Virus record (IMG/VR): IMGVR_UViG_3300037486_000051
Coordinates: 1 to 36,122 of that record
Length of the DNA stretch: 36,122 nt
Reading direction: 5' to 3' (one strand)
Source of the DNA: a virus
In this document: positions 1-36,122 of the stretch, piece by piece
How the letters are laid out: each line of letters opens with the position of its first letter
How positions within the stretch are numbered: position 1 is the stretch's first letter
Translations under genes and position numbers: made by a program
Notes under the pieces: generated by a model
Told to the model about the DNA's origin: nothing
Seen by the model: the letters and a program-made list of their open reading frames with translations, nothing else
The model's database searches: none

Positions 1-341
1 CACTCAGCTACTAACTCAGCCGCGCCGTTACCCGTTGCTTTTTTCTCCCACTCATCGCGCTGCTTTTCGTATTCGGTCTTTGCGCGTTCGGCTGCGTTGC
101 GAATTACATCTAAGCTCTTTTGCTCTTTAAAATCGTCTTCGGTTAACGTAACGCCAAAAGGCTCGAAGGCGCGTTTAACTACGTTAGCGATAGAGCCGTT
201 AAGTTTACCCAGCGTTGCGGCGTGTTCTTTTTGGTCTATCCAATTTTGCTGAAATTTCTCCTTCGCTGTTTCGAGGTTTTCGGCTTCGTCGAGGTTTAGG
301 AATTTCACTAACTCCAACGCTTCCTCTGGTTTCATTGCCAT
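1..341 (-). CDS. Putative scaffold protein, N-terminal part (gene cut by window start)
   Basis: This is the 5' end of the gene whose other copy fills 35318-36122. The start is the ATG at 341, giving MAMKPEEALELVKFLN; it lies upstream of the point where the right-hand copy is cut. The protein is highly charged and helical, rich in Lys and Glu, as phage scaffolds are. In the circular map it lies upstream of the major capsid gene. Joining both ends gives a protein of about 274 residues. Function is inferred from composition and position; no catalytic motif is seen. A minor structural protein is the main alternative. Confidence 0.7.
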   Translation of the reverse strand, partial: MAMKPEEALELVKFLNLDEAENLETAKEKFQQNWIDQKEHAATLGKLNGSIANVVKRAFEPFGVTLTEDDFKEQKSLDVIRNAAERAKTEYEKQRDEWEKKATGNGAAELVAE

Positions 342-462
342 AAATTATAGGGGTTTCAATTTGTTTTAGTTTCAATTCACGTGCGCCCCTGTTTAATAGG
401 TTCGAGGCTACAACGTCGGACGCGTGTATTATTTTACCATCTATTAGCAGTAAATATTTCAT
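205..462 (-). CDS. Small hypothetical protein overlapping the scaffold gene start
   Basis: An ATG at 462 opens an 85-residue frame starting MKYLLLIDGKIIHASDVV. The first 40 codons are free of other genes and read like ordinary coding sequence. The last 137 nt overlap the scaffold gene in another frame and look less protein-like (Arg/Lys/Pro-rich). A strong promoter ends 6 nt before the ATG, so the message would be leaderless or nearly so. The frame may be real only in its first half, or may be a translated leader for the scaffold gene. Function unknown. Confidence 0.4.
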   Translation of the reverse strand: MKYLLLIDGKIIHASDVVASNLLNRGARELKLKQIETPIIYGNETRGSVGVSEIPKPRRSRKPRNSEGEISAKLDRPKRTRRNAG

Positions 463-468
463 GCAGCA

Positions 469-499
469 CAAAGATAGTTAATTGAAATTGCAAAACAAA
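469..499 (-). promoter_or_regulatory. Bacteroidota-type promoter for the scaffold/capsid region
   Basis: On the minus strand the -33 element TTTG (496-499) and the -7 element TATCTTTG (469-476) are 19 nt apart, an exact match to TTTG-N19-TAnnTTTG. It lies between the minor head gene (stop at 508) and the small ORF starting at 462. It would start a message running through the scaffold gene and across the contig junction toward the capsid region. Confidence 0.7.
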
Positions 500-507
500 A
501 AAGGTCT

Positions 508-1419
508 TTAATCAATAAACCCTTCAGCCCTTGCGCGTGCCTTAACGGTTTCGGGTACTTTTGACGCTGGCACGGGTACTAAAGAATGCCTACACTCCCA
601 ACCCCCGCGATTAACAAATATTGTTCTTTCGTCGGTGTTATCTATTCGACCCGCCCACGTACCTTTTTTAATATCATTAATGCCGCCGCTATTTTCACCG
701 CGCCCCCACGCTTCTATTTCTTTTCTGTGGAATATTTCACCTTGCCTATGTTCGCAAAACGGACGCGTTGTAGGTATTTCACCGCCTAAATATTGAAACC
801 ATTGTATACCGAGTTGCTCGTTAATAGCAGCCGAATAGCTGCTATCTGCAATAGCTTGAGCGGTACTGGCTACCGTTCTAACGTTCTTTAATAATTTGCC
901 GTCGATTTCTTTCGTTCCTATTATCGTTTGGCTTAATGCTTTGACAGCATCCCGAAGCGGTGCGCGTGCGGCTACGTTTGCCGTTAAAACCTCTAAAAAT
1001 GGCTGCGATACAACTTCCCTTAATCCACTACCGAAAAAACTATTTATAGCGTTCTGTTTACTTATTTGAACTAACCGCCGCTGTGCTTCGGTAGGCTCAA
1101 ACCCCGCCTCAAACTTTTGCGCTATCTCGGTAGATAGGTTTACACCCGCTTCGATTTGCGAAAGGAATTTTGAAACCGCCTCTTTATATTCGCCGCCCGC
1201 TAAAACTTTATTTAGTTCGTCGGCTATTAATCCGATTCGGTTAATGTTAGCATCGCTTTGAATTATGTTACCCGTACTATCTACGTCCATATCGCGAAGC
1301 AACGGCTCGACGGTACGCCACGCATCGAGCTGCGCACGTTCGGCGCTCGTAGCCATGTCTTTCGGTATCTGTTCAAATAACCGAATTTTCTTTTTTATCA
1401 GTTCGTCAAGCGATGCCAT
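508..1419 (-). CDS. Minor head / head morphogenesis protein (Mu gpF-like)
   Basis: A 303-residue protein directly after the portal gene, the usual place for Mu gpF/SPP1 gp7-like minor head proteins. The N-terminal two thirds are helical. The C-terminal 90 residues hold the pattern typical of these proteins: RPFCEHRQGEIFHRKEIEAW followed by GGWECRHSLVPV, with paired Cys and His residues that may bind a metal. The ATG at 1419 overlaps the portal stop by 14 nt, implying translational coupling. It probably sits at the portal vertex and helps DNA ejection or head assembly. Confidence 0.75.
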   Translation of the reverse strand: MASLDELIKKKIRLFEQIPKDMATSAERAQLDAWRTVEPLLRDMDVDSTGNIIQSDANINRIGLIADELNKVLAGGEYKEAVSKFLSQIEAGVNLSTEIAQKFEAGFEPTEAQRRLVQISKQNAINSFFGSGLREVVSQPFLEVLTANVAARAPLRDAVKALSQTIIGTKEIDGKLLKNVRTVASTAQAIADSSYSAAINEQLGIQWFQYLGGEIPTTRPFCEHRQGEIFHRKEIEAWGRGENSGGINDIKKGTWAGRIDNTDERTIFVNRGGWECRHSLVPVPASKVPETVKARARAEGFID

Positions 1420-3316
1420 TTAATAAGTCGCGTTGGGCTTGCTGAATAGGGTCTAATTGTACGCGCACCTTTTCGGCTGCAATATTACGCAATGCTACGA
1501 CTTGTTCCTGTAAAGGTAAGTCGGTAAACTTCGGCGCGTCTTCGGTTGGTATGTAGTTACGAATTAACTCCATTACTAACTGCGGGGCGCTAAAGTGTAA
1601 AACGTCCTGCCACTTTTCAACCGTGCCATTCGCCACCCTTGCAGCTATATCAGCGCTGCTCATAAGTAACAATTCGTCCGAGTGAATAATCAAATCGTAA
1701 ATAGCGCTCGTTTCTTCGTCGGTATAGTGGATTGCCTTAATGTAATTGTAAACGTTGCTAAACGTAACCGAAGGCGGTACGCCCGCCGTTATGCCTTCGC
1801 CTATAACAGCTAAATAATCGCTCGGTGTACTTATATCGAAGGTCGTAGGATAAACCAACGTAACGCCCCCGAATAAGTCGCCGTAACGCATTTTCCCAGT
1901 CGTTACAAGTATAAACTCATACAGGCTAAATAACTGGTCTGAAATAGGCTTTAAAAAGGCGTATAGACTACGCATCTTATTTAGGCTACCTGTAGCCGTT
2001 ACACCTTCGCCAACGCCTACCGCACTATCGCTACTTGGTAGGTGCAAAATGGAACGCGCTTTTTTCATTTGTGCATCTATTTCGACGCGCAAAAAGTTGA
2101 GCGTATCCATAGGCGGCGAAACGAACTTTAAGTATTCACCACTTATACCGCTATCGCCCTCGCTTACCGAGGTCTTAGGCTTAATCAATAGCATACCCGT
2201 AGGGCTAAAACGCGACTTCAAACCGCCACCGCTACACGAAGGGCAGGTACGATAGCCGCCGTTTATAGGGTCGAATATTTGACCGTCTACGCATTTGTTA
2301 CCTTCGCGGTCGTGAAAGTCGCAAACCTCACCTAGCGCCACCATAAACGGAAATGCGCTCGTTGCTTTACTTATTTGTAAATAACTTTCATCTAATACCA
2401 CTTGGTCGAGAAAAGGAACGGCGGTAATAAACGGCGATTGAAAGCATATTTCACCGTTAATCAGTTGCGGCATCCCTTGTAACTTATGGCATGGAACGTA
2501 CCCGAGGTTATGAGCAAAGTAAAGCACAGGTTCGCTAAATTCCATTTCGGACTTTTTACCCGTTTGGTAAATCTTCCAAATATTCATGTTATCGTATAGC
2601 TCTAAAACGATACCGCTTTTCTCTATTTTTGAGCCGTTCTTTACGCTGCTATAATCGTCGGTAATAACCAAATAATACTCTCCGAACTTTTGCCCTACAA
2701 TCGATTTACATGAATAGTAATGCGGCATCGGTTTCAATAGGTCGTTACTAATTACTTCGCTATCATCATCCTCGCTTAAAACCGTTTCCACGTCATCGGG
2801 TTCGATTGCAATAATACCGTTCGGGTCTACGAGCTTTAACGTTGGCAGCATCGTTTTAACGAACGCCTCTACGCTTCCGAATTTTTCTATTTCCTCGTTA
2901 ACGAACCTTTGAAACGTATCGTCGCCAAAACGTTCGTCGGCTTCAGGGAAATATTTAATACTCCAATTTTGGTCTGCGAACGCACGGCTAACCGTAGATT
3001 TAAAATCTTCGAAAACGCTTAACGTCGTAGGCTTATAATTCGCCTTTATGTATTGCGCCTGCACGTCGGTTTGATTCGGGGCGCGCACGCTTAACAAATG
3101 TTCAGGGTAAACGTCGGGGCGTGTATGCGGTAAAATAGAATCGTACATCTTCGCCGCGTAGTTATACCCGTCCCAGTATTCAGGGTACTGGCTTACGCCG
3201 TTGCGCTGTTTAGTAACAGGGTTTAGCGGTGTGCTTCTATTCGCCTCTGCCCAGCCCTTAAACTTAACAGCAAAGCGATTAACGACCTTGTTTATTTCCT
3301 CGGTAGATAGTGCCAT
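1406..3316 (-). CDS. Portal protein
   Basis: A 636-residue protein with the size and layout of portals of Bacteroidota phages: an N-terminal wing/clip region, then a long helical stem around residues 395-480 (from VSPPMDTLNFLRVEIDAQ) and a C-terminal crown rich in polar helices. It forms the dodecameric DNA channel at one capsid vertex and docks the terminase. Residues 332-361 hold an inserted cysteine cluster (Cys332, His335, Cys342, Cys358, Cys361) that looks like a zinc site, which is not standard for portals. The ATG at 3316 overlaps the stop of the preceding 25-codon gene (TAATG). Confidence 0.8.
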   Translation of the reverse strand: MALSTEEINKVVNRFAVKFKGWAEANRSTPLNPVTKQRNGVSQYPEYWDGYNYAAKMYDSILPHTRPDVYPEHLLSVRAPNQTDVQAQYIKANYKPTTLSVFEDFKSTVSRAFADQNWSIKYFPEADERFGDDTFQRFVNEEIEKFGSVEAFVKTMLPTLKLVDPNGIIAIEPDDVETVLSEDDDSEVISNDLLKPMPHYYSCKSIVGQKFGEYYLVITDDYSSVKNGSKIEKSGIVLELYDNMNIWKIYQTGKKSEMEFSEPVLYFAHNLGYVPCHKLQGMPQLINGEICFQSPFITAVPFLDQVVLDESYLQISKATSAFPFMVALGEVCDFHDREGNKCVDGQIFDPINGGYRTCPSCSGGGLKSRFSPTGMLLIKPKTSVSEGDSGISGEYLKFVSPPMDTLNFLRVEIDAQMKKARSILHLPSSDSAVGVGEGVTATGSLNKMRSLYAFLKPISDQLFSLYEFILVTTGKMRYGDLFGGVTLVYPTTFDISTPSDYLAVIGEGITAGVPPSVTFSNVYNYIKAIHYTDEETSAIYDLIIHSDELLLMSSADIAARVANGTVEKWQDVLHFSAPQLVMELIRNYIPTEDAPKFTDLPLQEQVVALRNIAAEKVRVQLDPIQQAQRDLLNGIA

Positions 3317-3393
3317 TATGCGACGGCTTTTGATGTTGGGTTAACGATTACGTGCGACCCGCACGACTTAGAACGGCAGTATGTAGGTTTCAT
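3316..3393 (-). CDS. 25-residue micro-protein between methyltransferase and portal
   Basis: The frame MKPTYCRSKSCGSHVIVNP... has 25 residues. Its ATG overlaps the methyltransferase stop (ATGA) and its stop overlaps the portal ATG (TAATG), so it is threaded exactly between two coupled genes. It carries Cys6, Cys11 and His14, a possible half zinc knuckle, and may pair with the cysteine cluster in the portal. It could also serve only to pass ribosomes on to the portal start. Function unknown. Confidence 0.55.
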   Translation of the reverse strand: MKPTYCRSKSCGSHVIVNPTSKAVA

Positions 3394-4016
3394 AATTTCT
3401 GCAATATTGATAAGCCACGCCCCTCGGAGGTGTTGAGCGTAACAACGTTATACTTATAATGATTAACGTAGCGCATTAATTCCGCAACGTCTGGTATGTG
3501 TAGCGTATCATGGTAAGCAATAACGCCTCCCTTTGCGATTACGCGCTCAATCTCTTTAAACTCGGGTAAAATATTAGCCCAACTATGGTCGCCGTCAACA
3601 AAGATAAAATCGAAATGCTCACGAGGCATACCTTTAATAACCTTAATAGATTCGCCTAAAATGAAATCCACAGCTACACCGCCACGTTCTAACTTATGCT
3701 TGCGATGGTCGTTAATATCGATGCCAGCATAGTAACCGCCTTGCGGCAAAGCCTCAATCATTTTAACCGAGGTTTCGCCCTCGAATACACCAATTTCTAA
3801 AACGGCTTTAGCACCTTGCATCTTAATTAACGAACCGATAAACTCACATACATCGGGTTCACTATTCCAACCGTGGCGCGGCGTTTCACTAAAGGTTTCG
3901 GTTGTTACTAAAACCTTTTCGGGTAGCGGCTCAAGGGCGTAAACGTAATCCGTTTTAATCGCCTTTTCTTTTTTAGCTTTTGGCTCGGTTGCCTTTTTAC
4001 TTTTTGTTCCCTGCAT
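3390..4016 (-). CDS. Class I SAM-dependent methyltransferase
   Basis: A 208-residue protein with a Rossmann-type SAM site: motif I VLEIGVFEGETS at residues 72-83, an acidic residue after strand 2 (GID, near 100) and FDFIFVDGDHSW at 135-146. This is the layout of the Methyltransf_24/O-methyltransferase group. The first 25 residues are a Lys-rich extension. It overlaps the glycosyltransferase gene by 20 nt, so the two are probably co-translated. The likely target is a sugar or small hydroxyl group, perhaps added by the neighbouring glycosyltransferase to a virion or host surface. Substrate not known. Confidence 0.8.
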   Translation of the reverse strand: MQGTKSKKATEPKAKKEKAIKTDYVYALEPLPEKVLVTTETFSETPRHGWNSEPDVCEFIGSLIKMQGAKAVLEIGVFEGETSVKMIEALPQGGYYAGIDINDHRKHKLERGGVAVDFILGESIKVIKGMPREHFDFIFVDGDHSWANILPEFKEIERVIAKGGVIAYHDTLHIPDVAELMRYVNHYKYNVVTLNTSEGRGLSILQKL

Positions 4017-4968
4017 ATTTGTTCGAGGTAATTCGATTTATAAAATGTATGTGCTGTTTGCCCGCATCGGCAAACCATTTTTTCAAAAGTCTATCGAGCC
4101 ACTCAACATAAAACAACGGGGTAAAACCTTGCCCGCCGTAATATGATTGTAAATAGAATCGTTCGGTTATTTGTTCGAATGTTAAGCGGCGTTGCATCGC
4201 AAAATGAATATACCCGTTTTCGCTTCCGTCGGTTTGACCTACTGAAATAATCGCAGGGTCTAAGCCTAATTTGGCTAACGCTACATTCATGTAAAGTTCG
4301 TCGGGTTGCCCGCCGCCCCATTTCATACGTAGCTTTTGAATTGGTAGCTGATTGTTTTCGTAATAGTCTTTAGCTATTATGTAAATCTTTTCGGCTTCAA
4401 TTCCTTTACGAATGTATTGAATCGAGCTATTAATTGCGGGTAAAACCGCCGTATCGCTTAATTCGAAATGCTGCCATATATCGTCAGCCCAAGCCCACTG
4501 CATAGAAGGTATTGCGCGCCCTTGCTGTATGGTATGATAGCCGACCGTATGGCTTATGTAATCTTTACCCGCGTTGATTAATTCGTTAATCATCGGCTCA
4601 ATATCTTTGAGCGCAACGGCATCAACGTCGAGGTAAATGTTATGTTCAAAAGGTAGGTATTCGTAAAGATTAACCTTTAGCTTACCGGGGTCTAACTTGC
4701 CGCCCGTCGATAGGTGTTCAGGTTTAATCTCATTAATTGAATCGACGAAATCCGCAAGCCCGTGAGCGTACCCATAGCACTTACTTCTATCGTCAACGTA
4801 AAGGGCAATTTTAAGCCTGCTATTGAATCGCTTAATACTAAACGCTAAATTATAAGCCGCGCCGTAATAGTGCGGTTTACCAAACGCAAAAAGCACCACC
4901 CCGATATTACTCGGGGCGTGCTTCTCTTGGTCTAACGAGTTAGTTAAAGATTCCCGCTGGTGCATCAT
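3997..4968 (-). CDS. GT-A fold glycosyltransferase (GT8-like)
   Basis: A 323-residue protein. An N-terminal strand GVVLFAFG is followed by the DxD metal/nucleotide-sugar motif in YLDVDAVALKD (Asp114, Asp116), and WGGGQPDELYMN is close to the conserved GGGQPDE-like acceptor region of retaining GT-A enzymes. It should transfer a sugar from a nucleotide-sugar donor. It sits between tail and portal genes and overlaps both neighbours, so it is expressed late; virion-protein glycosylation is a reasonable inference, and modification of a host glycan is the alternative. Start: ATG at 4968; a second Met directly follows. Confidence 0.75.
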   Translation of the reverse strand: MMHQRESLTNSLDQEKHAPSNIGVVLFAFGKPHYYGAAYNLAFSIKRFNSRLKIALYVDDRSKCYGYAHGLADFVDSINEIKPEHLSTGGKLDPGKLKVNLYEYLPFEHNIYLDVDAVALKDIEPMINELINAGKDYISHTVGYHTIQQGRAIPSMQWAWADDIWQHFELSDTAVLPAINSSIQYIRKGIEAEKIYIIAKDYYENNQLPIQKLRMKWGGGQPDELYMNVALAKLGLDPAIISVGQTDGSENGYIHFAMQRRLTFEQITERFYLQSYYGGQGFTPLFYVEWLDRLLKKWFADAGKQHIHFINRITSNKYAGNKK

Positions 4969-5479
4969 ACTGAGTTGGAATATCTTTATCGCGCCATGAA
5001 AAGGTTACCTCGTAGCGCTGTAATTCATTATTCTGCTCAGGCAAAATAAAGTTAGCGCTCGTTGTAATACCTACGGGCGGGTCGATAAAAATAATCTTAC
5101 CGCTGTCGCACATATAAGCCATAATCCAACCAACGCGACGGTTATTAACGTCGTTCCAAAATAGGTTATTTTCGTCGGTTACATTTGCATCGTATAACGT
5201 GGCGGTACGGTCTTCATTAATGCGGATAGGTGTACCACATCCAATCGGGCTATCTACCGTTACGGGCGAACCTGCTGGCAATGCAAAACGAATATCTTCG
5301 ATTATACGGGCTTCACCGCTCGCTAATAGCGCAGCAATTTCTACCGCGTCCGACGGGTCGGCTACGGTTACATTACAAGCGCCAACGATTACCGCTGAAA
5401 CACCGCCGAGCTTATACTCGTTGCAGTCCACCAAATTATGTTCGAGTAACGACGAATCGCAATAGGAAACGCATCCCAT
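4940..5479 (-). CDS. Putative major tail (tube) protein
   Basis: A 179-residue, beta-rich protein with no long helix. The C-terminal part (NNELQRYEVTFSWRDKDIPT, then a short tail) resembles the final strands of tail-tube proteins. It lies downstream of the distal tail genes rather than upstream of the chaperones, which is unusual for a tube gene, so the call is an inference. The 95-nt gap in front of it (5480-5574) contains a TAAATTTG box but no matching -33 element. The C-terminus overlaps the glycosyltransferase start by 29 nt. Confidence 0.45.
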   Translation of the reverse strand: MGCVSYCDSSLLEHNLVDCNEYKLGGVSAVIVGACNVTVADPSDAVEIAALLASGEARIIEDIRFALPAGSPVTVDSPIGCGTPIRINEDRTATLYDANVTDENNLFWNDVNNRRVGWIMAYMCDSGKIIFIDPPVGITTSANFILPEQNNELQRYEVTFSWRDKDIPTQYDAPAGIFN

Positions 5480-5574
5480 AATTTAAAAGGTGTTTATTGT
5501 TTTACCTTCGGTTCGATAGGTCGAAAGGTTGACACCTAAAAAAGGATTGCTCAAATGTTCCCCAAATTTACAAA

Positions 5575-7203
5575 TTATTCTTGATATAAATTAATCAAGT
5601 CTTGAGTTGTTATTCGTTCGTTATCCTGCGTTAATATAAACGGCTCATCGACGTTATCTAATATCGAAGGTAGGCAATCAGCATCCACGCCAACACAAAC
5701 CGTCTTACGCACCTTATCGCGCTTGTTATATAGGTCGATTGTTAACGCGCCTAAATCGTCGGCGTTATCGTATTCGATAGTTGGAAATTCGTTATCTGCT
5801 GGGAAAACCGTATCGCCGTTTATGTAACAATTATCGAAATAGAAAACAATGGATAGGAAATCTAAAACGTATTCGGGCAACCGTCCGAAATAATAACTTA
5901 GTTTCTTTTTGCGGTCTACGAACGAAGCCTGCCAACGCCCCGAAGCATATCTAAATAAATCGGTATCGGTGTCGTATTGCGGTTGGAAGCGTCGCCCCTC
6001 TAATCTAATACCGGGTAAAAACGACGTACCGTAAAAGCCTAAGCCGAATTGATTTTCGCCGTTGCACCCTTCTATTTTAAAGAATCGGCAATCGTCGCTA
6101 TAATCGCCTATTTGAATTACGTCGCTGTACTTATCGTAGGAAGCCCAGTTTTTATCAGCTCGAACCGTTACCCTTTTAACAGTTATTTCTCCATCGAGCG
6201 ACGCTCCTAATTGCGCACCAACTAAGCTTATGAATCCTGTTGAGGTTGGGTTTACTATAAAATTATATGTGCCTGCGGATGTTATAAATGAATCGTAACC
6301 AATACCGTCAACGGCAAACCTTAATCGCGCATTGCTAATTGAATCTACAACTATTGTAATATAATAGTCTTTGTCCTCGCATAGCTCAGTAACGCTTTCA
6401 AGTGATGCCGAATTGCCTAAAGCGGTTAAATCGATTTGCGCCTCACCGTTTCCAACGTTCCAATTATCCGAACCCGTTACGGGTGTAGATGTCCAGCCAA
6501 TAGGTACACGCGGGGCGCTATTAAAGTAAGGGTTGTAAATAAAATATTGCCCGCAAGTGTTCTCACAATAGTCCGCAATAGCCAAACGATAGCAACCCGA
6601 ATCAATTGTATAGCCCGAGAGGTCTATGCCCGCTGTTAAATATTGTTGGTTCGTGGTTATTACAGGGTCTAATACTTGAACTACGCTTAACGTTTCGGCA
6701 TCCACTAAGCCAGCGAATAAAGCCCCGTTAGGTACTGCGATAACGTTACCAATTGTAAACGAGCCTTCGAACAAAGGCGAGCCGCCACCGAATACAATAG
6801 CTATTAAATTATTGGTTAGGTTTGAGGTTCTTAAATGTATCGTATGGGTGCCGGGCGTGGTTATCGATTGAAACCCACCGAACCCAATACCAACGTTTAA
6901 CACGCCTGTTATATCTGTTACGGTTATCGTAATTAAAAAATCTTGTACCACATCGAACCGTGTATAGTTAGCAATATAACCGCCGCTTCCCGTGCTTGTA
7001 ATAGTCGAACCCGATTTAGTCCAATTCGGTATTAATATTTCCGAATCAAACTCAGCGTAGCCGCATTGCCCAGCTTCGAGCTGCCAGAACAGTTGGTCGT
7101 TAAAATCGGCTAACTGCGCGAATTGATTGTTACAACCTTCGCACGCTTCAGGTAATACGCTGTTAAATAATATCGGTTGGTTTGGTATCGATGTGTAACT
7201 CAT
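5575..7203 (-). CDS. Tail protein with two carbohydrate-binding-like jelly rolls
   Basis: A 542-residue structural protein. After an N-terminal Cys-containing segment come two beta-rich modules of similar build, roughly residues 55-155 (from NWTKSGSTITSTGSGGY) and 225-350 (from NPYFNSAPRVPIGWTS). Each begins with an Asn/Trp-containing strand and has the alternating pattern of sugar-binding beta-sandwiches. The C-terminal 180 residues are probably the part that docks to the tail. It starts with an ATG overlapping the stop of the previous tail gene. It is probably a distal tail or receptor-binding component; the sugar-binding role is inferred. Confidence 0.55.
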   Translation of the reverse strand: MSYTSIPNQPILFNSVLPEACEGCNNQFAQLADFNDQLFWQLEAGQCGYAEFDSEILIPNWTKSGSTITSTGSGGYIANYTRFDVVQDFLITITVTDITGVLNVGIGFGGFQSITTPGTHTIHLRTSNLTNNLIAIVFGGGSPLFEGSFTIGNVIAVPNGALFAGLVDAETLSVVQVLDPVITTNQQYLTAGIDLSGYTIDSGCYRLAIADYCENTCGQYFIYNPYFNSAPRVPIGWTSTPVTGSDNWNVGNGEAQIDLTALGNSASLESVTELCEDKDYYITIVVDSISNARLRFAVDGIGYDSFITSAGTYNFIVNPTSTGFISLVGAQLGASLDGEITVKRVTVRADKNWASYDKYSDVIQIGDYSDDCRFFKIEGCNGENQFGLGFYGTSFLPGIRLEGRRFQPQYDTDTDLFRYASGRWQASFVDRKKKLSYYFGRLPEYVLDFLSIVFYFDNCYINGDTVFPADNEFPTIEYDNADDLGALTIDLYNKRDKVRKTVCVGVDADCLPSILDNVDEPFILTQDNERITTQDLINLYQE

Positions 7204-9176
7204 GGCAAAAGTTTATTTGAACGTAGTTCGAATTGCGCACCCTTGCGCATTACTGATTCTATTTGTAGGTTCTTAATGTAGGTAGGTTGAACGGCTAACG
7301 CATCGTCTTTACGCCCGAGTAAAATAGGCTTCGATGTTTCGGTCGTTATCGCGTTAATTTCTGCCATGCTTAACGGGCGTTTAAACTTATATAAATAGGC
7401 TTGTACGTCGTTAATATCTACGGGCTGTAAATCGGGGCTTTGAAAATTGAAGCCTTGCCCCGAGAATATTGTAGCGTTTGCAAATCCCGAAAGGATACGC
7501 ATAAACATCGGGCCAACGGTTGACGACCCTGTAACATCAGTATAAATCCTTTCGCCTTGATTGCAATAAAACGTAGCGCTCGCAGTAACCAATATGTTTA
7601 CGTCATTCGTTACGGGCGTGCCGTTTACAACTTGTATAGGCTCAGAGCCATCAGGCTGGTATCTTAATATTTGAGCCATTAACGTTCTATCACCTGCGAC
7701 GCCCGAAGTTTGGTCGCAGAAAAATTTAACATCGAACGAATAAATACCGCTAAATGGTATTCGATAAAATTGCCCGTTTAGGTTATTTCCAGCGTCTACT
7801 AACTCGTTATTCCAATCGGGAAAAACACCGTTATATTCTTGAAATGAGGTTGAGGTACTATTTATAATCTCCCAGTCTTGCACGGGTGTAACGAGTACCG
7901 TAGCCCCGAAAGGCGTTAAGGTTTGGTCAAAGGCATTAAAGAAACCTTGCAGGGAATTAGGATAGCCATTAAGCCAATTAGCAGAAACCCCCGAGTTCGC
8001 AAAATTAAGGTTGTAAAATGGAATCGTTAAGCCCGGTAAATTATATACTCGCGCGCTAAATGAATTAGGCGCGAATCGGCTTCTATAATCGCTTTGAATT
8101 ATGATAGGTGTTAATTCGTGGTCTTCACTATTGTACCGCAGTATGTCCTCTATAACGTTATGGTCAAATATTACGTCGCTCGTTTTTAGATTAAGCACGT
8201 TCGAGGTATTACATTCTCCAACAAACCCAAACGACTCATCGCGAAACCCTAAAAATTGCGGCTGTGGAAATAAACAATAACCCTCGCCTCCGTTGCATTC
8301 ATTCGGGAATAAATAAGGGTTCGAACCAAAGTTAACCGAAGCATATAAGCGGTTAACGTCAAACTTCATTTCAATATCGGGCTGGTCGTATAGATTAACC
8401 GACGGCGTAGATTGCTGAAAGTAGCTAACGGGTTCGATGCGTAACAACGGGCGACCGTTCGCTTGCCTTTCGAAACCCATACCTAAGTTTAACTTTTGCT
8501 TCAGCACTAAATAAAGCTGTTCGAACGTGGCGAACATTTCAATATCGGTACGGGTACGCAATACGTTACCATGTGTATAAACTGGAATATCGTTTGTCGG
8601 GTCTGAATAGGCAAATAGGTTAGAATCGAAATCTATTAACCCGTCGCTCATGCACGCTACCAAATGAGCAAAAACATCATAAACGCCGTAGCCATAACTA
8701 AAATTTGAATACCACGTACCCATTGCAGGGTCGAATATATCTAACCTTCTAATCGTTGGCGGTGTTATCTCCGTGCCGTTTTTTGATGTTGTTAGGCGTA
8801 GCGAAAACGGTATGCTCTTATTGTTGTTTATTTTGGTGCTAAATGTTTCGTCATACATCTTCGTTTTAACCTGACATCGGTCTAAAACAAAGTTGCATTC
8901 GGTAACAATTATATACCCATCCACTAAACGCTCCCAAACGCCACTCGAACTACATAAGTACTGAACCGATACGCGCACTAACTCACAATAGCCCGACGTT
9001 GCTAACTTATCGTACAAATACCCGAATACATCGCCGCCAAAGATTAATTCGTTATCAAACGAAACAACCCGCGCCCCTATCGCATCGTCCTCGGTTATAT
9101 TAATCCCGAAATCTTCGGGGTTTAAAGGTTGCCCTCTATCGAGGTTATCGATTAAAAACTTTAATTCAGATGCCAT
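7200..9176 (-). CDS. Distal tail / baseplate hub-like protein
   Basis: A 658-residue protein encoded directly after the tape measure gene, where siphoviruses encode the distal tail and hub proteins. The N-terminal 120 residues are beta-rich with several cysteines (CELVRVSVQYLCSS, ECNFVLDRCQ). Residues near 480-600 (from NGQFYRIPFSGIYSFDVKFF) look like a TNF/C1q-type jelly roll inserted in the middle, a receptor-binding fold. The start overlaps the tape measure stop. Exact role not proven. Confidence 0.55.
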   Translation of the reverse strand: MASELKFLIDNLDRGQPLNPEDFGINITEDDAIGARVVSFDNELIFGGDVFGYLYDKLATSGYCELVRVSVQYLCSSSGVWERLVDGYIIVTECNFVLDRCQVKTKMYDETFSTKINNNKSIPFSLRLTTSKNGTEITPPTIRRLDIFDPAMGTWYSNFSYGYGVYDVFAHLVACMSDGLIDFDSNLFAYSDPTNDIPVYTHGNVLRTRTDIEMFATFEQLYLVLKQKLNLGMGFERQANGRPLLRIEPVSYFQQSTPSVNLYDQPDIEMKFDVNRLYASVNFGSNPYLFPNECNGGEGYCLFPQPQFLGFRDESFGFVGECNTSNVLNLKTSDVIFDHNVIEDILRYNSEDHELTPIIIQSDYRSRFAPNSFSARVYNLPGLTIPFYNLNFANSGVSANWLNGYPNSLQGFFNAFDQTLTPFGATVLVTPVQDWEIINSTSTSFQEYNGVFPDWNNELVDAGNNLNGQFYRIPFSGIYSFDVKFFCDQTSGVAGDRTLMAQILRYQPDGSEPIQVVNGTPVTNDVNILVTASATFYCNQGERIYTDVTGSSTVGPMFMRILSGFANATIFSGQGFNFQSPDLQPVDINDVQAYLYKFKRPLSMAEINAITTETSKPILLGRKDDALAVQPTYIKNLQIESVMRKGAQFELRSNKLLP

Positions 9177-11566
9177 GCGTAACGCGAATCGTTGCCATTA
9201 ATATTTATAACCGTATTATTGCGCTTTAAGTCGCGCCTCATGCCTTTTATTTCACGTTCCATACCTTTGCTGTTTAATGAAGCATTGACGTTAATAGAGC
9301 GCTCCTTTTTGCCCATGTAGTAATTTAATGCAGGGCGAACGTAACGCTCATCGATTAAACGTTTAAACGCTGCGCTCGATGTGTTCAAAGCATCCAATTC
9401 GCTACGGTGGCGGCTTACTGCATTGCGATTAACCACAAATTCACCGCGCTCAGCTTCGATAATCGTACCGCCCGCCTCGTGGCTCTTACCACCTACCATA
9501 CCGCCTCGTTTGTATTTCGGTAATGGTTTAGCTAAAACAATACCCGCTTCAATTAAACCCTGTGCGATTGCAAAGGCGCTAAAAGGTAAACCGAAGGTTG
9601 TAGGGCTTGCGGCAATAGATTTAGAAACAGCTATTGATGTGTTTAAAGCGATTTCAAATAATGCAGTTGCGCGGTCTAATTTAGCTTGCTTAATCTTTTC
9701 AGCGGCTATCTTACGGCTCGTTCTTAATTCGTTTGCTTCGCGTTGGCGTTGCTTATCGTATTCACTTTGCGACGAACTATTAATAGCGTCGAGTTCGGCT
9801 TTTGATTGAGCGTTAATTTGCTCTATACGTGCCTGCGATTGTTCTTTATAAATATTAAGTATGCCAGTAATAATTTCGCCAGTTTGCTGAGCTATTTGTA
9901 ATATTTCTTCTAATTCAGCTTCGCGGTCTTTTTTACGCTGTTCGGCGTTCTTTTCTCTAAACTCTTTTTTCTTATTGAATATATCCAACTCGGCTGCGTT
10001 TACAATTGCCGCCCGTTCGCTTTCACCTGCCTTTGTTATTTCGGCTTCGAGTATTGAACCCTCTTTAACACCTTGCAAACTTTGACGCTGTGCTAATTCG
10101 GATGCTTGTATTTGCGCTATTGCCCTTTGTTGGATTAATTCAATTTCGGCATCGTTAACGTCCTCGGCTGTTGCTAATCCTTGTTGATTTAATAATTGGA
10201 TTTTACTAAATGCCGCCTCGGCTGCGTTAACTCGATTGCCTGCTAACGTTTGGGCTAATTGTGCATCCTGTTTTAATAGTTCGGCTGTTACATTGCCTAC
10301 CGATAATTTCAGCGCATCGTATTCTTTTTTAGTTTCCTTCGCTGCTTTTTGGTTTCGCTTATTTGCTTGCTCAGCCTTTTCAGCTAAATCGTTTTCGAAC
10401 TCTATTATTTCGGCTGTGGCATTTTGGCGTATAGCGGTTGTTCTATCCGCGCCAGCTTGTATTAAATCGCTCCTTTGCTTTTCAAATCTTTGTTGCTCTA
10501 ATTGTACCGAACCAATTAAACTACGTTCGTCCTTTGCATATTTTTCCTGTAATGCCTTTACGTTTTCATTATACTGGGCGCGTGCGTCGGTTAGCTCTGT
10601 TAATGTTTGTAGCTGGTTTTTACGCAAGTCCTCATTAACCTTTGCTTCAACTTCGGAACGTTTAGCCGTTGCGTCGGTAATTTTACCCTGTGCTTTAGCT
10701 AATCGAATCGCTGCCAGTTCTTGCTCGGTTGCGGCTTCGGCTACGCTATCGGCTACCTTTTGGTTTGCCTCTGCAAGTTTATTCGTTGCCTCGGTTGCGT
10801 CCTCAGTTGCTTCATTCGATGCAAATAGCTTTTCGATTAAGAAACCTAAACCAACAACCAACGCTCCTACACCAGTAGCCGCTAAAGCTATTCTAAAGGC
10901 TTTTAACGCTCCAGTAGATGTTCCGACTACCGTTGTATAGATTGCCTGCTTTGCGGTTAATACAGCCGTTTTAATTGCGCTTTCCTCGAGTAATAGGTTT
11001 GCGATTTGCTGCACGCCGTTCGCGACCGCGATAGCCCCCTGTACTTTTAGAATCGCCTTTTGTAAATCTTCGCTTTCAGAGCCGAACAAAGCCGCCGCCC
11101 CTTGCGCCACTTCGAACCCAGCCGCCAGCCCTTGCGTAGCTTGTACCGCCGCATCGAACTTAAATGTATCGCTTGCAAGGATTCGAACCCGTGCGCGTGT
11201 ATCGCCTATTTGGTCTTCGAGTTTAGAAGCGGCGATTAACAACTGGTTAAATTCTTTGGTGTTATCCTTACCCTGTTGCTCGAGTAATGTTAACTCGGCT
11301 TTTAAGCCGCGTAGCTGCCCCGTTAACGATTTGCCGCTTTTGGTTAAACGGTCAAGGGCTGTTGTGTTACCTTCGATTGCTTTCTTTACTTCGCCCCCAC
11401 TAAACGCAGCGGCGGCGCTTTTGGCAGCGTCTTTATATTCAGAGGCAATCTTATCTGAAGCCTTTTGCGCCGACTTAACCGCCTCGTTGTTTACCTCGTT
11501 AATCTTGTTAACAGTAGCTTCGAGGTCGCCCGCGTCGGCTTTATACTTTATGAGAACTTCAGCCAT
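9161..11566 (-). CDS. Tail tape measure protein
   Basis: The chosen start is the ATG at 11566 (MAEVLIKYKADAGDLEATVN), just before the stop of the T-like frame. The product has about 801 residues. It has a long coiled-coil N-terminus, a hydrophobic segment near residues 235-260 (ALAATGVGALVVGLGFLIEK), long Lys/Glu/Ala/Gln-rich coiled coils, a second hydrophobic stretch and a basic C-terminus. Tape measure proteins set tail length; by the usual rule of about 1.5 angstrom per residue this one suggests a tail of roughly 120 nm. It identifies the virus as siphovirus-like. Confidence 0.88.
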   Translation of the reverse strand: MAEVLIKYKADAGDLEATVNKINEVNNEAVKSAQKASDKIASEYKDAAKSAAAAFSGGEVKKAIEGNTTALDRLTKSGKSLTGQLRGLKAELTLLEQQGKDNTKEFNQLLIAASKLEDQIGDTRARVRILASDTFKFDAAVQATQGLAAGFEVAQGAAALFGSESEDLQKAILKVQGAIAVANGVQQIANLLLEESAIKTAVLTAKQAIYTTVVGTSTGALKAFRIALAATGVGALVVGLGFLIEKLFASNEATEDATEATNKLAEANQKVADSVAEAATEQELAAIRLAKAQGKITDATAKRSEVEAKVNEDLRKNQLQTLTELTDARAQYNENVKALQEKYAKDERSLIGSVQLEQQRFEKQRSDLIQAGADRTTAIRQNATAEIIEFENDLAEKAEQANKRNQKAAKETKKEYDALKLSVGNVTAELLKQDAQLAQTLAGNRVNAAEAAFSKIQLLNQQGLATAEDVNDAEIELIQQRAIAQIQASELAQRQSLQGVKEGSILEAEITKAGESERAAIVNAAELDIFNKKKEFREKNAEQRKKDREAELEEILQIAQQTGEIITGILNIYKEQSQARIEQINAQSKAELDAINSSSQSEYDKQRQREANELRTSRKIAAEKIKQAKLDRATALFEIALNTSIAVSKSIAASPTTFGLPFSAFAIAQGLIEAGIVLAKPLPKYKRGGMVGGKSHEAGGTIIEAERGEFVVNRNAVSRHRSELDALNTSSAAFKRLIDERYVRPALNYYMGKKERSINVNASLNSKGMEREIKGMRRDLKRNNTVININGNDSRYAWHLN

Positions 11567-11783
11567 CTTTGTGGTGTTGCTTATAGAACACCCCAAATTT
11601 AATCAAAAAAACGTCAATATCGGATTGCATTAATTCTTTAAACTCGAGAACGTTACCGCCCGCGATGTGCATCACTTGCTCCCTAAATCTTTCTTGCGCT
11701 TGCTTTGCCCTTCGTCCCGGTGAGAACTCAACGCCGCTAACGTTTCGTGCAGCTTTTGGAGCTGAACTCGGTTGTACTCCCAT
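11559..11783 (-). CDS. T-like tail chaperone frame (possibly made only by frameshift)
   Basis: An open frame ending 5 nt after the tape measure ATG begins, in the -1 frame relative to the 220-residue gene upstream. From its first ATG (11783) it gives 74 residues; its best protein-like stretch begins around GRRAKQAQERFREQV. The frame is open further upstream without stops to the T7 run at 11849-11855. Its position, small size and -1 relation to the upstream gene match the lambda G/T arrangement. It could also start independently at 11783. Confidence 0.55.
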   Translation of the reverse strand: MGVQPSSAPKAARNVSGVEFSPGRRAKQAQERFREQVMHIAGGNVLEFKELMQSDIDVFLIKFGVFYKQHHKDG

Positions 11784-12334
11784 AATGTCGTTAATTCGTC
11801 GGGCGACATACGTAGTAAGGGTTTCAGCGGCTCTATATCCAAACCGGTAAAAAAATCGTGCGACCCCTCCTCTGCCATCGCCTCAAATACTTTTAATTTA
11901 GCTTGGTGTACGTCGGGGTTAATGATTGCAGGGTTTTCGTCCGAACGCACTACCCACGTAGCCGCAATGTTTAACAATAGGTCGCGGTGTATTACCGTGT
12001 TTTGCCGTTCGCGTATTACGTGAATGTAGGTAGCAACTAAAGCCGCGTTGCGTGGGTTCGTTAGCCCAGCCCCTAAAGCCTTTTCCATTTCGGTTAATAT
12101 CGCTTCCATTTCAGAACCCGACAAACCACTACTTAAACGCTCGAGTAAACCCATGCTCATGGCAAAGCGTTCGAGCGGTAATGCGGTTTCCTTTGGGAAT
12201 CGGTAATAGGTGTAACCGTCCTTAGTGAATAGTTGTACTAAATTGTATTTCGGTAGTTCGGCGTTTTGTTTATTGCGCGAAAAAATTAATCGAAGTCGCC
12301 CGCCTAATTTGCTGAATGATGTGGTCAATGTCAT
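11672..12334 (-). CDS. G-like tail assembly chaperone
   Basis: A 220-residue, mainly helical protein two frames upstream of the tape measure gene, where tail assembly chaperones are normally encoded. It contains the run GAT TTT TTT ACC at codons 160-163, a candidate slippery site. A -1 shift there would give a 258-residue fusion with the T-like frame. The zero frame continues for about 58 sensible codons past the run, longer than in lambda. The N-terminal 65 nt overlap the preceding small gene. Function is inferred from position. Confidence 0.55.
   Translation of the reverse strand: MTLTTSFSKLGGRLRLIFSRNKQNAELPKYNLVQLFTKDGYTYYRFPKETALPLERFAMSMGLLERLSSGLSGSEMEAILTEMEKALGAGLTNPRNAALVATYIHVIRERQNTVIHRDLLLNIAATWVVRSDENPAIINPDVHQAKLKVFEAMAEEGSHDFFTGLDIEPLKPLLRMSPDELTTLWEYNRVQLQKLHETLAALSSHRDEGQSKRKKDLGSK
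11849..11855 (-). other. Candidate -1 ribosomal slippery site (T_TTT_TTT)
   Basis: Seven consecutive T residues on the coding strand are phased as T_TTT_TTT in the frame of the 220-residue chaperone. The -1 frame is open from here to 11559. Slippage would yield a G-T type fusion. No clear stimulatory structure was located by eye just downstream. Confidence 0.45.
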
Positions 12335-12533
12335 TATTTACTTTTATGATGCTACCGCTACGTAGCTGAATTATACAATCCTCGTTTTCGCCGCTGAATA
12401 CGTGGCTTATATCATTTACGTTAACGAGTATTTCAACTAACCCTATTTCGCGTTCGCTTAATTCGCGCAGGGTATCATCCTCGGTATCGAGCGATTCGGT
12501 CAAGAACGCTTTGCAGAGGATGAACCCAGTCAT
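12270..12533 (-). CDS. Hypothetical protein, tail region
   Basis: The start chosen is the ATG at 12533 (MTGFILCKAFLTESLDTEDD), 2 nt after the stop of the preceding gene; an in-frame ATG at 12560 would overlap that gene. The product has 87 residues, acidic, with alternating strands and one helix (REIGLVEILVNVNDISHV). Its end overlaps the chaperone start by 65 nt. Position between the terminase and the chaperones suggests a small head-tail or tail completion protein, but no family is recognised. Confidence 0.5.
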   Translation of the reverse strand: MTGFILCKAFLTESLDTEDDTLRELSEREIGLVEILVNVNDISHVFSGENEDCIIQLRSGSIIKVNNDIDHIIQQIRRATSINFFAQ

Positions 12534-12535
12534 GT

Positions 12536-12745
12536 CTAACTCCAATAATCGTGTGGGCATTCAGCATCTTTAACCCGCGTCTTTGCGGGCAGGAAACAAC
12601 CGCACGCCATACAAACGTTTAACGCTTTGTTTCGGTGCTGGCATAAGTTACATACAGGCGTTCGCGTTTCGCTTAATGCGTTAGCCTCTTTATTAGACGA
12701 AATCCAAAACCACCAACCGCGAATAATAGATTTTAACCTCCGCAT
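12536..12745 (-). CDS. Small zinc-ribbon protein
   Basis: A 69-residue protein starting at the ATG at 12745; a GTG at 12754 is possible. It has a basic, Trp-rich N-terminus (MRRLKSIIRGWWFWISS) and a cysteine cluster CNLCQHR...CMACGCFLP...CPHDYW of rubredoxin/zinc-ribbon type. Small proteins like this occur near terminase genes in several Bacteroidota phages. Metal binding is likely; its role is unknown. The start overlaps the preceding gene by 13 nt. Confidence 0.6.
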   Translation of the reverse strand: MRRLKSIIRGWWFWISSNKEANALSETRTPVCNLCQHRNKALNVCMACGCFLPAKTRVKDAECPHDYWS

Positions 12746-13086
12746 ACAATACACTCCATTAAGTTAACAACGGGCGGTTCGTCGCTTATTACATCGATGT
12801 TCGCCACGCTAAAGCTGATGCAATCATATTCGACCTCGCAAATAGTAAACGTATTACAGCCCGCGAGTTTAATCGTGTAGCCTTGCCCGTTATCTATCTT
12901 CGCTCCTGTAATGGTTAACAGCCCGTCGATATCCGATTCGGCGTTAAATACTTGCATTTTATTCGTGGCATTGTGCGTTATGGTTATCGTGTAGCCCGTT
13001 TCGGGTTCGACGTAACCGAAAGCTATACCGCCGTTGCAATAGGCTACATGAATGCCTGAATCGAAACAAGGTGAACAAACGCTCAT
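12733..13086 (-). CDS. Cysteine-rich beta protein downstream of terminase
   Basis: The ATG at 13086 overlaps the large-terminase stop (ATGA) and gives 117 residues beginning MSVCSPCFDSGIHVAYC. Cysteines cluster at both ends (CSPC near the start, CIVCGG at the end), and the middle is beta-rich like an immunoglobulin-type sandwich (TGYTITITHNATNKMQV). It may be a virion or tail protein. No family recognised. Confidence 0.55.
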   Translation of the reverse strand: MSVCSPCFDSGIHVAYCNGGIAFGYVEPETGYTITITHNATNKMQVFNAESDIDGLLTITGAKIDNGQGYTIKLAGCNTFTICEVEYDCISFSVANIDVISDEPPVVNLMECIVCGG

Positions 13087-14399
13087 AGGTATCGTTTTAA
13101 AATTGCGTTTACAAAGTAACGAAAACAATCTAAATAATCGGCGCGCTCGGTTAGGTTTTTACGGTTGCTCTTTATTATCTGCCCTTCGGCGTTACATTGT
13201 ACCTGCTTCGCATCGAATACAAAACCCTTACACTTTTTACTGTTTACCTTAATATCGAGCTTCTTTAATGCCGTGTTGCAATCAATACGGCTGTTAACGT
13301 GTCGCGGGTTGGCTGGTATTATTATTTGGTTATCGGCTAACTTGAGGCGGCGTTTAATCTGAATGTATGCGCTCGAGTTATCGCGTTCCTGTATCGTACC
13401 GCCCTTGCCCATCGCGTCGCCCGTTATCCTAATTAAACCCGTTGGTATATTTAAAGCATCGACCGCATCGCAGAAAGCATCTATCGAACCGCGCTCTATC
13501 TTTATTTCGTCCACTACCCGCGCCGCGCTGCCAACGTTTTGAATAACCAAAGCACAAAGGGGGTTAATATTGAAATCGACGCTTATAAAGGTCGGTAGGT
13601 GTGGGTTATGGTTAGCGCTATCGTCGATATGCTTATCGTCATCCCATGCGTATAGGAACGGGTTAGCAACGTCGTCTAATACATCCCAATCGCCCTCAAC
13701 AAATCGAGCGTATTGAATAGGCGGTAATTCCTTTAACGCCTCGAGGTATTCGGGTGCGATGTGTGGGTTATCTGTTATTCGGCTCGGTATGTACGCCCAC
13801 CGTTCGGGTAGAGTGTTTTCCCGGTAACGGTTGTATATAATCGACTTAACCCAATTTTGCGCGGGGTTGCACGTTGCAAGGCAAACGATAGGCGGTTTAC
13901 CTTGCGCTTTATTCCAACTACCTATACGCTCCTGAACTTTGTAAAAGGTTACCTCTTGCAATTCGTTTACTTCGTCCAATCCCGCGCCGTTAATCTCTAA
14001 ACCCCTAAAGCGGTTAAGGTCTTTATCATCGTCAAATGATTCAGCCATGAAGATTAACTCCGAGCCGTTTGTGAATGTTATAACGTTGGTTTCCCTATTC
14101 CAGTTCTGAACATAGTTACTTACGCCGTCCATCATTATTGACGCAAAGCTCGGGAACGTGGTACGTTTAAGGTCGGGTAGGCTTTTACGAATAACCGCCC
14201 ACCTCGAACGCGGGTACGTTAAACACAAAGAGGTTAGGGTTAATAATAGCCAATACGTTTTTCCACCTCGAATCTTTGCCCCCACCGTTTCCAGCAGGGG
14301 CTACCATCGTATAGCGCCCCCGAAAACAATTACTCTTTTGTTTCCGTCGGTCGCCATATCAAAGGCTGTGGTTTGTGTTTCAGTTAGCGTAAATTGCAT
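13083..14399 (-). CDS. terL: Large terminase subunit, interrupted in the Walker A codons
   Basis: The conserved protein begins at the ATG at 14399 (MQFTLTETQTTAFDMATDG) and reads VIVFGGAIR, then TGG TAG. The same frame resumes 39 nt later as GGKTYWLLLTL. Removing the 39 nt rebuilds the P-loop GAIRGGKT. Downstream are Walker B-like NGAGLDEVNEL and a C-terminal nuclease domain with FISVDFNINP, GDAMGKGG and DYLDCFRYF. The protein powers DNA packaging at the portal. A naive call would start at the GTG at 14285 and lose the first Walker glycine (AKIRGGKT). Either the ribosome bypasses the insert or the gene is damaged. The start overlaps the HNH gene by 20 nt. Confidence 0.85.
14268..14306 (-). 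other. Putative translational bypass element inside terL
   Basis: A 39-nt, in-frame segment lies between codon 31 (CGA, 14307-14309) and GGT (14265-14267). It starts TGG TAG, so normal reading stops at residue 32, and it ends with a second CGA (14268-14270). An 8-bp hairpin lies between: GCCCCTGC (14294-14301) with GTGGGGGC (14278-14285), including two G-U pairs and an 8-nt loop. Identical take-off and landing codons, a stop just after take-off and a hairpin in the gap all parallel the T4 gene 60 element. Alternatives are an inactivating insertion or an assembly error. Confidence 0.55.
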
Positions 14400-14904
14400 A
14401 TCCTTTATTTAGCCTCTTTACTGATGAAATAGAACAGTTATATAAATCGGCTATTATTTGGTTTTTAACGCCTTCAGATTTTAGTTTTACAATAGCCTCA
14501 ATGCTTTCTTTAGTTTGCTTACAACGGCTGCTTTCGTGTAGGCGCTTTGGCTTTGATAGCCCATTTTCATATGCGTGCTTTACATTTTCTGAATTATTAA
14601 CCCACTCTAAATTAGTTATGGCGTTATTTAACTTATTCCCGTCTTTATGGTTTACTTGAGGTTTATTATTAACGTTTTCAATAAACGCCATAGCAACAAC
14701 CCTATGTACTTTTAAAGTGGTTAGTTTGCCATTAATCATTATCGCTACACGCTTATAGCCTTTCTTATCGATAGCTGGTTTCAATAGTTTGCCTTTTAAT
14801 TTTAAAGGTTGCTTTTGCGTTTCTACTACCCTATCAATACTGCGAACGTTTCCTAAATTAGAAACCTCGTATCCGCTTTGAAATACTTTCCAAATTTCAA
14901 TCAT
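14380..14904 (-). CDS. HNH homing endonuclease (NUMOD4-HNH-HTH)
   Basis: The ATG at 14904 gives 174 residues. NUMOD4 starts the protein (MIEIWKVFQSGYEVSNLGNV), followed by an HNH_3 core (VHRVVAMAFI, then NHKDGNKLNN and NLEWV) and a C-terminal DNA-binding helix pair (IIADLYNCSISSVKRLNKG). Such freestanding enzymes cut an allele lacking them and spread by repair. It lies between terS and terL, overlapping the former by 8 nt and the latter by 20 nt, and its last codons share DNA with the terL start. It is more AT-rich than its neighbours, fitting recent arrival. Confidence 0.85.
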   Translation of the reverse strand: MIEIWKVFQSGYEVSNLGNVRSIDRVVETQKQPLKLKGKLLKPAIDKKGYKRVAIMINGKLTTLKVHRVVAMAFIENVNNKPQVNHKDGNKLNNAITNLEWVNNSENVKHAYENGLSKPKRLHESSRCKQTKESIEAIVKLKSEGVKNQIIADLYNCSISSVKRLNKGYAIYAN

Positions 14905-15205
14905 TCTTTTCTTTTGTTTCAGTTCGAACAATAACGAGCGGCTCGGTTGTGGTGATGTTATTATCGATGCTTTGCTTTGGCTTACCGTATGCGCGGTCTA
15001 AAAGTAGTTCGGCTGCTCGGGTGTCGCCCTTGCGCGCCCTTGCGTACATAGCCCTTAAAATATCTTCAGCCGCCGTTAATCCTTCCTTCGTTTGTTCGCC
15101 TAAAACATCAGCTAACAATACGCTTAATTCGGGTAGCTTACGCGGTCGCCCGCCGCCATTATCGCCGCCTGTTTTTAACTTACCGCCGTTTCTACCTTCT
15201 CTCAT
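14897..15205 (-). CDS. terS: Small terminase-like protein
   Basis: A 102-residue protein. It has a glycine-rich basic N-terminus with GGRPRKLPELSVLLADVL, a helical middle (LTAAEDILRAMYARARKGD) and AAELLLDRAYGKPKQ, the pattern of small terminase-like proteins of Bacteroidota phages. It should recognise packaging sites and recruit the large subunit. Its natural partner terL lies just downstream, separated only by the HNH gene. Confidence 0.65.
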   Translation of the reverse strand: MREGRNGGKLKTGGDNGGGRPRKLPELSVLLADVLGEQTKEGLTAAEDILRAMYARARKGDTRAAELLLDRAYGKPKQSIDNNITTTEPLVIVRTETKEKND

Positions 15206-15228
15206 TGTTTACGGGATTTTTACGAGGT

Positions 15229-15531
15229 TTAAACTTTTTCAGTTTGTGCGTTAGTGTTTTCGCGTATCTTATCGAGTTGCTCGGTATTGTTATCGTAGTG
15301 GCGTTCGATGCGTAGGCGTTTAACCGTTTGCCATTTATCAGCTCCGTTCGTGAAATATACACGTAAACGCGGTACGCCTAACTCCTTTGCTAATTCGTAC
15401 ACCTCAGCGCTAAAGCGTTCGTTACGGGCTGTAATTATATAAACATCGTCGCCGCGATTTATTGCGCGTTTGGCTGCTTCAAAGCCCTTTGGCGTATCGA
15501 GTACGCCGTCAACGTCAAACGATACCCTCAT
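15229..15531 (-). CDS. HAD-superfamily phosphatase
   Basis: A 100-residue protein with the HAD motif I FDVDGVLD at residues 5-12 (nucleophile Asp6, acid/base Asp8), motif II in YIITARNE and a Lys/His-containing C-terminal segment (RIERHYDNN) in the place of motif IV. It resembles small phage HAD enzymes related to polynucleotide 3'-phosphatase or nucleotidases. It probably removes a phosphate from a nucleotide or nucleic-acid end. The start is coupled (ATGA) to the gene before it. Confidence 0.7.
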   Translation of the reverse strand: MRVSFDVDGVLDTPKGFEAAKRAINRGDDVYIITARNERFSAEVYELAKELGVPRLRVYFTNGADKWQTVKRLRIERHYDNNTEQLDKIRENTNAQTEKV

Positions 15532-15671
15532 TTTCTGTTACGTGCTTTGCGGTACTTTTCAGCCTCGGCGTATGCTATCGCCGCCGCTTGTTCTGGGCTG
15601 TAACCTTCCTCGATTAACTTTCGAATGTTCATGCTTATGATAGCTTGTGAATCGCCTTGAAATAGTGGCAT
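15528..15671 (-). CDS. Small conserved phage protein (47 residues)
   Basis: The ATG at 15671 gives MPLFQGDSQAIISMNIRKLI..., continuing with EEGYSPEQAAAIAYAEAEKY. The pattern NIxxLxxEGYxxxQAxAIAxxxA recurs in small proteins of many tailed phages, often near packaging genes. It is two helices with no catalytic residues. The stop overlaps the HAD gene start (ATGA). Function unknown. Confidence 0.65.
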   Translation of the reverse strand: MPLFQGDSQAIISMNIRKLIEEGYSPEQAAAIAYAEAEKYRKARNRK

Positions 15672-15680
15672 AGTACAAAT

Positions 15681-16064
15681 TTACAAATTATAAGTGTCGA
15701 TTCGTTTTTTTACCATTTCGATAAATCGCTCCATCATTGCCGCATAAAAGCCGTTAAAATCCTTATGACCTTCAGGCGCGTGTTCAAATAGAACGTAAAG
15801 GGTAGCGCGCAACCGCTGGCTCGGTGTTTTGCTGCCAAGTTCTGCGGCATCCAGTTTAAGGTTGTTTAACAATTGTTCGTCGTTATAATTGAACTGTTCG
15901 CCCTTAAACGCCATAACACCAACGCCGCCCATCCATTGACTAAATAGGGCGCTCGTTTGTTCGGGCGTTAGTTCCTGCGTTCCGATTGTTACCTTAATCG
16001 TTTTATCGCGGCGCGTGGCTACCGATTCAATCGCACATGGTATGGTTAAGAGTTTAGCATCCAT
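15681..16064 (-). CDS. Hypothetical protein
   Basis: The start taken is the ATG at 16064 (MDAKLLTIPCAIESVATRRD), overlapping the previous stop by 10 nt; an upstream start at 16097 would overlap more. The product has 127 residues: an N-terminal beta region (KTIKVTIGTQELT) and a helical C-terminal half (NGFYAAMMERFIEMVKKRI). No family recognised. Its place in the cluster next to DnaB suggests a DNA-metabolism accessory. Confidence 0.55.
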   Translation of the reverse strand: MDAKLLTIPCAIESVATRRDKTIKVTIGTQELTPEQTSALFSQWMGGVGVMAFKGEQFNYNDEQLLNNLKLDAAELGSKTPSQRLRATLYVLFEHAPEGHKDFNGFYAAMMERFIEMVKKRIDTYNL

Positions 16065-16263
16065 ACTCCGGCTCGCGCTTATTTGCTTTGTATTCAAGTT
16101 TTAGCGTTTCGAGGTAATCGCGCACCATCGCTGTAATTTTTTCGCGGCTCGTTTGCGGTACTCGAAAGCATAGCGTCGCGGTTGGTTCGCCATATTTTGG
16201 CAACCTACCAGCACCTTCACGGCGACCGCCTCGATTATCTTTTGCCTTTGCTTCGGACTTCAT
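16054..16263 (-). CDS. Small DNA-binding-like protein
   Basis: A 69-residue, basic protein. It starts MKSEAKAKDNRGGRREGAGR, the flexible basic tail seen on many small phage and plasmid DNA-binding proteins. A strand-helix-helix segment follows (TATLCFRVPQTSREKITAMV) like a ribbon-helix-helix fold. A TATATTTG box ends just before the ATG, but the nearest TTTG is 22 nt upstream, so a promoter here is doubtful. It may be a regulator. Confidence 0.55.
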   Translation of the reverse strand: MKSEAKAKDNRGGRREGAGRLPKYGEPTATLCFRVPQTSREKITAMVRDYLETLKLEYKANKREPEYGC

Positions 16264-16279
16264 GCCACAAATATAAGTA

Positions 16280-16516
16280 TTATTTGATTACGTTTTGCAA
16301 ATTTACGCCGTGTTTTTTAAGTAGCTTCAACCAATCGAGGCAACGGTTTAAATACATTCGGTAGGCTATCGAGGTGCGCGGGGCGTTCATTAATTGCGCT
16401 GCATAGCTGCGATGCGTTTTAAGCGTGTCGGTGTAATAGACCGCGCCCTCTTTAAACTCAGCTTGCTCGGGTTCGTGGTTAGTCATGTAATCGATTATGC
16501 GTTCTTCGGTACTCAA
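16280..16516 (-). CDS. Hypothetical small protein
   Basis: A 78-residue helical protein. The first possible start is a TTG at 16516 overlapping the DnaB stop; an ATG at 16486 (MTNHEPEQAEFKEGAVYYTD) is the alternative. The C-terminus is basic (DWLKLLKKHGVNLQNVIK). No motif recognised. Follows the helicase in the same operon. Confidence 0.5.
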   Translation of the reverse strand: MSTEERIIDYMTNHEPEQAEFKEGAVYYTDTLKTHRSYAAQLMNAPRTSIAYRMYLNRCLDWLKLLKKHGVNLQNVIK

Positions 16517-17913
16517 AACGGTTCTTTATCAAATTCATTATTCGGCGCGATTGCGCTAATTACTTTCTCAGTTTCGGGCATCGGTAAAAACGAGCTGCCA
16601 GTATTACCGCCCAAATCGCTAAACGCCGTTATCGTGTTGTTATGCTGAAAGCGTACCTCACCCGTCGCGCCTTGACGGTGCTTTTCGAATAAGTAGAAAA
16701 CGTGCTTATCGGTTTGCTCGCCGTCGACCTCATCAATGCCGTAATACTTCGGTCGGTAAATGAATATTACCGTGTCGGCATCCTGTTCTATTGAGCCGCT
16801 TTCGCGTAGGTCGGATAGGATAGGGCGTTTATCGCTTCGCTGCTCAACCTGCCTGCTCAACTGCGCAAGGGCTATAATCGGTATGTTTAATTCCTTTTGC
16901 GCGGCTTTTAACGTTCGGCTTATTTCGGCTACTTCCATTTCACGGTTACCGCCTTTAAAGCCCTCTATCGTCATTAATTGTAAGTAGTCAATTATTGCCC
17001 ACTTGCATCGCCCTTTACGCGCCTCGCGTCGCATAATCCTTATTGCTTCATGTACACCGCATCGCGGTTTGTCGTAGATTAAAATTGGTAGCTTTTCGAT
17101 TTGCCCTATTGACTGTTCGAAGGTATGCAGCTCGGGTTGGTTTAGGTTTCCATCGCGAAGGCGTGCGGCGTTTACTTGCTCGTTACTATTCTGCAATATT
17201 AGGCGCTGGCATAGTTGGCTGTTATTCATTTCCAGGTTAAAGTAAATACCCGGTTCGTTAAAGTTGCAAGCGTGGTAAAGCGCTAACGCCGTTTTACCCA
17301 TCGAGGGGCGACCCGCTAAGATTATTAGCTCGGGGTGAAAGCCGCCCGTAAACCTGTTAACGGAAGCGATACCCGTACTTAATCCGCTCGTTTTCCCGTT
17401 TTGATACATCGCAGCGCGGCGGTAATATGCTTGTCGTTCTTCATCTGCAAGTTGAATTGTTGTTATGATGTTATCGATAGGGCTACCGTCCTCGATTAAT
17501 GAATTGAGGCGTTTAACGATTTCGACGGCTGTATTAACGCCGCCTTTGTTGTTATTGATTCCTAACGTTTCCTCGGTTAATATGGTCGTTATTGAACGCT
17601 TTATGTGTTCGTCTTTGAGTATTGAGATGTACTGGTTAACGGGTTCGGTGTACGATAGGTCGTTACCCCATCCAGAAACGTTCGCAAGGTCGCGAGGGTC
17701 TATTGCTTTTGTGCTTAGTGCATAGCTACCGAGTGTAACGAGTGTCGGTTGCTTGTTATCGGATTGTATCGATTTAATGATTTTAAAGCATTTTAACGCA
17801 AGTTCGTCGTTAAAGTGATACTCTGATAGCTGTGGCACTATTTCACGCGCTGCATCGGGTTCATGCAGCATTATGAAGATTAAAGCCTGTTCGATTTTTG
17901 GTAGGGGTTTCAT
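16513..17913 (-). CDS. dnaB: Replicative DNA helicase, DnaB family
   Basis: A 466-residue protein with an N-terminal helical domain (EQALIFIMLHEPDAAREIV) and a RecA-like motor: Walker A AGRPSMGKTALAL (residues about 200-212), Walker B WAIIDYLQLM, motif H4 LAQLSRQVEQR and DLRESGSIEQDADTVIFIYR. It unwinds DNA at the phage fork as a hexamer; no phage polymerase or primase is visible, so those would come from the host. It has normal DnaB length. A GC-rich hairpin lies 13 nt in front of the ATG. Confidence 0.9.
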   Translation of the reverse strand: MKPLPKIEQALIFIMLHEPDAAREIVPQLSEYHFNDELALKCFKIIKSIQSDNKQPTLVTLGSYALSTKAIDPRDLANVSGWGNDLSYTEPVNQYISILKDEHIKRSITTILTEETLGINNNKGGVNTAVEIVKRLNSLIEDGSPIDNIITTIQLADEERQAYYRRAAMYQNGKTSGLSTGIASVNRFTGGFHPELIILAGRPSMGKTALALYHACNFNEPGIYFNLEMNNSQLCQRLILQNSNEQVNAARLRDGNLNQPELHTFEQSIGQIEKLPILIYDKPRCGVHEAIRIMRREARKGRCKWAIIDYLQLMTIEGFKGGNREMEVAEISRTLKAAQKELNIPIIALAQLSRQVEQRSDKRPILSDLRESGSIEQDADTVIFIYRPKYYGIDEVDGEQTDKHVFYLFEKHRQGATGEVRFQHNNTITAFSDLGGNTGSSFLPMPETEKVISAIAPNNEFDKEPF

Positions 17914-17925
17914 TTGGTAAAGTTT

Positions 17926-17944
17926 GGGCGGTGGTTAGCCGCCC
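17926..17944 (-). terminator. GC-rich hairpin between 74-residue gene and dnaB
   Basis: On the minus strand GGGCGG CTAACCA CCGCCC forms a 6-bp stem with a 7-nt loop. AAACTTTACC rather than a U run follows, so termination would be partial; it may instead attenuate dnaB or mark a processing site. The same stem and a similar loop occur at 25006-25024. Confidence 0.5.
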
Positions 17945-17952
17945 GTTGTTTA

Positions 17953-18177
17953 TTAAAATCCGAACTTTTCTTTCATCATTACTCTTTTCGCAGTATTCCA
18001 TCCTTTTTTCCATGCGTCCATGATTTCAATACTTGAAGCCTCGAATTTAGGCGTTTCACCGATTTTTCTACCTTCTAACATATTCATGATTTCAATGCTT
18101 TGTGAAGCCGAAATAAATCCTTTAGCGAAATCTAAAGTTCCTAAAGTTTCTGCGGTTTGTAGTTGTGTTGCTTTCAT
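17953..18177 (-). CDS. Hypothetical protein in a promoter-hairpin cassette
   Basis: The ATG at 18177 gives 74 residues (MKATQLQTAETLGTLDFAKG...). It is soluble and mixed alpha/beta, with a repeated SxSIEIM motif (SQSIEIMNML, ASSIEIMDAW). It has its own perfect promoter (18211-18241), a leader nearly identical to those of the genes at 25218 and 34701, and a hairpin directly after its stop. It is therefore probably transcribed alone. An early accessory role is plausible; function unknown. Confidence 0.65.
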   Translation of the reverse strand: MKATQLQTAETLGTLDFAKGFISASQSIEIMNMLEGRKIGETPKFEASSIEIMDAWKKGWNTAKRVMMKEKFGF

Positions 18178-18210
18178 GGTGTAAATGTTTAAGTGTGTGT
18201 TTTGGTTCAG

Positions 18211-18241
18211 CAAACATACAACTATATTTTGATTCTGCAAA
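18211..18241 (-). promoter_or_regulatory. Bacteroidota-type promoter
   Basis: TTTG (18238-18241), 19 nt, then TATGTTTG (18211-18218) on the minus strand. The leader that follows ends CTTAAACATTTACACC directly before the ATG at 18177, a sequence shared with the gene at 25218. Confidence 0.8.
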
Positions 18242-18272
18242 CTTTTTCTAAATTATTTTAAAAATATTTTTT

Positions 18273-18851
18273 TTACTGCATCTTAACCCCCATCGAGGCA
18301 CGTGTTACAACGGTGCTTTGTGGTTTGTTTTCTTTATCGCGTTTGCTCCATGTTACTAACCTTCGCCCAGTATCCCAAGCATCTTGAGCCGTTAGCCTTA
18401 GTTTGCCATTTGCTAAAGGTTCTGCCCAATAGTTAAAAAATTCGTTAAGCATATTTTTATGGTAGCGTTCCGCGTAAGGTGTAATCGATTTAATCAAATC
18501 GTCTTTGCCCCACTTTTTAAAGTTCTCTTTATCCTTATCTTTCTCTTTATCCTTATCCTTATCCTTATAGGCTTCGGTTTCGCTTTTAATTCGCTTCGGT
18601 TTCGCTTCGATTTCGCTTTCGATTCGCTTCGATTTCGGTTTACTTCCGTTTATGTAGTTTATGTTTCCTTTAGTTAAAACAGGCTCTATAAGCGTCCAAA
18701 TAGTTTTTGCAAAGCCTGTTAATTCCTTTTGCTCAAAATCTAACGAATAACTAAAAATCGCATCGTAAATATCCGCTTGCGTTTCTTTTGGTAGGTCTTT
18801 TATCGCTTCATACATCGAGCGGTAAAATATACAAGTATCGCGTTTAGTCAT
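18273..18851 (-). CDS. Replication initiator / helicase loader-like protein
   Basis: A 192-residue protein upstream of dnaB. The N-terminal 65 residues (FYRSMYEAIKDLPKETQADI) match the DUF6291-type domain of phage replication proteins. The C-terminal part (NEFFNYWAEPLANGKLRLTA) resembles the domain that ends DnaD/O-like proteins. Between them is a low-complexity Lys/Asp/Glu/Arg linker (about residues 70-112) encoded by tandem hexamers such as GATAAG. It probably opens the origin or loads DnaB. A structured leader ends 9 nt before the ATG. Confidence 0.65.
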   Translation of the reverse strand: MTKRDTCIFYRSMYEAIKDLPKETQADIYDAIFSYSLDFEQKELTGFAKTIWTLIEPVLTKGNINYINGSKPKSKRIESEIEAKPKRIKSETEAYKDKDKDKEKDKDKENFKKWGKDDLIKSITPYAERYHKNMLNEFFNYWAEPLANGKLRLTAQDAWDTGRRLVTWSKRDKENKPQSTVVTRASMGVKMQ

Positions 18852-18860
18852 AAATAATTT

Positions 18861-18956
18861 GCCCTTTAGCGGCTGCGGTCAGAGCGGCTCGGTTTTTAAC
18901 CTTACCTCGCAGCCCCCAAAGGGCTTAAATGTTTTACACTCATTCAGGCTCTGACC
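18861..18956 (-). promoter_or_regulatory. Structured 5' leader with possible pseudoknot
   Basis: In minus-strand RNA, GCCCTTT (918-924 of the 18 kb block) pairs with AAAGGGC (861-867), enclosing GGCTGCG (908-914) paired with CGCAGCC (871-877). The 5' segment GGTCAGAGC (18948-18956) is fully complementary to GCTCTGACC (18877-18885), which lies mostly in the loop of that stem. The stem ends 9 nt before the ATG at 18851, so folding could block or expose the start. No known riboswitch class is recognised. Confidence 0.55.
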
Positions 18957-18983
18957 TCTGAACGCTTAAAGATAGTAATAAAT

Positions 18984-19778
18984 TTACATATTTACGCCGC
19001 ACATCTCTAAACAGTTTTTACAATTACCGAAGTATGTTTTTTTGTTATACTTAGATACATACGTTTTTTTACCTAAAAACTTTGTCTTATGAATGTTTAT
19101 TACTCCATTCTTAACTAATTGATTGTTTTTAGAGCTTCTAAAAACGGTATCTAAAACATCGTACCTACTAAAGATTTGCGCCTGTATTTCAGAAAACATT
19201 TTACCGTCGTTCGAATCGGTATTGAAATCGAATGAAACAACCCTTAAAACTGATTTACAATAGGGCTTAATTCGTTCGTACTCATTCAAACATAAATCGA
19301 GCTGGCTTTTATCGTCTATCGCAGAAACAGAGGTATTAATACAAATCTTTAGTTTCGATATTCTTTTAAGTTGTTCGTCGGTTAAAACAGTCCAATGCTT
19401 AGTTATTATAACTATTTCCTTTCGACTATCCTCTTTGAACATATCTAACTGTATGTTGCTTTGTATTTTTTCGCATATCGAAATAGTATGCTCCCAGTCT
19501 TCGGACGGGTCGCCCATTGTACCCATCCGAATAAAAGGCATCTTAATTTTACTTATCTCTCTTTTAACTTTGTTTAAATGCTTTTGGCTGGTAAAGTTCT
19601 TTATAACTGTTTTGCTGAAATTATAGCCGTAAATTTTAGCAATGCGCGCGGCGTAACAATCATTATAACAGCCTAACTTATTGTTTTTAGTTCCTGAAGA
19701 ACAGCCAACCGTAGGGTCAATTGAATAAATACCGCGCGCATTTTTTGTTAATGCTATAACATTCGAATAGGTTTTCAT
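18984..19778 (-). CDS. Cysteine-cluster protein, Gp37/Gp68 (DUF5131)-like, possible radical SAM
   Basis: A 264-residue protein. The N-terminal PTVGCSSG...GCYNDCYAARIAKIYG resembles the GC...GCxxCYA cluster of phage Gp37/Gp68 (DUF5131) proteins, which have a radical-SAM-like barrel. The middle strands IRMGTMGDPSEDW and IVIITKHWTVLTD fit the same fold, and a second cluster CKNCLEMC ends the protein. The spacing CxxxC without a third Cys two residues on is not canonical for radical SAM. Its ATG overlaps the stop of the GNAT-methyltransferase gene (TAATG), so both probably act in one DNA-modification route. Confidence 0.6.
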   Translation of the reverse strand: MKTYSNVIALTKNARGIYSIDPTVGCSSGTKNNKLGCYNDCYAARIAKIYGYNFSKTVIKNFTSQKHLNKVKREISKIKMPFIRMGTMGDPSEDWEHTISICEKIQSNIQLDMFKEDSRKEIVIITKHWTVLTDEQLKRISKLKICINTSVSAIDDKSQLDLCLNEYERIKPYCKSVLRVVSFDFNTDSNDGKMFSEIQAQIFSRYDVLDTVFRSSKNNQLVKNGVINIHKTKFLGKKTYVSKYNKKTYFGNCKNCLEMCGVNM

Positions 19779-21178
19779 TACAAGCGCCCAACGTTTGGAA
19801 ACAAGTCCTTAATTTTATTCGGGTCGCCTTTAAAGAACGCGTATACCTTTTGTTCGCACTTCGGGTACTTTCTTGAGTTTAGCGTTTTCTTAGCAGTTGC
19901 TCGGCGCGTAAACTCACTCTCTAAATAAACAATCCTGTTATAAATATGCAAACCCTGACTTTTGAAAAAAAGCTCATGTTCAGCCTCACAGCCATAATAC
20001 CCGCCTTTGCTATCGCGACTATCTCCAGTCATTACGACAAAGAAAGTATTATCATTCATTACCGAAATCGCGTTTTTATAACCCTCAAAAAGCAAATCTC
20101 TAAACTGCTCATAAGTTGGCAATGTGTTTAATTCACCTTCGGGCGAATTGCCGTCATAATCGATATACTTTTCGACTTTATAATAAGGCGGGCATGAGAA
20201 TATTAAATCAAATTTTTCAGGGTTTTTAGGTACGTATTTGGAACTATCGGATTGAACCCATTTAACGTTATAAAAGTCTTGACAAATGGCATTATTTGCG
20301 TCGCATTGATTTTCTCTAATTTCAGAGGATAGATATTCAAAACCACACCCGCCAGCTACAAAACCCATTTGAACGCCGCCTCCGAATGGATTATAAACCC
20401 GCACGCCGTTTTTTGGCATAAACATTTTTACTATAATCTCACACAATGCAGGGTCTAAAACGCTTGCGTTACCGTTTAGGTCTTTGCCTTTATCGGTTAT
20501 AATTTCGTCATCTTTAACAACCTGTTTAGATAAAACTACGTTACTCATTCCGCTGCTACCCTGCCAACAGCCCTCACGGCTTGCAAACTTTGGATTAGGT
20601 ACGTTGTACTTCAATCCAGCCGCCTCAATTTTTTCGTTCCATTCTCTTTTAATCTTTAGCCATTCGCCGCTCGTTGACTGCCATAAATTAGTCATAGCCA
20701 TATGGCAAAGTTTTTTAACCCTTACTTGTTCGGGTTGCCCGTAGTACATATAAACGAAATCCGACTTTTCTAAATTTACCTTAAACCCGAGGGCTAAAAA
20801 TACTTTAGGGTTTTCTAAATCATGCTTTTTAGATACCGTCATTATCATTACATAGTTATCTGTATTTTGTTTAATTATTTCAGATACCATCATTGAATAA
20901 ATGGTCTTATCCTTATATTCGGGGTACATTGCAGACTGAAGCAAGCAAAACTCTTTTACAGCGTGGTTAACCTCGTAAGTAAAAAAGCCCGCAAAATTGC
21001 CGTCTATCTCGCAAATAATAGCCGAATTTTTTTGCATATTCTTTCTTGCGGCGCGATATGCAACACCATCCAATAAAGCGAGTTCGGCTACCTTTACTTC
21101 ATAGCCCGAGCCTATTACTGAGTTAACTTTTTTAATCTCAATTTTCGGTTCAAATAGTTGTGTTTGTTGTGTTTTCAT
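19778..21178 (-). CDS. GNAT acyltransferase - DNA methyltransferase fusion
   Basis: A 466-residue two-domain protein. Residues about 20-150 look like a GNAT fold (SAIICEIDGNFAGFFTYEV, VFLALGFKV). Residues 230-450 are a DNA methylase of the N4/N6 class with NPFGGGVQMGFVAGG (SAM-binding motif I region, 263-277), acidic SSEIR, and the catalytic DLIFSCPPYY (324-333). The SCPPY form is typical of phage amino-methylases. The fusion with an acyltransferase recalls Mu Mom, a GNAT-like enzyme that modifies adenine. Methylation alone, or a two-step hypermodification, would protect phage DNA from host restriction. The target sequence cannot be read from the gene. Confidence 0.7.
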   Translation of the reverse strand: MKTQQTQLFEPKIEIKKVNSVIGSGYEVKVAELALLDGVAYRAARKNMQKNSAIICEIDGNFAGFFTYEVNHAVKEFCLLQSAMYPEYKDKTIYSMMVSEIIKQNTDNYVMIMTVSKKHDLENPKVFLALGFKVNLEKSDFVYMYYGQPEQVRVKKLCHMAMTNLWQSTSGEWLKIKREWNEKIEAAGLKYNVPNPKFASREGCWQGSSGMSNVVLSKQVVKDDEIITDKGKDLNGNASVLDPALCEIIVKMFMPKNGVRVYNPFGGGVQMGFVAGGCGFEYLSSEIRENQCDANNAICQDFYNVKWVQSDSSKYVPKNPEKFDLIFSCPPYYKVEKYIDYDGNSPEGELNTLPTYEQFRDLLFEGYKNAISVMNDNTFFVVMTGDSRDSKGGYYGCEAEHELFFKSQGLHIYNRIVYLESEFTRRATAKKTLNSRKYPKCEQKVYAFFKGDPNKIKDLFPNVGRL

Positions 21179-21191
21179 GTGTTTGTTGTTT

Positions 21192-21581
21192 TTATTGATT
21201 CAAATAATTTTCAATTGTGTTCAGGCATTCATCTAACCCCGAGCAAAACAATGCCTCGAAACCCGCGTTTTTAAGGCGCGTAAGGACTTCGAATTGTTCG
21301 GTTAGGTGTTCGTCTTGTTTTAGCGTTCCATCGCGTTTAAACGGCTTAAAATCGCTTTTCTTGATTTCGATAAACAAGCCGCAAAATTTACCACGCGGGG
21401 CGGCGATAAATAAGTCTGGGTAGCCTCGGTGCGGATTCATCGATTTGTGAATCCTTGCTTGCCCTACGCTCATTTTTGTACCAGCGCTGAAATCAAACCT
21501 AAATAGTATTTCAGGGTGTTTGTAGCGCATATACTTAGAAATCGCGGTGTAAATATCGCTTTCGCGTGGCGGTCGTTTCAT
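21192..21581 (-). CDS. VRR-NUC domain nuclease
   Basis: A 129-residue protein matching the stand-alone VRR-NUC type of PD-(D/E)XK nucleases: an N-terminal Glu in RESDIYTAISKYMRY, then GYPDLFIAAPRG and FIEIKK as the metal-binding D/E-x-K pair, and QFEVLTRLKNAGFEALFCSG at the end. Family members cut branched DNA such as Holliday junctions. It lies in the recombination cluster. Confidence 0.8.
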   Translation of the reverse strand: MKRPPRESDIYTAISKYMRYKHPEILFRFDFSAGTKMSVGQARIHKSMNPHRGYPDLFIAAPRGKFCGLFIEIKKSDFKPFKRDGTLKQDEHLTEQFEVLTRLKNAGFEALFCSGLDECLNTIENYLNQ

Positions 21582-21841
21582 CGCTTGTAAATATTATTAC
21601 AAACTATCATGTATTCTACGCGCCCCTTTTGCTCGGTTGTTTCGTCGTATAGGTCTATTAGTATGCTTCGATTGTTTTCGTAATCGTTAAAAACCTTTCG
21701 GTATTTAAAACAGCATTCAAGATATTCGAAGCCGCACGATAAAAGGTATGAGGCTACGTTCTTATAAGTGTGTCCGATAAATTCGGTTAGGTCGCCGAGG
21801 TCGTTAGCGTGTGTATGTGCCTCTTTCAATGATTTGCGCAT
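21578..21841 (-). CDS. Hypothetical protein
   Basis: An 87-residue protein (MRKSLKEAHTHANDLGDLTE...) with several Cys and His residues (LECCFKYR, IVCNNIY) and mixed alpha/beta build. It overlaps the next gene downstream by 4 nt and the upstream gene by 38 nt. No family recognised. Confidence 0.5.
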   Translation of the reverse strand: MRKSLKEAHTHANDLGDLTEFIGHTYKNVASYLLSCGFEYLECCFKYRKVFNDYENNRSILIDLYDETTEQKGRVEYMIVCNNIYKR

Positions 21842-22052
21842 TTAGTAAGTTTATTAAATCGGTTCGTTTAACTTTAAGTAGTATTGCTATCGTCGAGGCT
21901 GGTATCGTTCCTTTATGCAGCCACCAAAACTCCGCGCATCTTAACAACCTTAGATTGTTCGAAGCCTCCCTACGGTATAGGTGTTTAACTTGGTAGTTAA
22001 AATCCTGAATAAGCTGCATAAATACGTGTTTTCCAGCTCTAACCTTTTGCAT
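21804..22052 (-). CDS. Small helix-turn-helix-like protein
   Basis: An 82-residue basic protein. The C-terminal half TIPASTIAILLKVKRTDLIN looks like a helix-turn-helix in which a recognition helix follows a short turn. The N-terminus is also basic (VKHLYRREASNNLRLLRC). It may bind DNA or regulate the cluster. It overlaps the exonuclease gene by 14 nt. Confidence 0.5.
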   Translation of the reverse strand: MQKVRAGKHVFMQLIQDFNYQVKHLYRREASNNLRLLRCAEFWWLHKGTIPASTIAILLKVKRTDLINLLNAQIIERGTYTR

Positions 22053-22617
22053 TATGTAGGTAGTTAATGATTAACTGCGTGGCGCTTTCTATTTCAGCAT
22101 CGTTATGCCGGTATAAATACAGGTCTTTAAATTTGCCCGATTTCTTAACCTTTGGCTGTACGCCGATATAGTAAAATTGCTTCGGGTCGAAGCCCATTAA
22201 AAGCGAGTACCAAACCGCCTGCACGTGGTTACAATGTTTAACCATATCCTCGGCAAAAGCCTGAATATTTTTAGCGCTGGTTGTTTTGACATCGGCAATA
22301 ATGCCACGCTCTAACCAGCATAAATCCATCATGCCTTTACCTTCGACCATTATACCGTCAAGCGTTACGTTATTTAACGCGATGTATTCGTGCTGAGCTT
22401 TGTCGAATAGTTCGCCTAACATCGCAACCTCGTGAATCGCGCTATAAACGTTTTGGGTAGTCGTAGGCATATCGTCGAACGTTTGCTCAAGTAAATCGAA
22501 ATGGAACGCCGCGCCTTCGGTTAGCGCCTTTTGCGCATAGCTAATATCGCCGGTATAAAATCGTTTGATACGGCTTGCGCTAATTGCTGGGTGTTTAATG
22601 TATTCGTCGCGTGTCAT
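22039..22617 (-). CDS. PD-(D/E)XK exonuclease (RecE/DUF3799-like)
   Basis: A 192-residue protein. ISASRIKRFY, GAAFHFDLLEQTF, then GMMDLCWLERGIIADVKTTS (metal-binding Asp plus D-x-K) and HVQAVWYSLLMGF give the core pattern of RecE/Cas4-like nucleases. In phages such an enzyme resects DNA ends for single-strand annealing. Cofactors in the same cluster would be the coiled-coil protein at 23248-23919 and the OB-fold-like protein at 23973-24647. Confidence 0.75.
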   Translation of the reverse strand: MTRDEYIKHPAISASRIKRFYTGDISYAQKALTEGAAFHFDLLEQTFDDMPTTTQNVYSAIHEVAMLGELFDKAQHEYIALNNVTLDGIMVEGKGMMDLCWLERGIIADVKTTSAKNIQAFAEDMVKHCNHVQAVWYSLLMGFDPKQFYYIGVQPKVKKSGKFKDLYLYRHNDAEIESATQLIINYLHNAKG

Positions 22618-22859
22618 TGGTTGTAGGTTTCGTTGTAGTATTGTTCAAATTCATGTTTATAAAACACATTAGTTGCCTCTCCAATTATATGATAATGTCT
22701 TGTAAAGGCGAACATCTGCTCCTTCTCCATTACTTTGGCTTGTTCGTGTGCCTCTGTTATCAGTTCACCAAAATTGATAGTCGGTACATCCTCTTCATGA
22801 TATTGCATAAATAGTTTTAGCATCCTATCGTAGAAATAATCTGTTGCGGTCTGTTTCAT
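22614..22859 (-). CDS. Small conserved protein
   Basis: An 81-residue helical protein (MKQTATDYFYDRMLKLFMQY...) with ELITEAHEQAKVMEKEQM in the middle, a pattern common in small proteins of Flavobacterium-type phages. Rich in Tyr, Glu and Gln. Its ATG and stop are both coupled to neighbours. Function unknown. Confidence 0.55.
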   Translation of the reverse strand: MKQTATDYFYDRMLKLFMQYHEEDVPTINFGELITEAHEQAKVMEKEQMFAFTRHYHIIGEATNVFYKHEFEQYYNETYNQ

Positions 22860-23251
22860 GATTTAAAAGGTTCTATTTGTTCAAGTGAAATAAAGATTTG
22901 TAATTCGAAACCTTGCTTTGCAAATAAAAGAAATTTGCCGTTTTCAAGTATGTATTCACGCGGTATGTCCCAGCGCCCGTAATCGTCAACTATTCGCACC
23001 GTATCGAAGCGGGTTGCTTCAGCTATTAACTTATGGTTTAACCCGTACGCGTTACCCTTTTGTAAAAGATGCTTTGCCCGGTTGCGTGTTACCGTTAACG
23101 TTCGCGTTGGCATATCTATTTCGCCGATTTTACGCTCTTTAGTTGCTCCGTTTAGCTTTATCGATAGCCGCAGGGTGTTACCCCCACGGCGTACGATTAT
23201 ACCATTACCAAAGCTATCTTCGACTAAGGCTGTGTTGTTATCTATTCTCAT
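22856..23251 (-). CDS. Hypothetical beta-rich protein
   Basis: A 131-residue, basic, strand-rich protein (GNGIIVRRGGNTLRLSIKLN, RTLTVTRNRAKHLLQKG). No motif recognised; the fold may be a small barrel that touches nucleic acid. Coupled by ATGA overlap to the following gene; sits inside the recombination cluster. Confidence 0.5.
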   Translation of the reverse strand: MRIDNNTALVEDSFGNGIIVRRGGNTLRLSIKLNGATKERKIGEIDMPTRTLTVTRNRAKHLLQKGNAYGLNHKLIAEATRFDTVRIVDDYGRWDIPREYILENGKFLLFAKQGFELQIFISLEQIEPFKS

Positions 23252-23919
23252 CGGATTACTTGCGTTTTATGTTCGTAAAGTTCAACCCCTGCAATACTTT
23301 CTACGCCAAGTTCCTTCATTGCTTTGGGTAGACCCTGTATTAAATCCTCGGGCGTTAGGTTATTATGCGCGAATTGAACCGCTAAAACCTTCAACCAGTC
23401 AACCTCACCAACGATACGCGCCTTTGTAGTGCTTCGGATATTTTTCGTTTGGTTATTCTCAACCGACGTGGCAAATAGCTTATCGGTAAAGGCTGCCATA
23501 ATATCGTTAACCGATTCGGCTTGTTTTAGGCTCGCAGCGGCTTCGGCTTTTAGTTTAGCTTCTGCGGCGGCTTGCTCGGCTTCGAGCCGTTCGTGATATT
23601 CGACCATGCGTTTTTTTGCATCTTCGATAAATTCGATTAGCGGCGCGGTGGCATCCTTTTCGAGTTTAATAAGTTCCTTTTTGAAATGCTCGAGCGGTGT
23701 GGTAACCTCTTTACGTGCGGCTTCGATTGCCTTAACCGCATCGTTAACGTCCTTAACAGCGGCGTTCATTGCTGTATATTCGCTAACGTTAACAACGCTG
23801 TTAGCTTCGCCGCCTACGGAGTTGCGTTTAATTATCGTCTGAGCGTTTAATACTTGAGGCGAATTTATCGCTAAGTATATTTTTTCAATTGGTATTTGTA
23901 CCTTTGCAAGTGTGTTCAT
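23248..23919 (-). CDS. Coiled-coil recombination accessory (DUF1351-like)
   Basis: A 223-residue protein. Residues 45-135 form a long coiled coil (VKDVNDAVKAIEAARKEVTT, EDAKKRMVEYHERLEAEQAA), followed by a small globular end (EVDWLKVLAVQFAHNNLTPE). This is the shape of DUF1351 and related proteins encoded beside phage annealing and exonuclease genes. It probably assists DNA recombination or binds the SSB-like protein. A strong hairpin lies upstream at 23943-23965. Confidence 0.55.
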   Translation of the reverse strand: MNTLAKVQIPIEKIYLAINSPQVLNAQTIIKRNSVGGEANSVVNVSEYTAMNAAVKDVNDAVKAIEAARKEVTTPLEHFKKELIKLEKDATAPLIEFIEDAKKRMVEYHERLEAEQAAAEAKLKAEAAASLKQAESVNDIMAAFTDKLFATSVENNQTKNIRSTTKARIVGEVDWLKVLAVQFAHNNLTPEDLIQGLPKAMKELGVESIAGVELYEHKTQVIR

Positions 23920-23942
23920 GTTGTCTGTTTAATTGATGTGTG

Positions 23943-23965
23943 AGGGGCGGCGCTTTGCCGCCCCT
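23943..23965 (-). terminator. Strong GC hairpin between SSB-like and coiled-coil genes
   Basis: AGGGGCGGC (43-51 of the 23.9 kb block) pairs perfectly with GCCGCCCCT (57-65) around a 5-nt loop. On the minus strand it is followed by CACACATC, not a U run, so termination would be weak; on the plus strand TTTATTATTT follows. It may act as an attenuator, an RNase stop that protects the upstream message, or a terminator against plus-strand transcription. Confidence 0.45.
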
Positions 23966-23972
23966 TTATTAT

Positions 23973-24647
23973 TTAATCCCACGGCAAGTCGTTAGCCGCT
24001 TTTTGTCCGAATATATCGTCGATGTCGGGTAACTGTTCAAAGTTTGCGGGCGGTTGTGTTTTAGGGGTGAAATCGTTTTTAAAGTTCGCCGCCGTCATTT
24101 TAATATATTCGTCCGATTCTTTAATCTTATCCTGTATGAACTCGGGCAACTTTGCGAATGTTTCTTGGTTGTGTTCGGTAGGCGAATAAACGAAAGCCTC
24201 ATTAATCGGTTCGGGACACGTTAAGCCCTTTGGCATAGGTGTAATGCTCATAATGTTTGCATACGTGTTATCGCCTTTGGTTACGTGCGTTACGTTTACC
24301 ATACACGTCTTACCGAGCAGGGCGAAAATATCGAACTTAGCCGCTTCGCCGTCGGTCATTTTTTTACCTATCCACGCTGAAACATCGCGGCGCAACAACG
24401 CCTTTTCGTTCATTGAAAGCGTGTAAATGCTGCGAACGTAGTACGGCTGTTCGCCTTTGTCGTCGTTAAATACAGCTTTCTCGGTTGGCAGCTCAAATAG
24501 GAATTGAACTTTTCGCTTTTTGCCGGGAAAGTTACCGCCCTGCTCGGACGTTCCGAGGTCGATAATTTGATAGCAGCGCGCAGGGTATAAACCTTCGGGC
24601 GCGATTTGTCGTGCGGCGTTGCCGCCTGTTGGTGCTGTTAAAGCCAT
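23973..24647 (-). CDS. SSB-like / OB-fold DNA-binding protein
   Basis: A 224-residue protein. An N-terminal beta-rich part (GLYPARCYQIIDLG, RKVQFLFELPTEK, CMVNVTHVTKGDNTYANI) fits a five-stranded OB-fold as in DUF669-type phage proteins. The tail is long, acidic and ends DIFGQKAANDLPWD, like the acidic tip of single-strand binding proteins that recruits partners. It probably coats single-stranded DNA during replication and recombination. Confidence 0.65.
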   Translation of the reverse strand: MALTAPTGGNAARQIAPEGLYPARCYQIIDLGTSEQGGNFPGKKRKVQFLFELPTEKAVFNDDKGEQPYYVRSIYTLSMNEKALLRRDVSAWIGKKMTDGEAAKFDIFALLGKTCMVNVTHVTKGDNTYANIMSITPMPKGLTCPEPINEAFVYSPTEHNQETFAKLPEFIQDKIKESDEYIKMTAANFKNDFTPKTQPPANFEQLPDIDDIFGQKAANDLPWD

Positions 24648-24673
24648 TTTAAAAAGTATTAAGGGTTGAAAAA

Positions 24674-24973
24674 TTAAAGGTTCTCGGACTGAATCGAGTG
24701 TACGAGGTTGCGGTTAATACCGTCGATAACCTCAATGAATAGTTCGCTAAATGCGTTGCGTTCGAGCGGCTCAAATAGTCGGTGTTCGACTGGCACGCCT
24801 TCGACCTGTTCGCGGTGAAATTTACGCGCTAAGTTTGCCGCGCCCGAATCGCAGCGCGTGTAAATTCCTTTCATGCAGCCGTCGTTAACGAGCATCGTCA
24901 TAATGCCGCTAAGGTGGTCGTACAAATAAAATTCGGTGTTCTCGTAGTTGCGGAAAATTGTAACTGTGTCCAT
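24674..24973 (-). CDS. Hypothetical protein
   Basis: A 99-residue mixed alpha/beta protein (MDTVTIFRNYENTEFYLYDH...). Two cysteines (near 33 and 41) and an acidic C-terminal helix (AFSELFIEVIDGINRNLVH) are the only notable points. It begins just past the terminator at 25006-25024 and leads the replication cluster. No family recognised. Confidence 0.5.
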   Translation of the reverse strand: MDTVTIFRNYENTEFYLYDHLSGIMTMLVNDGCMKGIYTRCDSGAANLARKFHREQVEGVPVEHRLFEPLERNAFSELFIEVIDGINRNLVHSIQSENL

Positions 24974-25005
24974 GTGTATAAGGGTTTAAAGGTTTAAAAA
25001 GAAAG

Positions 25006-25024
25006 GGGCGGTTATTAGCCGCCC
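25006..25024 (-). terminator. Rho-independent terminator
   Basis: Minus-strand GGGCGG CTAATAA CCGCCC (6-bp stem, 7-nt loop) followed by CTTTCTTTTT. It follows the stop of the 60-residue gene and would end its message. Confidence 0.7.
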
Positions 25025-25035
25025 GTTAGGGTTGG

Positions 25036-25218
25036 TTATTTTGTTTCAGTAATTTGAGTTATTTCATTAATGCTAAAATCACATCGAACAACGTCGCCGT
25101 CTTCGTTGATGTATTCGCAGTAAACAATAGTTCCCAAAAATTGAATAACTTTTACAAATTTACCATTTAGGTTTTTGTAGTTACTTTTGGTTTTGATTTG
25201 TGCTTTTAAAGTTGTCAT
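25036..25218 (-). CDS. Hypothetical protein in a promoter-terminator cassette
   Basis: The ATG at 25218 gives 60 residues (MTTLKAQIKTKSNYKNLNGK...), strand-rich with a basic start and an acidic end. It has its own promoter, a leader shared with the gene at 18177 and a terminator right after the stop. The cassette form suggests an independently expressed early or accessory gene. Function unknown. Confidence 0.65.
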   Translation of the reverse strand: MTTLKAQIKTKSNYKNLNGKFVKVIQFLGTIVYCEYINEDGDVVRCDFSINEITQITETK

Positions 25219-25249
25219 GGTGTAAATGTTTAAGTGATTAAGTATGCAG

Positions 25250-25280
25250 CAAATGTAAAACCTTTTTTTAAATCTGCAAT
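25250..25280 (-). promoter_or_regulatory. Bacteroidota-type promoter
   Basis: ATTG (25277-25280; one change from TTTG), 19 nt, then TACATTTG (25250-25257) on the minus strand. The leader continues to CTTAAACATTTACACC and the ATG at 25218. Confidence 0.7.
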
Positions 25281-25345
25281 ACGAAAACAAAAATAAATGC
25301 AAAATATTTTCACACTAACTTATAAAACGCTGATAATTAACGCCC

Positions 25346-25990
25346 CTAATTTTGCGACCTACCCAAACCAAAACCGATAAGCGCCCCGAATCCGACCTTT
25401 GCCGCCGTTGTTTCGTACCATTTTTTACGCGGTTCTGGTATTACATAGCTGCGCAGCCCTTCGACTTGCATATTCGGGTTATCTATTGCAACCCGTACCA
25501 CGCTTTCACGCTTACGAAACGGGAAAATACCGCGTAAAGTGTCGCCTATGCCTACTGAAATAGTCGCGGGTATGCTTAACGAATCGATTTGAAGGTAGCC
25601 GAGGCGGTTAATTTTGCCAGTTATCGTAAACCAACGCTCGAACTTTTCAAAGTTACGGGGTAAAATAAGCGCTGGCACGCTGTCGCGTATGTAAATCGGG
25701 TCGCCTAATTGTATTTTAGTCTTGTAAACGGTGCGCGTAACGACCTCAACCGCCGCTTTTGGCTTATCGATGCGCAGTTTTTCGGTTAGGTCTTTTAATT
25801 CTGCTATTTGTTGCTCTTGCGCGTATATCGTTAAGGAATCATTTAGGCGCGTTTTAACAAACTTTTGCTCGGTTAGTGTGGTTTGCGCTTGGTTATGGCA
25901 CGAACGCACGAAAAACAGGCTTAAAATCGCTAAAAATAGCAATCTTTCAAGCCAAACGTAGCTTGGCGATGTATTGGTCGATTCTTTCAC
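25346..25990 (-). CDS. Membrane-anchored spanin-like lysis protein
   Basis: The frame opens with GTG at 25990 (MKESTNTSPSYVWLERLLFL...), giving 214 residues. A signal-anchor helix at about 15-30 (LLFLAILSLFFVRSC) is followed by a coiled coil (QEQQIAELKDLTEKLRI), a beta-rich periplasmic domain and a glycine-rich C-terminal helix (AAKVGFGALIGFGLG). This resembles the i-spanin/DUF6808-like proteins of Bacteroidota phages, which link inner and outer membrane at lysis. It lies at the end of the lysis cassette and overlaps the 52-residue gene. Confidence 0.6.
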   Translation of the reverse strand: MKESTNTSPSYVWLERLLFLAILSLFFVRSCHNQAQTTLTEQKFVKTRLNDSLTIYAQEQQIAELKDLTEKLRIDKPKAAVEVVTRTVYKTKIQLGDPIYIRDSVPALILPRNFEKFERWFTITGKINRLGYLQIDSLSIPATISVGIGDTLRGIFPFRKRESVVRVAIDNPNMQVEGLRSYVIPEPRKKWYETTAAKVGFGALIGFGLGRSQN

Positions 25991-26105
25991 GGCATTTTAC
26001 GTTTTCGGTTAGTATTGCTTTGGCTACATTTGGCGGCATTTCGCGCTCTGTTAGATAAATCCGAAGCACTTTAATAAGCCGTTTATCGATTTGCCTATCG
26101 GTCAT
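25947..26105 (-). CDS. 52-residue protein coupled to the PAS-DHp gene
   Basis: The ATG at 26105 overlaps the stop of the PAS-DHp gene (ATGA) and gives MTDRQIDKRLIKVLRIYLTE..., two basic helices. Its last 44 nt overlap the start of the spanin-like gene in another frame. The exact coupling to the gene before it supports expression. It may be a small partner of the PAS-DHp protein; no family recognised. Confidence 0.55.
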   Translation of the reverse strand: MTDRQIDKRLIKVLRIYLTEREMPPNVAKAILTENVKCRERIDQYIAKLRLA

Positions 26106-26686
26106 ATTTGGCGTGTTGCTTTCTTAACTAAAACCCTAACGGCTTCGTCCAAATTTACGACGGATTGCTCTAACATTTGCAAAAGTTCGCCGCGTTCGCT
26201 TTCTGAAATTGCTTTATTGCTACTTATCAATTTTACCAGTCCACTAACCGAGGTTAACGGCTGCCGTAATTCATGCGAAAGCATAAATCGAAATTCCTCA
26301 AGTAATACCCGTTGGCGTTCGTGTTCGTGGGCGCTTATGCTCGTTACATCGACTAATTGAAACCCGATAAAATGCACCGCGCCCATTATTGAATATATAT
26401 TCCAAACATTAAAGCGCTCAGATAAATTCTTTTGTTTTGTTCGGGCGTAAACTCTCGCGGGTTCGGGTTGCTTATCCTTTGCCCTTTTTACGGCTTCTAT
26501 GAGCGTATCTTTGTCCTCGGGGTTACTAACTATGTCGACGATGTTTTTCGGCTTAATATGGCTTGCGTAATGCTTAAAAAGTTCGTTAGTGCTTACGATT
26601 GTACCGTCGGTTTCGGTAACAACGTAAAACAAGTCTAAAGAGTTTTCTAAAATGTAAACGGTAGACACGATTGCAAATTTAAGCAA
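26102..26686 (-). CDS. PAS-DHp (HisKA) protein lacking the ATPase domain
   Basis: Residues 10-115 look like a PAS sensor domain (VYILENSLDLFYVVTETDGT, VHFIGFQLVDVTS). A coiled-coil linker follows, then the histidine-kinase H-box FMLSHELRQPLTSVSGLV (phospho-acceptor His138 counted from the TTG at 26686) and the second DHp helix (RGELLQMLEQSVVNLDEAVR). The protein then ends: the N, G1, F and G2 boxes of the ATPase domain are absent. It is soluble as read. A GTG at 26668 (MSTVYILENSL) may be the true start; TAAATTTG ends 5 nt before it. It sits between holin-like and spanin-like genes and could dimerise with, or pass phosphate to and from, host sensor kinases. Confidence 0.75.
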   Translation of the reverse strand: MLKFAIVSTVYILENSLDLFYVVTETDGTIVSTNELFKHYASHIKPKNIVDIVSNPEDKDTLIEAVKRAKDKQPEPARVYARTKQKNLSERFNVWNIYSIMGAVHFIGFQLVDVTSISAHEHERQRVLLEEFRFMLSHELRQPLTSVSGLVKLISSNKAISESERGELLQMLEQSVVNLDEAVRVLVKKATRQI

Positions 26687-26709
26687 TAGTGTTAAATTAT
26701 ACTAAAAGT

Positions 26710-27108
26710 TTAAACGTTTCTAAGGTCGGAAATAAACTCCCGCCACGCCGCGCCGCAACCCATTAAATATTTGGCCGACATCCAAAGCGTAAAACTAAAA
26801 ACAACTCCATTAAATAGTATGTCGTAATTCATAGGCGTTTCTAAATCTTGCTGTTTTCTTACGGGCTGACTTTTGACCGTGTAGTACGTTGGCGCTTTTA
26901 ACAAAGATACATCGCAGGGCTGTAAAGTATCAAAGGCGGTTAACACTTTTTCGGGCTTTGTCTTCGGTTTAGCCATAACGTACTCGAAACTTTCGCGGTT
27001 AGCCTGCGCAAAACTTGTATCGGCATTCGCAGCCTCCCAGCTCATTGTATCGAGGTTTAGCTTATTATGCCTTGCAATTTTTATTGTATCCCTACGAATC
27101 TGTTGCAT
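26710..27108 (-). CDS. Lysis-cassette membrane protein
   Basis: A 132-residue protein with a polar N-terminal two thirds and one hydrophobic helix near the C-terminus (NGVVFSFTLWMSAKYLMG), followed by a short charged tail. It starts 17 nt inside the holin-like gene. A holin partner, antiholin or spanin subunit are all possible; no family recognised. Confidence 0.5.
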   Translation of the reverse strand: MQQIRRDTIKIARHNKLNLDTMSWEAANADTSFAQANRESFEYVMAKPKTKPEKVLTAFDTLQPCDVSLLKAPTYYTVKSQPVRKQQDLETPMNYDILFNGVVFSFTLWMSAKYLMGCGAAWREFISDLRNV

Positions 27109-27298
27109 CGCTGTTTGCTTTTGGAATGTACCCAGCGGCGATTAGGGTTGCTACAATTGCCGCGAGTGTTTCGGTGGATATGACTTTAAAGATTAACAAG
27201 AATATTGAAATAAGTATCATGAGGCTACCGACTGTGCCACGCCAATGCTTCACAATGATGTCAATGATTCGCCGTGGTTTGGTAGCCCGTTTTCGCAT
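27092..27298 (-). CDS. Holin-like small membrane protein
   Basis: The ATG at 27298 gives 68 residues; a TTG at 27337 would add 13 basic ones. A strongly basic N-terminus (MRKRATKPRR) is followed by a hydrophobic helix GSLMILISIFLLIFKVI and a second amphipathic one (LAAIVATLIAAGYI). It is encoded directly after the endolysin, as holins are, and would open the inner membrane to release the lysozyme. Confidence 0.6.
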   Translation of the reverse strand: MRKRATKPRRIIDIIVKHWRGTVGSLMILISIFLLIFKVISTETLAAIVATLIAAGYIPKANSDATDS

Positions 27299-27344
27299 GG
27301 CTAAGTTTACGCGAATGGCTGCCTTGCGTTTGGGCAATTGCGCC

Positions 27345-27803
27345 CTAAACTTTACACAATGAGAAATAGAGGTTCGCCTCTTCGCGCCTGCGATTGGTTA
27401 GCCCTGCAAGCACCTTGCCGGCTGCTTTATTCCAACGCAGAAACTCATCGAGAATCGAAGGGTCGGCTGCGTTTGCTTTGGCTTTCTTGAGCAGCGTAGA
27501 TTTTACCAACGCACCCACGCCCACATTGTAGGCAAAGCACACAAGCGCATCGAACTGGCATTGATTCAATGAAGGCAAGTGCTTATTTACCGCCGCTTCG
27601 AATGGCTCAAGGGTAGCGAGCAAAAGCTGCGTTGCTTCCTTTTCGCCTGTCAGTTTTTCTCCGAGAATTACCTTCTTGCCGTTTGGGTATCGCGTGCTGC
27701 CGTAGCCAATGGTCGGAACGCCGGCAGGGCAAAGGTAGGAACTAAGCCGCAAGCCCTCATACTTCTTGATTAGGTTAAGACCAAGCAGCGAGGTTGAGCG
27801 CAT
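27345..27803 (-). CDS. Endolysin, T4-type lysozyme (GH24)
   Basis: A 152-residue muramidase. The catalytic triad pattern is visible: Glu16 in KKYEGLRLSSYLC, Cys25 and Thr31 in PAGVPTIGYG, with the same 9- and 6-residue spacing as Glu11/Asp20/Thr26 of T4 lysozyme; Cys replaces Asp as in many phage enzymes. CQFDALVCFAYNVGVGAL and LTNRRREEANLYF are the usual C-terminal family motifs. No signal peptide is seen, so release depends on a holin. Confidence 0.9.
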   Translation of the reverse strand: MRSTSLLGLNLIKKYEGLRLSSYLCPAGVPTIGYGSTRYPNGKKVILGEKLTGEKEATQLLLATLEPFEAAVNKHLPSLNQCQFDALVCFAYNVGVGALVKSTLLKKAKANAADPSILDEFLRWNKAAGKVLAGLTNRRREEANLYFSLCKV

Positions 27804-27805
27804 TG

Positions 27806-28282
27806 CTATGCTCTTTCATATTGAATAATAACGGAAAACGGAATTGATAAACCACTTAAAGAGGTGTCAAGTGATTGGAATTTCAAATTTGCACCAGTAT
27901 CTACATATCCAGTAAATTGATTTTGTACCTCAATTGTTAACGCCCCTATTGCAGTACTTGTAGCTAATGAAAAAGGCAATGAAATGGCTGCTGTTCCAAC
28001 AGAGTTTATAGAAAAATCAAGGCTCGCAGTGCCTTGTATGGTACAAGTTACTATGTTGCCTATGGCTGTATATAACCCAGACGAAGGTGATATTGAAACA
28101 ACAGCCCCAGAGTTACTGATTGCAGTTGGAAGATAGCTATCGCTATCTAAACCAAAGGAAGTAATCAAATCCCCCACCTCAATCTGCTTTGACTGGTTAA
28201 TTGCTGTATCAACAATGTACATTACATCGGTTGAGGCTGCTGATGCAGTTGATGGTAAATCGGTAACTTTAACGCCTGCCAT
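27806..28282 (-). CDS. Tail fibre-like protein
   Basis: A 158-residue protein. It begins MAGVKVTDLPSTASAASTDV and MYIVDTAINQSKQIEVGDL, the linker pattern at the start of many phage fibre and appendage proteins (TDLP...D...YVVD...K.I.V.DL). The remainder is a beta-rich, Ser/Thr-rich trimer-like module. Located directly downstream of the large fibre gene; it may form the fibre tip. Confidence 0.6.
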   Translation of the reverse strand: MAGVKVTDLPSTASAASTDVMYIVDTAINQSKQIEVGDLITSFGLDSDSYLPTAISNSGAVVSISPSSGLYTAIGNIVTCTIQGTASLDFSINSVGTAAISLPFSLATSTAIGALTIEVQNQFTGYVDTGANLKFQSLDTSLSGLSIPFSVIIQYERA

Positions 28283-28305
28283 AGTTGTTGCTTTTGCCTG
28301 TAAAT

Positions 28306-28524
28306 TTACAAATTATTTAGATACGCAATTGCATCCGACGAACTTGTGTAAGTCGTGCCGTTTATCGAATGCTCAGTCAATGTAATTAAATACACGCCCT
28401 GCTCTGTTGCAAGGTGCAAGGATGCTTCATCGACTTGCTCCCATCGTGGCTCGGTTAGCAATAGCCATCCGCTTGCAGTTGATGTGAAATCAACACTATT
28501 TTTCGTGATACTTACGTTTGTCAT
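28306..28524 (-). CDS. Small hypothetical protein after the fibre gene
   Basis: A 72-residue beta-rich protein (MTNVSITKNSVDFTSTASGW...) with ATGA overlap to the fibre gene. Small coupled proteins in this position are often fibre assembly chaperones or tips. No motif recognised. Confidence 0.5.
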   Translation of the reverse strand: MTNVSITKNSVDFTSTASGWLLLTEPRWEQVDEASLHLATEQGVYLITLTEHSINGTTYTSSSDAIAYLNNL

Positions 28525-31133
28525 TTGATTTCTATTTGGTAGTATGATAAGATGGTTGAATCTCCTGCTGCTGCGTTCTGAATTGCAAAAATGATGTATT
28601 GATTCTGAGCCCAGTCGATGTTTGAATTGGTTAATGTAGAAGTACCGATAACCGCATCACTTTGAATTGTCCCATTAGCTTGAACCGTTTGCGTATTAGT
28701 TGCTGTTTTAACGATTGCAGTTCTGTCTATTCCATTATATATCTGACTTATTAATGTAGTTGCAGATGTTATAATAAGCGTTGGCGCAGGGGTTACAATT
28801 GAGTCGGCAGTATTCACATATATTCTAAGCGTTGTACCGCCTGCTGTTCCAGTCTTCCCTACCCTTGCTTTAATCTCAATAATGTTACCTACTGCTATTG
28901 TATTTGCAGGAATCAGCACAGATACCACCTTGTTGTTGTTGGTGTTGCCAGTTACCGCTGTTTGATTATTTAGGTCTTTATAAATCAATGGCAAAGTCGG
29001 GAATGTTGCAAGTGTGCCGTTCCCTCTCACGTATTGCGAGGTCGTGCCGCTTGGTGTATCGAACTTTCCATTGAATGCTGTCCAATCTGCCGAGCTTAAT
29101 GCGCCCCGATTTGTTGCGCTTGCCGTTGGAAGGTTGAACGTATGCGTTGACGTTGCCGAGCTGATTCCGAAATCCGTGCCAGCCGTTCCAGTTGCAAAGT
29201 TCTGCACTTGTGCGGTCAAGCCGTTTAGTGCGTTTAGCCCTGTGGTGAAGGTGGTGATTACTTGACAGAGGTTGTTATCTTCAGTATGCAGCGTAATGGT
29301 TCGCCCCGATGTGGTTACGAAAATGCGTATTGCGAGCCTATCGGTTGCAAGCAAAACCGTGCTTGGTACTGCAAGCGCACTGACGTATAAATCAACCACC
29401 GTGCCGCCTGTAATCGCTTCGGGGTTTGTAGCACCTGAAGATATGAGCGTAAAGGTTGAGCCATCGTACTTATATAATTCAATGTAAAAGCTCGGATTTC
29501 CACCGCCACTCGAAGCATTAAAATAGGTTTCGAAGTTCCAATTGCCCGAAGGGATTGCTAAAAGATTTGGGTCACCTGCATCTGTTATAAATTGCGCGAT
29601 GTAGCCATTGCCTTGCGCGTTTGTTCGCGTGAAGTTCGTACCACCACCAAGCACAGGCACGCGATTCATCTCATAGTAGGTATTGCCACCGAACGTGCCT
29701 TGGTTAACCGAGCCGTTTAGGTAGTAGCTAACCGATGCACCGCCACCACCTCCAAGAGGAAAGTTAGCAAGGCTTCCATCGCCGCGAACGTACTGGCTCA
29801 CTACTCCGTTTGCAGTTATATCCACGCTCGGCGTAGTGGTATTATTCGGCACGTTAACGCTGAACGCTGGGTTAGTCGGGTTCGGAACGGTTGCCGCTAC
29901 CGATGTGACCGTGCCATTGGTTAAAGTTGGAAACGGCGTAGGCGTTCCCGTCCCATCGAGATAGTCCGAGCTTGTTCCTGTTGGCGTATCGAATTTGTTA
30001 CTAAATGAAGTAAAGTCCGCAGAAGTCAAGTAGCCATCATCGAACAAGTTGGCTGGCTGTATGCTGATATCAGGCGTAGCGCCACCCGTAGAACTTAGCG
30101 GCGCGGTTGCGGTTACATCTTCAACAATTGTAGCGGGCAGAACGGGTATAGTAGGTTTGTTTAGGATTTCAGCAACGCCACTTACGGCATTCCAATCGCT
30201 ATTAACTTGAGCAGCTGGTATTGTTGGCTTATTTAATATTTGATTATTGCCGCTCGTTGCGTTCCAGTTTGAGGGTTGTTCAACAAGCGGAAAGCCCGCC
30301 CCGAGGTTTACCCAATACGTCGTGTTTGTTGGCAGTATTGAATCGTTATTAGCGATGCAACGATAGACGTTACCATTGTACCAAACTACGTTACCAATTA
30401 AATACTGATTGCCCGTAGAGCTTAAATGGTCATTTGTGAAAGGTAGCGCTAACAAAGTACCACCCCCACCCCCACCGCCTACGGCTATTAACGGGTCGCT
30501 CGGTGTACCGTTTCCGATTATCGTAACCCCGTCAACCGCAACCTCGGTTAAGCAAGGTGTACACGGTAAAAAGTCGGGTGGTAAAGGAATGTCGCCCGTG
30601 TTACAAATATCGTAGCACGTATCCTCTGAGCCGCTAACAATCTCAACCTCTAATTCAATTACAACCGTGGCAAACTCGAAATTAGGTGGTAAGGTTTTAT
30701 CGCCCACCGTGTAGCCGTTCGGGATTACTTCATAGCTTACAACGTCGATAACGTCTTTAAATCCATAATCGCGCCCGCTTACTAACTTATAAACCCGCGA
30801 CGCTACCCAGTCGCCCGCATCTTCGCCGTCGCAGGGTAAGTGCGATTTTCGAACTATTGCATAAGCCGAAATGTTAAATTTCGTCGAATACATTTGTTTG
30901 CACCCGCTAACCCGTAGGCTATCGATTTTCGAAATGTTTACCTTACCACGCTTCGCCCAAAATAACGTACCCTGTTTAGAATCGTAATCCGTTACGGGTA
31001 TCGCTTGCCCGTCGCCTATGTAATAAATCCATCCCTTATCGCCTGTAAGCTCGCATAAACCATAAATGCGGTCGAATATATTGCTTACCTCAATTCGTTG
31101 GTTTAAACGGTCTATAATGCTTTTTAAAATCAT
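28521..31133 (-). CDS. Tail fibre with structural N-terminal docking domain
   Basis: An 870-residue chimeric protein. Residues 1-200 are a structural module with paired Cys (CYDIC, CTPCL), probably docking to the tail. A run of eight glycines follows, then a small Trp/Tyr module (VVWYNGNVYRCIANNDSILP) like a CBM5/12-type chitin or glycan binder. Two copies of a SxWNAxSGxxxILNKPTIP repeat, common in phage fibres, come next. Further on are paired repeats (SADFTSFSNKFDTPTGTSS and SADWTAFNGKFDTPSGTTS), a jelly-roll-like segment and a beta-rich end. The repeats are plausible recombination points for host-range change. Confidence 0.7.
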   Translation of the reverse strand: MILKSIIDRLNQRIEVSNIFDRIYGLCELTGDKGWIYYIGDGQAIPVTDYDSKQGTLFWAKRGKVNISKIDSLRVSGCKQMYSTKFNISAYAIVRKSHLPCDGEDAGDWVASRVYKLVSGRDYGFKDVIDVVSYEVIPNGYTVGDKTLPPNFEFATVVIELEVEIVSGSEDTCYDICNTGDIPLPPDFLPCTPCLTEVAVDGVTIIGNGTPSDPLIAVGGGGGGGTLLALPFTNDHLSSTGNQYLIGNVVWYNGNVYRCIANNDSILPTNTTYWVNLGAGFPLVEQPSNWNATSGNNQILNKPTIPAAQVNSDWNAVSGVAEILNKPTIPVLPATIVEDVTATAPLSSTGGATPDISIQPANLFDDGYLTSADFTSFSNKFDTPTGTSSDYLDGTGTPTPFPTLTNGTVTSVAATVPNPTNPAFSVNVPNNTTTPSVDITANGVVSQYVRGDGSLANFPLGGGGGASVSYYLNGSVNQGTFGGNTYYEMNRVPVLGGGTNFTRTNAQGNGYIAQFITDAGDPNLLAIPSGNWNFETYFNASSGGGNPSFYIELYKYDGSTFTLISSGATNPEAITGGTVVDLYVSALAVPSTVLLATDRLAIRIFVTTSGRTITLHTEDNNLCQVITTFTTGLNALNGLTAQVQNFATGTAGTDFGISSATSTHTFNLPTASATNRGALSSADWTAFNGKFDTPSGTTSQYVRGNGTLATFPTLPLIYKDLNNQTAVTGNTNNNKVVSVLIPANTIAVGNIIEIKARVGKTGTAGGTTLRIYVNTADSIVTPAPTLIITSATTLISQIYNGIDRTAIVKTATNTQTVQANGTIQSDAVIGTSTLTNSNIDWAQNQYIIFAIQNAAAGDSTILSYYQIEIK

Positions 31134-31636
31134 GCTCCCAGTTGTTTATTGATTGCTGCAATTGTTAGTTCGGTATGTAAGCGCAGAAATTCTTTTTCTT
31201 CTTCTTCAGTTGGTTCGAATATAATACCATACCCAACAAAGGAAACGTATTTAGGGTTTACGGATTTACCGAACTGAAGCCCCAAAGTTTTTTTGTATTC
31301 AATTTCGTCTAACTGAATACCCGATTCTAAGCCCATATTAAATTGCGGTTCTTCGGTAAAATTACGCGCTAACATTCCTGTTAGTTCTAAAGGGTTTTTG
31401 CGTATCTTTTTTTTCGGTGTGTAGCCTGGTGAATATGGTGTAGTATAATCGCCGCCACGCCTTGCTGGTAGCGGTATCGTTTGCCCCGCGGTGTTTTGAT
31501 GCTTGCCAGTTGAATCGAAAATCCGAATACGCATTAAGCGCCTTAATTCCGTAACCGCTTCATAAAGCGGCTCAAAGTCTGAAAGCCAGCCGTCATAAAG
31601 TGCATTAAGCCTTTTATCGACTTCCTGTGGACTCAT
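31130..31636 (-). CDS. Head-tail connector / tail completion-like protein
   Basis: A 168-residue protein starting MSPQEVDKRLNALYDGWLSD, with a helical start, a basic middle (RRGGDYTTPYSPGYTPKKKI) and an acidic helical end (PTEEEEKEFLRLHTELTIAA). The pattern of a helical protein with LTGMLARNF and FVGYGIIFEPTEEEE resembles Mu gpG / HK97 gp10-type morphogenesis proteins. It is coupled to the genes on both sides. Function inferred. Confidence 0.5.
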   Translation of the reverse strand: MSPQEVDKRLNALYDGWLSDFEPLYEAVTELRRLMRIRIFDSTGKHQNTAGQTIPLPARRGGDYTTPYSPGYTPKKKIRKNPLELTGMLARNFTEEPQFNMGLESGIQLDEIEYKKTLGLQFGKSVNPKYVSFVGYGIIFEPTEEEEKEFLRLHTELTIAAINKQLGA

Positions 31637-32661
31637 GGCAGCGCCGTTACGTATTTGATATTCTTACGGCAATCGAAGCAATGGTTATCGTCTGGCAGTC
31701 TCATATTTTGAAGCATCGCCGTTAATTCTGTATTGTATTGGTCGGCTGCTATATCGCGAGCGTTTGTTATACCGCCTAAATCCTTTGCGCCCTTGTTTAC
31801 GATTACCGAGGTGTTCGCCCGTTGGTTAGGGCTTACCGTTAACGCGTAGTTATATATTTCTACGGCTGTGGCGTATGCTAACGCTAAACTCATTTGATTA
31901 CCTATTGAACACAGCCACCCGCTACGGTCGCAGCTAACTGAATAATTTAGGCTCATGCCTGTTGTATATTTAGAATTTGAGCTACTTAACACGCTTACGC
32001 CGTCGGTTGTTAGGTTAATACCTATCGCATCTACGAACGGGCAAATATGCGCCTCGCGTACCGAACCGCCGCAGTCATAACAGCTACCTTTTTTCGGTAT
32101 AAACTTAACCGTATTCATAGTGGATTCATAAACAAACGCCAAATCTAATTTGCGCCTTTTGGCTGCGAACTCCTTACCGATATAGTATTCGATGCCGCCC
32201 GCCGTGTACGTTATTGTATCGATTAGCTGCAACGTAGTCATATCAAAAACAAGTATCGGTACGTTTGTATTGCTCGAATCAATTGCGAGCGTTAAATCGC
32301 TTATAAATAAGTTTAGGTAGCTTAATGTATTCGGGCTTATCTTTACACGTATGCCGCCGTAATTACCCGCGCCTAAAGCGGTTTGAATATTTGAGTAATC
32401 GCTTACCACTTGCCCGACCCGCTTCGATTCGATAATCGTGTCGGCTTTCATCATAGGCGATAGGCGCGTTAGAACGTCGCTCGAAAGTTTTTTCCATGCA
32501 AAGGCGCGTTTATCTTCGAACAATTCTACCCCGTTGTTATACTGGTCGGTTATCAATTGCCCTAAAAAGGTGTTGTTTATACCGAGTTCGTCGATATATA
32601 AGCCCGTCGTAGGTTCTGCGAGGTTGCAATCGCGTAAGCCTAAAAGTGATTCGTAGCACAT
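31633..32661 (-). CDS. Head-proximal structural protein
   Basis: The start taken is the ATG at 32661 (MCYESLLGLRDCNLAEPTTG); a GTG at 32667 is possible. The 342-residue product has several Cys pairs (GSCYDCGG, HCFDCRKN) likely to bind metal, a beta-rich first half and a helical end. It follows the capsid gene and terminator and probably is a neck or adaptor protein. No family recognised with confidence. Confidence 0.55.
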   Translation of the reverse strand: MCYESLLGLRDCNLAEPTTGLYIDELGINNTFLGQLITDQYNNGVELFEDKRAFAWKKLSSDVLTRLSPMMKADTIIESKRVGQVVSDYSNIQTALGAGNYGGIRVKISPNTLSYLNLFISDLTLAIDSSNTNVPILVFDMTTLQLIDTITYTAGGIEYYIGKEFAAKRRKLDLAFVYESTMNTVKFIPKKGSCYDCGGSVREAHICPFVDAIGINLTTDGVSVLSSSNSKYTTGMSLNYSVSCDRSGWLCSIGNQMSLALAYATAVEIYNYALTVSPNQRANTSVIVNKGAKDLGGITNARDIAADQYNTELTAMLQNMRLPDDNHCFDCRKNIKYVTALP

Positions 32662-32680
32662 AAGCACAAAGATAAAAAAA

Positions 32681-32702
32681 AGAGGGGTTGTTACACCCCT
32701 CT
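32681..32702 (-). terminator. Rho-independent terminator after the capsid gene
   Basis: Minus-strand AGAGGGGT GTAACA ACCCCTCT (8-bp stem, 6-nt loop) followed by eight U residues (32674-32681). It lies right at the end of the candidate -1 frame extension and should end the capsid message or make it the most abundant one. Confidence 0.8.
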
Positions 32703-32790
32703 ATTCGGTTACTAAATTATCTAACCCATTTTGCGTCAACAAGTCCTCATCGGCTTGCGATAACAAACTTACCAACGCTGCTACGGGTTT
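32701..32790 (-). other. Candidate -1 frameshift extension of the major capsid protein
   Basis: The capsid gene ends GTA AAC CCG TAG. The heptamer A_AAC_CCG fits X_XXY_YYZ exactly and sits directly before the stop. After a -1 slip the ribosome would read AAA CCC GTA GCA and continue for 29 codons with normal composition (ALVSLLSQADEDLLTQNGLD...) to TAG at 32701. The frame has no ATG, and a stop lies just upstream of the heptamer, so access by slippage (or a TTG start) is the simple explanation. T7 capsid gene 10 makes its minor form 10B the same way. Confidence 0.5.
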
Positions 32791-33827
32791 ACGATTTCAA
32801 TGCAGTTAACGTAGTTGATACCCGCGTATTTATCGCCCGCTTCGTAAATATCGTCAGGTAATGTAACGAGTTTACCAGTATGCGTCAATACAACAGATAA
32901 GTTACCGCAATCGTCTTTCATGGTTAAGTCAACAGGTAAGCCCGCAGGGGTGAAAGCAATTGTTTTAGAATAATTGCTACCCGCTACTGGTGTAATACCC
33001 GCGTTCCATTCTGCCATGTTAAACGATAGCCATTGCATCGCGCCAGCTGTCGTAGCTAAGTTCTTTAGCTGTGAACCTTGAGCCGCTGCCAAACGTGCAT
33101 CGTAAGCAAAGCCGAAACCGTTTTGTTGCGAAATCGCTAACAAGTCGATACCGAATTGCGTGCAGCAACCTGCTTGTACCGCGTTAGCATAACGCTGCAT
33201 TTCAGCACCGCCAAATACAACAGGCGCGCCCGGATAGTTAGCCATGCGTGTAGCTTGCAAGATGTCAGCTAAAGCAAATTCGTTCAATGCTTGCCCTCCC
33301 GTTTGACGGGTTGCAATGCGTAAACAGTCACCCGATACGGTGTAATAACCGCTAACCTCAGTACCCCACGACCCGATAGCGGCAACGGCTTGAGTAGCGG
33401 CGGCGCTTGCTACCTTACGGTCCATTACGTCCATTAAGCGCATGATTGATTCCAATACGTAACGGCTGTTTTCTTGGCAATGACGGGCGATAGCATCAGC
33501 CGCAATCAATTGCTCAGCGATATACGTGTCGGTTGTTTCAAGCGTGTACGTGGTGGTCGAATCGCCGTAAGTGTTGGTAGCGGTACAAGTAAGGATATTA
33601 CCGCCCTCTTCTACTTCCGTTTCGGGTAGGCGCTGAATCCAACGAGCCTCAACCGTCTTTAGCTTACCGCGACCGGGCGATACTTCCTGACGAATTAATT
33701 TTACGTTTTCAGGTGAATTAAGAAACTCGAGGAACGGTAGCTGTTCGCGCTGACCTACTTCGATAAAAAGCTCCGAAAGGCTCATTTGCACATTCGGGCA
33801 TTCGGATAAAATGCGAGAAATTGACAT
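32781..33827 (-). CDS. Major capsid protein
   Basis: The ATG at 33827 (MSISRILSECPNVQMSLSEL) gives 348 residues; an upstream GTG at 33860 is less likely. The protein is long and mixed alpha/beta, with a helical N-terminal arm, FVxxGAEMQRYANAV-like and NCIEIVNP ends, and no catalytic motif. A scaffold-like gene upstream, its own terminator and the following connector genes support capsid, probably of the HK97 fold. The last three codons before the stop form a candidate slippery site. Confidence 0.75.
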   Translation of the reverse strand: MSISRILSECPNVQMSLSELFIEVGQREQLPFLEFLNSPENVKLIRQEVSPGRGKLKTVEARWIQRLPETEVEEGGNILTCTATNTYGDSTTTYTLETTDTYIAEQLIAADAIARHCQENSRYVLESIMRLMDVMDRKVASAAATQAVAAIGSWGTEVSGYYTVSGDCLRIATRQTGGQALNEFALADILQATRMANYPGAPVVFGGAEMQRYANAVQAGCCTQFGIDLLAISQQNGFGFAYDARLAAAQGSQLKNLATTAGAMQWLSFNMAEWNAGITPVAGSNYSKTIAFTPAGLPVDLTMKDDCGNLSVVLTHTGKLVTLPDDIYEAGDKYAGINYVNCIEIVNP

Positions 33828-33930
33828 TTTGTTTTTAGGTTTTAGAGTTTGTGCTTGCACTTAAAAAGGCGGCAAACATTCACGCCTAAAAATAATTTGT
33901 CATTTGAGCGCTGTAAATTTACGAAATGTT

Positions 33931-33960
33931 TTTGTAATTAAAAAAGTCGTTTTATATTTG
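33931..33960 (+). promoter_or_regulatory. Plus-strand Bacteroidota-type promoter
   Basis: TTTG (33931-33934), 18 nt, then TATATTTG (33953-33960). This is the only convincing promoter seen on the plus strand, and it leads straight into a structured segment with a terminator. Confidence 0.6.
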
Positions 33961-33965
33961 CTCTC

Positions 33966-34061
33966 GAAACAATCGGGCGGTTGATTCGTATAAAAGATAT
34001 TGATTCCTTTTACGGTTTCCTAATACCTCGAACAGCCCGCCCGCAGTTTCGGGGTTTTTTT
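33966..34061 (+). ncRNA. Putative small non-coding RNA
   Basis: About 96 nt between a promoter and a T run (34055-34061). The ends pair: CGAAAC (33965-33970) with GTTTCG (34046-34051), then CGGGCGG (33974-33980) with CCGCCCG (34037-34043), then TTG/CAG and TTCG/CGAA. Inside is a second hairpin, TAAAAG with CTTTTA. The result is a long rod with internal loops, then G's and U's. No ORF fits. It is the only gene-like unit on the plus strand. A 6S-like polymerase decoy or an antisense regulator of the capsid leader are possible; a bidirectional boundary element is the alternative. Confidence 0.5.
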
Positions 34062-34256
34062 ATGCCCAGCCCGTTCGAGCTATTGACGGGATTAGTCGCA
34101 GACCTTTGGTTAGGTTAGGCTAAATGCGGAGGCGAGGCAAAGCAAGTATAACATCAAAACACAATACTTTTAAATCTATTGTCATGGGCTGTCAAACACC
34201 TTCCCGAATAGAGCCAAACTGTAAGCGAACGATTCTCAATGAGGATACTTAAAATT

Positions 34257-34315
34257 GGTAAGGCGTTTCTAATTCTCTCATCGGGGGTAGGGGGTTAGAA
34301 ACACCTTTACTTACC
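34257..34315. repeat. Large imperfect inverted repeat with G-rich loop
   Basis: GGCGTTTCTAA (34262-34272) pairs with TTAGAAACACC (34295-34305; one G-T), extended by GGTAA (34257-34261) with TTACC (34311-34315) after a 5-nt bulge. The 22-nt loop contains GGGGGTAGGGGG. Direct repeats AGGATACTT flank it exactly 100 bp apart. Confidence 0.6.
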
Positions 34316-34369
34316 CTCTGTTTCACTCACTCAAACTCATAAGGATACTTTGAATTTAAATAAAAAAAA

Positions 34370-34388
34370 AGCCGCGTGTTAGGCGGCT
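34370..34388 (-). terminator. Rho-independent terminator
   Basis: Minus-strand AGCCGC CTAACAC GCGGCT followed by a run of nine U residues (34362-34370). It ends the message of the 97-residue gene. Confidence 0.8.
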
Positions 34389-34407
34389 CTTAAATTGCTT
34401 TTAAAGA

Positions 34408-34701
34408 TTACAGGCGAGTGTATAAGCCTGTTACCTGAGTGAATATAGATTGTAACATATCGTTATAAACGTTTTCGAATTTTGCTTTTGTTTTGATGTT
34501 AAACTCTTTATCGAAGGTGTAAAAGTGTACATCGTAAAGGTCTAACGAATTAAGCTCGATGCTTAGTTGTTTTGCTTGTACTTTGTTTCTGCGTAGTGTC
34601 ATGCGCAAACCGTTGTTAGTTGCGATGAAGTTAAAAGAGCCAGTCATTACCGCGAATTTGTTACCGCCTAATTGCTCGAGAATTTGTGTTGCTGTGTTCA
34701 T
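34408..34701 (-). CDS. Conserved small protein in a promoter-terminator cassette
   Basis: A 97-residue protein (MNTATQILEQLGGNKFAVMT...) with GSFNFIATNNGLRMTLRRNK, LNSLDLYDVHFYTF and a helical end VYNDMLQSIFTQVTGLYTRL. This pattern recurs in small conserved proteins of Bacteroidota and their phages, with no assigned function. It has its own promoter (34731-34761) and terminator (34370-34388), so it is transcribed alone. Confidence 0.7.
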   Translation of the reverse strand: MNTATQILEQLGGNKFAVMTGSFNFIATNNGLRMTLRRNKVQAKQLSIELNSLDLYDVHFYTFDKEFNIKTKAKFENVYNDMLQSIFTQVTGLYTRL

Positions 34702-34730
34702 AGTGTGAATGTTTAAATGTTTAACGATGA

Positions 34731-34761
34731 CAAATATATAACCTTATTTTGAATTAGCAAA
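34731..34761 (-). promoter_or_regulatory. Bacteroidota-type promoter
   Basis: TTTG (34758-34761), 19 nt, TATATTTG (34731-34738) on the minus strand, an exact consensus match. The leader ends TTAAACATTCACACT before the ATG at 34701, close to the leaders of the 25218 and 18177 genes. Confidence 0.8.
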
Positions 34762-34828
34762 CTTATTCATAAAAAAAGTCAAATTATTTTTATTTGCTTA
34801 TATAACACGCTGAGAATAAAGCATAAAA

Positions 34829-34856
34829 AAAGGACTGGAAGCGAACCCAGCCCTTT
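34829..34856 (-). terminator. Rho-independent terminator after the scaffold operon
   Basis: Minus-strand AAAGGGCTGG pairs with CCAGTCCTTT (10 bp with one G-U) around an 8-nt loop, with the U run continuing beyond the stem (34825-34831). It closes the transcript that comes through the scaffold and the two following small genes. Confidence 0.75.
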
Positions 34857-34900
34857 CTAATTACCCTAAAAGTAATCACGTTATGAACGTAGCTAAGATA

Positions 34901-35173
34901 CTACGGTAAATCGATTTTTCCAAAAAAAGGTTTATCGCTTACCGACCTTCGCCCCTCGCAGCTCCATAATTGACGCGCCCACCAATTAGCCGAACCTTTC
35001 GGCGAAGGGATGCCAGCACTACGAGCGCAGTAAGAATTACCCGCATCCGTGCCGGGGTTAATCCGATACCCCGAAGCGCCAAAATGAATCTCGTTACCTT
35101 CATTATCTACGGCTTTGTATTTCTTACCCTCACGCTCCGAACTGGTAACGTTGTAACCTTCATACTGTGGCAT
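34901..35173 (-). CDS. Small conserved protein downstream of the scaffold
   Basis: A 90-residue protein: MPQYEGYNVTSSEREGKKYK, then HFGASGYRINPGTDAGNSYC, and NWWARQLWSCEGRRS near the end. The pattern HFG..GYRI.PGT..G.SYCARS...W.R..W.C is found in small proteins of several tailed phages near head genes. Two cysteines may bind metal. Function unknown; a head decoration or maturation role is a guess from position. Confidence 0.6.
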   Translation of the reverse strand: MPQYEGYNVTSSEREGKKYKAVDNEGNEIHFGASGYRINPGTDAGNSYCARSAGIPSPKGSANWWARQLWSCEGRRSVSDKPFFGKIDLP

Positions 35174-35321
35174 AGTTGCTCTGAGTTAGTTTGTTTTCTA
35201 AATATGCTAAAACAACCTCAATAGCTTTGGTTAGCTGCGATGGTTCGAGCATTTCACTATTCAAACCTTGCCGCCACTCAGCATGGTGCTTTAAAACTTT
35301 ATAGGCTTGCTTGATTGTCAT
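35160..35321 (-). CDS. 53-residue protein between scaffold and the 90-residue gene
   Basis: The ATG at 35321 overlaps the scaffold stop (ATGA) and gives MTIKQAYKVLKHHAEWRQGL..., then LTKAIEVVLAYLENK. It is all helical. Small proteins with the same AYxVLKxHAxWRxG...L..AIExVLxYxE pattern occur in other phages. It overlaps the next gene by 14 nt. Function unknown. Confidence 0.65.
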   Translation of the reverse strand: MTIKQAYKVLKHHAEWRQGLNSEMLEPSQLTKAIEVVLAYLENKLTQSNYATV

Positions 35322-36122
35322 TTCACAAAGAAACGAGGGTTAACACCTTTAACACGTTTGTCGGCTTGCGTTTCGATTGCAGGGATTAACGGCTGCCCTG
35401 CGCGGCTCATAGGCTTACCCGCGTGTGGGTTCTTTTGAATTATACCCGCCGCCGTTGCTTCGGCTATCAATACATCGTTAACACCTAAAAACGCGCCCGC
35501 CTTATCTTTAGATTTTAAGCGTTCGCCCGTCTTACGGTCTTTAACTATTGCGCTGCCATCATCCTCTAAATCGATTACAAACTTTTCGTTAATCGCAGAT
35601 TTAAAGCCTTTAATCGTGTACTCGTTTACGGTCGGGTCTAACTTCAATGCACCCAGTTCACGCTCAAATACGCTGCTAACCTTAATCGCTTTTTGTTCTT
35701 CGGCGGCTTGTGTTTTGTAGCTTTCGAATTGCGTTAACGCCTCTTGCCTTGCTTGCTCAACTTCGCTGTATTTACGCTCAAGTTGCTTATGTTTCTTTTC
35801 CCACTCAGCTACTAACTCAGCCGCGCCGTTACCCGTTGCTTTTTTCTCCCATTCTTCGCGTTGCTTTTCGTATTCGGTTTTAGCGCGTTCGGCTGCGTTG
35901 CGAATTACGTCTAAGCTCTTTTGCTCCTTAAAATCGTCTTCGGTTAGCGTAACACCAAAAGGCTCGAAGGCGCGTTTAACTACGTTAGCGATAGAGCCGT
36001 TAAGTTTACCCAGCGTTGCGGCGTGTTCTTTTTGGTCTATCCAATTTTGCTGAAATTTCTCCTTCGCTGTTTCGAGGTTTTCGGCTTCGTCGAGGTTTAG
36101 GAACTTCACTAACTCCAACGCT
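35318..36122 (-). CDS. Putative scaffold protein, C-terminal part (gene cut by window end)
   Basis: The remaining 266 residues of the gene whose start is at 341. They begin inside the protein at ELVKFLNLDEAENLETAKEK; the true ATG is missing because the contig ends. A coiled coil spans about residues 85-155 (EKKHKQLERKYSEVEQARQE), and a small C-terminal domain ends RVKGVNPRFFVK. Scaffolds guide shell assembly and leave the head. The alternative is a minor head protein. Confidence 0.7.
   Translation of the reverse strand, partial: ALELVKFLNLDEAENLETAKEKFQQNWIDQKEHAATLGKLNGSIANVVKRAFEPFGVTLTEDDFKEQKSLDVIRNAAERAKTEYEKQREEWEKKATGNGAAELVAEWEKKHKQLERKYSEVEQARQEALTQFESYKTQAAEEQKAIKVSSVFERELGALKLDPTVNEYTIKGFKSAINEKFVIDLEDDGSAIVKDRKTGERLKSKDKAGAFLGVNDVLIAEATAAGIIQKNPHAGKPMSRAGQPLIPAIETQADKRVKGVNPRFFVK
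35802..36122. repeat. Terminal direct overlap, right copy (pairs with 1-321)
   Basis: Identical in length and without gaps to 1-321, with 10 substitutions (first-copy positions 51, 54, 60, 78, 81, 108, 126, 146, 153, 303). Nine are silent in the scaffold frame and one swaps Glu for Asp. This shows the sequence is circular or terminally redundant and drawn from a mixed population. Confidence 0.9.

Follow-up and report, generated by a model that had tools for sequence, protein, structure and literature searches.

In the I-complex plasmids, the leaders of the initiator genes (repZ of ColIb-P9, repA of IncB and IncL/M) carry a 5′ hairpin whose loop pairs near the start of the initiator gene, and the variable loop bases of this pseudoknot carry specificity and decide incompatibility (PMC10724649). 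Attenuators and terminator-platform riboswitches, such as the pT181 repC attenuator, are likewise structured leaders, in which a stem and a U-run lie directly before the gene. Leader RNAs of the c4-like kind include the CI RNA of phage P4. The c4 RNA of phages P1 and P7, with complementary segments that differ between relatives, determines heteroimmunity in these phages (PMC12197685).

The window analysed here is a 36,122-base virus record that encodes portal, terminase, tail and endolysin proteins as well as DnaB, and on its minus strand it contains a leader (18861–18964) whose predicted fold is an H-type pseudoknot. The leader lies between a 264-residue open reading frame, which ends at 18984, and an ATG at 18851. 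The first hairpin, P1, has 7 bp (CGTTCAG, 18958–18964, with CTGAATG, 18941–18947), and its loop holds the 5′ arm of the pseudoknot (GTCAGAGC, 18948–18955), which forms 8 bp with a 3′ arm (GCTCTGAC, 18878–18885) lying directly before the 3′ strand of P3. Two stacked 7 bp stems follow, P2 (GCCCTTT, 18918–18924, with AAAGGGC, 18861–18867) closing outside P3 (GGCTGCG, 18908–18914, with CGCAGCC, 18871–18877). P3 in turn encloses the hairpin P4 (18886–18906), in which GGT (18904–18906) pairs with GCC (18886–18888) and an inner GG (18900–18901) with CC (18891–18892). A first-pass annotation of the window had described two 7 bp stems ending 9 nt before the ATG, together with a nine-nucleotide segment complementary to their loop, and these features are present as P2, P3 and GGTCAGAGC (18948–18956), the exact complement of GCTCTGACC (18877–18885). 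The outermost G–C pair of this match competes with the closing pair of P3, making 8 bp the safer count. The annotation missed that the segment is itself the loop of hairpin P1, as well as P4 and the promoter-like box just upstream. Its opinion that the pairings are unlikely to arise by chance is borne out by the stability of the nested part (folding z = −3.85; none of 200 shuffles equally stable) and by a scan for the architecture alone, which gave 158 matches in 5.6 million strand-bases of collected loci, themselves enriched in relatives, against one in 1.24 million shuffled bases, a control about a fifth the size; covariation settles the matter.

Relatives were located by protein search combined with short sequence patterns, and the counts of loci obtained from the patterns are minimum values. 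A covariance model built without the pseudoknot and run on the collected loci matched at least 71 sense-strand copies of the leader (E of 4e-13 or better), in all 71 of which the P1 loop carries 8 nt exactly complementary to the 3′ arm. The elements in the covariation set of 62 sequences and in the allele survey had been picked with the knot present, a point that the knot-less model rechecked. Among these 62 distinct leaders 97.4% of cells are paired, and the covariation score is 0.360, compared with 0.139 for shuffles and at most 0.074 for slid partners. The knot is Watson–Crick in all 496 cells (100%), with no G–U pair; double changes are seen in five of its eight pairs and one pair uses all four Watson–Crick types. 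Its 3′ arm is supported both by this covariation and by the matches to the knot-less model. P1 and P2 are paired in 97.0% and 95.9% of cells, respectively, each with double changes in five of seven pairs, P3 is paired in 100% and the P4 pairs in 99.5% and 81.3%, again with double changes. Within the nested stems G–U cells outnumber A–C cells by 100 to 23, which identifies the folded molecule as the sense RNA. Linkers of exactly 2 and 0 nt separate P1 from the knot in 62 of 64 leaders, as in the layout of a classical H-type pseudoknot. The 62 leaders are related by descent, so that the numbers of changes are not numbers of independent events; the controls, together with 14 knot alleles that recur on different backgrounds, leave little doubt that the predicted fold, pseudoknot included, covaries. 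The first-pass annotation had offered to give up its proposal if covariation were absent, and the signal is strong.

The same order of parts is found with different sequences in a TTTACG type, a CACCCTATGGTGACTGAG type and the types of loci L025/L253, L304–L310, L308/L312 and L311–L314. Whole records carry a single copy in 29 of 30 cases. The exception, a 52 kb record (G016; IMGVR_UViG_3300044695_002763), has copies at 3498–3615 and 38214–38326, which are 34.7 kb apart, differ in allele and type and each precede a DUF6291-like gene; this record may be chimeric, joined from two phages, or may genuinely carry both copies. No match to the element was obtained from Rfam 15 at the gathering score, and at E values of up to 10 the sole match was unrelated, on the other strand and outside the element. 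A DNA similarity search of cultured phages and plasmids returned no relatives of the leader, viral scans with over-strict patterns gave no matches and no comparable leader RNA is described in the literature searched. The comparisons point to a putative RNA switch, hitherto undescribed, ahead of the DNA-copying genes of a large phage group.

In the window, the first gene behind the leader (18273–18851, minus strand) encodes a 192-residue DUF6291 protein (PF19808; E = 2.7e-12) and is followed in the same operon by a gene for the replicative helicase DnaB (16513–17913, minus strand; PF03796; E = 6.1e-79). The first-pass annotation called this first gene replication initiator-like. The gene order agrees with that label; the predicted structure, of low confidence (mean pLDDT of 60), gave no fold match, so that `initiator' is a name taken from gene order, by which the DUF6291 protein would be a replication initiator. 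The region encoding its linker (18523–18646) contains imperfect tandem repeats with units of 11/22/33 and 6/12/18 bases; when such repeats lie inside an initiator gene, they may serve as the origin of replication. The open reading frame just upstream of the leader (18984–19778) has no PHROGs or Pfam match.

Among the relatives the first gene differs, encoding a DUF6291 protein, a protein of 64–72 residues, a 229-residue protein with no Pfam match, an HNH-like protein or others. An initiator-like gene lies within 3.5 kb downstream in 73 of 79 distinct elements, a count in which some queries were the elements' own first genes, and DnaB lies downstream in 68 of the 79, a count free of this. Where a DUF6291 gene starts without a leader, the leader is often found one small gene further upstream. 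A leader that stays while the first gene varies, or that sits one gene up, belongs to the replication operon and not to one protein, and its indifference to which gene comes first speaks against a simple autoregulatory role for the product of that gene. The carriers are probably phages of Bacteroidota, given the promoter type and their distant protein relatives, which are Bacteroidota phages such as those of Riemerella and Cellulophaga. No integrase was found in carriers using PF00589 or PF07508 (20 records each, possibly fragments).

The transcription signals flank the fold on both sides. Upstream of P1 lies a −7 box, TATCTTTA (18967–18974, minus strand), of the Bacteroidota sigma-A consensus TAnnTTTG, and TAnnTTT[GA] occupies this position in 62 of 63 leaders against a background of 2.7%. 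In Flavobacterium the box spans −12 to −5 (PMC9723704), which would place the transcript start of the window near 18962, at the foot of P1 and upstream of 18956, the limit that the first-pass annotation had set for it. Between P2 and the ATG at least six of 8 nt are T in 61 of 63 leaders, and a T-run of five or more is present in 84% of leaders compared with 4.9% of the starts of the remaining ORFs of these loci. A stable stem and U-run before the gene, as in an intrinsic terminator, is accordingly a feature of 61 of 63 relatives, most of them with a long U-run, but is weak in the window, whose own tail (AAATTATTT, 18852–18860, minus strand) fills the gap between P2 and the ATG and is among the poorer U-runs; termination in this copy may therefore be inefficient. 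A generic terminator scan restricted to loops of 3–8 did not report the leader stem, which is interrupted and has a long loop. An antisense promoter of the TAnnTTTG type was found in one of 62 leaders (background 5.8%). No leader peptide is conserved: 12 of 62 leaders have no ATG open reading frame, ten more have one of fewer than five residues and the lengths vary.

The conserved U-run after the P2 stem favours transcription attenuation, leading us to propose, with about an even chance of being right, that the leader is a cis-acting transcription attenuator of the phage replication operon. Transcription would begin at P1 from its own sigma-A-type promoter, and the P1 loop would pair with the strand emerging 60–70 nt later to form an H-type pseudoknot stacked on P3. 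P3 and P2 would then close into a stem, its formation helped by the stacked knot, and with the U-run following, many transcripts would stop just before the first ATG, giving a leader RNA of about 105 nt. If the knot or P3/P2 were kept from forming, the polymerase would read into the initiator and DnaB genes. Sequence comparison establishes the promoter box, all of the helices and the pseudoknot, the U-run of the relatives and the position at the head of the operon; from these we infer that transcripts terminate, that they do so conditionally and that the knot promotes termination. When prefixes of increasing length are folded, P1 appears first; most types next form a small hairpin from the 5′ arms of P2 and P3, the knot pairing comes after it and P3/P2 closes last, a plausible two-state order as far as thermodynamic rather than kinetic folding and a hairpin that is not universal can suggest one. 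A GCCC/GGGC hairpin, considered as a mutually exclusive antiterminator fold, does not appear to be universal: most types have it, but in the remotest ones it is faint or lacking. The recurrence of the architecture in unrelated sequence types counts in favour of attenuation, while the U-rich stretch, which could also serve translation, counts against it. Translation control is indeed the main rival: the pseudoknot beside the start codon might expose or hide the ribosome site of the first gene, a possibility that we regard as real but on the improbable side. The fold ends close to the ATG in the window, the distance from P3 to the ATG varies narrowly in relatives (19–31 nt) and the repZ and repA leader pseudoknots of I-complex plasmids provide a precedent (PMC10724649). 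However, a conserved U-run is unlike other ORF starts in these loci, the leader is constant while first genes differ and a conserved leader peptide is lacking. What stands of the control suggested by the first-pass annotation is that a pseudoknotted sense-strand RNA heads the initiator operon; gating of translation by ligand, protein or temperature is unsupported as stated, and no tested feature of the leader indicates temperature or ligand sensing.

The knot also changes unusually fast, which bears on what else the RNA might do. Between leaders with nearly identical downstream genes (fourfold divergence of <0.1) the knot differs by 0.27 per base pair, the rest of the element by 0.085 per site and fourfold sites by a mean of 0.056, and the knot is already different in 12 of 28 element pairs with no more than three other differences of 109. 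Each knot change takes two substitutions, so that the rate has the look of selection favouring new specificities; the remainder of the element is likewise above the fourfold sites, however, and alleles may thus have been imported by recombination. Rapid change that is exactly compensated suggests that RNA–RNA recognition specificity matters, for example between leader molecules of the same phage, and the outpacing of synonymous sites hints that each allele might recognise itself, much as plasmids do in incompatibility. The leader of about 105 nt, once terminated, could be imagined as a stable small RNA acting on same-allele leaders of other genomes, limiting itself or excluding co-infecting relatives, or on another target. 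This we consider doubtful, and equally doubtful that virulent phages carry an RNA self-recognition tag, with leader RNAs of the same allele restraining each other's replication and those of different alleles ignoring one another. Such action would explain the diversification and speed of the knot, and is in keeping with arms that are always exact complements free of G–U, with the 14 alleles on different backgrounds and with the precedents of c4 RNA and plasmid incompatibility. On the other side, the two arms, being parts of a single molecule, would find each other in cis before any other partner, the knot rate can be raised by recombination, no antisense promoter of the same kind is present and copies of the arms elsewhere in carrier genomes show no clear excess (25 seen, 16.5 expected). 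Own-arm 7-mers within 300 nt downstream number five compared with 2.9 for other alleles, and the window has no third copy besides the two arms. With no integrase match in the 20 carrier records searched with each family, there would also be no lysogen to protect, and lysogenic immunity was rejected on these grounds. We think it very unlikely that the transcript, in the manner of RNA II of ColE1 plasmids, primes or activates an origin beside the initiator gene: the single copy adjoins the initiator and the repeats in that gene could be an origin, but the stem and U-run just before the ATG suggest gene control and no primer processing signal is known. A DNA-level element, either paired operator sites or a cruciform, is the least credible; although the arms form a perfect inverted repeat without G–U, the nested stems covary with a sense-strand excess of G–U over A–C, the H-type linkers are constant and the promoter and U-run orient the element as a transcript.

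Taken as a candidate attenuator, the leader is nearest in design to the I-complex initiator-leader pseudoknots and to the c4 RNA of P1 and P7. As in the former, a hairpin loop pairs with a strand lying ahead of the start of the initiator gene, the initiator role being assigned here by gene order; the leader differs in having neither a conserved leader peptide nor an antisense promoter of the TAnnTTTG type, in the U-run after the stem, in belonging to phages and not plasmids and in showing no sequence similarity in plasmids. With c4 it shares complementary segments that differ between relatives, but a third, target copy of the arm at the start codon or elsewhere is missing and no integrase was found in the carrier records examined. 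Attenuators and terminator-platform riboswitches share the stem and U-run directly before the gene; here, there is no Rfam match or antisense promoter of the TAnnTTTG type and the fast-changing knot is unlike a ligand-binding core. As some defining features of the I-complex leaders and c4 RNA are present and others are absent, the element is assigned to neither. It would constitute a widespread undescribed RNA family placed at the point where phages of a major bacterial phylum switch on replication, and its fold, together with the pseudoknot, is so strongly marked by covariation that it can be settled ahead of any experiment. With the knot alleles, one can ask directly whether specific RNA recognition is able to keep competing virulent phages apart, as it does plasmids.

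A separate leader is present in the temperate Riemerella phages GRAP2, CRP6, RAP44, PT15, CRP34, CRP19 and PJA1 (loci L241:23592–23780, L242:15203–15400, L245:13723–13847 and 30442–30556, and L246–L250). It has a promoter, a 15-nt 5′ arm with an exact complement and a terminator-like stem with a U-run, and the arm recurs for a third time (12–13 nt) at the start codon of the gene that follows. The genes downstream encode a small protein and an antirepressor. There are five arm alleles, in which all three copies change together, and genomes in which two of these leaders were found have a different allele in each. By its sequence, this leader looks like a c4-type antisense immunity RNA. A record labelled as Shigella phage Henu10 (OQ791282.1) gives a match to it that is identical in score and record coordinates to that of Riemerella phage PT15, and the Shigella host label is probably wrong.
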